Both the position numbers and the translations under genes were made by a program. A DNA stretch of 51,989 bases from a virus. A model generated the notes under the pieces. The model made no database searches and was not told the DNA's origin. It was given only the letters and a program-made list of their open reading frames with translations. Every line of letters begins with the position of its first letter. The first letter of the stretch is position 1. Below are positions 1 to 51,989 of the stretch, one piece after another. Where the stretch lies: positions 1 through 51,989 of the IMG/VR virus record IMGVR_UViG_3300025133_000150. One strand, 5' to 3'.

Positions 1-1
1 T

Positions 2-217
2 ATAAAACAAAAGGATGGAACGAATCAACAAGCAGAGAGAAAAGTACCATGGCATTATGATCATCACATGGGAAAAAATCAAGAAGCCAACTGGGGAATT
101 ACAAGTGAATGGGTCGACCGACTAGTCGGCACACGAGTTAGATATCAAGACAGGAAAGCCGGCCATCCGCTCATTATATCGCGACCGAATTCCCTTGACA
201 CTGACGATAAGCGTTAG
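2..217 (+). CDS. C-terminal end of an unknown protein (5' truncated)
   Basis: Only the last 71 codons are inside the window; the start and most of the protein lie upstream. The visible part is hydrophilic, includes WGITSEWVDRLVG and ends RPNSLDTDDKR. I do not recognise the family. The reading frame is open from the first base and closes with TAG. That stop codon falls inside the spacer of the strong promoter of the next gene, so the two genes are probably separate transcription units. No function is proposed. Confidence 0.6.
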   Translation: MKQKDGTNQQAERKVPWHYDHHMGKNQEANWGITSEWVDRLVGTRVRYQDRKAGHPLIISRPNSLDTDDKR

Positions 218-223
218 TATATT
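195..223 (+). promoter_or_regulatory. sigma70-like promoter for the gp47-gp46 fusion gene
   Basis: A perfect -35 TTGACA is followed after 17 nt by TATATT. A TGGAG ribosome binding site at 237-241 lies 5 nt before the ATG. This is the best -35/-10 match in the window and fits an early promoter read by host sigma70 RNA polymerase. Confidence 0.75.
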
Positions 224-246
224 ATACTAGTATAAGTGGAGTTTGC

Positions 247-3200
247 ATGCGTTTTGCGCACATATCGGATACTCATATCCGAAATTTGAAGTATCATAAA
301 GAGTATAGAGAAGTTTTCAGCCAATTATATGAAAATCTTCGAGAACAAAAACCAGATTACATAATTCATTGCGGAGATATTGCACATACAAAGACTCAGA
401 TTAGCCCTGAGTATGTTCAAATGTGTTCTGATTTCCTTAAGAATTTAGCAGACATAGCACCAACTTATGTCATTCTCGGTAATCATGATGGCAACCTACG
501 GAACTCAAGCCGCCAGGACGCTCTTACGCCTATCGTAAGCGCGCTGCAACATCAAAGCCTATACCTACTACGAAACTCGGGGGAGACGCCTTTAAGGGGC
601 AATTTCTCCTTGAATGTACTATCTGTATTTGATGAAGAAAATTGGCAAAAAGCTTCTGACAATAATCGTATAAATATTGCTTTATATCATGGATCGATCT
701 CAAACTGTGAAACAGACTTGGGATGGAGAATGGAAAGGGGGGAAAATGATCTTGGCATCTTTAGTAATTTTGACTATGGTTTTCTTGGTGATATACACAA
801 GACCAATCAAATCTTGGACAAAAAAGGAAAGATACGTTATCCTGGCTCGACGGTCCAACAGAATCACGGAGAAACAAACGACAAAGGATATTTGATTTGG
901 GATATTGAGGATAAAGAAAACTTCACATGTGAGCATTTTGTTTTAAAAAATCCAAAACCCTTTATCACAATTCCACTAACGCCGCGAGGAAGAATTTCAA
1001 AGAAAGTTGAAGTTCAAAAAGGCGCCCGCCTGAGGCTTGTATCTGAAAATCATTTGGCGCTTGATGTTATTCGACGAGCGATTGATGTTGCAAAAACGCG
1101 CTTTAAGCCCGAAGCCATTACTTATTTAAATCGAGCACAAGGCGATCGAATTAATATCGAGGACTTGACCAATTTATTGGTAAAAGAAGATTTGCGCGAC
1201 ATTAATGTTCAGGAGGAATTAATTGAAGAATACCTGCAGGAGTATCAAGTCGATACCGAAACGACTGAAAAAATACTCAATCTTAATCGCATTTATAAAA
1301 CAAGAGTTGAGGAAGAGGAGGAGATCTCGCGAAACGTCAACTGGCGGCTCAAAAAATTAGAGTGGGACAATCTTTTTAATTATGGAGAAAAGAATTCTAT
1401 TGTTTTCAAAAACTTAAACGGCATTGTTGGAGTTTTCGGAAAGAACTTTTCTGGAAAATCCAGCATTGTTGATTCGATGCTCTACACGCTTTTTAATACA
1501 ACGTCGAAGAATAATCGCAAGAATCTTAATATTATCAATCAAAACAAGGATTACTGTCGAGGCTATGTTGAAATTGATGTCGGGGCAAAAACTTATAGAA
1601 TTGAAAGAGTTAGCACAAAATATACCAAAAAGCTTCGAGGCAACGTAACACAAGAGGCGAAGACTGATCTTGAGTTCAGTGTTTACGACAACGCCTTACA
1701 AGAAGAGAAAAGCCTGAACGGTACCTCAAGAATTGAGACTGACAAGAATATTAAAAAGATATTTGGAAGTATCGACGATTTTCTTTTAACTTCAATGGCT
1801 TCCCAGCTCGGCTCGCTTTCTTATATTAGCGAGGGCTCGACTCGTCGAAAAGAAATTCTCGCCAAATTTTTGGATCTTGAGGTCTTTGAGCGTAAATTCA
1901 AAATGGCCAAAGAAGAAGCTGGCGATATGAAAGCCTTGATTCGTCGAGGAGAAGATCGTCTGTTTGACGAAGAAATTAAAGAAGCTGAAAAAGTTTTTAA
2001 TAAAAATAATTCCAAACGAGAACAAAAGGATCTTGAATGTCTTGTTTTAAAAGAGAGCTTAATTAAAAAACAAAATGAGTTACAAGAAATTTCTCTAAAG
2101 TTAAAGGAAATTCCTGACGATATAATTGATATTAAGAATTTGATAAATGATATCAATGAGGCGGAAAATAAATTGCTGGCGTTAGAAAAAATTCAAGGTG
2201 ACACTTTATCTCAAATCGTAGAAAAAGAAGCCTATATTGAAAAGGCTGCAGAATTTCTTGAAGATTTTGATATTGAGGACATAAGAGAAAAACAAAAAGA
2301 AATTGATGACAAGATCAAGGAGTTGGAAGATCTTGAAAATGAAATTAATAAACTAGAAGAAAAAATAAAACAGCAGAAAAAGAAAATTAGTTTGTTAAAT
2401 GAGGTACCTTGCGGCGATAAATTTCCAACTTGTAAATTCATTCAGGATGCACATAGTACAAAAAAATCTATAGATAATTCATATGCTACCTTTGAAAATC
2501 TTAAAATTAATAAAGATGGTGTACATAAAAATATATCTGAATTGGAGCCTGGCAAGACACAGGAATATATTCAAAAATATGATGACCTTTGGCAGAGTTT
2601 TACTGAGGTCAAAAATGATTTAAATATTATTCAACTTGATTTAGAAAGAAATAAAAATGAGTCTTTCAAGATTAAAACATATTTAATAGAGCTTGAAAAG
2701 CAGAGAGAATATTATGATCAAAACAAAGAGCTTATTGAAAATTTGGAGACTCTACAGGCCTCTCAAGAAGAAGTTGAAGAAGAGGTTGCCAAATTAAGCA
2801 AACAATACGATCGATGTCAAAAGCTTATTCTTAATTTATATAAAGAAAACGGAACGCTAGAAGAAAGAGTCGAGAAAATTAAGCGAGATAAAGAAGAATA
2901 TATGACGTTGCGTGGTAATTTTTCTGCTTATGATTTGTTTATGAATTGTATGCATGCTAATGGAATTTCTTATGATATCATCAAAAAGCGCCTTCCGCTG
3001 ATTAATGCTGAGGTTTCAAAAGTTATTGCAAACATTGTTGACTTTGAAGTTTTTTTTGAAAATGAAGATAAAAAACTTGACATCTTAATTAAACATCCCG
3101 GCCACGATCCTCGCCCAATTGAAATGGGTTCTGGCGCTGAAAAAACAATTGCTGCCATGGCCATTCGTCTTGCACTCTTGAATGTTTCAACTTTACCGAA

Positions 3201-3399
3201 GGGGGATATTTTTGTTCTGGATGAGCCAGGAACTGCCCTAGATGAAGAAAATATGGAAGGGTTTATCAGAATCTTGGATATGATCAAAACTCAATTTAAG
3301 ACTGTGCTTCTCATTTCTCATCTAGATTCTTTAAAGGATACAGTGGATACTCAAATTATGATTGAAAGAAAAAAAGGCTATGCAGTTGTTAATCAATAA
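247..3399 (+). CDS. gp47-gp46 fusion: Mre11-like nuclease joined to Rad50-like SMC ATPase
   Basis: A recombination exonuclease that should process DNA ends for phage recombination and replication, with nuclease and ATPase in one chain of 1050 residues. The N-terminal part shows calcineurin-type nuclease motifs: SDTH (D8, H10), HCGD (D44), GNHD (residues 78-81), YHGS (H148) and GDIH (171-174). From about residue 365 an SMC-type ATPase begins, with Walker A GKNFSGKSS (G398-S405), a long coiled coil, a hook with C722 and C729 spaced C-x6-C, the signature MGSGAEKT near 960, Walker B IFVLDEP (D992, E993) and an ISHLD H-loop near 1025. In T4 these are two genes, 47 and 46. There is no stop, start or ribosome binding site at the junction. 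The downstream lysis-like and structural genes appear to belong to another transcription unit. Confidence 0.93.
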   Translation: MRFAHISDTHIRNLKYHKEYREVFSQLYENLREQKPDYIIHCGDIAHTKTQISPEYVQMCSDFLKNLADIAPTYVILGNHDGNLRNSSRQDALTPIVSALQHQSLYLLRNSGETPLRGNFSLNVLSVFDEENWQKASDNNRINIALYHGSISNCETDLGWRMERGENDLGIFSNFDYGFLGDIHKTNQILDKKGKIRYPGSTVQQNHGETNDKGYLIWDIEDKENFTCEHFVLKNPKPFITIPLTPRGRISKKVEVQKGARLRLVSENHLALDVIRRAIDVAKTRFKPEAITYLNRAQGDRINIEDLTNLLVKEDLRDINVQEELIEEYLQEYQVDTETTEKILNLNRIYKTRVEEEEEISRNVNWRLKKLEWDNLFNYGEKNSIVFKNLNGIVGVFGKNFSGKSSIVDSMLYTLFNTTSKNNRKNLNIINQNKDYCRGYVEIDVGAKTYRIERVSTKYTKKLRGNVTQEAKTDLEFSVYDNALQEEKSLNGTSRIETDKNIKKIFGSIDDFLLTSMASQLGSLSYISEGSTRRKEILAKFLDLEVFERKFKMAKEEAGDMKALIRRGEDRLFDEEIKEAEKVFNKNNSKREQKDLECLVLKESLIKKQNELQEISLKLKEIPDDIIDIKNLINDINEAENKLLALEKIQGDTLSQIVEKEAYIEKAAEFLEDFDIEDIREKQKEIDDKIKELEDLENEINKLEEKIKQQKKKISLLNEVPCGDKFPTCKFIQDAHSTKKSIDNSYATFENLKINKDGVHKNISELEPGKTQEYIQKYDDLWQSFTEVKNDLNIIQLDLERNKNESFKIKTYLIELEKQREYYDQNKELIENLETLQASQEEVEEEVAKLSKQYDRCQKLILNLYKENGTLEERVEKIKRDKEEYMTLRGNFSAYDLFMNCMHANGISYDIIKKRLPLINAEVSKVIANIVDFEVFFENEDKKLDILIKHPGHDPRPIEMGSGAEKTIAAMAIRLALLNVSTLPKGDIFVLDEPGTALDEENMEGFIRILDMIKTQFKTVLLISHLDSLKDTVDTQIMIERKKGYAVVNQ

Positions 3400-3422
3400 A
3401 AATTGATAACCCCATACAAAAG

Positions 3423-3432
3423 ACTATTTATT
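3423..3432 (+). promoter_or_regulatory. late-promoter-like element ACTATTTATT
   Basis: The motif stands 14-17 nt before the first small membrane-protein gene and is one of several copies of ACTATTTAT found only in gaps ahead of structural or lysis genes. A weak -35-like TTGATA lies 16 nt upstream of its TATTTA core. Late-promoter function is inferred from its repeated position. Confidence 0.4.
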
Positions 3433-3445
3433 GGTGGAGGTTTCA

Positions 3446-3640
3446 ATGATGGGACGAGCAAGAGCATGGTTAGATAAAAATATTGAGAGATTCATTTCAC
3501 GTAAATTTTTGGCATGGGTAACAGCCACATATTTGGTCGTGGCCGGCGGGGTAACAAGCGATGATTGGGTTGCCGTTACATTGATGTATGTCGGCTCACA
3601 GGCTTTGGTTGATCTAGCCGCCAAGTGGAAGCATGGGTGA
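3446..3640 (+). CDS. small membrane protein, holin-like candidate
   Basis: A 64-residue protein with a basic N-terminus (MMGRARAWLDKNIERF) and two hydrophobic stretches, FLAWVTATYLVVAGGV and WVAVTLMYVGSQALVDLAA, ending in a basic tail. This is the size and layout of a small two-segment phage holin, but no family signature is certain. GGAGG lies 5 nt before the first ATG and 8 nt before a second adjacent ATG; either may be used. It overlaps the next gene by 8 nt, and that gene is also a membrane protein. A lysis role is inferred from topology and neighbours. Confidence 0.6.
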   Translation: MMGRARAWLDKNIERFISRKFLAWVTATYLVVAGGVTSDDWVAVTLMYVGSQALVDLAAKWKHG

Positions 3641-4031
3641 AAACAAGGTGTTAGTGTGGAAAAAAGTTTGGACCTGGATTAAGCACCACTGGTATATTCC
3701 AGTAATTTTGGTGTTAGTGCTGGCCTGTATTTTGGCCGGCCAAGGAGTCAAAAATAAGTATTTTGATATCATGTTGCAATCTAGAGAAAACTACAAGAAA
3801 GAAATAGAAATCATTAAAAAAAACAATGCTGAGGAAAAAGAAAAAACGCTGGATGCCCTAAAGCGTTATCAAGAAAGTCTTACAAAAATTGAAGAAGACT
3901 TCAGCGTTAAAATGGAAGAGTTGCCAAAAAAAGAAAAAAAAGAAGTTGAGGCTGTTATCAAAAAATTTGATAATGATCCGGATAAATTAGCAGAAGAAAT
4001 TGCCAATATTTTAGGGGCCCAAAATGTTTAA
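3633..4031 (+). CDS. membrane-anchored coiled-coil protein, possible inner-membrane spanin
   Basis: A 132-residue protein with one N-terminal transmembrane segment (WYIPVILVLVLACILAG, about residues 20-36) followed by a long Lys/Glu-rich helical region of coiled-coil type. A short N-terminal anchor with a periplasmic coiled coil is the architecture of Rz-type inner-membrane spanins. It overlaps both neighbours by 8 nt, so the three genes are translationally coupled. The spanin idea rests on architecture and position. A structural or scaffold-like membrane protein is the alternative. Confidence 0.6.
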   Translation: MGENKVLVWKKVWTWIKHHWYIPVILVLVLACILAGQGVKNKYFDIMLQSRENYKKEIEIIKKNNAEEKEKTLDALKRYQESLTKIEEDFSVKMEELPKKEKKEVEAVIKKFDNDPDKLAEEIANILGAQNV

Positions 4032-4488
4032 GAAAATCTTTACAATTTTTCTAATTGTTTGCTTTACATGTGTGACAACAGGCGCTGCATCTCAAGAATT
4101 GGAAAACCAGCTAGGCAAAGTAACGTCTATCAATAGTGGCGACCCTGCACCGTTTTCTGGGATTCTACTGGATTCAATTGCTGGTGCAAAGTTCATTGCA
4201 AAAAGTAGATATTGCGCCGAGGAACTTGAATTAAGATTACAAAAAGAGTTTCAGATACAATTAACAAGTAAGCAGTTGTCAATCGATCTTTTGCAAGGGC
4301 AATACGATACTTTACAAAATACACATAATCAGCTTTTGCTTCAGAAAGAAAAAGAAATTAATCAACTAAATGAGATCATCAAAGATGAAATAGATGATCA
4401 TTCTCATTGGTGGTTTGCCGGCGGAATTGTGGCTGGTATCTTGTTATCGATTGGTATTTTTTATGCAGCAGTAGAGGTGCAAAATTAA
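4024..4488 (+). CDS. secreted protein with signal peptide and C-terminal membrane segment
   Basis: A 154-residue protein. The first about 22 residues (MFKKIFTIFLIVCFTC...) form a signal peptide. The segment PAPFSGILLDSIAGAKFIA resembles a block common in periplasmic proteins of aquatic phages. The middle is helical, with heptad-like Leu/Gln, and the end carries a transmembrane helix (WWFAGGIVAGILLSIGIFYA). The export signals suggest it acts in the periplasm or envelope, possibly with the preceding gene product during lysis. Its last base is shared with the start codon of the next gene. Exact function is unknown. Confidence 0.6.
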   Translation: MFKKIFTIFLIVCFTCVTTGAASQELENQLGKVTSINSGDPAPFSGILLDSIAGAKFIAKSRYCAEELELRLQKEFQIQLTSKQLSIDLLQGQYDTLQNTHNQLLLQKEKEINQLNEIIKDEIDDHSHWWFAGGIVAGILLSIGIFYAAVEVQN

Positions 4489-5267
4489 TGGCGAAAAGAG
4501 GCACGATAGGCGATTATACACCGGCAAAGTTAAAAAAAATTGTCCAAGATAATTCGATATCATCGGGCGGCTCATTAACCATTAATGATAACGAAAAACT
4601 TTATTTTGGAACGGACAGCGACGCATATATATCTTATGACGAAAGCACATCTGATAAATTAATTATATCTGGTGCACTTGGAGGTACCGCCTTTGACGGT
4701 AATATAGCTCATATCGGTCAATTGGGCGCTGCTAATAGTTCGTATATACCAGCTCTCGCAGGCCCTGTAACCGCCTGTGACGTGATAACAGATTGCAGTG
4801 TCGGCGGCACTAGTGCTGGCAATGCCGTAACAGCAATTGCTGACGGTCAAGGCGGCGGAGATATGATCAAGCTTGGAACATTTCATTCTGGTATTTCAGT
4901 CAAAGGTCATATAATTATGTTAAATAATGGTGTCTGGTACGCTGCCGATAGAAGTGATACTTCCGGAGCTAGTGCAGGCCATGGTATTTTAGCAGCTGCT
5001 TTAGATGTTGATGGCGGCGCTAGTGAGGGGTTGGTACTCTTAAGGGGCATTCTTCGTATTGACAGTACATTAATGAATGGCTTTACAAATGCTGCTACCG
5101 ACATTGGAAGACCGGTTTATTTATCAACAACGGCGGGAGAATATGATATGGCAGTTTCTTCAACTAGTAATGATATTGTTCGAGTAGTCGGGCATATGTT
5201 AGATACAAATGATACGGATCATTTAATCTATTTTAATCCTTCTAACGATTGGGTTCAGGTAAGTTAG
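4488..5267 (+). CDS. virion structural protein, module A copy 1 (fibre/decoration-like)
   Basis: A 259-residue protein rich in Gly, Ser, Thr and Ala, with alternating beta-type sequence typical of phage fibres or capsid decoration. Its C-terminal half matches the later copy of this module (15202-15786): both have a GxL(V)LRG-type segment, then xRVxGxxxxxxxxxIYFNP and end in W-V-x-I/V-S. It starts at an ATG that overlaps the preceding TAA by one base. The following gene is also a copy of a gene found at 15.8 kb, so the two genes form a repeated unit. Virion location is inferred from composition and the paralogue inside the head cluster. Confidence 0.6.
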   Translation: MAKRGTIGDYTPAKLKKIVQDNSISSGGSLTINDNEKLYFGTDSDAYISYDESTSDKLIISGALGGTAFDGNIAHIGQLGAANSSYIPALAGPVTACDVITDCSVGGTSAGNAVTAIADGQGGGDMIKLGTFHSGISVKGHIIMLNNGVWYAADRSDTSGASAGHGILAAALDVDGGASEGLVLLRGILRIDSTLMNGFTNAATDIGRPVYLSTTAGEYDMAVSSTSNDIVRVVGHMLDTNDTDHLIYFNPSNDWVQVS

Positions 5268-6046
5268 TGCCCGATATTATTGCCGCTACAACCGATGGAG
5301 TAGTTTATAATGATCAGAATGATTTGACACCAGGGGGCGCCACAACTCAAGTAAATGATGGCTGGACTCCTTGCCGCAATTCTCCAACTGGCTCCAAAGC
5401 ACAGAATTCAATACAATATACAACCGCGGGCACACAAGTAAAAAAGTGGCTCGACACCGACGCGGGGCGATTCACAATTAGAAGAAGCTTTTTCGCTTTT
5501 GATACTTCTGGAATCGATGATGATCCCGCTGCCGACGATTGTGCCACCGCCGCGACATTAAAAATTTACGGCAGTACATACGGTACCGCTGATATTATAA
5601 TTGTCAAAGCAACAGCACCAGATTTATCAACCGGAGTAGCTACCGGCGATTTTAACGCTTTGCATGGGTGGGATAGTAGTTTTGGTCCGAGCGACCTTAC
5701 TATATATTCTTCAGAAGTTAGTACGTGGAGTACATCAGGATATAATAGTATTACTTTGAATGCCGCGGCACTGAGCGATATGAATGATTTAGATGTTTTT
5801 AAACTAGCCATAATTGAATATGATCATGATTATTTAGATGTTGAATACGATCCCGGCACTAGTGGAGAAGTTAATGCCGGCATGTATTATAGCCAAGGGC
5901 CTAGTGGCAAAAAGCCTGTTATTTCATATACAGCCGGCGGGTGTGGGTATAGTCATAGTATTGATGGGGTTTCGGCTGCAAATATTGGAGGTGTTATCGG
6001 CGTTAGCACTGCAAATATTGCAAATCGAAGTGGTGTGCCGACTTAA
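5267..6046 (+). CDS. virion structural protein, module B copy 1
   Basis: A 259-residue protein clearly paralogous to the one at 15802-16581, which has the same length. Shared blocks include PxIxAATTD at the start, RSFFAFD, ADIIIVKA versus DAIIVKA, LHGW, TLNAAAL and VFKxAxIE. GTG is chosen as start because it overlaps the previous TAG by one base and places the protein exactly in register with the ATG of the paralogue. The C-terminus has short repeats of GVSxANIxxxxGV type. The fold looks all-beta and is probably a host-contact or decoration protein. No enzymatic motif is visible. Confidence 0.62.
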   Translation: MPDIIAATTDGVVYNDQNDLTPGGATTQVNDGWTPCRNSPTGSKAQNSIQYTTAGTQVKKWLDTDAGRFTIRRSFFAFDTSGIDDDPAADDCATAATLKIYGSTYGTADIIIVKATAPDLSTGVATGDFNALHGWDSSFGPSDLTIYSSEVSTWSTSGYNSITLNAAALSDMNDLDVFKLAIIEYDHDYLDVEYDPGTSGEVNAGMYYSQGPSGKKPVISYTAGGCGYSHSIDGVSAANIGGVIGVSTANIANRSGVPT

Positions 6047-6070
6047 TTAAAAACGAAGGAAAGCTTAACA
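6047..6070 (+). repeat. 3' flank element TTAAAAA-N7-AAGCTTAACA, copy 1
   Basis: This element follows module B copy 1 directly after its stop codon. The same two words with the same 7-nt spacing occur behind the second copy of module B (16589-16612). It may mark the edge of the duplicated unit or be a conserved 3' signal. Confidence 0.55.
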
Positions 6071-6122
6071 ATTTATATATAATACTGTAAAGTATAAATT
6101 TTGAAATCTCGACTATCGTAGG

Positions 6123-6132
6123 CTATTTATAT
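6123..6132 (+). promoter_or_regulatory. late-promoter-like element CTATTTATAT
   Basis: A copy of the CTATTTAT element ends one base before the ATG of the zinc-ribbon gene. It is so close that a transcript starting from it would be almost leaderless or would serve the next gene, so the role here is uncertain. Confidence 0.3.
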
Positions 6133-6133
6133 T

Positions 6134-6529
6134 ATGGACAAAGACTGGGATCACATAGCAAAGATCGAAAAAGCCATTCGTCAAAAATATGGCAGAGAGG
6201 CGATTATCAATCCAAATTCGGGATGGTCCGAGGACAAAGAAAAAGAATATATTGCACAACTTAGAGAAATGTCTTCCCATCAGGATGCCATGGAGCGGCA
6301 GCAAGAGAAGGTTGAACTTGATGGATTTTTAATTAATAAAAAACTACTTACTAGAGAAACTAGCATTTTAAATTGCCCAGTTTGCACAAAAAGATTAAAA
6401 ACAATTAAAGACGATATATATAATAACAAATTTGAGTGCTGCCATAAATGTTTTATCAATTACGTTGAAGGTCGCGTAGAACGTTGGCAAAATGGATGGA
6501 GACCAGGAGAAAAAAAATGTCACAATTAG
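6134..6529 (+). CDS. zinc-ribbon protein of unknown function
   Basis: A 131-residue protein with a helical charged N-terminal half (DWDHIAKIEKAIRQKYG) and a C-terminal four-cysteine zinc ribbon, CPVC near residue 79 and CCHKC near 99. It opens the packaging and head cluster and overlaps the next gene by 13 nt. Nucleic-acid or protein binding is suggested by the zinc site, but there is no enzyme motif. No clear ribosome binding site precedes the ATG, so the start is less certain than the frame. Confidence 0.7.
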   Translation: MDKDWDHIAKIEKAIRQKYGREAIINPNSGWSEDKEKEYIAQLREMSSHQDAMERQQEKVELDGFLINKKLLTRETSILNCPVCTKRLKTIKDDIYNNKFECCHKCFINYVEGRVERWQNGWRPGEKKCHN

Positions 6530-7074
6530 ATTTAGATGTTGCAAGGGGCTTGATGCAAGCAGCTGCAGATTCATATGACGGCGCCATAGACGATAAAGGA
6601 CAACCAATTAAAATTGGCCTCAAAAGAGAAGAAGGTCATCCCATACTCGATACCCGCGTGATGGACGGCTTTAAATGCCGCATTGATGGTGCCAAATTGG
6701 TAGTTACTTATCAATCAGAAGTTCTTTTAAAAGATGTTTATAGCGGCAATCTAGAAAATGAGCTTGAACAAACAATGGCAGGTATCGTCAAACATCTCAA
6801 GAAACGATATAAAAAAATTACTGGTAAAACTTTAAAACTTAAAGCGGATGGAGAGGTAGATGCGATTGTACAATCGACTAGCCGCGTCAGAGTCTTTGTT
6901 CTTGCTACAAAAATCTATGATATTGATAGTTTGAAAGACGTTGAAAATCGCCTTTCTCCAAGCGGAGATGTGGAGCTAGATAAGAGCTTTAAGAAATTCT
7001 TATCTTTGGGTCACGGCAAAGATACTACGACAGGAATGACAACAGTCAAAGAACTTTCGAAAGCGAAAAGTTAG
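6517..7074 (+). CDS. conserved-type hypothetical protein upstream of terminase
   Basis: A 185-residue soluble protein. The start is the ATG 8 nt behind AGGAG, inside the end of the preceding gene. It has mixed helix and strand character, with a basic segment HLKKRYKKITGKTLKLK in the middle. It lies immediately upstream of the large terminase, where a small terminase would be expected, but I see no helix-turn-helix or central coiled coil typical of gp16. A packaging or head-maturation role is possible from position only. Confidence 0.6.
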   Translation: MSQLDLDVARGLMQAAADSYDGAIDDKGQPIKIGLKREEGHPILDTRVMDGFKCRIDGAKLVVTYQSEVLLKDVYSGNLENELEQTMAGIVKHLKKRYKKITGKTLKLKADGEVDAIVQSTSRVRVFVLATKIYDIDSLKDVENRLSPSGDVELDKSFKKFLSLGHGKDTTTGMTTVKELSKAKS

Positions 7075-7075
7075 A

Positions 7076-8650
7076 ATGTCATATCAACTTTCCAGAGAGC
7101 AGATTTTAAAAGAAATCGTAAAATCTGGCAAGGATCCCGTATATTTCATCAATAGTTATGCAAGGATATCGCACCCGCAGCATGGCCTTATTCCTTTCAA
7201 AACTTATGATTTTCAGACGGAACTTCTAAAAGACTTTAATAATTATCGTTTTAATGTAATTTTAAAAGCACGCCAGCTTGGTATTTCAACGATTACGGCA
7301 GCTTATGTTGCGTGGATGATGCTTTTTCATAAAGAAAAAAACGTTCTTGTTATAGCGACACAATTCAAGACAGCATCCAATCTTGTTAAAAAAGTAAAAG
7401 CAATACACAAAAACTTGCCAGACTGGCTTCGAATTTCAGAGATTTCTATTGATAACAGAACTTCGTTCGAATTAACCAATGGTTCACAAATTAAGGCGAC
7501 GTCGACTTCTTCTGACGCCGGCCGCTCAGAAGCGTTATCGTTGCTTGTTATTGACGAGGCTGCCCATATCGAAGGCCTGGGAGAGCTTTGGACCGGCTTA
7601 TATCCCACACTTTCAACCGGTGGCAGATGCATTGCTTTGTCAACCCCCAACGGCGTTGGAAACTGGTTTCATCAAACTTGCATTGATGCTGAACAAGAAA
7701 ATAATGATTTTTATTTGACAACGCTCAAGTGGCGCGCCCATCCAGATCGAGATCAAGCTTGGTTCGAAAATGAAACCAAAAATATGTCTAGGCGCCAAAT
7801 CGCACAAGAACTTGAGTGTAATTTCAACATGTCTGGCGAGACCGTTTTTCATGCAGATGACATGAAAGCTATTGGAGAACGGATAAGGGAGCCAGAATAC
7901 AAAACTGGCTTTGATCGTAATTTTTGGGTTTGGGAAAAGTATCAGCCAGGTTCGACCTATCTTTTATCAGCCGATGTTGCCCGGGGCGATGGAAAAGATT
8001 ATTCAACTTTTCTCATATTTAAAATTGAAACAATGGAGATTGTTGGAGAATATCAAGGGAAAGCAACGCCAGATTTATTTGCCAATATGTTAAATGAAGT
8101 TGGCAAAGAATATGGCAATTGTATGGTTGTTGTTGAAAATAATACAGTTGGCTGGACTGCACTGAACAAACTTCAGGAATTTGCTTATCCAAATCTTTTT
8201 TATTCTTATAAATCTAGCCACGAATATGTTGAGCCCTTGATTGGAGAAAGAAGCAACAGTGCCGTCATGGGCTTTTCAATGACTTCCAAGACTCGCCCGC
8301 TGGTTATTGCTAAACTAGAAGAATTCATTAGAAATAAACTAGTTACAATATATTCAAGCAGAACCTATAATGAAATGAAAACATTTGTTTGGCACAACAG
8401 CAAACCTCAAGCGATGAGAGGTTATAATGACGACCTAATCATGGCTTTTGCAATCGGCTGCTGGGTCAAAGATATTGCTTTTGAAATAAATCAAAGAGAT
8501 ATGGAATATAAAAAAGCTTTCTTAAACTGTATGAAAAAATCTGATACAATGATGAATACAACGATCTCCGGAATGCACGGATACAAGCCAATCGTAAAAA
8601 GCGCTGAAAAAGAAAAATATGCTGATCACATTTGGCTGCTCAAGGGATAA
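7076..8650 (+). CDS. terminase large subunit (gp17-like)
   Basis: The ATP-driven DNA packaging motor and headful nuclease, 524 residues. The ATPase domain has the terminase-type Walker A ARQLGIST (65-72), Walker B LLVIDEAAH (D160, E161) and coupling motif ALSTPNG (187-193). The RNase H-like nuclease domain has three acidic sites: SADVARGDG (D300), VVVENN (E354) and YNDDLIMAF (D452/D453). Length fits the T4 family (610 in T4) with a somewhat shorter N-terminus. The gene begins two bases after the previous stop and is followed by the portal it docks onto. Confidence 0.96.
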   Translation: MSYQLSREQILKEIVKSGKDPVYFINSYARISHPQHGLIPFKTYDFQTELLKDFNNYRFNVILKARQLGISTITAAYVAWMMLFHKEKNVLVIATQFKTASNLVKKVKAIHKNLPDWLRISEISIDNRTSFELTNGSQIKATSTSSDAGRSEALSLLVIDEAAHIEGLGELWTGLYPTLSTGGRCIALSTPNGVGNWFHQTCIDAEQENNDFYLTTLKWRAHPDRDQAWFENETKNMSRRQIAQELECNFNMSGETVFHADDMKAIGERIREPEYKTGFDRNFWVWEKYQPGSTYLLSADVARGDGKDYSTFLIFKIETMEIVGEYQGKATPDLFANMLNEVGKEYGNCMVVVENNTVGWTALNKLQEFAYPNLFYSYKSSHEYVEPLIGERSNSAVMGFSMTSKTRPLVIAKLEEFIRNKLVTIYSSRTYNEMKTFVWHNSKPQAMRGYNDDLIMAFAIGCWVKDIAFEINQRDMEYKKAFLNCMKKSDTMMNTTISGMHGYKPIVKSAEKEKYADHIWLLKG

Positions 8651-8658
8651 TTATATAA

Positions 8659-10644
8659 ATGGCCAATAGAAATACAAATCCAAGAAATCCACAACATCAA
8701 TTATTCAGAAAGTTAACTAAGCTTTTGTCTGGGCCACTGACGATGTTCCGGCAACAAAATCAACGTCATCCCCGTCGACTACATTTAGACAATTATGCTA
8801 GTAAATTCACGTCCACTAGCGGCCAAACATTCAAAAAAACAGAATATGGGCAGAAAGGTAACTTTGCAGCCAATTATATGTCTAATCAAAATCGAGCTGA
8901 TCGATATATTGATTTTGATCAAATGGAGTATATGCCTGAGATTGCTTCTGCTTTAGATATTTACGCAGATGAAATTACAACTTCGACTGAACTAACCCCA
9001 CTTCTTGACATTAAGACACACGATGAAGAAATTAAAATAGAATTAGATAATTTATATCATAATATTTTAAATATTGAATTCAATGTTTTTGGCTGGGCCC
9101 GGTCACTTTGCAAATTTGGTGATTTTTTTCTATATTTGGACATAGAGGAAAAAGAAGGAATTAAATATGCCATTGGTCTTCCTTCACAAGAAGTAGAGCG
9201 CCTGGAAGGAGAAGATGAAGATAATCCCAATTATGTTCAGTTCCAGTGGAACTCGGCCGGCCTCACATTGGAAAATTGGCAGGTTGCACATTTCAGAATT
9301 TTAGGAAATGACAAATATGCCCCATATGGAACATCAGTTTTGGAGCCGGCCCGACGCGTTTGGCGCCAGCTAACACTTTTGGAAGATGCCATGATGGCAT
9401 ATCGCATTGTAAGATCGCCTGAAAGAAGAGTTTTCTATATTGATGTTGGGAACATTCCACCGCAAGATGTTGAACAATATGTTCAGCGCGTCATGACACA
9501 GATGAAAAGAAATCAAGTAGTTAATGCCGATACGGGTCGCGTCGACCTGCGTTATAACCCGATGTCGATTGAAGAAGATTATTTCATTCCTGTAAGAGGT
9601 GGAGAATCAACAAAGGTTGAAAGTTTGCCTGGAGGTACATTTACTGGCGATATTGATGATGTTAAATATCTTAGAGATAAATTATTTAGCGCCCTCAAGA
9701 TTCCTCCTTCTTATTTGACAAATTCTGAAGGGGCGGATGAAGATAAAACAACATTGGCACAAAAAGATATTCGTTTTGCCAGAACAGTGCAGAGGCTACA
9801 ACGATCAATTGTTTCTGAATTAGAGAAAATTGGAGTGGTGCACTTGTTTACTAGAGGATATCGCGGAAAAGATCTAACATCCTTCAAAATTCGTTTGAAT
9901 AATCCTTCGAAGCTGGCACAACTTCAAGAACTCGAACATTGGCGCACTAAATTCGAAGTTGCTAGCGCAGCCACAGAAGGATTTTTTAGTAAGAGGTGGA
10001 TTGCTCAACATGTTTTCAATGTTTCAGAAGACGAAATGTCCAGAATACAAAGAGAAATGTTTTATGATAAAAAACTTGCAGCTGAACTTGAAAAATCAGC
10101 TGAAGATGTCACCGCGGGCCCCGAAGCCCTCGGGGGCCCCCTCGGCGGAGGCCTTGGCGGCGGCCTCGGCGGCGAGGAGTTTGGCGGCGAGGAGTTTGGC
10201 GCCGAGGAGTTCGGCGGTGAAGCAGAACCACTAGGCGCCGAAGAAGGCGGCGAAGGCGGCGAAGAAGGCGGCGCGGAAGAAGAGACTACACTACTTGCTG
10301 CTCCCGCCAAGCGTGACGTTGAAAAAAACACTAAAAGAAAAAATGGCAAAGTTTATACAACAACCAAAGATTCACACGGGTGGTATGAACCTCGTTTGAA
10401 TAAAGGCGGTGATCTTCGAGGAATGGGGGCCAGAAAACGCCACCTCAAGGGTCTTTGGGCAGACGAACATAAGGGCTCATCTAAAAGAAAAATATTTCCA
10501 GGTATTGAAATAAATAGATTGGCTGATGGCATTACAGAAAATATTGAATCTAATTATAAGAAAGAAGAAGAAAAACTATTTGAGGTTAAAAAAGAAATTT
10601 CTGATTTAATCACACTTTTGGAGTCAAAACAAGATGAAACTTAA
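8659..10644 (+). CDS. portal protein (gp20-like) with Gly/Glu-rich insertion
   Basis: The dodecameric head vertex through which DNA is packaged, and the attachment site of neck and terminase; 661 residues versus 524 in T4. Family hallmarks are ASALDIYADEITT near residue 97, the APYGTSVLEPARRVWRQL block, PERRVFYIDVGNIPP and PPSYLTNSEGADEDKTTLAQ. From about residue 490 to 545 there is a low-complexity Gly/Glu tract encoded by GC-rich tandem repeats, followed by a basic tail with AKRD and KRKNGKVY. The tract is probably a flexible surface loop or tail. Its end overlaps the next gene by 11 nt. Confidence 0.93.
   Translation: MANRNTNPRNPQHQLFRKLTKLLSGPLTMFRQQNQRHPRRLHLDNYASKFTSTSGQTFKKTEYGQKGNFAANYMSNQNRADRYIDFDQMEYMPEIASALDIYADEITTSTELTPLLDIKTHDEEIKIELDNLYHNILNIEFNVFGWARSLCKFGDFFLYLDIEEKEGIKYAIGLPSQEVERLEGEDEDNPNYVQFQWNSAGLTLENWQVAHFRILGNDKYAPYGTSVLEPARRVWRQLTLLEDAMMAYRIVRSPERRVFYIDVGNIPPQDVEQYVQRVMTQMKRNQVVNADTGRVDLRYNPMSIEEDYFIPVRGGESTKVESLPGGTFTGDIDDVKYLRDKLFSALKIPPSYLTNSEGADEDKTTLAQKDIRFARTVQRLQRSIVSELEKIGVVHLFTRGYRGKDLTSFKIRLNNPSKLAQLQELEHWRTKFEVASAATEGFFSKRWIAQHVFNVSEDEMSRIQREMFYDKKLAAELEKSAEDVTAGPEALGGPLGGGLGGGLGGEEFGGEEFGAEEFGGEAEPLGAEEGGEGGEEGGAEEETTLLAAPAKRDVEKNTKRKNGKVYTTTKDSHGWYEPRLNKGGDLRGMGARKRHLKGLWADEHKGSSKRKIFPGIEINRLADGITENIESNYKKEEEKLFEVKKEISDLITLLESKQDET
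10171..10215 (+). repeat. three tandem 15-bp units inside the portal gene
   Basis: Three in-frame units of GGCGAGGAGTTTGGC (the third with two changes) encode GEEFG, GEEFG and AEEFG. They sit in a GC-rich Gly/Glu tract spanning about 10130-10285 within otherwise AT-rich coding sequence. Replication slippage could vary its length. Confidence 0.9.
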
Positions 10645-11455
10645 ACATAATAAAAAAAGAAATACCGCTTTTTTGTTTGAGAGCTTGGTGCGTGAATTAA
10701 CTAAAACAAGCTTGAAGGGCCATGAGTCTCGAAAGAAGAAAGTTTTTAGTTTAATAAAGGAGTTTTTTAATAAAAAGACAGTACTATATTCAGAATTACA
10801 ATTATATAAAGCTCTTTGCCAAAAAACAGAAACGGATATTGGAAATGCCCAAAAAGTATTACAAGAAGCAAAAGAGCGGCATGCCGCCCTGGACAAGAAA
10901 AAGATATTTAATCGCCAAACACAATTAATTAAAAAAATTAATGAAACACTGGGCAAAGATATGTTTGAGAATTTTATACCAAATTATAAAGATTTGGCAA
11001 CAATTTATCAAGTCTTGTACAAAAACATCGATGTTAAAAAACAGGTTACCCTGGAAGAACAAATTGTGAAAAAACTTCACATGACAGCCAATGATACCAA
11101 GAAGCCGGCTCACGAGCCAATTAGTAAATTAGCATTCAAAAATTTCTTTAATAAATTTAACGATACGTATGGAAACAATTTGTTAAAAGAACAAAAGGAA
11201 TTAATTCATTATTATGTTACATCTTTTGAAAGAGATGAGTTAGAATTTAAAATATATTTAAATGAAGAACTTGGAAGACTGAAAGAGACACTAACTCACG
11301 CATCAAAAACAGATACAAATGAATTAATTGTTGAAAAAAGAGAACAAATATTGAAAATTTTAGATTCTTTTAAAGAAAAAGAGATCGATAGCAATATTTT
11401 AGAAAAAGTTTTGAAAATACAACAAGTGGCACAAGAGATTACAAATGGCAATTAA
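10634..11455 (+). CDS. helical basic protein of unknown function (head region)
   Basis: A 273-residue Lys-rich, largely alpha-helical protein beginning MKLKHNKKRNTAFLFESLV. It overlaps the portal gene by 11 nt and the next gene by 11 nt, so it is likely co-translated with head proteins. The position between portal and protease corresponds to the gp67/gp68 region of T4, but no recognisable sequence of those core proteins is seen. A head-core or assembly role is inferred from place and helix-rich composition. Confidence 0.65.
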   Translation: MKLKHNKKRNTAFLFESLVRELTKTSLKGHESRKKKVFSLIKEFFNKKTVLYSELQLYKALCQKTETDIGNAQKVLQEAKERHAALDKKKIFNRQTQLIKKINETLGKDMFENFIPNYKDLATIYQVLYKNIDVKKQVTLEEQIVKKLHMTANDTKKPAHEPISKLAFKNFFNKFNDTYGNNLLKEQKELIHYYVTSFERDELEFKIYLNEELGRLKETLTHASKTDTNELIVEKREQILKILDSFKEKEIDSNILEKVLKIQQVAQEITNGN

Positions 11456-12014
11456 CATTAAAATAGGCGAAAAAGAGCCACCTATCAAAATTATAGTTAA
11501 GAAAAACAAGGTGGAAGAAACTATTCAACTTAAAGCTCGTAAAAGCCTGAATGGTGATATTTTGATTTACGATCACAATGATATTGATATCGTCTTGTTA
11601 CTTGAGAAGAAAAAAGTTTTAACTTTTGCAAAAGAATATTACGGCGATCATGTTTATGAAGCTCAAAATAGATTATTTAGATTTTTGTTAAAGCGCGGAA
11701 TAATTGAATATAACTCTGTCCAGGGAGGAAACATGTTTAGCTCCATGGAAGCCAAAATACAAGAATCTACAATGTATAATGAAGTTCAACATACACTTTT
11801 AGCCGTATCCAGATTTCTAGAGAAAGAACGTCCGCTGATGGAATTCGAGCGCGCCTTCGATCGACAAGAGGAAGATCGCTTGAATGAGCCCCCACCAGGC
11901 GAATACACAGAATTTGACCCTGGCAAGTATCATCACGAACGCAAGGGCTCTATTAATACCGGTCAGATGCCGTATGGTATGAGTACTGCAACGGTATACC
12001 GATTAGAGGAATAA
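11445..12014 (+). CDS. hypothetical protein, head region
   Basis: A 189-residue soluble protein with a beta-rich N-terminal half (KIGEKEPPIKIIVKKNKVE) and a helical middle, then a Pro/Gly/His-rich acidic tail (EPPPGEYTEFDPGKYHHE). It overlaps its upstream neighbour by 11 nt and shares one base with the start of the next gene. I do not recognise a family. It travels with the portal and protease genes, so an accessory head role is likely. Confidence 0.62.
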   Translation: MAINIKIGEKEPPIKIIVKKNKVEETIQLKARKSLNGDILIYDHNDIDIVLLLEKKKVLTFAKEYYGDHVYEAQNRLFRFLLKRGIIEYNSVQGGNMFSSMEAKIQESTMYNEVQHTLLAVSRFLEKERPLMEFERAFDRQEEDRLNEPPPGEYTEFDPGKYHHERKGSINTGQMPYGMSTATVYRLEE

Positions 12015-12328
12015 TGGAAACTTTACATTTTATTCTTTGTTCATACGGAATGACTTTTCTTTTGGTATATGGTTCGATTTTTAGTTTTATTAGACCCACC
12101 AAAGGAAAGCTGGGAGAATTATTTCATTGTCCACTGTGCCTAGGCTTTTGGGTTGGGATATTTTTATGGGCAATCAATAATAAAACTGAACTATTTAGTT
12201 TTGATGATAGTTTATTTACAGCATTTTTATGCGGCTGTATTTCAGCCGGGACTTCATACTTTTTTAGTATGCTGTTGAAAGACTTTGGATTAAATTTAAA
12301 CGTGAGGCTAGAAAATGAGAAAACGTAA
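12014..12328 (+). CDS. small membrane protein with CPLCLGFWVG motif
   Basis: A 104-residue protein with three hydrophobic segments: about residues 5-24, 38-54 and 69-88. The motif HCPLCLGFWVG is characteristic of a family of small phage and bacterial membrane proteins (DUF1360-like; the assignment is from memory of the motif). It would sit in the host inner membrane. Why it lies between head genes is unclear; anchoring of early prohead assembly at the membrane is one speculation. It starts on the last base of the previous gene. Confidence 0.68.
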   Translation: METLHFILCSYGMTFLLVYGSIFSFIRPTKGKLGELFHCPLCLGFWVGIFLWAINNKTELFSFDDSLFTAFLCGCISAGTSYFFSMLLKDFGLNLNVRLENEKT

Positions 12329-12398
12329 CATTCCAGAAACTAGAAGATGCTGTAGCGGAAGCTATATCGTGCGAGGGCGAGCCTCGCTTTTATTCTAA
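12315..12398 (+). CDS. possible 27-residue ORF overlapping a terminator
   Basis: An open frame of 27 codons (MRKRNIPETRRCCSGSY...) begins inside the end of the membrane-protein gene. The ribosome binding site is weak and the 3' part is the terminator hairpin itself, so it may not be a gene. It is listed only because it directly precedes another very small ORF with a good ribosome binding site. Confidence 0.2.
   Translation: MRKRNIPETRRCCSGSYIVRGRASLLF
12371..12394 (+). terminator. rho-independent terminator candidate
   Basis: Perfect 6-bp GC-rich stem GCGAGG / CCTCGC with a 5-nt loop (GCGAG), followed by TTTTATT. It separates the portal-side genes from the protease-side genes and may attenuate transcription between them. 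Confidence 0.6.
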
Positions 12399-12412
12399 AA
12401 GGAGAATTTAAA

Positions 12413-12535
12413 ATGGCTGATGAGAAAAATGACAAAAATAAAGGACATGGTCCTGGCAAAATAGTGAAACCCGGGGCTAACGTTGCGCCAAAAAGCTGGT
12501 GGCTCGGAACCGGTGTTAAAAAAGCCAAAAAATAG
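12413..12535 (+). CDS. 40-residue basic protein, hypothetical
   Basis: A short ORF of 40 codons, MADEKNDKNKGHGPGKIVKP..., ending in GVKKAKK. A strong ribosome binding site AAGGAG lies 8 nt before the ATG and the stop is 4 nt before the start of the protease gene, so it looks translated and coupled to it. The Lys/Gly/Pro-rich composition with a WW pair suggests a small packaged or DNA-contacting protein, but there is no recognised family. Confidence 0.5.
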   Translation: MADEKNDKNKGHGPGKIVKPGANVAPKSWWLGTGVKKAKK

Positions 12536-12539
12536 TTAA

Positions 12540-13184
12540 ATGACAAAACAACTTTTGCAAGAATACTTCGAACTTTGTCCCGATGGACAATGTGCTATCG
12601 ATATCTTAACAGAATCAGAACGAAAGCGCGTTGTTAATGAGGGAGCGGTGTATCTTGTGGGAGTGTGTCAAAAAGCTGGTACAAAAAATGGCAATGGCAG
12701 AGTATATCAAAAGCCAACTTTAGCAAGAGAAGTGCAGGCTTATCAAAAAGCAATCAAAGAGAGGCGTTCTTTGGGAGAATTGGATCATCCGGACGATAGT
12801 GTTATTAATCTTAAAAACGCGTCACATCTTATAGTAAAAATGTGGTGGGACGGTGATAATGTGATGGGAAAAATTGAAGTTCTTGGCACACCTTCTGGTC
12901 GCATTCTTAAAGATTTGATCAAAGCTGGCGTAAAACTCGGTATTTCTTCTAGAGGCCTCGGCACTGTAAAAGAAGCACAAGGTCACACGATGGTTGAAGA
13001 TGATTTCCAGTTGATTTGTTTCGATATTGTTTCAGAGCCTTCAACACCAGGCGCTTACCTAGATGTAAAAGCTAGCGTCTCTGTATCAACTCCACAAATG
13101 GATGTGGGTATCAACACTTATTTAAATGAGAATAAAGAGAAGTCAAATTTGGATAATCTTATTCAAGATATTTTGAGGGATTAA
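12540..13184 (+). CDS. prohead core protease (gp21-like)
   Basis: A serine protease that matures the prohead by cutting scaffold, capsid and internal proteins, 214 residues (T4 gp21: 212). Catalytic-site motifs are LGELDHP (H83) and GISSRGLG (S136/S137). The herpes-protease-like fold of this family is consistent with the downstream block FDIVSEPSTPGA. In T4 the enzyme cuts after (Ile/Leu)-x-Glu; such sites occur near the N-termini of several following gene products. It starts 4 nt after the preceding small ORF and is followed by the next gene after 1 nt. Confidence 0.93.
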   Translation: MTKQLLQEYFELCPDGQCAIDILTESERKRVVNEGAVYLVGVCQKAGTKNGNGRVYQKPTLAREVQAYQKAIKERRSLGELDHPDDSVINLKNASHLIVKMWWDGDNVMGKIEVLGTPSGRILKDLIKAGVKLGISSRGLGTVKEAQGHTMVEDDFQLICFDIVSEPSTPGAYLDVKASVSVSTPQMDVGINTYLNENKEKSNLDNLIQDILRD

Positions 13185-13185
13185 G

Positions 13186-13485
13186 ATGAACATCAAAGAA
13201 CTTAGAAAATTAATTAAAGAACAAGTCAAAGAACAAGAAAAAAAATCTATTCTTTTGGAAACTCCGGAAACCAGAAAAAAGAAAGTTGTTAAGGAAAGTC
13301 ACCGAGATTACGAGCCGCCATGGTATCCGAGCCCGTGCGCGGAGAAAGTAGGTAATATGGACAAGGACGAATTCGCCGACCTCCGCAGGGAAGCCGAGGC
13401 AGCCGGCGCCATCGATCCCCACGACGATGGGACGAACAAGAGGAGTTCCCTCTATGTATATATGAGAGAAAAAGGCCTTTGTTAG
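13186..13485 (+). CDS. small protein with capsid-targeting-like N-terminus
   Basis: A 99-residue protein. The amphipathic basic N-terminus MNIKELRKLIKEQVKEQ contains I-K-E, the type of site cut by T4 gp21 protease. The C-terminal half is charged and encoded by distinctly GC-rich DNA (PPWYPSPCAEKVGNMDKDEF...), unlike the AT-rich first half. It directly follows the protease gene. By analogy with T4 internal proteins it could be packaged in the head and trimmed there; this is inference. Confidence 0.55.
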   Translation: MNIKELRKLIKEQVKEQEKKSILLETPETRKKKVVKESHRDYEPPWYPSPCAEKVGNMDKDEFADLRREAEAAGAIDPHDDGTNKRSSLYVYMREKGLC

Positions 13486-13567
13486 CGCCGCGGCGCCTGT
13501 ATAGAGAATAACATGAAAAAAGAGCAGAAAATTAATAATATCATTGATATTTTAAAAGGATAAATAA

Positions 13568-14086
13568 GTGAAACTATTGCTTGAAAATTGGCGAAAGTAT
13601 ATAAATGAAGGAAGTGAAAGGATTTTCGGAAGAGATAAAAACCCGTCCGACGAAGAAATTATAGCCATGGGCGGATTTCCGACATTTAAACTACCAGACC
13701 CAATACAATTTAAAATAGGCAAGAAAGGTCAAAGAATAGAACCTTCTTTGGAAAAACCAAAAGAAGGTTTTGATATTGTTGTTGATGATGGTTATTTTAT
13801 TCTTGGCCCTGGACCAAAAAAAGGTGAGTATTGGCAAACACCCCCTCACGAAATACACAAAAAATATATTATTGATATGGACAAAATGGTGGCGATCCCT
13901 CGATCCGAAGACAGATATGCAGTACAGATGGAGGATCCTTTTACTTGGGCTCCTACCTGGGGTAAAGGGAATACTTATACAAACAAAGCAGACGATTTTT
14001 TGGTTAGATATGGTGACAATGATTATGGCGGGATCGATTATGAAACGTTTTTAGATACTTACGATACCAGCAGGGCGCCAAAATAG
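13568..14086 (+). CDS. putative internal head protein with gp21-type cleavage site
   Basis: A 172-residue protein starting at GTG, 7 nt after AAAAGGA. Its N-terminus MKLLLENWRKYINEGSE resembles T4 capsid-targeting sequences (MKTYQEFIxEA) in having MK, a Glu around position 6 and an I-x-E site about 14 residues in. The remainder is acidic and Pro/Asp/Tyr-rich with mixed fold and no enzyme motif. A 16-codon open stretch (13513-13563) with no clear support lies just upstream. Packaging into the head is inferred. Confidence 0.58.
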   Translation: MKLLLENWRKYINEGSERIFGRDKNPSDEEIIAMGGFPTFKLPDPIQFKIGKKGQRIEPSLEKPKEGFDIVVDDGYFILGPGPKKGEYWQTPPHEIHKKYIIDMDKMVAIPRSEDRYAVQMEDPFTWAPTWGKGNTYTNKADDFLVRYGDNDYGGIDYETFLDTYDTSRAPK

Positions 14087-14098
14087 GAATTTAATACT

Positions 14099-14500
14099 AT
14101 GAAAAAAAATGAATTAAAAAAAATATTGAAACCCCTTATTAAGGAGTGCATAAAAGAATGCATTTTTGAAGAGGGCGTACTATCTGGAATTATTACAGAA
14201 GTTGCGAAAGGAATGGCCGGCCAGCGAATTGTTGCCGAGAGTGTGGTCGCGACCAAAAATACTCCTGATTCCGAGAAGATGCATGCTACTGCCATGGCCC
14301 TTGAAGAACAAAGGCAAGAAAGAATTAAAAAATTAAACGAATCTGTGTCTCTTGAGAACAATATTTTTGAGGGAACACAAGAAATAATTCCGGAAGGAAA
14401 CAATCATAGCCCATTAGCAGGCACAGCTCCTGGGGATTCAGGGGTCGACATTACGGGAATCGTAAGCCTAGCCAACGGAAAATGGAAACATTTAGTATAA
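14099..14500 (+). CDS. putative internal head protein, Lys/Glu-rich N-terminus
   Basis: A 133-residue protein beginning MKKNELKKILKPLIKECIKE, an amphipathic helix with I-K-E and I-F-E sites typical of gp21 protease substrates, followed by EEGVLSGIITEVAKGM. The middle is a charged helix; the C-terminus is Gly/Ser-rich and ends VSLANGKWKHLV. It is the third consecutive gene behind the protease with this kind of N-terminus. No catalytic motif is visible. Confidence 0.58.
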   Translation: MKKNELKKILKPLIKECIKECIFEEGVLSGIITEVAKGMAGQRIVAESVVATKNTPDSEKMHATAMALEEQRQERIKKLNESVSLENNIFEGTQEIIPEGNNHSPLAGTAPGDSGVDITGIVSLANGKWKHLV

Positions 14501-14510
14501 AGGATAAAAC

Positions 14511-14744
14511 ATGACTAAGAAAGGCGTTAACGTTAGTGTGGATTTGAGACAGGTTAAAGGGGATCCTTATCGTCTAATCAAAAGATTTATGAAAAAAGTT
14601 AAAAAAGAACGCATACTTGAAGACTATTTATCTAGAAGATTTTACGAAAAACCATCCGTAAAAAGAAGAAAAGAAAAAGCAAAAAAACTGCGCAACGCGA
14701 GAAAGGCCGATGCAGAAAGAAATAAGAAACTAAATATAAGGTAG
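14511..14744 (+). CDS. rpsU: ribosomal protein bS21 homologue
   Basis: A 77-residue, strongly basic protein matching bacterial bS21 over most of its length: VDLRQVKGDPYRLIKRFMKK corresponds to the first bS21 helix and RRFYEKPSVKRRKEKAKKL to the diagnostic RREFYEKPxxxRxRKxA block, followed by a basic tail. bS21 sits on the 30S platform near the anti-Shine-Dalgarno helix and influences mRNA selection, so a phage copy could tune host ribosomes toward phage messages. It is embedded in the head-gene cluster between putative internal proteins and a structural protein, which implies late expression. Phage bS21 genes are known from aquatic phages. bS21 assignment is firm; the regulatory purpose is inferred. 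Confidence 0.85.
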   Translation: MTKKGVNVSVDLRQVKGDPYRLIKRFMKKVKKERILEDYLSRRFYEKPSVKRRKEKAKKLRNARKADAERNKKLNIR

Positions 14745-14753
14745 GAGAATAAA

Positions 14754-15191
14754 ATGGCACAATTTAGCTCATCCGCAGGATCTGCAATACGAGCCGGCAC
14801 AGTCGGTGTTGGACTAAGAAACGTTGGTTCGTATCAGGTAGCTGGTCATCCTTATATTACTGGATCGGCCTTGACTGCCGGACAGGAAAAAAAGATAGTT
14901 TTTCCTTATGTAACAAAAAAAATTACAATTATTGCTTCGGGATCTCAGACTGGCGGAACAACTGGCGGCCTGAGAGTACATTTTGTTGCAACAGGATCCG
15001 GAAATGTTGTTGGCGGCAAACATTACCTCCAATTTGACAGTCACGAGGATTCCATGGACTTAGATGTTAAGTGTAAAGAGATATATGTTTCTAGCCCTGG
15101 TGGCGCCGGAGCTTTTTTTCTGTATGCTTCGCTGACAGGTATACCGACTGGCAGAATGTACGCCCTTACGGGCTCTGGTATATCAGACTAG
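14754..15191 (+). CDS. virion structural protein (decoration/fibre-like)
   Basis: A 145-residue beta-rich protein, Gly/Ser/Thr-rich with few charges: GLRNVGSYQVAGHPYITGS near the start, then KKIVFPYVTKKITIIASGS and a C-terminal YASLTGIPTGRMYALTGSG. It has a good upstream AGGAG. Composition and place among head genes suggest a capsid surface or head-fibre protein. No enzymatic feature is seen. It precedes the two-gene module related to 4.5-6.0 kb. Confidence 0.6.
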   Translation: MAQFSSSAGSAIRAGTVGVGLRNVGSYQVAGHPYITGSALTAGQEKKIVFPYVTKKITIIASGSQTGGTTGGLRVHFVATGSGNVVGGKHYLQFDSHEDSMDLDVKCKEIYVSSPGGAGAFFLYASLTGIPTGRMYALTGSGISD

Positions 15192-15201
15192 GAGACCAAT
15201 A

Positions 15202-15786
15202 ATGGGATTTAAAGGCGGAACAGACAATTTAACAGATCTTGAAGTAGATGGCGGAACTTTATCTGTTGATGCAGCGGGAGACAGAGTTGGTATAAATACA
15301 ACTGTTCCTAAAGTTTCCTTGGATGTGCATTACACAGGTTCAGGCAATCCTATTAATTTAAGTAGCGCCGGCGGCGGCGAAATTATTTATTTCGGTACCG
15401 GGTCAACGTCGCCTGGATTGATACATTATCTTAATACAGATGGTGGCTGGGATTTAGCAAATGCATACGCCACTGGTTCCTTGGGGTTCGCCGGCGCAGG
15501 AAATGCATCTCTCCTGGGCATCGCCTTCGGAACATCTGCAACGGGCAGCGGTATGCTCGTGCGCGGCTATGCAGACACCGGCGCGATCGCATCTGCATGG
15601 GTAACCGGCTCAGTGGTATATATATATTCCGGATCCGCCGGCGGCGAAGGTGTAGGATATTCGGGTTTGTACACAACTGCAGCACCTTCGGGCTCAGATG
15701 CCTATGTCAGAGTTATAGGATATTGCACAACCAAACCAAATGTAATATATTTCAATCCAGATCCAACCTGGGTTGAAATTTCTTAG
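15202..15786 (+). CDS. virion structural protein, module A copy 2 (fibre-like)
   Basis: A 194-residue paralogue of the protein at 4488-5267. The N-terminus (DAAGDRVGINTTVPKVSLDV) is the GIxTTxPxxxLDV pattern common at the N-termini of phage fibre and head-fibre proteins. The C-terminal end YVRVIGYCTTKPNVIYFNP followed by TWVEIS parallels VRVVGH...LIYFNP...WVQVS in copy 1. It is 65 residues shorter than copy 1, mostly in the N-terminal half. The following gene is module B copy 2. Confidence 0.6.
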   Translation: MGFKGGTDNLTDLEVDGGTLSVDAAGDRVGINTTVPKVSLDVHYTGSGNPINLSSAGGGEIIYFGTGSTSPGLIHYLNTDGGWDLANAYATGSLGFAGAGNASLLGIAFGTSATGSGMLVRGYADTGAIASAWVTGSVVYIYSGSAGGEGVGYSGLYTTAAPSGSDAYVRVIGYCTTKPNVIYFNPDPTWVEIS

Positions 15787-15801
15787 GAGGTATAGTCTGC
15801 A

Positions 15802-16581
15802 ATGCCAACGATAGTCGCAGCAACAACGGATACTCAGATAATGTCCTATGGTGTGGGAGCTGGCGGCAATGGATGGGATGAGGCAAGGCAGCAAGACGGT
15901 AATAGCGCTGTCTCCACTACTGCAGTGGCCACATATGGCGCCCACAACGTGTTATACGCAAAGCACCAAACTGGTAATAAATATTATATATATAGATCTT
16001 TTTTCGCCTTTGATGTAAGTAGCATTTCTGTGGCCCCCGCCTCAGCCACTTTTAAATTATTTGCCCCGGGAGGTATTTCAACATCTCCTGATGCTATAAT
16101 TGTTAAAGCTGCAGCGGATGCAACAATAAATTTATCTGATAACGGTGTTACTGGTGATTTCAAAAAATTACATGGCTGGGTCGACGATGAAACCATGGTT
16201 GGCCGTGTTACTGCTTACTCTTCTATAGTGTCTCCCGGCTTCAGCAGTGCCGGCGCATACAATGACTTCACACTTAATGCAGCTGCCTTGGCAGATATAG
16301 CTTCTCTTGGTGTTTTTAAAATAGCCGTTATCGAGGCCGAATATGATTATACTAATACCCCATATGATGGGACTCCTACGTGGACTAAACAGATGTATGG
16401 TTATTTTTCATCCGGAGGCGACGCCGCGAAGGTGCCTTACATCGATTACGTAGCAGGAGCTTCTGGCTGGGGCGGCACATCATCCGGCAAGGGCAAGAAA
16501 CTTGGCGGAACAGCGTCCGGCGATGCTAAGAAATTTGTAGGCGTTGCAACCGGAAATACAGGAAAAATCTTAGGTGTCTGA
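15802..16581 (+). CDS. virion structural protein, module B copy 2
   Basis: A 259-residue paralogue of the protein at 5267-6046, the same length, with shared PTIVAATTD, RSFFAFDVSS, DAIIVKAAA, LHGW, TLNAAALADI and VFKIAVIEAEYDY. The C-terminus has three short tandem repeats of about 11 residues (GTSSGKGKKLG, GTASGDAKKFVG, VATGNTGKILGV) that differ from the copy 1 tail in sequence but follow the same design. AGGAGG at the previous stop provides the ribosome binding site. Probably an exposed virion protein. Confidence 0.62.
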   Translation: MPTIVAATTDTQIMSYGVGAGGNGWDEARQQDGNSAVSTTAVATYGAHNVLYAKHQTGNKYYIYRSFFAFDVSSISVAPASATFKLFAPGGISTSPDAIIVKAAADATINLSDNGVTGDFKKLHGWVDDETMVGRVTAYSSIVSPGFSSAGAYNDFTLNAAALADIASLGVFKIAVIEAEYDYTNTPYDGTPTWTKQMYGYFSSGGDAAKVPYIDYVAGASGWGGTSSGKGKKLGGTASGDAKKFVGVATGNTGKILGV

Positions 16582-16588
16582 GCATAAA

Positions 16589-16612
16589 TTAAAAATAATT
16601 TCAAGCTTAACA
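16589..16612 (+). repeat. 3' flank element TTAAAAA-N7-AAGCTTAACA, copy 2
   Basis: Identical words and spacing to the element behind module B copy 1 (6047-6070), 7 nt after the stop codon here. A third AAGCTTAA word occurs at 16674-16681 just before the scaffold gene ribosome binding site. Confidence 0.55.
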
Positions 16613-16654
16613 TATCTTATAGAAATGCACTTTTGTCATTTAATGGATATATAT

Positions 16655-16664
16655 ACTATTTACT
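16655..16664 (+). promoter_or_regulatory. late-promoter-like element ACTATTTACT
   Basis: It lies in the 112-nt gap between the module B gene and the scaffold gene, 29 nt before the start codon, with no recognisable -35. It belongs to the ACTATTTAT set found ahead of structural genes and probably drives the scaffold-capsid pair. Confidence 0.45.
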
Positions 16665-16693
16665 CTAGAAACTTAAGCTTAAGGAGTTTATAA

Positions 16694-18250
16694 ATGTCAA
16701 ATTTGCTTGATCAGGCTATTGTTGACGCAAAGGCTTTGAAAGAAGTTGCAATGCGCAATGCCGAAGCCACTATTTTAGACAAATTTTCAAACCAAATCAA
16801 AGAAGCCGTCGAGCAAATTTTAGAAGCAGATGAAGATTTTCCCGGTGAAGAAGGGGATGAAGGTATTGAAGGCCTCGAAGCCGGAGCGCTCGGAGCCGGC
16901 GAAGAAGAAGGCGGCGAAGGCGAAGAGCAAGGCTCAGAACTTTCTATGCCACTAGCCAGCGCCGAAGGCGTGGAAATGTGCGCATGCCCCGATGAGACTT
17001 TTAAAGTTGATATTGATTTACAAAATTTAGAAGCCGATTTGGACTCGATGAAGGAGCCTGGCGAATCGTTGGAGGCAGCTGAAATGATTGGCGCCGAAGA
17101 GGAAGAAGAAGCTGGATTTGGAGATCTCGGTGCATTGCTCCCAGAAAATTTAGAATTTGATCAAAATCTTTTGGAAGATTTATTGGATGAAAACTCTGAA
17201 GATTATAGCTTGGAAGAAGATTTATTGGACGAATTAGCGCAGATGGTCGAGGTCGAGGGCCCCGCCGAACTTGAAGAAGTTGGTGGCAGCACCAGTCCGC
17301 CGTATCGCTCGATGGACGCCCAATACGGCTCGGACCCAGAGCCACCAGGCATGGGCTCCAAGATCGGCCCCGCGTACCCGGGCCTCACCAGCGGCGCCGG
17401 CGCTCACATCCGCAACAAGCCCCCGGCCACGCCATCGATCTTCGGTGGTGGAGGAGTCAGCGACCAGGGGCCCCCCGCTGCCAAACGCGACAACAAGAGA
17501 AAGGGATCGAAAAAAGAGCTTGATGAAGATAGCAGCTTTTTTGATCCGGCAACAGAACGTGCTGAAGGTGTGGAAGCTGCAGCCCAAACTTCTGCGGCCC
17601 CATATGTCGCAGCTACAGAATCCATAGATATTAATGAAGATGATTTGAATGAAATTGTTGAAGCTTTGACAGTTGATATTGATCCATTAAAGACAGAACG
17701 TTCTGGTTGGCTAGAGACACCCCAATCAGTATTTCATTTAGCAGAAGAAGAGTTATTGGCAATGCTCGAAGACTCGGAGCGTCGAGAACAGCATGATGCA
17801 ATGACCGGCGCTCTTAAGAAACTGCAAGAATCACACAATAAATTAAAATCAGACGTTGAAAAACTTAACGCTGATAAAAAAGAATTAGTTGGCGTTGCAA
17901 ATAGGTTAAAAAATAAATTAACCGAATCAAATCTTGCAAACGCTAAACTATTATATACAAACAAAGTATTGATAGGCGACTCCTTGAATGAGCGGCAAAA
18001 AAATAAAATTGTCGAAGCTTTATCAAACTCTGAAAATATTGAAGAAGCTAAAGTAATTTATGAAACACTTCAAAGCGCAACGGGCAGCACCATTAAAAAT
18101 AAGAAGCCAGAATCGTTGAGCGAAGCATTGAATAAAGCAACTTCAACTGTTATCCTTTCTCATCGCCAACGCGAAAGAGAAGACAAAACAATTCAAGATG
18201 ATTCATCTGTTAGCAGATGGAAAATTTTGGCTGGCTTAAACAAAAAATAA
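16694..18250 (+). CDS. prohead core scaffold protein (gp22-like), enlarged
   Basis: The assembly scaffold filling the prohead, 518 residues versus about 270 in T4. The N-terminus (NQIKEAVEQILEADEDFPG) and the C-terminus (LSEALNKATSTVILSHRQ, then SVSRWKILAGLNKK) match the gp22 pattern; the region between residues 330 and 470 is a long charged coiled coil. The extra length is a highly acidic Glu/Gly/Leu tract (about 45-190) and a GC-rich Pro/Gly/Ser segment (about 183-275) unlike the AT-rich flanks. Many I/L-x-E sites suit degradation by the gp21-like protease. It lies directly before the capsid gene, as in T4. Confidence 0.88.
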   Translation: MSNLLDQAIVDAKALKEVAMRNAEATILDKFSNQIKEAVEQILEADEDFPGEEGDEGIEGLEAGALGAGEEEGGEGEEQGSELSMPLASAEGVEMCACPDETFKVDIDLQNLEADLDSMKEPGESLEAAEMIGAEEEEEAGFGDLGALLPENLEFDQNLLEDLLDENSEDYSLEEDLLDELAQMVEVEGPAELEEVGGSTSPPYRSMDAQYGSDPEPPGMGSKIGPAYPGLTSGAGAHIRNKPPATPSIFGGGGVSDQGPPAAKRDNKRKGSKKELDEDSSFFDPATERAEGVEAAAQTSAAPYVAATESIDINEDDLNEIVEALTVDIDPLKTERSGWLETPQSVFHLAEEELLAMLEDSERREQHDAMTGALKKLQESHNKLKSDVEKLNADKKELVGVANRLKNKLTESNLANAKLLYTNKVLIGDSLNERQKNKIVEALSNSENIEEAKVIYETLQSATGSTIKNKKPESLSEALNKATSTVILSHRQREREDKTIQDDSSVSRWKILAGLNKK

Positions 18251-18267
18251 TATAAGGAGATTTAAAC

Positions 18268-20052
18268 ATGTCAGTTTTAAAAAAATTAACAGAAGGCATC
18301 GTTGATAGATCCCTTCAGAAGCAAGGTGCTGCCCTATTGGAAAAATGGGAACGTACCGGACTTCTTGAAGGTCTTGACAGCGATAGCTCAAAAAATGGAA
18401 TGGCTCGCTTGCTCGAAAACCAGGCGGCCCAACTTTTGAAAGAGGTATCCTCAATGCAGGGTGGAGACGTTCAGGGCTTCGCTGCAGTTGCGTTTCCTCT
18501 CGTTCGTAGAGTTTTCGGTGGTTTGATCGCAAACGATCTCGTTTCGGTTCAGCCGATGAGCCTCCCGTCAGGTCTCATTTTCTTCATGGACTTCACGTAT
18601 GAGCATAAGCGCCTGGGCATCGACAAAGGCGAATCGCTGTTTGGTGGAGGCGTGGTTGGCAGTCAGTTGACTGGCGGTGTCACGGATATCCTGGAAACAG
18701 GTGGAGGTCTTTACAGTCTTCAGACTGGATATACTTCACCTTCCGGTACGGTCGCGGCTGCTGAGGTAACTGCTTCTGCGGGGCAGGCCAGTTGGGCCCC
18801 CCTAACTGCTTCGCGAACCATTGCTCAAATTAATACAGCACAGGGGGCAACGAATAAGAACAACCAGCTCAAGTCTCTTCAATATGATCCCGATGTTCTT
18901 GCTGATTCCACAAATCAGTTTTTGCAGGTTACAATGAGTGTACCTGGCACCGACTCGGCGCCGAATGGTCCGCTTAACCGCAAGAATTTGATTGCAATTT
19001 CAGCTTCTGCTATTACGGGCTTCAATGGTGGTGCCAACACCGCCGCGAACACTACAGTTAAGATGGTTCGTCGTTTGACGAGACTCGGTACTGTCGGTGG
19101 TGTTGAAAAACTAGTCGTTACATTGACCGCGGCATCTTTCACGAAAGATTCAGGCTCAATTGCTCTTAATTATCCTGCAGCTGATGATTTTGATAATGCT
19201 TCCGCGATTGGTGCTGTTGTCGGCGATATCTTCCCGTTTGAAGGTGCAGCCGGCGGTGATCTTACTGACGCGTCAAGTGTCATGCCTGAGATCAACATCA
19301 AGGTCGACTCGGTCGCTGTTACGGCGATAACCAAGAAACTCAAGGCCAAGTGGACTCCGGAATTAGGTCAAGACCTAAATGCCTACCACAACCTTGATGC
19401 CGAGGTTGAGCTTACTCAGATTCTTTCTGAGCAGATTGCTCTTGAGATTGACCGTGAAATCGTCAATGATCTTATCCAGGGTGCAACAGCCGGTACATAT
19501 TACTGGTCACGCAGTCCTGGTCTTTTCGTTGATCGTACAACCGGTGGAGAAATTGGTGCACAGGCCGTCGCACCGGACTTCACCGGTACAGTCAGTGAGT
19601 GGTATGAGACACTCATCGAAACTGTTAACGACGTAAGTGCTCAGATTCACAGAAAGACTCTACGTGGTGGAGCAAACTTCTTGGTGACCTCGCCAGAAGT
19701 TGCTAATATCCTTGAGTTTACTGCTGGGTTCCGTGCTAGCGTTACGGCTGATGCCGATCGCGGTACTGTTGGTGCTGTCAACGTTGGCTCCATTTCCAAG
19801 AAGTGGGACGTCTGGGTTGATCCGTACTTCCCGCGTAACTTGGTTCTTGTCGGTCGTAAGGGCGGCAGTTTCCTTGAGACTGGCTATGTGTACGCTCCAT
19901 ACGTACCTCTCCAGGTCACTCCGACGATCTTCGGTACCGAGGACTTCGTGCCCCGTAAGGGCGTGATGACTCGTTACGCTAAGAAGATGGTCCGACCTGA
20001 TATGTACGGCCTTGTTGTTGTACGCGGACTTCTTGGTGAGTCTGGCGGTTAA
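18268..20052 (+). CDS. major capsid protein (gp23-like)
   Basis: The HK97-fold shell protein, 594 residues (T4 gp23: 521). Family blocks include FPLVRRVFGGLIANDLVSVQ near residue 76, PSGLIFFMDFTYE, a DLNAYHNLDAEVELTQILSE block, EIDREIVNDL and the C-terminal VYAPYVPLQVTPT. The first about 59 residues are a helical propeptide; L57-K58-E59 is a gp21-type cleavage site at the position comparable to E65 of T4. AAGGAGA stands 7 nt before the ATG. Codon use is richer in C/G third positions than in the neighbours, as expected for the most highly expressed gene. Two terminators follow. Confidence 0.95.
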   Translation: MSVLKKLTEGIVDRSLQKQGAALLEKWERTGLLEGLDSDSSKNGMARLLENQAAQLLKEVSSMQGGDVQGFAAVAFPLVRRVFGGLIANDLVSVQPMSLPSGLIFFMDFTYEHKRLGIDKGESLFGGGVVGSQLTGGVTDILETGGGLYSLQTGYTSPSGTVAAAEVTASAGQASWAPLTASRTIAQINTAQGATNKNNQLKSLQYDPDVLADSTNQFLQVTMSVPGTDSAPNGPLNRKNLIAISASAITGFNGGANTAANTTVKMVRRLTRLGTVGGVEKLVVTLTAASFTKDSGSIALNYPAADDFDNASAIGAVVGDIFPFEGAAGGDLTDASSVMPEINIKVDSVAVTAITKKLKAKWTPELGQDLNAYHNLDAEVELTQILSEQIALEIDREIVNDLIQGATAGTYYWSRSPGLFVDRTTGGEIGAQAVAPDFTGTVSEWYETLIETVNDVSAQIHRKTLRGGANFLVTSPEVANILEFTAGFRASVTADADRGTVGAVNVGSISKKWDVWVDPYFPRNLVLVGRKGGSFLETGYVYAPYVPLQVTPTIFGTEDFVPRKGVMTRYAKKMVRPDMYGLVVVRGLLGESGG

Positions 20053-20076
20053 TAACAATTAGCGTAGCTTAATATG

Positions 20077-20109
20077 CCCCGCCTTGGTTTTCCTTGGCGG
20101 GGTTTTTTT
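20077..20109 (+). terminator. strong rho-independent terminator after the capsid gene
   Basis: Perfect 7-bp stem CCCCGCC / GGCGGGG with a 12-nt loop followed by seven T. It ends the scaffold-capsid transcription unit. Confidence 0.92.
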
Positions 20110-20119
20110 ATAAAAACTG

Positions 20120-20151
20120 AATTGGCCAAAAAATTTTTGCAGCCAATTTTT
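20120..20151 (+). terminator. second, weaker terminator-like hairpin
   Basis: AATTGGC / GCCAATT form a 7-bp stem with a 15-nt A/T-rich loop, running into TTTTT. It backs up the GC-rich terminator 10 nt upstream. Confidence 0.5.
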
Positions 20152-20172
20152 GAGATTTTTGTTTTATATTCA

Positions 20173-20182
20173 ACTATTTATA
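20173..20182 (+). promoter_or_regulatory. late-promoter-like element ACTATTTATA
   Basis: The element lies 23 nt before the small basic protein gene, just behind the capsid terminators, where a new transcript must begin. No convincing -35 accompanies it. Confidence 0.5.
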
Positions 20183-20205
20183 AGGGAATAAGGAGACCTA
20201 TTATC

Positions 20206-20415
20206 ATGGGTAGAAAGAAGAAAAGACTTAGATTATTAGCGAGACAAGCAGCTGCAGCAACGCCAGTCCCCGAAGCTGCGCCCGTAGTAGAAGAAGTTGC
20301 CGCACCGCCAAAAAAAAGTGTCGAGGCAGAAACTCCTGTAAAAAAGGCTGCAAAAAAGAAAGCGCCCTTAGAATCTGTGTTAAGGAAAACAACAAAACCA
20401 GCTAAAAAATCCTGA
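20206..20415 (+). CDS. small Lys/Ala/Pro-rich basic protein (histone H1-tail-like composition)
   Basis: A 69-residue protein starting MGRKKKRLRLLARQAAAATP and continuing with alternating Pro/Ala/Val and KK blocks (PVKKAAKKKAP) to a C-terminal KKS. The composition resembles H1-type DNA-condensing tails, and it is probably disordered. AAGGAGA precedes the ATG by 10 nt. An upstream in-frame ATG was rejected because the frame would run through the terminator hairpin. DNA or RNA binding inside the virion is possible; it is inferred only from charge. Confidence 0.62.
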   Translation: MGRKKKRLRLLARQAAAATPVPEAAPVVEEVAAPPKKSVEAETPVKKAAKKKAPLESVLRKTTKPAKKS

Positions 20416-20430
20416 TACTATCTTCGACAC

Positions 20431-20440
20431 ACTAATTATA
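20431..20440 (+). promoter_or_regulatory. late-promoter-like variant ACTAATTATA
   Basis: A variant of the ACTATTTAT element, 24 nt before the neck protein gene. The same ten bases recur before the tail tube gene (26192-26201). Function is inferred from recurrence. Confidence 0.35.
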
Positions 20441-20464
20441 TAGTAAGTTATGGAGATCAAATGA

Positions 20465-21733
20465 ATGGCTGTACCTACATTAACGCCAACACAGACAACG
20501 CCGGCAATTGTATTACCAGAAACTGGTTCTCTAACGACTGCTGCGCTAGCTGCTAGCTATCCATACGGAATATATATAGGTAACACTGATTTTATCTCCG
20601 GAGCAGTAGATCAGGTTAATTATACTTTCAGAAAACTTGGTGGCGACGTCCTTGACGTTGAAATAACACAAAAACAAGTTTTTGCTGCTTACGAAGAATC
20701 TGTTCTGGAATATTCCTATATTGTTAATATCCATCAGGCAAAAAATGCGCTTGGGTCTGCTCTTGGCTCCATAACTGGTACTTTTGATCACGATGGTGAG
20801 CTAAAAGAAGCTGCAGTTGCAGCTGCCAGCGCCAGCTTAAGGTACCCGAAATTTGATTTTGGCTATGTAAGGCAAGTCGGTGATAAAACAATAACAGAAA
20901 CTGGTATAGGCGGTACAGAGCCGATTTATTCTGGTTCGCTTGCTACAGTAAGCGGTCAGCAAGACTATGATCTTCAAAAACTTATCGGCTCTTCGTCAAC
21001 CAATGATACTACTTCTCTATTTTATCAAAAAGTTGGTATTAATCGTATTACAGTCCGTCGTATTTATTACAAAACACCTCATGCAATGTGGCGCTTTTAT
21101 GGATATTATGGCGGCATTAACGCCATTGGTAACATGTCAACATATGGCATGTATGCGGATGATTCTACATTTGAAGTAATTCCGCCATGGCAAAATAAAC
21201 TTCAATCGATGGCTTATGAAGATGCAATTTATACACGAAATTCACACTATTCTTACGAAATTAGGAATAATAAATTAAGAATTTATCCTCGACCAGGCTC
21301 TTATTCCCCAGAGAAAATTTGGATTGATTTCACAATTAAAAGTGATCCTTGGACCGAAGCTTCTGGTAGTTTGGATACTGGTGTAGAAGGTGTCAATAAC
21401 ATGAATACTTTACCATTTGCAAATATTCCATATAAGAATATTAATTCAATTGGCAAACAGTGGATCCGCCGTTTTGCACTTTCTTTATCAAAAGAAATGT
21501 TGGCCCAAGTAAGAGGTAAATTTGCATCAATTCCAATTCCAGGCGATTCGGTGACTCTGAATGCCTCTGATTTATCTAGCCAAGCTAAGGAAGAACAAGA
21601 TAAGTTACGAGAGGAACTTAAAACCATACTTTCGGAGATAACATACAACAAGATTACAGAAGATCAAGCTACGATGGTTCAATCAGTCAATACTGTATTA
21701 AAAACAGTACCGTATGGCGTATATGTGGGGTAA
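20465..21733 (+). CDS. neck protein (gp13-like)
   Basis: A head-completion/neck protein closing the filled head below the portal, 422 residues (T4 gp13: 309). It has PYGIYIGNTDF near the N-terminus and again PYGVYVG as the last residues, plus blocks characteristic of gp13 relatives in marine T4-like phages: VNYTFRKLGGDVLDVEIT, FEVIPPWQNKLQSMAYEDAI and RFALSLSKEMLAQVRGKF. GGAG at 20452-20455 supports the second of two nearby ATGs. It is followed by the gp14-like neck gene, the T4 order. Confidence 0.82.
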   Translation: MAVPTLTPTQTTPAIVLPETGSLTTAALAASYPYGIYIGNTDFISGAVDQVNYTFRKLGGDVLDVEITQKQVFAAYEESVLEYSYIVNIHQAKNALGSALGSITGTFDHDGELKEAAVAAASASLRYPKFDFGYVRQVGDKTITETGIGGTEPIYSGSLATVSGQQDYDLQKLIGSSSTNDTTSLFYQKVGINRITVRRIYYKTPHAMWRFYGYYGGINAIGNMSTYGMYADDSTFEVIPPWQNKLQSMAYEDAIYTRNSHYSYEIRNNKLRIYPRPGSYSPEKIWIDFTIKSDPWTEASGSLDTGVEGVNNMNTLPFANIPYKNINSIGKQWIRRFALSLSKEMLAQVRGKFASIPIPGDSVTLNASDLSSQAKEEQDKLREELKTILSEITYNKITEDQATMVQSVNTVLKTVPYGVYVG

Positions 21734-21740
21734 TGGGTAA

Positions 21741-22238
21741 ATGGCACACAATGATGATAACAAGTGGTCACAGCCAACTGCACCTCCGCCCCCTTTATTT
21801 TTAAATAAAAAAGAACGTGATCTTGTAAAGCAAGTTAATGATGAATTAATAGAAAGAATTGTTGGTCAGCAAATTTTGTATTATGCAATTGATGTTATTA
21901 GCACAGATTATCATCCTTTATATGGTGAGGCGATAGAAAAAACATTTTTGCCGCCTGTTAGGGTTTTCGCATTGATTAATTGGGAAGGCCTGAAGACGAC
22001 TACTGATAAATACGGCCTAGATGTTATCACAACCATAACCATTAGTTTTCACAAAAGAAGATTAACCGAAGATCAAGATATATTTGTTCGAGAAGGTGAT
22101 TTTGTTGCATATGGTGACTTTTTTTATGAAATTGTTACCTTGGATGAACCAAAACAATTATTTGGACAAGTCGATAGTAGGTTTGAGATTAGTGCAAAGT
22201 GCGTAAGAGCAAGAAAGGGGCTTTTCGATGGCGGATAA
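21741..22238 (+). CDS. neck protein (gp14-like)
   Basis: A 165-residue protein: a short proline-rich start (PTAPPPPLFLNKKERD), then a conserved-looking core YAIDVISTDYHPLYGEAIEK, TFLPPVRVFALINWEG and a C-terminal beta domain. Position between gp13-like and gp15-like genes and the TDYHPLYGEA block fit the gp14 head-completion/neck subunit of aquatic T4-like phages, which is shorter than T4 gp14 (256). It overlaps the next gene by 11 nt. Confidence 0.72.
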   Translation: MAHNDDNKWSQPTAPPPPLFLNKKERDLVKQVNDELIERIVGQQILYYAIDVISTDYHPLYGEAIEKTFLPPVRVFALINWEGLKTTTDKYGLDVITTITISFHKRRLTEDQDIFVREGDFVAYGDFFYEIVTLDEPKQLFGQVDSRFEISAKCVRARKGLFDGG

Positions 22239-23136
22239 AAGAAAAGATATTGATTATACATATACTGAGGTAGAAAAACCTGGAAGAGTAGAAGAACAAA
22301 TATTTATGCCTTCAACTTTGGAAAATGTTGACTATTCGGTCTATGATTTTTTTCAAAATTTAAATATTTCAACTTATTCGAATGAAGGATTTCGTGTTGT
22401 ACCTGTTTCTTGGGTGGGCACCGAGCGCGCATATAATAGAAAAGATAGAAATTGGACAGATGATGAAACATTTATTATGAAAAGTGATGATCTGGGCAGC
22501 GTAATTTATCCTGCAATAACAATTGAAAGAAAAGGAATTTCAAAAGATCGTATAAAACGAGGAAAGGTATTTTCACCACTTGATAGATTGAGGGAAATTG
22601 GAGAATCAGATCTTGTTATTGCACGTCGTATAGCACAAGATGATACAAATAAATTCGCCACGGCGGATGCTTTTCGTTTAAGTAAGGGCGCAAATGATAA
22701 AAATTTTAAACGCGTTAATAAGAAAGTTGTATATGAAACAATAACAATACCTGCGCCGTCTTATATGGAGATTAGTTATGAAGTTGAGTGTTTTACTGAA
22801 TATCAGCAGCAGATGAATGATGTTGTATCGTATTTAGTTGATGCGACAAACGCATCCAACTATATTATCTTGAATCGAAATGGCCACTCATACGAAGGAT
22901 TTTTAGATTCTAATTATACAGCAGATAACACTATTTCGTCGCTTGAAGAATCTGAACGTAAGTTTAAGATGACTTTGAATCTGCGCGTATTGGGCTATAT
23001 TCACGGAGCGGGCCCAAATGAGAGCCTGCCAAGAATCTCAAAGAAACAAAATGCAGTCGAGGTTAAAATAGGCAGAGAGCGCATCGTTTTTGATGTTCCC
23101 AATCCCGGGGGCAAAGATACCTTCTATAAATCTTGA
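22228..23136 (+). CDS. tail sheath terminator / tail completion protein (gp15-like)
   Basis: A 302-residue protein that by order (after gp13 and gp14, before sheath) and size (T4 gp15: 272) is the ring that caps sheath and tube. It contains DYSVYDFFQNLNISTYSNEG, FRVVPVSWVGTERAY and a C-terminal RISKKQNAVEVKIGRERI. I assign it by context and these blocks. No other function suggests itself. Confidence 0.65.
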   Translation: MADKRKDIDYTYTEVEKPGRVEEQIFMPSTLENVDYSVYDFFQNLNISTYSNEGFRVVPVSWVGTERAYNRKDRNWTDDETFIMKSDDLGSVIYPAITIERKGISKDRIKRGKVFSPLDRLREIGESDLVIARRIAQDDTNKFATADAFRLSKGANDKNFKRVNKKVVYETITIPAPSYMEISYEVECFTEYQQQMNDVVSYLVDATNASNYIILNRNGHSYEGFLDSNYTADNTISSLEESERKFKMTLNLRVLGYIHGAGPNESLPRISKKQNAVEVKIGRERIVFDVPNPGGKDTFYKS

Positions 23137-23147
23137 TAAAATTCTTT

Positions 23148-23176
23148 TTGACTATTTATTTACTATTTATTATAGC
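23148..23176 (+). promoter_or_regulatory. promoter region of the tail sheath gene with two ACTATTTATT copies
   Basis: Two ACTATTTATT copies (23151-23160 and 23162-23171) lie 38-63 nt before the sheath start. A TTGACT with a 17-nt spacer to TATAGC overlaps them, so both a sigma70-like and a late-type promoter are possible. This doubled arrangement suits a very highly expressed tail gene. Confidence 0.5.
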
Positions 23177-23214
23177 TATTTCCATATTAAAGCTTTTTTA
23201 AGGAGAAATTAATA

Positions 23215-26178
23215 ATGCCGGCAGATAAATATCGTTTTGTTTCACCTGGAGTCTTCATAACAGAAGTCGACCAATCTCAAGTACCAGCCTTGGGGAATGT
23301 TACCAGAGGCCCCGTTATTATTGGGCGCGCCGCCAAAGGGCCGGCCCTCGTTCCAACAGTTGTACGTAGTTATAACGAGTTTGTGCAGAAATTTGGAGAT
23401 ACGGTCGCTGGAGGCACTTCAGCTGATGTCTGGAGAAATGGAAATTTCACCAGCCCTATGTACGCCACCTATGCTGCAAAAGCATACTTGTCCAACAACA
23501 GCCCAATAACTTTTGTGCGTTTATTGGGCGCTCAAACTGATGATGCTGGCACCACTAAAGCCGCCGGCGCAGCCGGCTGGTCCCCGGGCGGCCTCGCCAC
23601 CACCGACGCCGGAATGGGCGCCTACGGTCTGTTTATTTTCCCATCTGCCTCGGCCGGCACGAACGTCGCAGGTACGCTTGCTGCAATTTTCTATTCCACC
23701 GGCTCTGGCCTGAAATTAAGTGGCTCTGGTCGTGGATCCAAGGCCGCCGGAGCGCCAGGGATGGCCAACGGCGCCCTGCTTAAATCGGTCGGCGTGGCCG
23801 GCGCGATTCCTCAATTTAAAATTTCATTAACTGGCGCCGGCGACGTTGTAGAAACGAAGAGTTTTAATTTTGATAGAAATAGTTCGAACTACATTCGTGC
23901 TGTCTTTAACACAGATCCGACAAGAACGAACGTGAATACTACGTCAACTACCAGTCTCCAGAAATATTGGTTAGGAGAGACTTACGAAAAATCTGTTAAT
24001 GCTTTGTCCGGAACGGACTATTACTGGGGGATGGTTTTGGGCCTTAAGTCTGGTTCCACCGGCGACGGCGCAGATTTCTTGGGCCTTACAACAACAGACA
24101 AGGGCCCCCAAGCGGCCGCAACAGGATGGTTTATTTCGCAAGATACAAATGCGGCGGTATCTACTTTTAATCCCGCTATTCATACTACTGAATTATTTAA
24201 AATTCATGGTTTAACGGCTGATGGCGAACAAACTCAAAAAGAAATTAAAATTTCAATTCTTGATATACGATCCCCGTCTGCTCAAGAAAAAACAGTGAAT
24301 CCCTATCCCTCATTCACGGTACAGGTTCGTTCTTTGCGCGATAATGATTTACGTCCAAATATTTTGGAGACTTTTTCAAATTGTAACTTGAACCCTAATT
24401 CTCGAAACTACATTGCACGTAAAATCGGCGATAGGTATACGCTATATAGCTCAACTACTCAAAGATTGGTAGAATATGGTAATTATGTCAACACCTCTCG
24501 GTATATTCGTGTAGAAATGAATTCAGATCTGGACGCCGGCTCCTTGAATGCAGAGCTTATGCCATTTGGAGTAAAAGGTCCACTAACATGGAAGACCGCT
24601 ACAATTATGTCAGGTGCGGCCGCGTCAGACCTCGCGCTGACGACAGCGACAGGCCGTGATGGTACATTTATTGCATCTGGGTTTGGTTTTGCCAAGGCCA
24701 ACACAATTAGTACAACAGGCTGGGATTATGCTGCCGGCACAGCTGGGAATGCATTTACCGGCACCCTCGCTTTCCCAAGTTTATCTCTTGTCGTTTCTTC
24801 AAGCGATATGGGTTTTGCCGATCCCCGCGACGCGTACTTCGGAGCCAATGTAAACCAGGCAGGCTCAAAAACTAGATTTGACGAAAGTACTTTAGATTTA
24901 ATTCGAGTTAAGCCAATGGGAGTTGACAGTTGGACCCAGGATAGTACTGGTGGTACAAAGTATCAGTATGTATTTACGCTAGACAATATGATAAAAACCT
25001 CATCGGCTGGGGGGAATTTATCGACCGTGGCAGAAGGAGATGCTTGGTATTACCTATCTGGCTCTCGCGCCACCCAAACGTCTTGGACTTCGAAGTCGGG
25101 CTCTAGTACACTAGTCAATGCTCAAAAGATTAGCAAGTTTACAACAGTATTGCATGGTGGATTTGACGGTCTCGATATTACAGATCGCGATCCATTCCGC
25201 AACACTGTATTGAACGGAGGATCCACAGCCGGCGGCCGCGGCACATCCAATAACACAAACTATGCCCGGGCAGCCTTGAATAGAGCAATTAACATTGTTG
25301 CGGATACAGAAGTTTTAGAATTTAATCTTGCAACAATGCCTGGCATATATGTGCCAGCGTTTACCGATCGATTAATTGAAGTTTGTGAGGATCGTGGCGA
25401 CGCGCTGGCCGTCATCGATGTAGAAAACGATTATGTGCCGGCCCAAGAAGGCGATCCGGATTCAACTACAATTCCGACGCTTCCAAATGTCGCCTCAGCG
25501 ATCACGAGCATGCGCGCCCGAAGCACGAATTCAAGTTATGGTTGTGCTTTTTACCCATGGGTGCAAACGGTCGACGGGCCCACTGGGCAACTATTGTGGA
25601 TCCCGTCTTCGGTTGCTGCTCTCGGCACAATGGGCAGTTCTGCGGCCAAGAGCGAACTTTGGTTCGCCCCTGCAGGGTTTAACCGCGGAGGCCTCAGCAA
25701 GGGCGCCGCGGGCATAGCAGTGACCAATGTGCGTACAAAGCTTACTTCACGAGAAAGAGATGATCTGTATGATGTCAGAATCAATCCAATTGCTTCTTTC
25801 CCAAGTGAAGGAATTGTAGTCTTTGGACAAAAAACACTTCAACTTCAGCAATCGGCGTTGGATAGAATCAATGTACGTCGCTTGATGATTTATCTCAAAA
25901 AGAGAATTTCTCAAATTGCGAATTTGATTTTGTTTGATCAAAACGTGCCTGCAACCTGGGCTCGGTTTGTCGGTATGGCAAATCCGGTTTTGAAAGATGT
26001 ACAATCTAAGTTTGGTCTTGAGGAATACAGATTAATATTAGATGAAACCACTACAACACCAGAGCTTCGTGACAGAAATGTTATGTATGCAAAAGTATTT
26101 TTGAAGCCTGCAAAAGCTATTGAATTTATTGCAATTGACTTCCTTATTACTAGTAGCGGTGCATCTTTCGAAGATTAA
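23215..26178 (+). CDS. tail sheath protein (gp18-like), enlarged
   Basis: The contractile sheath subunit, 987 residues versus 659 in T4. The N-terminus FVSPGVFITEVDQSQVPAL is the sheath strand region. The C-terminal core is conserved: TVLHGGFDGLDITDRDPF, YGCAFYPWVQTVDG, FAPAGFNRGGL, VVFGQKTLQL, RINVRRLMIYLKKRISQI and the end FIAIDFLITSSGASFED. The additional roughly 300 residues lie in the middle, rich in Gly/Ala/Ser/Thr and partly GC-rich DNA (23560-23820), and should form domains on the outside of the sheath. A good AAGGAG precedes the ATG. Confidence 0.95.
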   Translation: MPADKYRFVSPGVFITEVDQSQVPALGNVTRGPVIIGRAAKGPALVPTVVRSYNEFVQKFGDTVAGGTSADVWRNGNFTSPMYATYAAKAYLSNNSPITFVRLLGAQTDDAGTTKAAGAAGWSPGGLATTDAGMGAYGLFIFPSASAGTNVAGTLAAIFYSTGSGLKLSGSGRGSKAAGAPGMANGALLKSVGVAGAIPQFKISLTGAGDVVETKSFNFDRNSSNYIRAVFNTDPTRTNVNTTSTTSLQKYWLGETYEKSVNALSGTDYYWGMVLGLKSGSTGDGADFLGLTTTDKGPQAAATGWFISQDTNAAVSTFNPAIHTTELFKIHGLTADGEQTQKEIKISILDIRSPSAQEKTVNPYPSFTVQVRSLRDNDLRPNILETFSNCNLNPNSRNYIARKIGDRYTLYSSTTQRLVEYGNYVNTSRYIRVEMNSDLDAGSLNAELMPFGVKGPLTWKTATIMSGAAASDLALTTATGRDGTFIASGFGFAKANTISTTGWDYAAGTAGNAFTGTLAFPSLSLVVSSSDMGFADPRDAYFGANVNQAGSKTRFDESTLDLIRVKPMGVDSWTQDSTGGTKYQYVFTLDNMIKTSSAGGNLSTVAEGDAWYYLSGSRATQTSWTSKSGSSTLVNAQKISKFTTVLHGGFDGLDITDRDPFRNTVLNGGSTAGGRGTSNNTNYARAALNRAINIVADTEVLEFNLATMPGIYVPAFTDRLIEVCEDRGDALAVIDVENDYVPAQEGDPDSTTIPTLPNVASAITSMRARSTNSSYGCAFYPWVQTVDGPTGQLLWIPSSVAALGTMGSSAAKSELWFAPAGFNRGGLSKGAAGIAVTNVRTKLTSRERDDLYDVRINPIASFPSEGIVVFGQKTLQLQQSALDRINVRRLMIYLKKRISQIANLILFDQNVPATWARFVGMANPVLKDVQSKFGLEEYRLILDETTTTPELRDRNVMYAKVFLKPAKAIEFIAIDFLITSSGASFED

Positions 26179-26191
26179 AAATAATTTAACA

Positions 26192-26201
26192 ACTAATTAT
26201 A
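26192..26201 (+). promoter_or_regulatory. late-promoter-like variant ACTAATTATA
   Basis: Same ten bases as the element at 20431, here 35 nt before the tail tube start in the 58-nt gap behind the sheath gene. Confidence 0.35.
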
Positions 26202-26236
26202 AATGAGTTAACATCACAAAAGGAGAATTTAAATAA

Positions 26237-26926
26237 ATGGGATCTTTCGATAATTTTTGGGACAATCCAGCGGTAGAGCCAAAGAGAAATTTTAGGTTTG
26301 TTGTCAACATATCTAATTTTGACAATATTAAGTGGCTTGTAAGAAGTTCCGATAAGCCTAAATTTGAAATCTCTTCTACACCGCATCAGTTTATCAATCA
26401 TACTTTTCACTATCCAGGTCGCGTAACTTGGTCGCCAGTTAATTTAACGTTAGTTGATCCCGTTTCTCCAACTGACGTGGCTGGCACAGTGATGTCTTTT
26501 GTAAGGCTAGCCGGCTATGATATTCCTGGCGGAATTGACACTGGTGGAGGCGCCGCGCAGGCAGCTGCTTCAAATATTACTAAAGGTTTTGCGGTCGGCG
26601 CGCTAGGTGACGTTACAATTTCACAACTAGGAGTACCAGCTAATTTTCAACTTTCTGATCCCCCGCTGGAGAGAATAGTTGAACAGTGGAGATTGGTTAA
26701 TGCTTTTATCCAAGGTACTGTTGATTTTGGATCACTAGATTACGGCAACGAAGAGCTAACCACAGTTAGCTTTACACTACAATATGACTTTGCTTATCTA
26801 TCCAAAGCCGGCGGTAAGAGTAATGGAATCGCGGAAATCATTGGCCAAGGTACTGGACTCGGAGCCTTTGCCGGCGATATTGGCTTCGTAGGAAGCATAA
26901 TGGATGAAGGTGGACCGTTTAGTTAA
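26237..26926 (+). CDS. tail tube protein (gp19-like)
   Basis: The inner tube subunit, 229 residues (T4 gp19: 163). The core KRNFRFVVNISNFDNIKWLV, SSTPHQFINHTFHYPGRVTW and LERIVEQWRLVNAF with the C-terminal SFTLQYDFAYL follows the tube family. An Ala/Gly-rich insertion (about 95-130) accounts for part of the extra length. It sits directly behind the sheath gene, as in T4, with AAGGAG before the ATG. Confidence 0.9.
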   Translation: MGSFDNFWDNPAVEPKRNFRFVVNISNFDNIKWLVRSSDKPKFEISSTPHQFINHTFHYPGRVTWSPVNLTLVDPVSPTDVAGTVMSFVRLAGYDIPGGIDTGGGAAQAAASNITKGFAVGALGDVTISQLGVPANFQLSDPPLERIVEQWRLVNAFIQGTVDFGSLDYGNEELTTVSFTLQYDFAYLSKAGGKSNGIAEIIGQGTGLGAFAGDIGFVGSIMDEGGPFS

Positions 26927-26940
26927 TATAAAGAGGATTT

Positions 26941-27801
26941 ATGACAGTTAGAGATAATAGCGCCCGTGTTCAGGCGCCTATTCCGGATAACTCAGCAAAT
27001 GATCTAGTAGATGATTCCGTTGATACTTCTCAAAGTACCAGCGGTTTGCAATTTGTTGTGCCGACCGAATTTGTTGATCTTCCAACAAAAGGTCGTTTTT
27101 ATCCACAAGGACACCCACTTCATGCGAAAGAAGAAGTGGAAATTAAATTAATGACAGCGAAAGAAGAAGATATATTGGTTAATAGATCTCTTCTTAAGAA
27201 AGGCATTGCTCTTGACAGAATGCTCCAGTCTCTCATTGTTACGCCAGGCGTTCATTTAGAAGATTTGTGCGTTGGAGACAAAAATGCATTAATTGTGGCC
27301 AGTCGGATTTCGGCATATGGTGCCGAATATAAGGCTTCTGTTACGTGCCCAGCATGTACTGCGACACAAGAATTTACGTTTGATCTGGGAGATGGCATAA
27401 CAAAAACCCCTGACGATCTAGATTTTGGCGAAGCCGAAGTAACAGAAGAGGGGACATTCATCTTTACTCTCCCAAGATCAAAAGCTGTTGTCGAAACCAG
27501 ACTTTTAACAGGCCGCGACGAAAAAAGACTTGTGCAGAACTCAAAGAAGAATAAAAATGAATTTACTTTGACGGATCAATTTAGAACGTATATCACTGCA
27601 ATAAATGGTGTTACAGATAAAAATCTTATTGCACAGTTTATTAATGTAATGCCTGCTTACGATTCAAAATATTTGCGTGACCACTACTCTAAGGTGGTGC
27701 CCAATGTTGACTTAACTCAATTTTTTGAGTGTTTTGAATGTGGACATTCCCAAGATATGGAGGTGCCGTTTACTACGGAATTTTTTTGGCCTAGATCATA
27801 A
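26941..27801 (+). CDS. gp26-like baseplate/tail assembly protein with zinc site
   Basis: A 286-residue relative of T4 gp26 (T4 baseplate family): VPTEFVDLPTKGRFYP, EVEIKLMTAKEEDIL and the end MEVPFTTEFFWPRS are characteristic. Two cysteine pairs, CPAC (C136, C139) and CFEC (C264, C267), can form a zinc ribbon. It lies between the tube and tape measure genes, the place of tail assembly chaperones in other long-tailed phages. Its last codons read through a T7 run (27781-27787) where the next frame opens, so a fraction of ribosomes may shift frame (see the following ORF). Confidence 0.82.
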   Translation: MTVRDNSARVQAPIPDNSANDLVDDSVDTSQSTSGLQFVVPTEFVDLPTKGRFYPQGHPLHAKEEVEIKLMTAKEEDILVNRSLLKKGIALDRMLQSLIVTPGVHLEDLCVGDKNALIVASRISAYGAEYKASVTCPACTATQEFTFDLGDGITKTPDDLDFGEAEVTEEGTFIFTLPRSKAVVETRLLTGRDEKRLVQNSKKNKNEFTLTDQFRTYITAINGVTDKNLIAQFINVMPAYDSKYLRDHYSKVVPNVDLTQFFECFECGHSQDMEVPFTTEFFWPRS

Positions 27802-28009
27802 TTACCAAAAATCTCTGTACGAACAGGCATTTGCTCTCAAATATCATGGAAACTGGAGCTTTATTGAAGTTTACAGCTTGCCCGTAAAACTAAGAAATTG
27901 GTTTACGCAGCGGCTGCACAAACAAAAAGAGTTTGAGCGCGAACAAATCGAAGAAGCGAAAGGTGGTTCCAATACTAACTCGAACAAGACGCTGCATACG
28001 TTGTCTTAA
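27725..28009 (+). CDS. downstream ORF probably expressed by frameshift from the gp26-like gene
   Basis: The coding part from about 27788 (GLDHNYQKSLYEQAFALKYH, then GNWSFIEVYSLPVKLRNWF) looks like a real protein of about 73 residues with a charged C-terminal tail. The frame has no ATG; only TTG (27725, 27734) or GTG (27740) without a good ribosome binding site lie before it, and codons there mirror the gp26 frame. At TTT TTT TGG the P-site Phe tRNA could slip +1 onto another TTT and continue into this frame, giving a fusion of about 355 residues. GGAGG (27759-27763) lies upstream as a possible stimulator. Such frameshift pairs before the tape measure are typical of tail chaperones. Coordinates give the whole open frame. 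Confidence 0.65.
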   Translation: MSVLNVDIPKIWRCRLLRNFFGLDHNYQKSLYEQAFALKYHGNWSFIEVYSLPVKLRNWFTQRLHKQKEFEREQIEEAKGGSNTNSNKTLHTLS

Positions 28010-28031
28010 TAGATTTTATTTTTATCAAAAT

Positions 28032-28041
28032 ACTATTTATA
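28032..28041 (+). promoter_or_regulatory. late-promoter-like element ACTATTTATA
   Basis: Placed 22 nt before the GTG start of the next gene in a 54-nt gap, without a -35 at a usable distance. Same ten bases as at 20173. Confidence 0.45.
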
Positions 28042-28063
28042 ATAGTGCTGCGGAGGATCAGTT

Positions 28064-28378
28064 GTGAAAACTATTGAAATTGATTTAACAAAACAAGGAA
28101 TTAATGAAGGGCCGTACATACCTTTTGGAACACTTGGAAGCCAAGTAAAAAGAATTTTAGGCGCTATGTTCGGTGATATTAGTTTGCCTACGACTGTGAA
28201 GGGTTCAAAACAAGATATTCAAAGTTTTTTGGACACCTTGGTCAAAGAAAAAAAATATATGGCCGCATATTTGGATTATGGCTTGGACGACCCGCGTACG
28301 TATAGTAGCAAAGCAGTGCTTGATAATGCAACAAGAAATTTTGAACGGGTCACAGGCATTACGTGGCCATTTAAATAG
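28064..28378 (+). CDS. small hypothetical tail-region protein
   Basis: A 104-residue protein starting at GTG with GGAGG 7 nt upstream. It begins KTIEIDLTKQGINEGPYIPF and has an acidic/basic mixed sequence with a central helix (DIQSFLDTLVKEKKYMAAYL). No recognised family. It lies between the gp26-like pair and the tape measure, so a role in tail assembly is likely from position. The next gene starts 11 nt later. Confidence 0.65.
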   Translation: MKTIEIDLTKQGINEGPYIPFGTLGSQVKRILGAMFGDISLPTTVKGSKQDIQSFLDTLVKEKKYMAAYLDYGLDDPRTYSSKAVLDNATRNFERVTGITWPFK

Positions 28379-28389
28379 GATTTAAATGA

Positions 28390-30924
28390 ATGGCCAACGA
28401 GACGAAATCAAAACAGGAACTTAATGCAGCATTAAGAGAAGAAATCGCATTGCGCACGCAGTTGGCCAAAGTTGCGCAAGACGATAAAAAATTAATTCAA
28501 GTTAAAATAGATGCGCACAATGAGTTAATTAAGAAAATTCGTGATGAAAATGTTGTAAGGGAAAAAGCAATTCAGGCCCAAGCCCAGGGAGCTGAAGTAC
28601 ACGCAAACTTTGTTGAAACATTAAGAAAAGAATTAACAGTTAACGGCCAGTTAACTCAGGCGAATGCAGATCTTCTAGAACAACTTGGAAAAACTCCCGA
28701 TGCACTTAGGAAGATACAAAGAGAGGCCGAAGGTGCAGCAGATTCATTAGCAAAAATAAAAGAAGCTTCTGAGAGTGCCAGAGATTTGGGAGAAGCTTTT
28801 GGTCAAGCCACTGCTGGCATCATGGGTATCGATATGGGCTGGCGAAAAGCTGGCATAACCGGTCATTTAATTAATGCGGTCGATAAGGGTGCCAACCTCG
28901 GCGAAGCAATGTCCGAGATTGGGAGTGAAATAGCAAAAACAGTAAATCCAATGAATTTATTTGGTTCAGCTATGACGAAGATAGCTGCCGCGGCAAAACA
29001 ACTGCTTGTAAGTGTGGGCGGCGCCGCAGGTCAGCTACGACAGTCGCTCGGCGGTACCAGAGATTTTACCAGGGAAGTGGGAAATCTTACTAGCAGTCTT
29101 ATGGAAGTTAATCTAAGCTCTGAAGAAGCCAGGGCTGTAATAGATTCTCTTACTAGAACAGTTTCAGAATTTACTTATATAGGCGGCGCAGCCCGGGCCG
29201 AAACTCAAGAAATTACTGGCCAACTGTTGAATCTGGGAGTCGGCGGTGAAGCTTCAGCCGCCGCGATTCAAATCATGAATAAAACTATTGGCATGACAAT
29301 TCCAGCAGCTGCCCGGGCAACTGCTGATTTGGCTCTTTTGGCGAAAGAACTGGAAATTCCTCCGGACATAATGATAAAAGATTTTGGTACGGCTGCTCGT
29401 GTTTTGGCTGCACACGGAAAGAATATTAACGAAGAATTTAAAGATATGGCTGTTGCAGCTAAAAAAACAGGCCTTGAGATGAATACTCTTTTGAGCGTTG
29501 CCGCAGGTTTTGATACATTTCGTGATGCTGCTGATAAAGTTGGCAGCTTGAATGCTCTTCTGGGGGGTGCTTATTTTGATACAGTCGAAATGGTTTCCGC
29601 CACAGAATCAGAAAGAGTTAGATTATTGATGGAAGGCGTTTCGGCGACTGGCATGTCTTTTAGTCAACTTGGACGTTTTGAACGAAAAGCAATTGCAAAT
29701 GCTGCCGGCATCACAGACATGGCCGAAGCCAATAAATTATTTAATACCAGTTTGTCGGCTTATGACGAACTTCAAGGTTTGGCGGATAATGCTGAAATGT
29801 CTTTGAGCGACCTTTCGTCGGAGGCTTTTAATAACTTATCGTGGAGTCAAAAATTTGGAGTTATACTTAAACAATTAACTCCGGTGATTAATGATTTAGT
29901 CATCGGTCTAGACTATTTCGCAATTGGACTGAATAAAGTAGTTAAATTTATTAAAAATAACGCGTGGGCTAAGTGGACCGCATTGATTGGTGGTGGAGCC
30001 TTCGTTGTGTTCAAATTGGTCAGAGCTTGGAAGGCCTTTGTAGCGCTGAAGGGTGCTATAGCTGCCATTAGTGGAATTAACGCAGCCTTGGCTGCAAATA
30101 CAGCTGCTGTAGCTGCCTCGACCGCGGCCCAAGGAACAGCCGCAGCAGCCGCAGCACCAGCCATCGCGGCCCAAGGAACAGCTGCAGCCGGCGCTGCAAG
30201 TGGAATGGCGGCCTTCGGCGTTGCTGTTTTAAAAATAGGCGCCGGCATTGGCATAGCAACTGCCGGCATTGGAGCCTTGGCGGCCGGCTTTAGCCTTATG
30301 TTTAAGGCCATGAAGGGTGTTGATATGGGTCAACTATGGAGTTTCTTGGGGTGGTTAACGGCTTTTACTGCAGCTGCGATAGGCCTCGGCGCGATCATGG
30401 GAACTGGTGCCGGCGCGCTTTTGTTGGGCGCAGGCCTCCTGGCAATTGGCACCTCCATGGCTACTTTGGCCGGCTCTCTTGCTTTGCTACCAGAAGATGA
30501 AATGAATGCTCTTGCTTATCTATTTTCCAGCATCAGTGGCCTGTCGGCTACAGCTGTAGGTAACGTCACCTCCCTCGGTGCCGCCCTTGCTGGTCTAAAA
30601 ATTCCAAAATCAGAAAGTATTCAAGTAGTAACAAATTTGGTTACAAGAGTGTCTGAGATTGATGCGACAGCTGCGACGGCTACCAGGGGAATTATTAAAA
30701 CTACTGCAGACCTTGCAAAGATAAAAATTGATAAGAATAATATTCAATTTATGCAGCAGCTTACAATGGCGATCTCTAATTTAACTAAAGCAGTCGGCGG
30801 CGGCGGGGGCGCGGGAGCAGGCGGCACGGTAACGGTACCATTTGAAGTTGATGGGTTCGCATTGGCACAAATAGTGTTGCCTTATGCAGAGGGGCGTTTT
30901 ATGGGACAAGTGAAAGGTGATTAA
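28390..30924 (+). CDS. tail tape measure protein
   Basis: An 844-residue, almost entirely helical protein. The N-terminal about 150 residues are a charged coiled coil; the C-terminal third holds several hydrophobic segments (ALIGGGAFVVFKLV, FGVAVLKIGAGIGIATAGIG, LLLGAGLLAIGTSMATLAGS), the usual tape measure layout with membrane-active helices. It fills the role of T4 gp29 (590 residues) and stands directly after the chaperone-like genes. At about 1.5 angstrom per helical residue it would set a tail of roughly 125 nm. An Ala-rich segment carries a short in-frame DNA repeat. Confidence 0.85.
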   Translation: MANETKSKQELNAALREEIALRTQLAKVAQDDKKLIQVKIDAHNELIKKIRDENVVREKAIQAQAQGAEVHANFVETLRKELTVNGQLTQANADLLEQLGKTPDALRKIQREAEGAADSLAKIKEASESARDLGEAFGQATAGIMGIDMGWRKAGITGHLINAVDKGANLGEAMSEIGSEIAKTVNPMNLFGSAMTKIAAAAKQLLVSVGGAAGQLRQSLGGTRDFTREVGNLTSSLMEVNLSSEEARAVIDSLTRTVSEFTYIGGAARAETQEITGQLLNLGVGGEASAAAIQIMNKTIGMTIPAAARATADLALLAKELEIPPDIMIKDFGTAARVLAAHGKNINEEFKDMAVAAKKTGLEMNTLLSVAAGFDTFRDAADKVGSLNALLGGAYFDTVEMVSATESERVRLLMEGVSATGMSFSQLGRFERKAIANAAGITDMAEANKLFNTSLSAYDELQGLADNAEMSLSDLSSEAFNNLSWSQKFGVILKQLTPVINDLVIGLDYFAIGLNKVVKFIKNNAWAKWTALIGGGAFVVFKLVRAWKAFVALKGAIAAISGINAALAANTAAVAASTAAQGTAAAAAAPAIAAQGTAAAGAASGMAAFGVAVLKIGAGIGIATAGIGALAAGFSLMFKAMKGVDMGQLWSFLGWLTAFTAAAIGLGAIMGTGAGALLLGAGLLAIGTSMATLAGSLALLPEDEMNALAYLFSSISGLSATAVGNVTSLGAALAGLKIPKSESIQVVTNLVTRVSEIDATAATATRGIIKTTADLAKIKIDKNNIQFMQQLTMAISNLTKAVGGGGGAGAGGTVTVPFEVDGFALAQIVLPYAEGRFMGQVKGD
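30124..30182 (+). repeat. 17-bp direct repeat, 42-bp period, in the tape measure gene
   Basis: GCGGCCCAAGGAACAGC occurs at 30124-30140 and 30166-30182. The 42-bp period equals 14 codons, so gain or loss of a unit keeps the frame and would change tail length slightly. Confidence 0.8.
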
Positions 30925-30941
30925 ACACGAGGTAAAAAATT

Positions 30942-31964
30942 ATGGCATCATTATTTGACGATATATCACAAGGCATTAGGGATCCTTTTAAAGAAGCATT
31001 TGCGCCAAAAAAACGATCTGAAACAGCTGCGAAGTCGCCCGGTTCGAGTTATGATGTAAGTGACGTACTGTATTTCAGAAAAAACCAGAAGCTTTCTTTT
31101 TTCTATGTTGCCTCGGACAAAAATAATCCGCTAGTGGTAGAGTTCAAAGCATTTATCACACAATTCGACGACCAGTATCAGTCAAAGTGGACCCCAAATT
31201 CAGTATATGGGCGAATGGACCCAATCGCCACATTTGAGAACACTACCCGAAGAATTAGTCTGGGGTTTAGTATCCCTGCATACGATAACGACGAAGCCCG
31301 CGCCAATATGAGCAAGATGTCAACCTTGATTAACATGTTATATCCTGTTTATAGAAGTGCTCATGCTGGAGCTAGCCAAATTGTGGGCGCCCCCCTTCTA
31401 AAAATGAAATTTGGAAATTTAATACGTAAAGCTCCGGATGCCACGACGGGCGCCACAGACGGCGACGTCATCAGCGATGGTTTGCTTGGATATTTGGATG
31501 GCGCAAGCTTTACGCCAGCCATTGAAGCCGGCTTCCATGATCCAGCGCCCGGCGCCGGCCATGGCCTTGAACTATATCCAATGGAACTTAGACTAAATTG
31601 CTCATTTAACGTTTTGCACGAACATAAAATGGGATTTTCATTATCAGATCGCGATGTCGACAATGGATTCATGACGCCCGAAGGCTACGACCCCGCGACC
31701 ACGAAAACAAGACGTCGTCGAGGAGGTTTTCCATATGGAAGCCAAGAGCAGGTGAATTCAAGAACTCAATCTGGCATAACAAAGCCAAACCTCAGTTCAA
31801 CGCGCGCCTCAGAAGAATGTAAAGAAAGCAATTATACGAGCGCGCTCGGCATTACGACTGATTCAGCATGCAAAAATAGCGCTGTTGTAACTCCGGAAGG
31901 CTCATTTAGAGATTCGGAAATGGGTAAAATATTTAAAGGCTTAGATATAATGTCAAAACTTTAA
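30942..31964 (+). CDS. baseplate / tail-tube junction protein candidate (gp48/gp54-like)
   Basis: A 340-residue protein. A central block (VVEFKAFITQFDDQYQSKW, YGRMDPIATFENTTRRISLG, FSIPAYDNDEARANMSK) and a beta-rich second half ending MELRLNCSFNVLHEHKMGF look like a tube-like baseplate protein. It follows the tape measure and precedes the LysM-type baseplate gene, where T4 phages have gp48/gp54. The last about 100 residues are polar and probably disordered. Assignment is by context; the exact T4 counterpart is uncertain. Confidence 0.6.
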   Translation: MASLFDDISQGIRDPFKEAFAPKKRSETAAKSPGSSYDVSDVLYFRKNQKLSFFYVASDKNNPLVVEFKAFITQFDDQYQSKWTPNSVYGRMDPIATFENTTRRISLGFSIPAYDNDEARANMSKMSTLINMLYPVYRSAHAGASQIVGAPLLKMKFGNLIRKAPDATTGATDGDVISDGLLGYLDGASFTPAIEAGFHDPAPGAGHGLELYPMELRLNCSFNVLHEHKMGFSLSDRDVDNGFMTPEGYDPATTKTRRRRGGFPYGSQEQVNSRTQSGITKPNLSSTRASEECKESNYTSALGITTDSACKNSAVVTPEGSFRDSEMGKIFKGLDIMSKL

Positions 31965-32013
31965 TATTTCTAAATATTGAGTATAATTAAATAAACTAGA
32001 GGAAAAAAGATAC

Positions 32014-32355
32014 ATGGCAACCGAAAGAGATGAATTAAGAAATATCTATACCAACAATAATGAAAGATATAGCGATATACTCAAGGGACGCCATGAAACT
32101 TTTATTGTACAATATGGTACGAAAAGATATCATTATCCCACTAGTGAAGAAATGATGGACTTTGATGTCGCCACTCACTATTGGACAGTCGGAGATCATT
32201 ATTGGAAGCTGGCATCAAAATATTATGGCGACCCCTCAGCATGGTGGGTTATAGGCTGGTTTAATCAAAAGCCAACAGAGGCACATGTTAAAACTGGAAA
32301 CCTTGTTCTGATTCCAACATCTTTGGAAGACGTTTATCGATTTTTGGGAATTTAA
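32014..32355 (+). CDS. LysM-domain baseplate wedge protein (gp53-like)
   Basis: A 113-residue protein whose second half is a LysM-like domain: HYWTVGDHYWKLASKYYGDP, SAWWVIGWFNQKP and VKTGNLVLIPTSLEDVYRF. Baseplate wedge protein gp53 of T4 contains a LysM-like fold, and single-domain LysM proteins occupy this place in many contractile tails. It would stabilise baseplate contacts. The following gene starts 4 nt after the stop. Confidence 0.72.
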   Translation: MATERDELRNIYTNNNERYSDILKGRHETFIVQYGTKRYHYPTSEEMMDFDVATHYWTVGDHYWKLASKYYGDPSAWWVIGWFNQKPTEAHVKTGNLVLIPTSLEDVYRFLGI

Positions 32356-32358
32356 TGA

Positions 32359-35300
32359 ATGTTTTTATTTGATAAATTAGATATAGAAGAACTCTTAGAT
32401 CCTCTTTTTATAGAGCGACGTCATTACTGTTACCAAGACGGCGATGGCGGCGACGGCGATGGCGGCGACGGCGGCGACGGTAATCCCCTTAATCCACGAC
32501 CGCCACGAGATTGTCCCGATGAAGATGATGACGAAGATGATGCTACCGATGAGGATGATGAAGGTAATCTATTAATTAGAGATTCTGCCGTAAGAGTGGC
32601 AGCCTTTCAGGAACAATGTTTTTTAATTGATTATCAAAAGACAATTCGCGAGGTAATCCAAGGCGGCCTGACCGCCCGCGATCGCCCGGTCACCGCCCTC
32701 AGCGCCCACCAAGGGACGGGGGAATTAGAAAAAGGGGCTTTGAATGGCCGCTGGCACGACCTGATTGCAATCGATGGTGAGCCATCAACGATCGTTAGCA
32801 AGTTCACAAAACGCAGCGGTGTGGAAGACTTTTTTCGATTCACACCAGCACAGTTATCTTTTCTTATCCCCAGGATGAGGTTATTCTTGGTTACATATAA
32901 AAATCCTGGCGCCGGCACCGAATCCGACGCCGGCCGGCCGCAAACAGTTGAGGAAGATAAAATTAAAGAATTTCATTTTGATGATCATACTCCTGAAAAC
33001 ATTGTTCAACAAATTATGAGCAAGGGAAGAGGCAGGGCATATGGCATAGGATTAAAAAGCTTTGATTATGAACTAGATGGGAAAGACCCCGCAACAACTT
33101 TGAAATCTATCAAAGCAAGATTACAATTAGTTTTTACAAGTTTTGATGCGCTGATGAAGGAGCAAGGAAATGGCTTGAAATTTTTAGACTTGTTGCTCCG
33201 AACCAAGAGAATGATTCCGCAATATGATCATAAAAAACCCTATGCAAGCAAAAATATATTAAATTTTTGTAGAACACCAAAACACGAACGTGATGTATAT
33301 CATCCGAATTCTGAATTAGTTTTTAATCCAAAATATCGCAGAATCAAAGCTTCTGTTGGGTGGGCTGAACCACCCTCAGACATTCCCAAAAACATTTTTA
33401 CATCAAGAGATCGCGCCCTTATTGAAGATATGCATCTTGATCTTTTCTTGGAAATGACAAATTATCAAATAGACTTTAACAACAATGGCACCGTCAGACT
33501 AACAATTGAATATAGGGCGTCTATTGAAGGCGAGCTATCAGAGCCTACTTCTGATATCTTTTTTATATTGAAAAAAAATATCAAAGATCAAGAGTTGAGG
33601 CGTAAAAATAAAGTTAAAAAGCTAAGAGAAAAGCGCGGCCACGATATTGATGAACTTGAGTCTGGCAGTCCAAATCGAAGCACGGCCGGCGACTGTTCAT
33701 CGCAGAAATCCCAGAAGCGAAAAATCAGGAAAGAGTTTAAAGACAGAATAGATAGAGTAACAAAAATAATGAATGCAAAAATCGAGATAATGAAGTTGCA
33801 TTTTTATAGAGAATTCTTGGAGCAGATGGTCGACCGTCAAAAAATTTATAGATTTCAAATTTCAAAACAGATATTGAAAGTACACAGGGCATATGTGCCG
33901 CAGGCCGGCGAATCGCTTGAGATTGGTAAGAAAGAGAAGCCAAACAAAACTTATGCAGATGCTCGTGAAAATTCAACGCGGCCGGCCCTCGAAGCCGATG
34001 TAAAAAAAGCCCTGGAGGCTTCTTTATGGCCTGTGCGACAATATTGCGGGGATGAGGGAATCAGAATTGATCCTATCGACTGTGAGCTGGGTAAATTACA
34101 GCGTGAACGCATGGCAGCACAAGAAGAGATGCCCCGCGATCGCGACAACGACGCCGGCTTGGGGGCCCCAGACCAGGGCGCCGGAAGTACTGCCCCCCCT
34201 GTCAATGAATGTGGCGAATCTCCCATGGGCCGCATGATCGATCAGACGGGATCCCGAGTTATATATTTTATGTATCTCGGTGATCTTCTTGATACCGCAA
34301 TGTATTATGTAAATCATCGAAATCCAAACCACATTGGCCTCAAGCCAGGCGTAGAAGGCACAAATGTGCGTCTGTGCACTGCCGCGGTTGATTTTCACAA
34401 CTTTGAAGACAGGTTTGATAGCGTTAATATTGCAGACATCCCAGTTTCTTTAGAACAATTTGTTGTATTTTTCAGAGACAAAGTTATCAAAAGGGGCCGC
34501 ACAAGCTATATGGCGCAGGTTTTCATTAAAGATGTTATGAACGATTTATTTTTTAAAGTTATGGGCGATGCCTGTTATGGCGGACGCGGCGCCCCCGTTC
34601 CGGCTTTAAGCACTACTATGATTTCAACTCGCCGTCGCCCCGCACCCGGTCTGCAACCCGGCCACGGTGTGGGCTTCGTCGAGGCAGATTCTGCCACAGA
34701 GCCGATCCCTCGGATTAGGCACACCGGTGGCACCCGCGCGCTCGGCTCCAACGTCGGCCAGGGCCAGGCTATGTGTAAAGGGACGGTTCACAACACTTGG
34801 GCATATCCTCGTTTGCTAAGGCCTGATGCTAAAATTGGAAAGCACAAAGTGAGTAAGTATTTTTCTCGGCCACGAGATTCAACGTCTTCTGATCAAATAA
34901 TCCATTATTATATTATTCATGGGATAGCTAGAAGTTTTACGACTCGTCACCCGAATCGAAAAAAAGATGAAAATGAAGGTATTTATCATTTGGGCCTCGG
35001 CCTTGATCGAGGCATTGTGAAAGAGATAAAATTTGAAGCTGCTGAAATAAAATATGCTGCTGAAGCTCGAACAATTTATGATGGCGAAGATGGCCTGGGG
35101 CAATTATTCCAAAAATTTAATGCCACCGTAGATCTATTTGGCTGCCCCATATTCAGGAATGGTCAATATATCTACATAGATCCGAAAACAATGGGCGTTA
35201 AATCTGACGTTGCACGCACAATTGGCCTCGGAGGCTATTACAACATTTATAATGTCATGGGGCAATTGACTCCCTCTGGCTATACTACGAGGCTTAGATG

Positions 35301-36063
35301 TATGTTTAATTCAAGTGGTATATGCCCAGATTCAGATCATGAAATAGCAGAAACACCAGATGCAATATTTGCGGAGACTCCAGGTGGAGCAGACGCGGCC
35401 CCAGCAGCATCGGGGACACCGGCCGGCGCAGGGATCCCGAGCCCTGGTCCACCGGGAACGTATTCATCCCGAGAAGAAGCCCGCGGCCGCAGCCAAAGCC
35501 CAGACTTTGATAAAGATTGGTCTGATGATGAAAAGACCGACTATTATGAATGTCTTAATGAGGGCTCTACACACGAAACATGTTCCGGCCTGGTCCAACA
35601 TCGCCGCATCAGCGAGATCACCCAGGGCGGCGGCCTGTGCTTTATTGCCGAAACTTTAATTTCCATGTATGACGGTACAACCAAGGCCATTAAAGATATT
35701 GTTGTTGGCGATATCGTGCTTTCATTAAAAGATGACAAATATGTAGAAGGCGTTGTGACAGAACACTTAATTCACCCTACCAACCAAACTATTGAAATAG
35801 CCAAGCTGGGCAACCTAATCGGAGAGCCAACTCATCCACTTTATGTCGATGGCCAGTGGCTTGAAATGAAAGAACTAGATAATGTGGAATTTGAATACAA
35901 ACATGTTGATATTTGGTACAACCTAGAGATAGATGGCAGAGATGTTTATGGCAGCGAACATAATTATATAGCAGAGGGATGGGTAGTTTCTGGCCTAGGC
36001 GATGATGAAATATTAAACAATACTTTCCAAAGACAGAAAATATTTAAAACAACACAAGGATAA
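32359..36063 (+). CDS. large tail/baseplate protein with C-terminal Hint (hedgehog/intein) domain
   Basis: A 1234-residue protein. The N-terminus holds a Gly-Asp repeat (residues 27-41) and an acidic tract. The middle looks like a virion protein with blocks such as VIYFMYLGDLLDTAMYYVNH and a coiled-coil segment (about 415-510). From Cys1094 to about 1222 there is a Hint domain: CFIAETLISMYDG, KAIKDIVVGDIVLS (block A), GEPTHPLYVDGQW (block B histidine) and YNLEIDGRDVYGSEHNYI (block F). The usual HN plus nucleophile of block G is absent, as is a homing endonuclease, so self-cleavage before Cys1094 rather than splicing is expected. Position suggests the baseplate hub or a central spike-associated part. 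The tail function is inferred; the Hint domain is clear. Confidence 0.8.
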   Translation: MFLFDKLDIEELLDPLFIERRHYCYQDGDGGDGDGGDGGDGNPLNPRPPRDCPDEDDDEDDATDEDDEGNLLIRDSAVRVAAFQEQCFLIDYQKTIREVIQGGLTARDRPVTALSAHQGTGELEKGALNGRWHDLIAIDGEPSTIVSKFTKRSGVEDFFRFTPAQLSFLIPRMRLFLVTYKNPGAGTESDAGRPQTVEEDKIKEFHFDDHTPENIVQQIMSKGRGRAYGIGLKSFDYELDGKDPATTLKSIKARLQLVFTSFDALMKEQGNGLKFLDLLLRTKRMIPQYDHKKPYASKNILNFCRTPKHERDVYHPNSELVFNPKYRRIKASVGWAEPPSDIPKNIFTSRDRALIEDMHLDLFLEMTNYQIDFNNNGTVRLTIEYRASIEGELSEPTSDIFFILKKNIKDQELRRKNKVKKLREKRGHDIDELESGSPNRSTAGDCSSQKSQKRKIRKEFKDRIDRVTKIMNAKIEIMKLHFYREFLEQMVDRQKIYRFQISKQILKVHRAYVPQAGESLEIGKKEKPNKTYADARENSTRPALEADVKKALEASLWPVRQYCGDEGIRIDPIDCELGKLQRERMAAQEEMPRDRDNDAGLGAPDQGAGSTAPPVNECGESPMGRMIDQTGSRVIYFMYLGDLLDTAMYYVNHRNPNHIGLKPGVEGTNVRLCTAAVDFHNFEDRFDSVNIADIPVSLEQFVVFFRDKVIKRGRTSYMAQVFIKDVMNDLFFKVMGDACYGGRGAPVPALSTTMISTRRRPAPGLQPGHGVGFVEADSATEPIPRIRHTGGTRALGSNVGQGQAMCKGTVHNTWAYPRLLRPDAKIGKHKVSKYFSRPRDSTSSDQIIHYYIIHGIARSFTTRHPNRKKDENEGIYHLGLGLDRGIVKEIKFEAAEIKYAAEARTIYDGEDGLGQLFQKFNATVDLFGCPIFRNGQYIYIDPKTMGVKSDVARTIGLGGYYNIYNVMGQLTPSGYTTRLRCMFNSSGICPDSDHEIAETPDAIFAETPGGADAAPAASGTPAGAGIPSPGPPGTYSSREEARGRSQSPDFDKDWSDDEKTDYYECLNEGSTHETCSGLVQHRRISEITQGGGLCFIAETLISMYDGTTKAIKDIVVGDIVLSLKDDKYVEGVVTEHLIHPTNQTIEIAKLGNLIGEPTHPLYVDGQWLEMKELDNVEFEYKHVDIWYNLEIDGRDVYGSEHNYIAEGWVVSGLGDDEILNNTFQRQKIFKTTQG
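32437..32481 (+). repeat. Gly-Asp coding low-complexity tract
   Basis: Repeated GAC/GAT and GGC codons encode DGDGGDGDGGDGGDG, a GC-rich tract near the N-terminus of the large tail protein. It could bind divalent cations or be a flexible linker. Confidence 0.85.
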
Positions 36064-36068
36064 ATTAA

Positions 36069-37364
36069 ATGCCAATATTTTTACCACCAAAATCTTTAGC
36101 AACAAATCAATCAAGTGCGATTGACTTGTACGCGTATAGAAAAAAATATAAGAAAGATGTTTTGGTTGATAAACAACAATTCTCTCGGCCGCCTGAAATT
36201 GGAACTGCTGATTTGTGGTATGACAGAAACTTATATGGAAAAATTGACAGAAAAGGAAATATTATTGTTGCTCGCGAAAGTCAACTGAGATCCTTACAGA
36301 CAAAGGATAACAGAACATATTATACTTTAAATTTTATTTCGATAGCTTATAATCAATTGATGCTTGAGATGAAAACTCTTTTAAAGCAGAATTCCATACC
36401 AAATCAAAAAACAATACTTAGAGCACTTTCTCCTGTTAGGGCGTGGGAAGGACAGCATCAGCCATATCACAAGTATATGGTTGGATTATTTGATATGTTC
36501 GTTCTTCATTTGGAAGCGAAGAGGATAGAGCATCGTATTTCAAATTTTAATGAATTTGTGGAAGAATTTTTTATACACATAAGAAACAACGTTGCGGTGA
36601 AAGGGTCGCCATTTACATTTTCCAGTTTTATTGCTAGCAATCTGGCTCCAGCGAACTGTAGTGGGCTGATGATTGATCTGGCTCGCGCAAGACCATCGGA
36701 AGATCTCCCAAAACAAGATATTTTTGTTGGTGATATTAACTTTAATAATTTTAAAAAGTTAGCAAATAAATTTGGTTTCGTGATTGATAGAAATATGCCA
36801 TGGCGGCTTATTGCTAATTTAAATTCTGAATCAATGCAAATTATGATGGCTCAGCCGGTTTTTGATGTTACATACCAGTATGGTCCAAAAAACGTTTTTG
36901 ATAATCATTATAGAAAAACATTTATTTTGGATTATAGCCTGATAAGAAACTATATGTACGCCATGTACGATAGCTTACTTCAATATAAATCAAAATATAC
37001 AGAATCTAAGTTTTATGTTTGTAAAAACAATGTCGGAGGTCTTTTGGATAAAAATGTTTATAGAAAAGAGCTTACAGATCATGAAAAAAATGATGTTTAC
37101 ACTTACGAAAATTATTGGATGGAAAAGGTTTTTAGATTCAGGCTTTTAGAACTCAAGCATGATCTGGAAGAACAAGATATAAAACAGATAATTAAACGAG
37201 CCAAGGCTCTCTATCGATCTAGGTCTCCAGATCACGCATACGGATATTTGAATAAGATAACGAAAGTTTATTTTCTAAGTGAATATAACAGAACTCGTGT
37301 TTTAGCAAAATCTGGCATCCATAAGACGCCGGCACGAAATCTTGTCATAACATATGCAAAATAA
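36069..37364 (+). CDS. putative virion protein of unknown function
   Basis: A 431-residue soluble protein, beginning MPIFLPPKSLATNQSSAIDL and rich in Tyr, Asn and basic residues. Blocks such as PVRAWEGQHQPYHKYMVGLF and YDSLLQYKSKYTESKFYVC are visible but belong to no family I can name. It starts 5 nt behind the Hint-domain gene and is the last gene before the sigma70-like promoter of the replication cluster, so it belongs to the tail operon. Confidence 0.62.
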   Translation: MPIFLPPKSLATNQSSAIDLYAYRKKYKKDVLVDKQQFSRPPEIGTADLWYDRNLYGKIDRKGNIIVARESQLRSLQTKDNRTYYTLNFISIAYNQLMLEMKTLLKQNSIPNQKTILRALSPVRAWEGQHQPYHKYMVGLFDMFVLHLEAKRIEHRISNFNEFVEEFFIHIRNNVAVKGSPFTFSSFIASNLAPANCSGLMIDLARARPSEDLPKQDIFVGDINFNNFKKLANKFGFVIDRNMPWRLIANLNSESMQIMMAQPVFDVTYQYGPKNVFDNHYRKTFILDYSLIRNYMYAMYDSLLQYKSKYTESKFYVCKNNVGGLLDKNVYRKELTDHEKNDVYTYENYWMEKVFRFRLLELKHDLEEQDIKQIIKRAKALYRSRSPDHAYGYLNKITKVYFLSEYNRTRVLAKSGIHKTPARNLVITYAK

Positions 37365-37386
37365 GCCACACACCACAAGAATCTTA

Positions 37387-37414
37387 TTGATTTTTTCTAA
37401 AATGTTGCTATAAT
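37387..37414 (+). promoter_or_regulatory. extended -10 sigma70-like promoter of the PolA-like gene
   Basis: TTGATT, a 16-nt spacer and a perfect TATAAT preceded by TGC (extended -10). A transcript starting 7 nt after the -10 begins at the A of the ATG at 37421, implying a leaderless message. It marks the switch from structural to replication genes. Confidence 0.78.
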
Positions 37415-37420
37415 GTGTTT

Positions 37421-38587
37421 ATGTTATTTCAAGTGCTCGATAATAAAAATGGTTGTGTAAATTTTTACTGCGATGGCTCTTTCGAAGAGCAAGTTGCCGA
37501 AAAATATAATATGACTTGGAAACAAAATAAAGTTGTTGGTGACAGAAACGTTGATTATGCTCAAATCTATGCTCTTGGGCAAGAATTGGATGATGCATGC
37601 CCAGAACACTTGAAGGTCGACTGGCTGGCGATACAAGCAAAGATGCACAATTTTTACATTAGTTTTCAGATTGCTAAATTAAATTTAGACGATGTTTGTT
37701 TTTATGATCTTTTGCCGCAAAAATTTTTAATAAAATATTGCAATTTAAAAAATGACATATGCAAGTGGGTATTTGAAAATTACGAGAAGCCAGAGAATTA
37801 TGATTTAATAAAAAATATTGTTGAATTTGTTGCTAACATTGAATCCCGAGAGCTTAATTTAAATTGGGATAAGATCGATCCTACAAATGTAAAATCACGG
37901 GCAATATTAAAAAAGAAGGCATTTATGTCGAAAACAGTTCGCTATGATCCATGGAAAACAAAGACCGGAAGACTGGCAACAACTTTTAATAGTTTTCCTA
38001 TATTGACGATGAACAAGGAAAGTCGAGCAATAATTGAGCCTCAAAATGATTTATTTTTGGAGCTTGATTATAATTCTGCAGAATTGAGGGTTGCGTTTGG
38101 CCTTTTGGGAATGGATCAGCCAACAATTGATATTCATGATTGGATTCTGGAAACTGTTTTTAATAATAAAATTTCGAGGGAAAAATCCAAAGAAAAAACA
38201 TTTGCTTGGCTCTACAATATGAAGGCCTCAAACAAGAAGTTGGAAAAGATATTTGATAAACAAAAGATTTTAGATTATTGTTATGATGGTCAATCTATAA
38301 AAACCCTTTATAACAGAAAAATTGCTGTTGAAGAGAGAAAAGCATTAAATTATGTTATTCAAAGTACAACCAGCGATTTGGTGCTCAAACAAGCAATTAA
38401 AATAAGCAAATTGCTTGAAAAGTCTTTTATTGCCTTTATTATTCATGATAGCATCGTTATTGATGTTGACCAGGCTGAAAAAAATAAATTAAATGAAATT
38501 ATCGAAATATTTTCGGATACAGATTTTGGAAAATTTAAAACAAACATTTCTTTGGGTAAAGATTTTGGAAACATGAGAAAAATATAA
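37421..38587 (+). CDS. small family A DNA polymerase (PolA-like, polymerase domain only)
   Basis: 388 residues with the three palm/finger motifs of family A polymerases. TGRL precedes motif A LELDYNSAELRV (D216). Motif B keeps R253, K257, F261 and Y265 in REKSKEKTFAWLY. Motif C is IIHDSIVID (H342, D343) with Ser in place of the usual Glu after the catalytic Asp. There is no recognisable 3'-5' exonuclease or 5' nuclease domain. The ATG at 37421 has no Shine-Dalgarno, since it coincides with the predicted transcription start; a GTG at 37415 is the alternative. It probably fills gaps or replicates DNA with the neighbouring gp32, FEN-type RNase H and gp41 helicase. T4 has no such gene. Confidence 0.85.
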   Translation: MLFQVLDNKNGCVNFYCDGSFEEQVAEKYNMTWKQNKVVGDRNVDYAQIYALGQELDDACPEHLKVDWLAIQAKMHNFYISFQIAKLNLDDVCFYDLLPQKFLIKYCNLKNDICKWVFENYEKPENYDLIKNIVEFVANIESRELNLNWDKIDPTNVKSRAILKKKAFMSKTVRYDPWKTKTGRLATTFNSFPILTMNKESRAIIEPQNDLFLELDYNSAELRVAFGLLGMDQPTIDIHDWILETVFNNKISREKSKEKTFAWLYNMKASNKKLEKIFDKQKILDYCYDGQSIKTLYNRKIAVEERKALNYVIQSTTSDLVLKQAIKISKLLEKSFIAFIIHDSIVIDVDQAEKNKLNEIIEIFSDTDFGKFKTNISLGKDFGNMRKI

Positions 38588-39447
38588 TGTCAACGATTAT
38601 TGGTTTAGGAAATGCTGGCTGTAACATTGCCAAAAAATTAGATGAATATCCTCAATATGAGGTGCTATACATCGATTCGGAAGATCGCAATGAAAAAAGA
38701 TTTAAACTTGTGCCGCCACAAGAGAGTCATCAAAAATATGAAGAAAATTTTCCATCAATAAAGAGATTTCTTAAGAAATTGCCAGGTCCGTATACACTTA
38801 TCTTAGGAGGTTCTGGAATGATTTCTGGTTGCGTGTTGTCGCTTCTCGAACAACTAAACACCTCAGATATATCTGTTTTGTACGTGAAGCCTGATATCGA
38901 TTTATTGTCGGATCTGGCCTACAAACAAGAACGTCTGGTTTTTCATGTTTTGCAACAATATGCACGTTCGGACTTATTAAATAAGATATTTGTTGTTTCA
39001 AATTCTCAATGTGAGGAAATTCTACAAAATTTAACAGTTAAGAATTATTTCAATAAAATTAATGAACTGATCGCAACAACGTACCATATGTATAATGTTT
39101 TTCAGAATATCAAGCCAATCATTCAAACACATACGGTGCCCCAAGAAATGTGTAAAATAGCGACTTTTGGGCTGATTGAGGCGGATGGTAAAGAATCTCT
39201 ACTATATAATTTAAAGTTTCCGAGGGAAAAACATTTGTATTATTCAATATGTGAGAAAAATCTGGAATCTGACGCATCATTAATAAAAAACATAAAAGAG
39301 CAAGTTAGATCCTACATGACAGATAAGATGAAAGTTTCATATTCAATTTACGAGAATGAATATGATCGAAATTATATCTATTCCTGTTCATACGCGTCAA
39401 TGATTCAGGAAGAAAAATTTGATTTTCCCCTTGACTCCGATGCATAG
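38587..39447 (+). CDS. tubulin/FtsZ superfamily-like protein
   Basis: A 286-residue protein with the layout of an FtsZ/tubulin GTPase domain: a first nucleotide loop IIGLGNAGCNIAKKL (G6, G8, G11), an acidic strand end VLYIDSE, the signature-like LILGGSGMISGCV (residues 73-83, corresponding to GGGTGSG) and then a strand and helix of the FtsZ type (ISVLYVKPDIDLLSDLA). The C-terminal part has strand-rich sequence and no long tail. The signature is altered, so GTP hydrolysis and polymer formation are not assured. It starts on the last base of the PolA-like gene and is followed by gp32, so it belongs to the replication cluster. A dinucleotide-binding Rossmann protein is the main alternative. Confidence 0.6.
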   Translation: MSTIIGLGNAGCNIAKKLDEYPQYEVLYIDSEDRNEKRFKLVPPQESHQKYEENFPSIKRFLKKLPGPYTLILGGSGMISGCVLSLLEQLNTSDISVLYVKPDIDLLSDLAYKQERLVFHVLQQYARSDLLNKIFVVSNSQCEEILQNLTVKNYFNKINELIATTYHMYNVFQNIKPIIQTHTVPQEMCKIATFGLIEADGKESLLYNLKFPREKHLYYSICEKNLESDASLIKNIKEQVRSYMTDKMKVSYSIYENEYDRNYIYSCSYASMIQEEKFDFPLDSDA

Positions 39448-39459
39448 TGTTGCTATAGT
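39431..39459 (+). promoter_or_regulatory. extended -10 sigma70-like promoter of gene 32
   Basis: TTGACT, a 17-nt spacer and TATAGT preceded by TGC. The -35 lies within the end of the tubulin-like gene. The start would fall near 39466, giving a leader of about 68 nt that contains the hairpin described next. Confidence 0.78.
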
Positions 39460-39476
39460 ATATACACAATAAGCGG

Positions 39477-39494
39477 CTCGATAAATTAATCGAG
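39477..39494 (+). promoter_or_regulatory. gp32 leader hairpin, possible autogenous control site
   Basis: A perfect 6-bp stem CTCGAT / ATCGAG with loop AAATTA, 40-57 nt before the gp32 start codon. A later TTAAT (39506-39510) could pair with the loop region as a weak pseudoknot. From there to the start the leader is A-rich with AAAAGGAG. T4 gene 32 is repressed by its own product through a pseudoknot at nearly the same distance. Confidence 0.55.
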
Positions 39495-39533
39495 TTGACT
39501 ATACCTTAATGGACAAAACAAAAGGAGTTTACA

Positions 39534-40271
39534 ATGGGTATTGATATAAAGAAGATGCGCGCCAAGATGGACGCGCTTGAGAACCGAGGCGGCAAGAATA
39601 TTTTTTGGCGTCCTGATGATGGAGAGACCACCATTCGCCTGGTGCCGACTGCCGATGGCGATCCTTTCAAGGAGTATTGGTTTCACTACAACGTCGGAAA
39701 CAACCCGGGCTTTTTGAGCCCGAAGAAGAACTTCGGCGAAGAAGATCCGCTGGATGATTTTATCCGCCAGCTTTATCGCGAAGGCGGTGAAGATAATACG
39801 CGAATGGCCAAGAAGCTTGGTGCCCGCCAGCGATTCTTCACACCGGTCATTGTAAGGGGCCATGAGGACCAGGGCGTCAAGATCTGGGGGTATGGCAAGA
39901 CAGCCTATAAGGAGCTGCTTAGCCTAGTATTAAACCCTGATTACGGCGATATCACTGATACTGCCGAGGGAACCGATCTTGTCATCAACTATGGCAAGCC
40001 CCCTGGAGCGCAGTTTCCACAGACGTCGATTACGCCTCGTCGCAAGACTTCTGCTTTGTCCGCGGATGAGGATAAGACTCACGCTTGGCTTGATTCTATT
40101 CCTAATTTCGAGGACGTTTTTGAGCGTAAGACCCCGCAAGAGGTTCGCACCATGCTTGACGAATTCCTCCTTGGTCAGGATGATGCCGAAGATGTCTCGA
40201 CTGAATCGACTCGTTATGAGAAGAGTGATAGTCCGACCGATCGAGCATTCAAGGATCTTCTAAATGGATAA
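39534..40271 (+). CDS. single-stranded DNA-binding protein (gp32-like)
   Basis: The replication and recombination SSB, 245 residues (T4: 301). A basic N-terminal cooperativity region (MGIDIKKMRAKMDALENRGG), the OB-fold core with FWRPDDGETTIRLVPTADGD and KEYWFHYNVG, VIVRGHEDQGVKIWGYGK and an acidic C-terminus (LLGQDDAEDVSTE) follow the gp32 plan. The zinc-binding Cys/His set of T4 gp32 is missing in the PGFLSPKKNFGEEDP segment. Codon use is richer in G/C than in the neighbours, fitting high expression. It has its own promoter and structured leader and overlaps the next gene by 8 nt. Confidence 0.92.
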   Translation: MGIDIKKMRAKMDALENRGGKNIFWRPDDGETTIRLVPTADGDPFKEYWFHYNVGNNPGFLSPKKNFGEEDPLDDFIRQLYREGGEDNTRMAKKLGARQRFFTPVIVRGHEDQGVKIWGYGKTAYKELLSLVLNPDYGDITDTAEGTDLVINYGKPPGAQFPQTSITPRRKTSALSADEDKTHAWLDSIPNFEDVFERKTPQEVRTMLDEFLLGQDDAEDVSTESTRYEKSDSPTDRAFKDLLNG

Positions 40272-40644
40272 CAACTCACCGACTTTTATTAGAATGAGCG
40301 GCTACTATGTAATGGAACCGCTTCTATTTATGCACCTATGGAATCAATCTAACTCTATGGGAGAGCTTGTAAAACATATGCGACAGCATTGGAATAAGTT
40401 CTCCGGAGAAAATGTTCTCATTTCTGACAAGAACGGAACAGTCAAGGAGCCAAAGATCAATCCTGGCTCTCTTTCTAATCGTGTAAAGGTTTTTCGCGAG
40501 GCGGGCGCTTTTATGAAGACGCTTCCGAAGGCCAGTATCCACAGATATGATTGGGCTGAAATCGTTTCACAGAGTAAACAGTACTCTGATTCAGCGACCG
40601 CCCCGACGAAAGATAACCCGTCAAAAGGCTTCTTTAGACGATGA
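40264..40644 (+). CDS. unknown protein co-translated with gp32
   Basis: A 126-residue protein beginning inside the end of gp32 (8-nt overlap). The sequence (EPLLFMHLWNQSNSMGELV, SLSNRVKVFREAGAFMKTLP) is compatible with a helical or winged-helix fold. In T4 this neighbourhood holds genes 33 and 59, but I see no convincing match to either. It is followed by the first of two identical hairpins. A role with gp32, such as helicase loading or late transcription, is a guess from location. Confidence 0.6.
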   Translation: MDNNSPTFIRMSGYYVMEPLLFMHLWNQSNSMGELVKHMRQHWNKFSGENVLISDKNGTVKEPKINPGSLSNRVKVFREAGAFMKTLPKASIHRYDWAEIVSQSKQYSDSATAPTKDNPSKGFFRR

Positions 40645-40653
40645 TGCCCTCAA

Positions 40654-40685
40654 CCGCAGGGAGGCCTGGGTTTACAGAGGCCTCA
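40654..40685 (+). repeat. 32-bp intergenic repeat with hairpin, copy 1
   Basis: Identical but for one base (T/A in the loop) to 40902-40933. Copy 1 lies between the gene after gp32 and the 60-residue ORF. It contains the GAGGCC / GGCCTC hairpin. Confidence 0.9.
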
Positions 40686-40691
40686 AATTTT
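40661..40691 (+). terminator. hairpin GAGGCC / GGCCTC with weak T-tail
   Basis: A 6-bp GC-rich stem and a 12-nt loop followed by AAATTTT. The short T-run makes it a weak terminator or an RNA processing/stability element behind the gp32 unit. Confidence 0.45.
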
Positions 40692-40711
40692 CACACACAC
40701 AGGAGTTTATT

Positions 40712-40894
40712 ATGAGTGAAAACAACAGAAGCGGATATCAAATTCGCGAAGGCTTGCTTGGCTTGGCCAAGGATATTTGTGAGCAAAATGCGCATATGCG
40801 CTTTGAGCAAACAAAACAGTGGAGCGAGGTGACGACGGAAGAAGTCATTTGTGAAGCTGAAAAGCTTTATCAATTTGTACAGAAGAAGTCCTAA
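40712..40894 (+). CDS. 60-residue hypothetical protein between twin hairpins
   Basis: The start is the ATG 6 nt after AGGAG. The sequence MSENNRSGYQIREGLLGLA, then TTEEVICEAEKLYQFVQKKS, is a small helical protein of a type often seen near gp32 in aquatic T4-like phages; its function is unknown. It is bracketed on both sides by the same 32-bp hairpin repeat, so its message can be separately terminated or processed. Confidence 0.7.
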   Translation: MSENNRSGYQIREGLLGLAKDICEQNAHMRFEQTKQWSEVTTEEVICEAEKLYQFVQKKS

Positions 40895-40901
40895 TTGATG
40901 G

Positions 40902-40933
40902 CCGCAGGGAGGCCTGGGTTAACAGAGGCCTCA
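40902..40933 (+). repeat. 32-bp intergenic repeat with hairpin, copy 2
   Basis: Second copy of the repeat at 40654-40685, 7 nt after the stop of the small ORF and before uvsX. Confidence 0.9.
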
Positions 40934-40938
40934 TTTTT
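40909..40938 (+). terminator. rho-independent terminator before uvsX
   Basis: GAGGCC / GGCCTC stem with a 12-nt loop, followed by ATTTTT. The better T-run makes this copy the more probable terminator of the two. Confidence 0.6.
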
Positions 40939-40953
40939 AATCCGAGGGAACAA

Positions 40954-42063
40954 ATGGCTAAGAAAAAGAATACAAACGGTAGATTAGACACAACAAGTTT
41001 AAGAGATTTAATCAACAAAAAGGCAGGCGAAACTCTTGCTTATGATCTTACAAAGGACAATCCAACAGAAGTCAAAGAATGGATTCCAACCGGATCAACA
41101 TGGCTCAATAAAATTGTTTGTGTCGGTAATATAAATGGCGGAGTTCCTGTTGGTAAAATCACAGAATTGGCCGGCCTGGAGGGGTCAGGTAAATCTTATA
41201 TGGCGGCTCAAATTGCTGCAAATGCCCAAAAAATGGGAATCTCGGTTGTTTATTTCGATTCAGAATCAGCGCTCGATCCGGCGTTTCTGGCACAAGCCGG
41301 CTGCGACGTCGCCAACATTGTCTACACCCAGGCAAAAACTGTTGAATTTGTGTATGAGACCATGGAAATGCTCTTGGGCGAAACCGATAAGAAAATTTTA
41401 TTTGTCTGGGATAGCGTAGCCCAGACACCAACCAGAAAAATGCTAGATGAGGATTTTGATCCGCAATCATCTATTGGCTATAAGGCGCGCCTTTTGTCTA
41501 AGGCAATGAAGAAGATGACAATACCTCTTGCTAACAATCAGTGCACTTTGCTGGCTTTGAACCAGTTAAAGACAAATATTACAACCGATCGCGCTTCTTT
41601 GATGACAGAACCATATGTCACACCCGGGGGCAAAGCGTTGCCATATTCATATTCTTTACGAATTTGGCTCACTGTGCGAAAAGCGAAAGCGTCGTATGTT
41701 ACCGATGAACACGGCTACAAGATTGGATCTGAAGTTAAGGCTCGAATTAAGAAGTCACGTTTCGGATCTCTAGGGCGAGAGTGCACATTTAAGATTCTTT
41801 GGGGTGGCAACGTTGGAATATGTGACGAAGAAAGCTGGTTTGATGCAATCCAGCCATCTGAACATTTGCAGCGTAACGGCGCATGGTATACCCTGGTGCA
41901 TGAAGACGGTACGTCAGAAAAGTTTCAATTTACCAAGTGGCACGAGAAAATTAAGAATGAAAAGTTTAGATCGCGAGTATTGCAGATAATGGACGAAGTT
42001 GTTGTTCAGAGCTGGGGCCCCCTCGATAAGGATGAATCTGAAAATATTCGCATTGTCTCATGA
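40954..42063 (+). CDS. uvsX: UvsX, RecA-like recombinase
   Basis: The strand-exchange protein for recombination-dependent replication, 369 residues (T4: 391). Walker A GLEGSGKS (G74-S81), catalytic Glu in VVYFDSESALDP (E104), Walker B ILFVWDSVA (D153) and the DNA-binding loop region NNQCTLLALNQLKTNI followed by TPGGKALPY are all present. It works with gp32 and the gp47-gp46 nuclease. Located behind the twin-hairpin segment and before the deaminase gene. Confidence 0.95.
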   Translation: MAKKKNTNGRLDTTSLRDLINKKAGETLAYDLTKDNPTEVKEWIPTGSTWLNKIVCVGNINGGVPVGKITELAGLEGSGKSYMAAQIAANAQKMGISVVYFDSESALDPAFLAQAGCDVANIVYTQAKTVEFVYETMEMLLGETDKKILFVWDSVAQTPTRKMLDEDFDPQSSIGYKARLLSKAMKKMTIPLANNQCTLLALNQLKTNITTDRASLMTEPYVTPGGKALPYSYSLRIWLTVRKAKASYVTDEHGYKIGSEVKARIKKSRFGSLGRECTFKILWGGNVGICDEESWFDAIQPSEHLQRNGAWYTLVHEDGTSEKFQFTKWHEKIKNEKFRSRVLQIMDEVVVQSWGPLDKDESENIRIVS

Positions 42064-42080
42064 CAAAGTGTTCTTATAAT
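42053..42080 (+). promoter_or_regulatory. sigma70-like promoter of the deaminase gene
   Basis: TTGTCT, a 16-nt spacer and a perfect TATAAT, with the -35 inside the end of uvsX. TAGGAG lies before the GTG start at 42100. Confidence 0.6.
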
Positions 42081-42099
42081 ATTTGTATAGGAGAATACA

Positions 42100-42552
42100 G
42101 TGGACAAGGAGAGCGACAAGCCTTTTAAGATTCGCAACACCATTGAAGGTGATGAAGTTAGAATTTCAAAGAAGATTAAGCGTTATTTACGATTAGCGCA
42201 AAATATGGCTTCAAATTCTAACTATGGCAAGATTAAGCACGGAGCAGTCCTCATCAAGGGGGGCTCCATTATTAAGGCTGCTTTCAACAAAGATAAGTTT
42301 AGCGCCTTTGGAGAAAGATTTCGTCAACAAGGGTGCGGACCGGCGACTCATCATGCTGAGTTGGGATGCGTAGCCGGAGTTGATCGCTCAAAAACAGCGG
42401 GTGCCAATATTTTTGTTGTGAGAGTGAATCGTATGGGTGAACTCAGGCTTTCAAAGCCATGTCCCATGTGTCATGATGTGCTTAAGTTTACTGGAGTCAA
42501 AAAGGTATATTATTCTACCAACGAAGGCACCATTGAAATGTACAAGTTGTAA
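42100..42552 (+). CDS. cytidine/deoxycytidylate deaminase-family protein
   Basis: A 150-residue zinc deaminase: HAE (H85, E87) and PCPMC (C121, C124) form the metal and proton-shuttle site. The fold blocks YGKIKHGAVLIKGG and the C-terminal VKKVYYSTNEGTIEMYKL fit. A dCMP to dUMP reaction would feed thymidylate synthesis by the ThyX encoded downstream. The substrate (dCMP, cytidine or a base in RNA/DNA) cannot be told from the sequence. It starts at GTG after TAGGAG. Confidence 0.82.
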   Translation: MDKESDKPFKIRNTIEGDEVRISKKIKRYLRLAQNMASNSNYGKIKHGAVLIKGGSIIKAAFNKDKFSAFGERFRQQGCGPATHHAELGCVAGVDRSKTAGANIFVVRVNRMGELRLSKPCPMCHDVLKFTGVKKVYYSTNEGTIEMYKL

Positions 42553-42573
42553 TTATAAGACTACTTATAGTAT

Positions 42574-42903
42574 ATGAATCTCAGAAACTTAGTAAAGGAA
42601 GTACTCGATGAGGGACTTTATGAAGCAACTGTAGTGATGAGGCTTTCTCGCGCTGAAAATTTAACAATTATCAGTGACAAATTACGAGGAGTCTGCGGAA
42701 TTACAATTGTCGATGTTGTGGTACCCTCAAAACCAGTTTCCGATACTGTTGAACGTGTTACACTAAATGTACGCTTCTTCTTGCTGGGAAACAATCTTAA
42801 AGCGCAACTCCGAAAAATGTCGACAGAAGCTAGAAAAATTGAAGGTGTATATTCTTTTATACCAGTGAAGGCTTTAAAATATTTCAGTCGAATTTATAAA
42901 TAG
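42574..42903 (+). CDS. small ferredoxin-fold-like hypothetical protein
   Basis: A 109-residue protein with alternating strands and helices: EATVVMRLSRAENLTIISDK, CGITIVDVV, ERVTLNVRFFLL and LRKMSTEARKIEGVYSFIPV. This looks like a beta-alpha-beta ferredoxin/ACT-type fold. No catalytic motif. It lies between the deaminase and RNase H genes; a TATAGT box stands 2 nt before the ATG, too close to serve this start. Function unknown. Confidence 0.6.
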   Translation: MNLRNLVKEVLDEGLYEATVVMRLSRAENLTIISDKLRGVCGITIVDVVVPSKPVSDTVERVTLNVRFFLLGNNLKAQLRKMSTEARKIEGVYSFIPVKALKYFSRIYK

Positions 42904-42911
42904 GAAATAAA

Positions 42912-43880
42912 ATGTCAATTAAAGGAAGGGTGTTGGTCATCGATCAACTTAACCTATTTTTGCGTAATTACGTAATTAATCCATCAGAATCCCAGTGGGG
43001 TCCGATTGGTGGTATCAAGGGTACACTGCAGTCAATGCAAAAGCTTTGCAACGATGTAAAGCCAGATCATATTGTTATTTGCTGGGATGGGGCAGGCGGC
43101 TCGCTTAAGCGCAAACAAATGAAGAAAGACTATAAGGCCGGCCGGGCCCCCATTCGTCTAAATCGCGCATTTCATCATTTAAGTGATGATGAGGCAAAAC
43201 AGAATCGTTTCTTTCAGGAACTTCGTTTGATTGAATATTTCAATGAGATGCCAGTAATTCAATTTCGCTTTGACAACGTCGAGGCGGATGATATTGTGGC
43301 ATATGTTTGCCAAATGTCGGAACTAGAAAATTGTGAAAAGGTAATCATATCTAACGATAAGGATTTTTATCAACTAGTTTCTGGTAAAACAGTGTTGATG
43401 CGACCAGTCGAGAAGAACCGCGTATATAACAGCAGGACTGTTCTTAGTGAATTTAAGATACATCCTCATAATTTTGCTTTGGCAAAAGCAATGATTGGTG
43501 ATAAAAGTGATAATTTACCGGGAATTTCTGGTGTCGGCGAAGGACGAATCAAAAAGGATTTTCCGCAATTTAATAGCGACCAACAAGTTACAATTGATGA
43601 ATTGCTAGATTATTGTCGGGAGAATCAAGCAATCAGCAAAAGAAAAATGTGGAAAGAGGTTGTCGATAACGAACGCGTTCTTAGATTAAATTATAAGATG
43701 ATGCAACTTTATGCGCCACAATTATCTATTGATAATAAAAAGCAGATTCAGGAAGTAATACAAAATCCAGATTTGACTTTTAATAAAATGAATGTTATGA
43801 AGATGATGATGCGTGATGAATTTGCACAGGTAAGTTTCTCTGGGATGTTTCAGGCTTTCCAGAGAATGGCGAAACAGTAA
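42912..43880 (+). CDS. rnh: RNase H / 5'-3' FEN-type exonuclease (T4 Rnh-like)
   Basis: Removes RNA primers and flaps in lagging-strand synthesis; 322 residues (T4 Rnh: 305). Acidic metal-site motifs are VLVIDQLNLF, NVEADDIVAYV and IISNDKDFYQLV, with the helix-three-turn-helix region GDKSDNLPGISGVGEGRI. It is followed by the gp41 helicase gene after 9 nt. An exact TATAAATA overlaps the preceding stop codon but is explained by coding of the upstream gene. Confidence 0.92.
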   Translation: MSIKGRVLVIDQLNLFLRNYVINPSESQWGPIGGIKGTLQSMQKLCNDVKPDHIVICWDGAGGSLKRKQMKKDYKAGRAPIRLNRAFHHLSDDEAKQNRFFQELRLIEYFNEMPVIQFRFDNVEADDIVAYVCQMSELENCEKVIISNDKDFYQLVSGKTVLMRPVEKNRVYNSRTVLSEFKIHPHNFALAKAMIGDKSDNLPGISGVGEGRIKKDFPQFNSDQQVTIDELLDYCRENQAISKRKMWKEVVDNERVLRLNYKMMQLYAPQLSIDNKKQIQEVIQNPDLTFNKMNVMKMMMRDEFAQVSFSGMFQAFQRMAKQ

Positions 43881-43889
43881 GAGGATAAA

Positions 43890-45254
43890 ATGACTGAGGG
43901 TGTGGATTTTTCCAAGTATGGAAAGGCTTTTCAAGAATCATTAGCACAGCTAATATTTGAAGATCGTCCTTTCTGTGATCAAATTGAAGAAGTATTAGAT
44001 ATAAACTTTTTTGAATTAAAGTACTTGCGCGCCTTTATTGAGCGTGTCTTTGATTATAGGAAACAATATGGGATACATCCATCAACAAGTATTTTTACGT
44101 CGATTATACGTACGGAGCTACAGCACCATTCCCCTGCATTACAAAAGCAGGTTCGCGATTATTACGTACGCTGTGAAGCCCGCAATGTCAAAGATACGGA
44201 GTACATCAAAGACACGAGTTTAGATTTTTGCAAAAAGCAAAAATTAAAAGGGGCCCTGGTCCAATCGGTAGAATTGATTCGTAATTCGTCTTTTGATGAA
44301 GTAAAACAAGTTATTGACGAGGCTTTAAAGCTTGGGACGGATAATAATTTCGGCCATGACTTTCTAAAAGATTTTGAAGCTCGCTATGAAATCAAAGCTC
44401 GAAATCCTGTCACAACAGGATGGAATAAGATTGATAATATTCTTAAAAAAGGCCTAGGTTCTGGCGAGTTAGGAGTTGTAATAGCGCCAACTGGAGCTGG
44501 AAAAAGCATGGCCCTGGCTCATATTGGGTCTGCTGCGGTCAAAGAAGGCAAAAATATTATTCACTATACTCTTGAATTATCAGAAGCAGTGACCGGGCAG
44601 CGTTATGATAGTTGCACAACTGGTATTCCTTTGAGTCAATTGTTTGATAGGAAGGACGAAGTGCTCGAAAATATTGCAGATCTTAAGGGCTCTCTTGTTA
44701 TTAAAGAATACCCCACCAAAACTGCTTCTCCCAACACAATAAAAAAACATTTAGAAAAATTAAAAAAACAAAATCGAAAAATCGACATGATTATAGTAGA
44801 TTACGCTGATTTGCTCCGTTCGGCCAAAACTTACAAAGAGAAAAGGAATGAACTGGAATCTATTTATGAAGATCTACGAGCAATTGCTCAAGAACAACAA
44901 TGTCCAATTTGGACAGCATCTCAAACGAATCGCTCAGGATTAAATGCAGAAGTCGTAACTATGGAATCAATTTCGGAAGCCTTCAATAAATGCTTTGTAG
45001 CAGATTTTATTTGTTCTATTTCGAGAACAATCAAAGATAAAAACTCCAATCAAGCTAGAATGTTTATTGCGAAAAATCGTAATGGTCCCGATGGACTAGT
45101 ATTTTCTATGCACATGGACACATCGTGCGTAAAATTGCAAGTTATCGATAAAACTGAAATTGGTAATATTTTGCCAGCTTCAGATCCTGGAGATTTAAAT
45201 CAAAAACTTCGCGACAAATATAAAAAGCACAGAAAACAAGGAGGAACATATTAA
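43890..45254 (+). CDS. replicative DNA helicase (gp41/DnaB-like)
   Basis: The hexameric replication fork helicase, 454 residues (T4 gp41: 475). An N-terminal helical domain is followed by a RecA-type motor: Walker A APTGAGKSMALAHIG, HYTLELSEAVTGQRYD, Walker B MIIVDYADLL, the TASQTNRSG motif and FIAKNRNGPDG. It shares its last base with the start of the ribonucleotide reductase gene. No primase gene is visible in this window. Confidence 0.94.
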   Translation: MTEGVDFSKYGKAFQESLAQLIFEDRPFCDQIEEVLDINFFELKYLRAFIERVFDYRKQYGIHPSTSIFTSIIRTELQHHSPALQKQVRDYYVRCEARNVKDTEYIKDTSLDFCKKQKLKGALVQSVELIRNSSFDEVKQVIDEALKLGTDNNFGHDFLKDFEARYEIKARNPVTTGWNKIDNILKKGLGSGELGVVIAPTGAGKSMALAHIGSAAVKEGKNIIHYTLELSEAVTGQRYDSCTTGIPLSQLFDRKDEVLENIADLKGSLVIKEYPTKTASPNTIKKHLEKLKKQNRKIDMIIVDYADLLRSAKTYKEKRNELESIYEDLRAIAQEQQCPIWTASQTNRSGLNAEVVTMESISEAFNKCFVADFICSISRTIKDKNSNQARMFIAKNRNGPDGLVFSMHMDTSCVKLQVIDKTEIGNILPASDPGDLNQKLRDKYKKHRKQGGTY

Positions 45255-47110
45255 TGGAGCTATCATCAAAGATCCTATCAGACATCACGGTTTATATGAA
45301 ATACGCACGCTACTTGAAGAAAGAAAAGCGCCGCGAGACCTGGGGAGAACTAGTTACACGAAATAAAAATATGCATCTGAAGAAATACCCTCAACTTGAG
45401 GAGGAGATCGAAAATGCTTATCAGTATGTATACGACAAAAAAGTCCTCCCGTCTATGCGATCTATGCAGTTCGGTGGTAAGCCCATTGAGGTCGCTCCTA
45501 ACCGTATCTATAATTGTGCCTATCTTCCTGTTGATGATTGGCTTTCTTTTAGTGAAACAATGTTTCTCTTACTTGGGGGAACAGGTGTTGGATTTAGCGT
45601 ACAAAAGCACCACATTGAGAAGCTTCCTGAGATTCAAAAGCCTGTATCGAAAAGAACAAAACGATACTTGATTGGTGATTCAATTGAGGGCTGGGCCGAC
45701 GCTGTCAAAACTTTAATAAAAAGTTATTTTTTTGGAGGTACCCCCTTAAGATTTGATTTTTCTGATATCCGTCCGAAGGGCGCCTCACTAGTTACTAGTG
45801 GCGGCAAGGCCCCCGGCCCGCAACCTTTGCGCGAGTGCCTTGTTAAAATTGAAGGCATATTGGCCGAAAAGGAGACTGGTGATAAATTACGCCCTATTGA
45901 AGTTCATGATATTGTTTGCCACGTTGCTGATGCTGTTCTTGCCGGGGGGATTCGTCGTGCTGCTCTTATATCACTTTTTTCGGCCGACGACGATGAAATG
46001 CTTGCTGCCAAAACTGGAAACTGGTGGGAAAAAAACCCACAAAGAGGAAGAGCCAACAATTCAGTAGTCCTTCTCAGGCACAGAATTACAAAAGAATATT
46101 TTATAGATTTATGGGATCGAGTAAAGGCTAGTGGATGCGGAGAGCCTGGTTTTTATTTTTCAAATGATAAGGATTGGGGAACGAACCCATGCTGCGAGAT
46201 TGCTTTGCGCCCATATCAATTTTGTAATCTTACCGAGGTAAATACTTCGGATCTTGAGACCCAAAAAGAATACGAAGATAGAGCCAGGGCAGCCAGTCTA
46301 ATTGGCACCCTCCAGGCTGGATATACGGATTTTCATTATCTTCGTGATATATGGCAGAAACAAACTGAAAAAGAAGCACTTATCGGTGTTTCGATGACCG
46401 GCATTGCCTCTGGAAAAGTTGTAGAACTTGATATGAAGAAGGCAGCTGCTGCTGTTAAAAAAGAAAATGCAAGAGTTGCCAAGCTAATTGGAATTAAAAG
46501 CGCAGCGCGCTGTACAACCGTAAAGCCGGCCGGCACCACTTCTTTAACTCTCGGAACTTCAAGTGGAATTCATCCATGGCATAGCGATTATTATTTACGA
46601 AGAATTCGCGTCGCAAAAAATGAATCGATTTACACACATTTATTAATTTATCATCCTGAATTGGTTGAAGATGAATATTTCAGGCCTCATGATACAGCAG
46701 TTATTACAGTTCCGCAAAAGGCACCGGAATGCGCGGTCACACGTAAAGAAAGTGCGTTGCAGCTTCTTAAGAGGATTAAACATGTTACAAATGAGTGGGT
46801 CCGGCCAGGAACACGTCGAGGACAAAATACTCATAATATTTCCGCCACTCTTTCGATAAGAAAGGATGAGTGGGTTGATGTGGGAGATTGGATGTGGGAA
46901 AATCGCGATTATTACAATGGTCTTTCGGTACTCCCCTATGAAGACCATTCCTACGTGCAGCCTCCGTTTGAAGAATGCTCTAAAGAAAAATATCAAGTAT
47001 TATATGATTGTTTAGAAGATGTTGATTTAGTTCAAGTTGTTGAACTTGAAGATAATACAGACCTGCAGGGTGAATTAGCTTGTTCTGGTGGTTCTTGCGA
47101 AATAATGTAG
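45254..47110 (+). CDS. nrdJ: class II (adenosylcobalamin-dependent) ribonucleotide reductase
   Basis: A 618-residue monomeric-type RNR that makes deoxyribonucleotides using vitamin B12 and no oxygen. Blocks: LPSMRSMQFGGKPIE, RIYNCAYLPVDDW, LLLGGTGVGFSVQ, GSNPCC-type NPCCEIALRPYQFCNL with active-site cysteines, TVKPAGTTSLTLGTSSGIHP and a C-terminal redox pair ACSGGSCEIM. T4 instead has class I NrdAB and NrdDG; class II is typical of aquatic phages. It overlaps the helicase by one base. Confidence 0.93.
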   Translation: MELSSKILSDITVYMKYARYLKKEKRRETWGELVTRNKNMHLKKYPQLEEEIENAYQYVYDKKVLPSMRSMQFGGKPIEVAPNRIYNCAYLPVDDWLSFSETMFLLLGGTGVGFSVQKHHIEKLPEIQKPVSKRTKRYLIGDSIEGWADAVKTLIKSYFFGGTPLRFDFSDIRPKGASLVTSGGKAPGPQPLRECLVKIEGILAEKETGDKLRPIEVHDIVCHVADAVLAGGIRRAALISLFSADDDEMLAAKTGNWWEKNPQRGRANNSVVLLRHRITKEYFIDLWDRVKASGCGEPGFYFSNDKDWGTNPCCEIALRPYQFCNLTEVNTSDLETQKEYEDRARAASLIGTLQAGYTDFHYLRDIWQKQTEKEALIGVSMTGIASGKVVELDMKKAAAAVKKENARVAKLIGIKSAARCTTVKPAGTTSLTLGTSSGIHPWHSDYYLRRIRVAKNESIYTHLLIYHPELVEDEYFRPHDTAVITVPQKAPECAVTRKESALQLLKRIKHVTNEWVRPGTRRGQNTHNISATLSIRKDEWVDVGDWMWENRDYYNGLSVLPYEDHSYVQPPFEECSKEKYQVLYDCLEDVDLVQVVELEDNTDLQGELACSGGSCEIM

Positions 47111-47117
47111 AAAAGCG

Positions 47118-47145
47118 TTGACTTTGAGAAAATAGTACGTATAAT
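47118..47145 (+). promoter_or_regulatory. sigma70-like promoter of the 47-51 kb unit
   Basis: TTGACT, a 16-nt spacer and a perfect TATAAT in the 61-nt gap after the RNR gene. A strong AAGGAGG ribosome binding site follows at 47160-47166. Confidence 0.75.
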
Positions 47146-47171
47146 ATAGTCAAGACATCAAGGAGGAAAAC

Positions 47172-47411
47172 ATGTCTGATGAAACAAACGATTATTTGAT
47201 TGAGTATTTTAAGGCCTTTCAGGCCGTCGAGTTAGAGATGGAGCCCTATAAGGAGCACAAGAAGGATCTCAAGAAGAATTATGTTGAGAATGGCTGGCTT
47301 TCGAAACAGGAGATTAGCCAAGGCTTACGTGCCTATCGAATGCTCAAGAAGGGCGAAAATATCGATGATTTTACCGAGATTTTTGATAAGCTACAAAAGA
47401 AGATTAGTTAG
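47172..47411 (+). CDS. small hypothetical protein
   Basis: A 79-residue charged helical protein (NDYLIEYFKAFQAVELEMEP, ENGWLSKQEISQGLRAYRML). AAGGAGG precedes the ATG by 5 nt, and it is the first gene behind a strong promoter, so high early expression is likely. I do not recognise a family. Its codons are richer in G/C-ending triplets than in the neighbours. Confidence 0.72.
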   Translation: MSDETNDYLIEYFKAFQAVELEMEPYKEHKKDLKKNYVENGWLSKQEISQGLRAYRMLKKGENIDDFTEIFDKLQKKIS

Positions 47412-47419
47412 GGGAACGA

Positions 47420-47698
47420 ATGTTATTGAAGCCTTGCAACAGGCACCTTTTAGTTGAGCCTCTTGAAGAAGATGAAATAGAAGAATCATCCATTCTTCTA
47501 CCGGATGATTATAAAGAGCAAAACCCGTTTGGTGTTGCTTTGGTAATCAGCAAGTCAGAAGACTGCACGGTCGACGCGTACGAAGGAGATACAGTAGTAT
47601 ATTCAACAAATATGCTTGAAAGTATAACCCTCGCTGGAAAAGAATCTTTTCTTCTTTTAGAGAACTATGTATTGGGTACTATTCATGAAACGAATTGA
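47420..47698 (+). CDS. GroES-like co-chaperonin (functional analogue of T4 gp31)
   Basis: A 92-residue protein following the GroES plan: LKPCNRHLLVEPLEEDE at the N-terminus, a mobile-loop-like EESSILLPDDYKE, then FGVALVISKSED, a YEGDTVVYS strand and a C-terminal LLLENYVLGTI. T4 needs gp31 in place of host GroES to fold gp23; a phage co-chaperonin here would serve the large capsid protein. The acidic mobile loop differs from cellular GroES. It overlaps thyX by 14 nt. Confidence 0.75.
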   Translation: MLLKPCNRHLLVEPLEEDEIEESSILLPDDYKEQNPFGVALVISKSEDCTVDAYEGDTVVYSTNMLESITLAGKESFLLLENYVLGTIHETN

Positions 47699-48386
47699 AC
47701 TTTATGGAGACGGAACAGGCGCAGTAGAGCTGGTTGATTATATGGGCTCTGACCTTACAGTTGTTAATTCTGCTCGCGTCTCTTTTGGAAAACATAAAAA
47801 TGAAATTGACGAAAAAGACAAAAAACTCATTAACTACTTGGTTAAGCATAAACACACATCAACCTTTGAGCACAACGTTGCTACATTTAGGTTTGTGGTA
47901 CCTTTGTTTATCCGCAGCCAACATCATCGCCACAGGACATGGTCCTATAACGAAATTAGTCGTCGCTACACTGATATAGATTTAAAGTTTTATGAACCAA
48001 GACTTTTTAGAACACAGCACGAAAGTGACCGACAGGCTAGCAATATAGACGACCTGGATGATCCACTAATAGATCCTAAGTCGGTTCACGGTGGCCACAG
48101 AGCATCTTACGCCATAATGTCTCATCATATGGCATCACTGGCTTTATACAAAAAATTAATCAAAAATGGTGTGTGTCGCGAACAGGCTCGCGGCATACTA
48201 CCACAAAATTTATATACAGAATATTACGGTACTTGTAATTTGAATAACCTACTTAAATTTATAGACTTAAGAACACACAAAGGCGCACAATGGGAAATTC
48301 AGAAAGTTGCTGAAGCCGTATTAGATCTGATAATCGGATTGTGGCCTACCGCTGTCACGGCCTATAGGGAGAATAGAATTAGATGA
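47685..48386 (+). CDS. thyX: flavin-dependent thymidylate synthase
   Basis: Converts dUMP to dTMP with FAD and methylene-tetrahydrofolate; 233 residues. The diagnostic motif RHRTWSYNEISRRY (RHRxxSxNExSxRY) is complete, and the N-terminal VNSARVSFGKHK and the Arg-rich CREQARGILPQNLYTEYYGT block fit. The start is the ATG that overlaps the co-chaperonin end. With class II RNR and the deaminase it forms a dNTP supply set. It overlaps the next gene by 4 nt (ATGA). Confidence 0.95.
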   Translation: MKRIELYGDGTGAVELVDYMGSDLTVVNSARVSFGKHKNEIDEKDKKLINYLVKHKHTSTFEHNVATFRFVVPLFIRSQHHRHRTWSYNEISRRYTDIDLKFYEPRLFRTQHESDRQASNIDDLDDPLIDPKSVHGGHRASYAIMSHHMASLALYKKLIKNGVCREQARGILPQNLYTEYYGTCNLNNLLKFIDLRTHKGAQWEIQKVAEAVLDLIIGLWPTAVTAYRENRIR

Positions 48387-48973
48387 GTTATTTATTTTTA
48401 ATGGCGTTGGCTACAATGCCACCAGAAGTTTATGTTGAGACTTATGATATCGACACGCCAACTTATGAAGAAGTTTTGTCGGAGGCAATTCACAATTGCC
48501 GCGGCGTAAATCCAGAAAAAGTTGATATTAAGATATTAAAAAAGTTAATTGAGATTGAAAAAGAGTTTAATGTTCCGCCGGAACTTCGAGGAATGATTTT
48601 GGCAGCTGCCTGTCAGGAAAGTAATTACAATCCTAAAGCGAAGGGAGACAGAAAGTTTAGTAAAAGCAAAAAGAAACCAATGGCTATTGGTATATTACAA
48701 ATGTGGCCAATATACGAAAAAATGTTTCCCGGGCTCGATAGAACAGACCCAGAAGCTGCAGCAAGAAGTTGGATGCGACATATTGTGAGACAAATACCAA
48801 AAATTAAACGTAGGTGTGGCCATAAAACCGATGTCAGGATTTGGGTGGCGGCGTGGGTAACCGGAATACGCTATAAGAAAGCAGGCGGTCGATGTCACCA
48901 AACACCAAACCACCTCCGCGTGCTTAAGCGTTGGCACAAAAATATTAAAATCAAAAGGGCGAATGGCTGTTGA
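48383..48973 (+). CDS. lytic transglycosylase-type peptidoglycan hydrolase (endolysin candidate)
   Basis: A 196-residue SLT-like muramidase: MILAAACQESNYNPKAKGD with catalytic E79, KPMAIGILQMWPIYEKMF, then DPEAAARSWMRHIVRQI and a basic C-terminus. A short hydrophobic N-terminus (MSYLFLMALATM) might be an export signal or simply the first helix. It could be the endolysin or a virion-associated hydrolase. It is far from the holin/spanin-like genes at 3.4-4.5 kb and lies in the nucleotide-metabolism operon, which is unusual for a late lysis enzyme. Confidence 0.78.
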   Translation: MSYLFLMALATMPPEVYVETYDIDTPTYEEVLSEAIHNCRGVNPEKVDIKILKKLIEIEKEFNVPPELRGMILAAACQESNYNPKAKGDRKFSKSKKKPMAIGILQMWPIYEKMFPGLDRTDPEAAARSWMRHIVRQIPKIKRRCGHKTDVRIWVAAWVTGIRYKKAGGRCHQTPNHLRVLKRWHKNIKIKRANGC

Positions 48974-49685
48974 ATTTACGTGGGATAATGTTGTAATTGG
49001 TACAACATTGTCTGCTGTACGACATGCCCAAAAAACAAATTGTCCGATTCTTTTTAATAAAGAGCCGGACTTTTTTAAGTTTAAGAAGCTTTTTTCCGGA
49101 GAGTTTGAACATGAAAAGTGGCAGGACATTACCACAGATCTATCTTTGCGAGGGTTGAATCCTTTTGGTGATAAAATTACTTTCATGCGAATCAACGAAG
49201 ATACGATAGAAGTAATTTGTCATAATAGAAAATACGCCATATTTTATAAAAATATTAAATTTTTTGATGATGAAAATATTGAAAACTTTCCATTCGATAA
49301 AATTAGTATTAAAAGTTACTGTGTGTGTGATTGGTTCCGCGTTACATCTGGGACAAATCATGATTACTTAATGTTGGAAGATGAGGATGATTTTGTAAAT
49401 AGAGTTTATTTTTTTCCTAAAATTAATTTGCCAAAATACAAAGATTGCGTTTCGATGTCTTTTATCTCACAAGAAGATCTAAGTCATGTTGATTATACTT
49501 CAACAATGGCGCGCCTTAAAACAATTGATATTATGACAAAGGCAGGTATACTAGGAACGAAACATACAAGAACATATCGTTATCCAATAAAAATGCAGCT
49601 GCTTGAGCGCCAAGTATTTAAAATTAAAGAAGAAGTAATGAAAGAAAAAAATAATTATACCTTGGATACCAGAGAATATAGGTGA
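48963..49685 (+). CDS. hypothetical protein with Rossmann-like N-terminus
   Basis: A 240-residue protein. The N-terminus FTWDNVVIGTTLSAVRHAQK followed by PILFNKEPDFF resembles the first beta-alpha-beta of a dinucleotide-binding fold, though without the full GxGxxG. The remainder is strand-rich with a charged helical C-terminus. It overlaps both neighbours (11 and 4 nt). No function can be given; the next gene looks like a nucleotidyltransferase, so the two may act together. Confidence 0.62.
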   Translation: MAVEFTWDNVVIGTTLSAVRHAQKTNCPILFNKEPDFFKFKKLFSGEFEHEKWQDITTDLSLRGLNPFGDKITFMRINEDTIEVICHNRKYAIFYKNIKFFDDENIENFPFDKISIKSYCVCDWFRVTSGTNHDYLMLEDEDDFVNRVYFFPKINLPKYKDCVSMSFISQEDLSHVDYTSTMARLKTIDIMTKAGILGTKHTRTYRYPIKMQLLERQVFKIKEEVMKEKNNYTLDTREYR

Positions 49686-50548
49686 GTGCCGGCTTCCATC
49701 TTGCTGGCATCGTCCCCATCGCCGGCCCAAAATTAGATTTTAATTTTCCCTGGCATGATTGTATGATGCCAATTGGAAAAGATTATCTGGCGGTTGAGAG
49801 AGCTGTTCTCGAATGTGCATATGCAGGCTGCGAAACAGTTTGGGTTATCTGCAATGACGATATGCAGCCACTTTTAAGATATCGATTGGGTGACTACGTG
49901 AACGATCCAGTATGGGTTTATCGACATTTTGATCGTGATAAGAGCCAAAAAAAGAAATTGATTCCAATTCAATATGTTCCGATTCATCCGAGAGATAGAA
50001 ATAAAAGAGATTGTTACGGATGGTCAATCTTGTATGGTGCTAAAATAGCTGACAAAACCAGCAGAGCAATAAGTACGTGGCTAGCTCCTCATAGATTTTA
50101 CGTGGCATTTCCATACGGAGTTTATCCTCATTGGATTCCACGTCAAAATCGTAATGAAATTTCCACGAAACAAAATAAGAAAGTTTTATATCGTTACGAT
50201 GGTAAAACTATTATTGACGGCGAGTATTTGGGATTTACATTTGATCATGAAGATTTAAAACAATTTATCACCGAGGTAAGAGAAAAATCCACGGGCTTGT
50301 TTGATCATGAAGATAGAAAACGATTACCTATTAATGAAAGATATTCATATAGATTCTTTACTTTGGGTCAAATATTTGATACTATGGATACTGATAATAT
50401 AATTTATATCGATCTTGAAAAATATCATAGAATCGACACCTGGGATTTATATTCTGATTATATATCTTCGGAAGGAAAGAATGTCTATCCAATCCCAAAA
50501 AGTCTTTTAAATGCTAATGAAATTAATCCTGTCGGAATGGATGACTAG
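49682..50548 (+). CDS. nucleotidyltransferase-like protein
   Basis: A 288-residue protein starting at GTG that overlaps the previous TGA. The first about 60 residues (GIVPIAGPKLDFNFPWHDCM, MPIGKDYLAVERAVLECAYA, GCETVWVICNDD) follow the beginning of sugar-nucleotide nucleotidyltransferases: a Gly-containing first loop, PIGKDYLAVE in place of the usual KPMLPI region, and a VWVICNDD strand. Classic signature residues are altered, so the substrate is unknown. It precedes cysteine synthase. Confidence 0.58.
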   Translation: MSAGFHLAGIVPIAGPKLDFNFPWHDCMMPIGKDYLAVERAVLECAYAGCETVWVICNDDMQPLLRYRLGDYVNDPVWVYRHFDRDKSQKKKLIPIQYVPIHPRDRNKRDCYGWSILYGAKIADKTSRAISTWLAPHRFYVAFPYGVYPHWIPRQNRNEISTKQNKKVLYRYDGKTIIDGEYLGFTFDHEDLKQFITEVREKSTGLFDHEDRKRLPINERYSYRFFTLGQIFDTMDTDNIIYIDLEKYHRIDTWDLYSDYISSEGKNVYPIPKSLLNANEINPVGMDD

Positions 50549-50557
50549 AGGAACAAA

Positions 50558-51418
50558 ATGAACATCGAAGATCTTGTTGGCAATACACCAATAGTTGAAT
50601 TAAAATCTAATATTTTCGCAAAGTTAGAAACTTTTAATTTATCAGGAAGCATTAAGGATCGGATTGTACTATATATACTCAATAACGCTGAAAGGAAAGG
50701 CTTAATTAATGAAAACACTGTTTTGGTTGAAGCGACGAGCGGCAACACTGGTATTGCTCTCTCTTTGCTTGGTGCTGTAAAAGGCTATAAAGTAAAAATT
50801 ATAATGCCTATCAATATGTCTGAGGAGCGTAAAGAGTTAATGCGGCTTCACGGAGCAGACATAATTGAAGTTGGCCCGAATGATTTCCCCGCCGCAATTG
50901 CGCTAAGGGACAAGCTTGTCCGCGATAATAATGATTGGTGGTCTTTGAACCAATTTGAGAATCCATTAAACATTGAATGCCATGAGAAAACAACTGCTCG
51001 TGAAATTATAAGACAAATATTTATTGACCGTCGAAAGGAGCCAGAAGTATTAATTTGTGGTGCAGGCACTGGAGGCACCATAATGGGCGTGGGAAGGGCC
51101 CTTAAACGAATCAATAAAGATATCAGGGTCATACAGGTCAAGCCAGCCGAAGATGCCTTAAATCATGGAATACAGGGCATTGGAGACGGCGGAGATTATT
51201 TGGTAGATCCTGATTTTATTGATGAAATTATCTATATTAAAACTGATGACGCAATAGAAAAGGCCAAAGAATTATCTTTAAATGGCTTATTGGTTGGCAT
51301 TAGTTCCGGCGCCAATATATTGGCAGCAGAACAATGTGCCGAAACTCACAAGGGCCCTGGGGCAATTATCACTTTTCTTTATGATCGCGGCGAAAGATAT
51401 TTATCTCTTTACTCTTAG
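50558..51418 (+). CDS. cysteine synthase (O-acetylserine sulfhydrylase)-like PLP enzyme
   Basis: A 286-residue beta-family PLP enzyme, slightly shorter than cellular CysK/CysM (about 300-320). VGNTPIVEL opens the protein; SGSIKDR gives the PLP lysine K33; VEATSGNTGIALS is the substrate loop; CGAGTGGTIMGVGRAL binds the phosphate; VGISSGAN and DRGERYLS close the site. It would make cysteine from O-acetylserine and sulfide in the infected cell, an auxiliary metabolic gene. Related folds make other beta-substituted alanines, so the true product could differ. Confidence 0.88.
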   Translation: MNIEDLVGNTPIVELKSNIFAKLETFNLSGSIKDRIVLYILNNAERKGLINENTVLVEATSGNTGIALSLLGAVKGYKVKIIMPINMSEERKELMRLHGADIIEVGPNDFPAAIALRDKLVRDNNDWWSLNQFENPLNIECHEKTTAREIIRQIFIDRRKEPEVLICGAGTGGTIMGVGRALKRINKDIRVIQVKPAEDALNHGIQGIGDGGDYLVDPDFIDEIIYIKTDDAIEKAKELSLNGLLVGISSGANILAAEQCAETHKGPGAIITFLYDRGERYLSLYS

Positions 51419-51435
51419 GTTTCTATTACTATAAT
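51408..51435 (+). promoter_or_regulatory. sigma70-like promoter of the DnaE-like gene
   Basis: TTTACT, a 16-nt spacer and a perfect TATAAT. The -10 lies in a 6-bp inverted repeat (TTCTAT 51421-51426, ATAGAA 51436-51441) that could be an operator or chance. GAGAGGG precedes the ATG by 6 nt. Confidence 0.6.
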
Positions 51436-51456
51436 ATAGAAACAGAGAGGGTACTT

Positions 51457-51989
51457 ATGGAACGTACAAAATCAAATATTCCTTTTGTAGGATTACATGC
51501 ACACAGTGTTGTTGGATCGCCATTTGATGGCTTTGGATATCCGCAAGATCATATGGATTTTGCATATCAGAATGGCTGTGGCGCCTTGGCGCTGACAGAT
51601 CACGGAAATATGAATGGCACTTCGTATCAAGTGCTTCATGCGAAAAAGATGAAGGCCGAGGGTAAAACTTTCAAGCCAATATTTGGCGTCGAGGCCTATT
51701 TTGTTCCCTCTATCGCAAAGTGGAAGGAAGCATATGAGGAGGCCAAGGCCGACAAGAAGGCAGCCAAGGGTCTTGAAAAAGATGATGGTCGACTAGTAAC
51801 AGAAGACGAGGGCGCCTCGAAGCAAAAGAGTAATTTAATTAAAGCCCGTCGCCACCTAGTTTTGATAGCACAGAATCAGACAGGCTTGAATAATATATTC
51901 AAGATTGTTTCTGAAACACATCAAGGCGACCATTTCTATCGTTACCCTCGTGTTGATTATAAATTATTGGAGAAATATAATGAAGGGAT
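51457..51989 (+). CDS. family C DNA polymerase (DnaE-like) PHP domain, 3' truncated by window end
   Basis: The first 177 codons of a gene that continues beyond the window. The start contains the PHP domain of bacterial polymerase III alpha: FVGLHAHSVVGSPFDGFGYP (H14, H16), CGALALTDHGNMNG, PIFGVEAYFV and, after a charged insertion of about 50 residues, RRHLVLIAQNQTGLNNIFKI. This is the arrangement at the N-terminus of DnaE, where PHP is followed by the polymerase core. A stand-alone PHP protein is possible because the core is not visible. It has its own promoter. T4 itself has a family B enzyme (gp43), so a DnaE here would be a different replicase. Confidence 0.82.
   Translation, partial: MERTKSNIPFVGLHAHSVVGSPFDGFGYPQDHMDFAYQNGCGALALTDHGNMNGTSYQVLHAKKMKAEGKTFKPIFGVEAYFVPSIAKWKEAYEEAKADKKAAKGLEKDDGRLVTEDEGASKQKSNLIKARRHLVLIAQNQTGLNNIFKIVSETHQGDHFYRYPRVDYKLLEKYNEG

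Follow-up and report, generated by a model that had tools for sequence, protein, structure and literature searches.

What does a tubulin-like protein do among the DNA-copying genes of a T4-like virus, and is it a tubulin at all? The tubulins known from phages, which are carried mainly by jumbo phages, form filaments that act in positioning. The gene considered here, TUB (for tubulin-fold protein), lies at 38587..39447 of the window, i.e., the whole 51,989-nucleotide stretch of viral DNA that was analyzed, and encodes 286 aa from an ATG start. Like its motifs and the neighboring cluster features described below, it is on the + strand. An earlier note on this DNA had proposed a tubulin/FtsZ-like protein on the basis of two glycine-rich loops; translation bears out both the ORF and the loops, with GLGNAGCN at residues 6–13 and LGGSGMISG at residues 73–81. 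The T4-like setting that the note described was also recovered, with terminase, portal, major head protein, sheath, gp32, UvsX, RNase H, gp41 and Nrd present.

Conservation and predicted fold of TUB

Relatives of TUB are found in at least 172 other uncultured viral contigs, with 32–74% identity across the aligned members. Pairwise dN/dS is 0.03–0.08 for the pairs that allowed an estimate of dS, several of them close to saturation. Given this retention and these ratios, TUB is not a chance ORF, and it is under strong purifying selection. Searches of Pfam, PHROGs, NCBIfam, PDB sequences and phage records returned no relative of known function; low-E matches to coiled-coil and TcdB_N families were discarded as short helical matches. 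No relative was found by tblastn in 50,697 phage records, using two different members as queries, and the one pattern run against the GTDB genome collection gave none either. None of the 49 aligned members reaches the gathering score of PF00091: eight touch this profile below its cut-off (best E 0.0086), and the 286-aa TUB of the present sequence gives no match. A literature search, with most subscription papers and preprints outside its range, yielded no description of the family. The long-contig records each contain one TUB match, and no second tubulin that could serve as a heterodimer partner was found in them.

We built an AlphaFold2 model of TUB from the 49 aligned members (pLDDT 92.4, pTM 0.90). 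Its best solved match by Foldseek is Bacillus TubZ (4ei7; E 5.5e-13, probability 1.00, TM 0.66 by query length), followed by FtsZ of many species, and the best 50 PDB matches listed are all TubZ or FtsZ. The model of L009, a relative 47% identical to TUB, is of similar quality (pLDDT 93.9) and matches FtsZ with E 3.6e-14; both models match TubZ/FtsZ over their full length. The GTPase domain, the long H7 (predicted at residues 154–174) and the activation domain of the canonical fold are all present in the predicted structure, and the elements follow the canonical order S1-T1-H1-S2, S4-T4-helix, S5, H5, S6-T6, long H7 and C-terminal domain. The last predicted element is S10 (263–270), after which comes a 16-residue low-confidence tail. 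The fold and loop order suggested by the earlier note are hence reproduced by two high-confidence models, with tubulin-fold proteins at the top of the fold search. Profile comparison, which the note had also proposed, gave a separate sequence-level signal toward PhuZ: the TUB profile aligns with that of PhuZ at E 1.1e-4 (hhalign, probability 56%, spanning T1–T4 only) and with that of FtsZ at a non-significant E of 0.18, where the true pair FtsZ and PhuZ gives E 1.8e-6 in the same test. Comparisons by hhalign with the single sequences of E. coli FtsZ and phiKZ PhuZ were non-significant; T1-T4-T6-H7 are collinear in the alignment with FtsZ.

A Rossmann-type dinucleotide-binding protein, whose GxGxxG merely imitates T1, would have weak sub-threshold Pfam matches to TrkA_N, Sacchrp_dh_NADP and similar families in its favor. 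Set against it are the full-length tubulin/FtsZ matches of both models, to the exclusion of other folds among the best 50 PDB matches listed, as well as the long core helix H7 and the C-terminal domain, both present in each model. The plain Rossmann dehydrogenase, named by the note as the outcome that would overturn its proposal, was looked for by fold search and not found; the tubulin/FtsZ matches rule it out at the level of predicted structure, and we give a Rossmann protein a negligible chance. Judging from the models, it is nearly certain that TUB has the tubulin/FtsZ fold.

A conserved nucleotide pocket and a drifted T7 face

The T1 glycine loop (38602..38625) retains G6, G8, G11 and C12 in 48 of the 49 sequences, the single exception being a truncated contig, and D30 is kept in all 49. 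The T6 loop carries N139 (39001..39003; 48/49), a guanine-contacting Asn by position, and the core helix H7 carries N159 (39061..39063; 49/49) within a tubulin-like LNxLI. By position, these residues would correspond to tubulin N206 and N228, the Asn that contact guanine from T6 and H7, a reading that fits the hhalign alignment with FtsZ. Entropy is low in T1 (0.62) and H7 (1.10) compared with a family mean of 1.66. The nucleotide-base pocket formed by T1, D30, N139 and N159 is conserved in the TUB family, and from this pocket TUB is likely to bind a guanine nucleotide.

Other elements of the fold are lost or degenerate. The T4 loop (residues 73–81; 38803..38829) has conserved G75, S80 and G81 and follows the family pattern G-[SA]-G-x-[IV]-S-G, the canonical GGGTG[ST]G occurring in 0 of 49 members. 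No T3 GAG/GxG loop is visible among the 49, where E49, Y51 and E52 are conserved instead. The T7 region (residues 176–189; 39112..39153), which in filaments extends to the nucleotide bound by the neighboring subunit, varies more than any other element of the family (entropy 2.28 vs. the mean of 1.66). TUB itself has E187 at the position of the catalytic acid and no acid at 184; across the family, both acids are present in 23 of 49 sequences, only that at 187 in 15 (including TUB), only that at 184 in 4, and neither in 7. The controls behave differently: the FtsZ T7 motif NVDFAD has an entropy of 0.13 (mean 1.0), and all 10 PhuZ sequences carry the two T7 Asp. Helix H8, between H7 and S7, is absent from the models of TUB and L009, as judged from modeled monomers and from a DSSP summary in which 3-10 helices might go unseen. 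The combination seen in FtsZ and tubulin proper, a conserved T7 NxDxx[DE] followed by H8, is therefore not found in this family, and the TUB model also lacks the PhuZ-type C-terminal helix H11 with its acidic knuckle.

The T7 catalytic face of the TUB family is without constraint. Tubulin, FtsZ and phiKZ TubZ are described as having a common filament interface, built from T7, S9 and the base of H8 (PMC3678025), so that the face used there for filament formation is the one that has drifted in TUB. An acid is nonetheless kept at 187 in 38 of the 49 sequences, so that many members could hydrolyse GTP. On balance, TUB is probably not a canonical filament driven by T7 GTPase activity. A tubulin fold that keeps its pocket and not its usual catalytic loop may have been put to an unusual use.

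With T3 gone, T4 degenerate, H8 missing and T7 least conserved, TUB would represent a new tubulin-fold family, and we hold it very probable that it stands outside FtsZ, tubulin, TubZ and PhuZ. FtsZ matches TUB structurally over the full length (TM about 0.65–0.73) and is collinear with it from T1 through T4 and T6 to H7, but TUB has none of the GGGTGTG, T3 GAG, NxDxxD T7, H8 and long C-terminal tail of FtsZ. TubZ of Bacillus plasmids and phages, although the best solved match, is about 14% identical and about 100 residues longer. PhuZ, the tubulin of phiKZ-like jumbo phages (PHIKZ039), is phage-encoded like TUB, with similar T1 and T2 and a T4 without GGGTG[ST]G; it differs in its T7 DxxD (10/10), T3 GxG (10/10), helix H11 and acidic tail (PMC3678025), in its jumbo genomes and in not adjoining PolA in the regions examined. 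FtsZl1 and FtsZl2 provide a precedent for diverged members that possibly do not form filaments canonically, but they keep GGGTG(S/T)G and have another domain architecture and context (Makarova and Koonin 2010, PMC2875224), while the TUB family keeps T6-H7 and not T7. The best viral structural match is an FtsZ-like protein of an uncultured Caudovirales virus in BFVD (UniProt A0A6J5RW92; E 6.2e-12, TMq 0.75), which at 452 aa shares 15% identity with TUB; only six BFVD entries reach E ≤ 1e-3, and no close relative is among them.

The gene cluster around TUB

Immediately upstream of TUB lies a short, 390-aa PolA-family DNA polymerase (37415..38587; Pfam DNA_pol_A 9.8e-14), whose TAA stop shares its A with the TUB ATG. 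The next gene, 86 nt on, encodes a gp32-like single-stranded DNA-binding protein (39534..40271; Pfam gp32 3e-12, phrog_1192 5e-24), so that the gene order given in the earlier note holds, and a UvsX/RecA-like recombinase follows (40954..42063; phrog_97 1.3e-64). PolA, TUB, gp32 and UvsX are collinear in nearly all relatives, with synteny in about 75 loci, and in many of them, distant ones included, the stop codon of PolA overlaps or adjoins the start codon of TUB. Starting the search from gp32, we found TUB between short PolA and gp32 in 68 of the 68 loci with enough upstream sequence, six further loci without upstream room being left out of this count. TUB thus belongs invariably to the DNA-copying gene cluster in a large and uncultured group of marine T4-like viruses.

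The short PolA is the sole DNA polymerase detected in the long contigs of the relatives; no additional PolB was detected in these records, while control genomes gave matches. Inspection of the 390-aa protein by eye shows both motif A (DYNSAELR) and motif C (IHD) to be retained, and Pfam reported no 3′–5′ exonuclease domain. The longest contigs of the TUB clade measure 155–190 kb, below jumbo size, and are classed as linear, with completeness not given. Mean p-distances are larger for TUB (0.56) and PolA (0.53) than for gp32 (0.37) and UvsX (0.30), and the PolA and TUB distances correlate with r = 0.91 (partial correlation 0.65 given gp32 and UvsX), a co-divergence to which the linkage of adjacent, coupled genes could by itself contribute. 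Between TUB and gp32, a sigma-70-like promoter sequence (TTGACT-17-TATAGT with TG before the -10; 39431..39459), which is a consensus match only, is retained in the closest relatives, suggesting a PolA-TUB unit that is separate from the one starting with gp32. The leader between TUB and gp32 (39445–39540) can form a hairpin (z -2.26). The gp32 of T4 controls its own expression at the leader, and the hairpin may be comparable.

The same cluster also exists without TUB, in the cultured Flavobacterium phage immuto and Microcystis phage Mel-JY01 and in a 484-kb uncultured phage. In these three, the interval between PolA and gp32 is filled by an uncharacterized protein of ~130–150 aa. Its family (HRKKESNTLYTINALN; L090:1346-1801, L089:3621-4064, L088:7785-8174) occupies this interval in another large virus group and has at least 522 matches in viral contigs. 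Among 80 loci examined for this family, PolA lies upstream in 80, gp32 downstream in 79 and TUB in none, and the small protein was not found in TUB-clade contigs. Homology between the two occupants was considered and rejected (E 0.27, from a shallow alignment). Of all observations, this mutual exclusivity hints most strongly at a role of TUB with the polymerase or the replication fork; because the small family is without known function, sharing the slot need not mean sharing a role.

Possible roles of TUB

Based on this setting, we consider a replication-linked role for TUB reasonably probable. The reading that we prefer over a PhuZ-type moving filament, with a probability of roughly 0.5, is that of a nucleotide-binding scaffold or switch associated with the replisome. 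Here, the divergent tubulin-fold protein would be co-produced with the short PolA-type DNA polymerase that the virus encodes, and would bind guanine nucleotide. At the replication fork or replication site, it would serve PolA and gp32 as a scaffold or switch that depends on the nucleotide, in the form of a monomer, a dimer or an assembly independent of T7-driven GTP hydrolysis; in sister viruses, the equivalent task would fall to the unrelated ~150-aa protein encoded in this slot. The fullest form of this idea, a tubulin recruited as a replisome part, i.e., a nucleotide-sensing, non-filamenting polymerase partner that is kept throughout a widespread clade of marine viruses and is interchangeable with the unrelated small protein of sister viruses, is unlikely at present.

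The earlier note had envisaged a polymerizing GTPase that positions replicating DNA or, failing that, an unusual non-polymerizing member of the fold. Its fold stands; the positioning GTPase is so far unsupported, with T7 the least conserved element, T3, H8 and the PhuZ knuckle absent and T4 devoid of GGGTG[ST]G. That scenario is possible but not favored, and the note's own alternative fits the data better. In its general form, with viruses of less than jumbo size using a PhuZ/TubZ-like cytomotive GTPase filament to position capsids or the viral DNA being replicated, we regard it as somewhat unlikely, even though TubZ is the top solved match of the shared fold, PhuZ is the sole family with a sequence-profile signal and likewise does without GGGTG[ST]G, and PhuZ uses an altered T3 and a C-terminal tail (PMC3678025). 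The acid at 187 in most members and the short acidic tail of TUB's nearest relatives point the same way. Beyond the missing GxG, H8 and H11/knuckle and the drifted T7, this explanation has to contend with the sub-jumbo size of the longest contigs and with chimallin (phiKZ gp54), for which tblastn gave no match in six records, a weak test without positive control.

A different use of the drifted face would be mimicry of host FtsZ, in which the conserved nucleotide face of TUB caps or poisons the T7 face of the host protein and halts division during infection. A one-sided capper would combine conservation of its upper (nucleotide) face with a lack of constraint on the lower (T7/H8) one, as is seen in TUB, and unrelated phages attack FtsZ through T7 gp0.4, lambda Kil, P1 Icd and T5 Hdi (PMC13423816, PMC3961180, PMC11897509, PMC10714956). 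These known inhibitors are, however, small accessory proteins, whereas TUB belongs to the fixed gene content of the replication cluster, and conservation of the pocket alone explains the upper-face pattern; we regard mimicry as very unlikely. In TUB, selection has maintained the nucleotide pocket and relaxed on the catalytic loop. Such a tubulin fold, encoded by a core replication-cluster gene in a common group of marine viruses with no contig of jumbo size, would broaden the known roles of tubulin folds.

Several other genes of the window deserve mention. Two genes upstream of PolA, the ORF at 32359-36063 (1234 aa) has a C-terminal Hint-type domain (35638-35991; Pfam Vint E 3.8e-7); together with the following ORF (36069-37364), for which no known relative was found, it diverges much faster than the replication genes. 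At 247-3399, an SbcD-like nuclease and an SbcC-like ATPase are joined in one 1050-aa ORF resembling a gp47-gp46 fusion, matching phrog_100 over residues 1–364 and phrog_77 over 295–1049. Finally, the region 50558-51418 encodes a PALP-type pyridoxal-phosphate enzyme (Pfam 7.6e-61), possibly an auxiliary metabolic gene.
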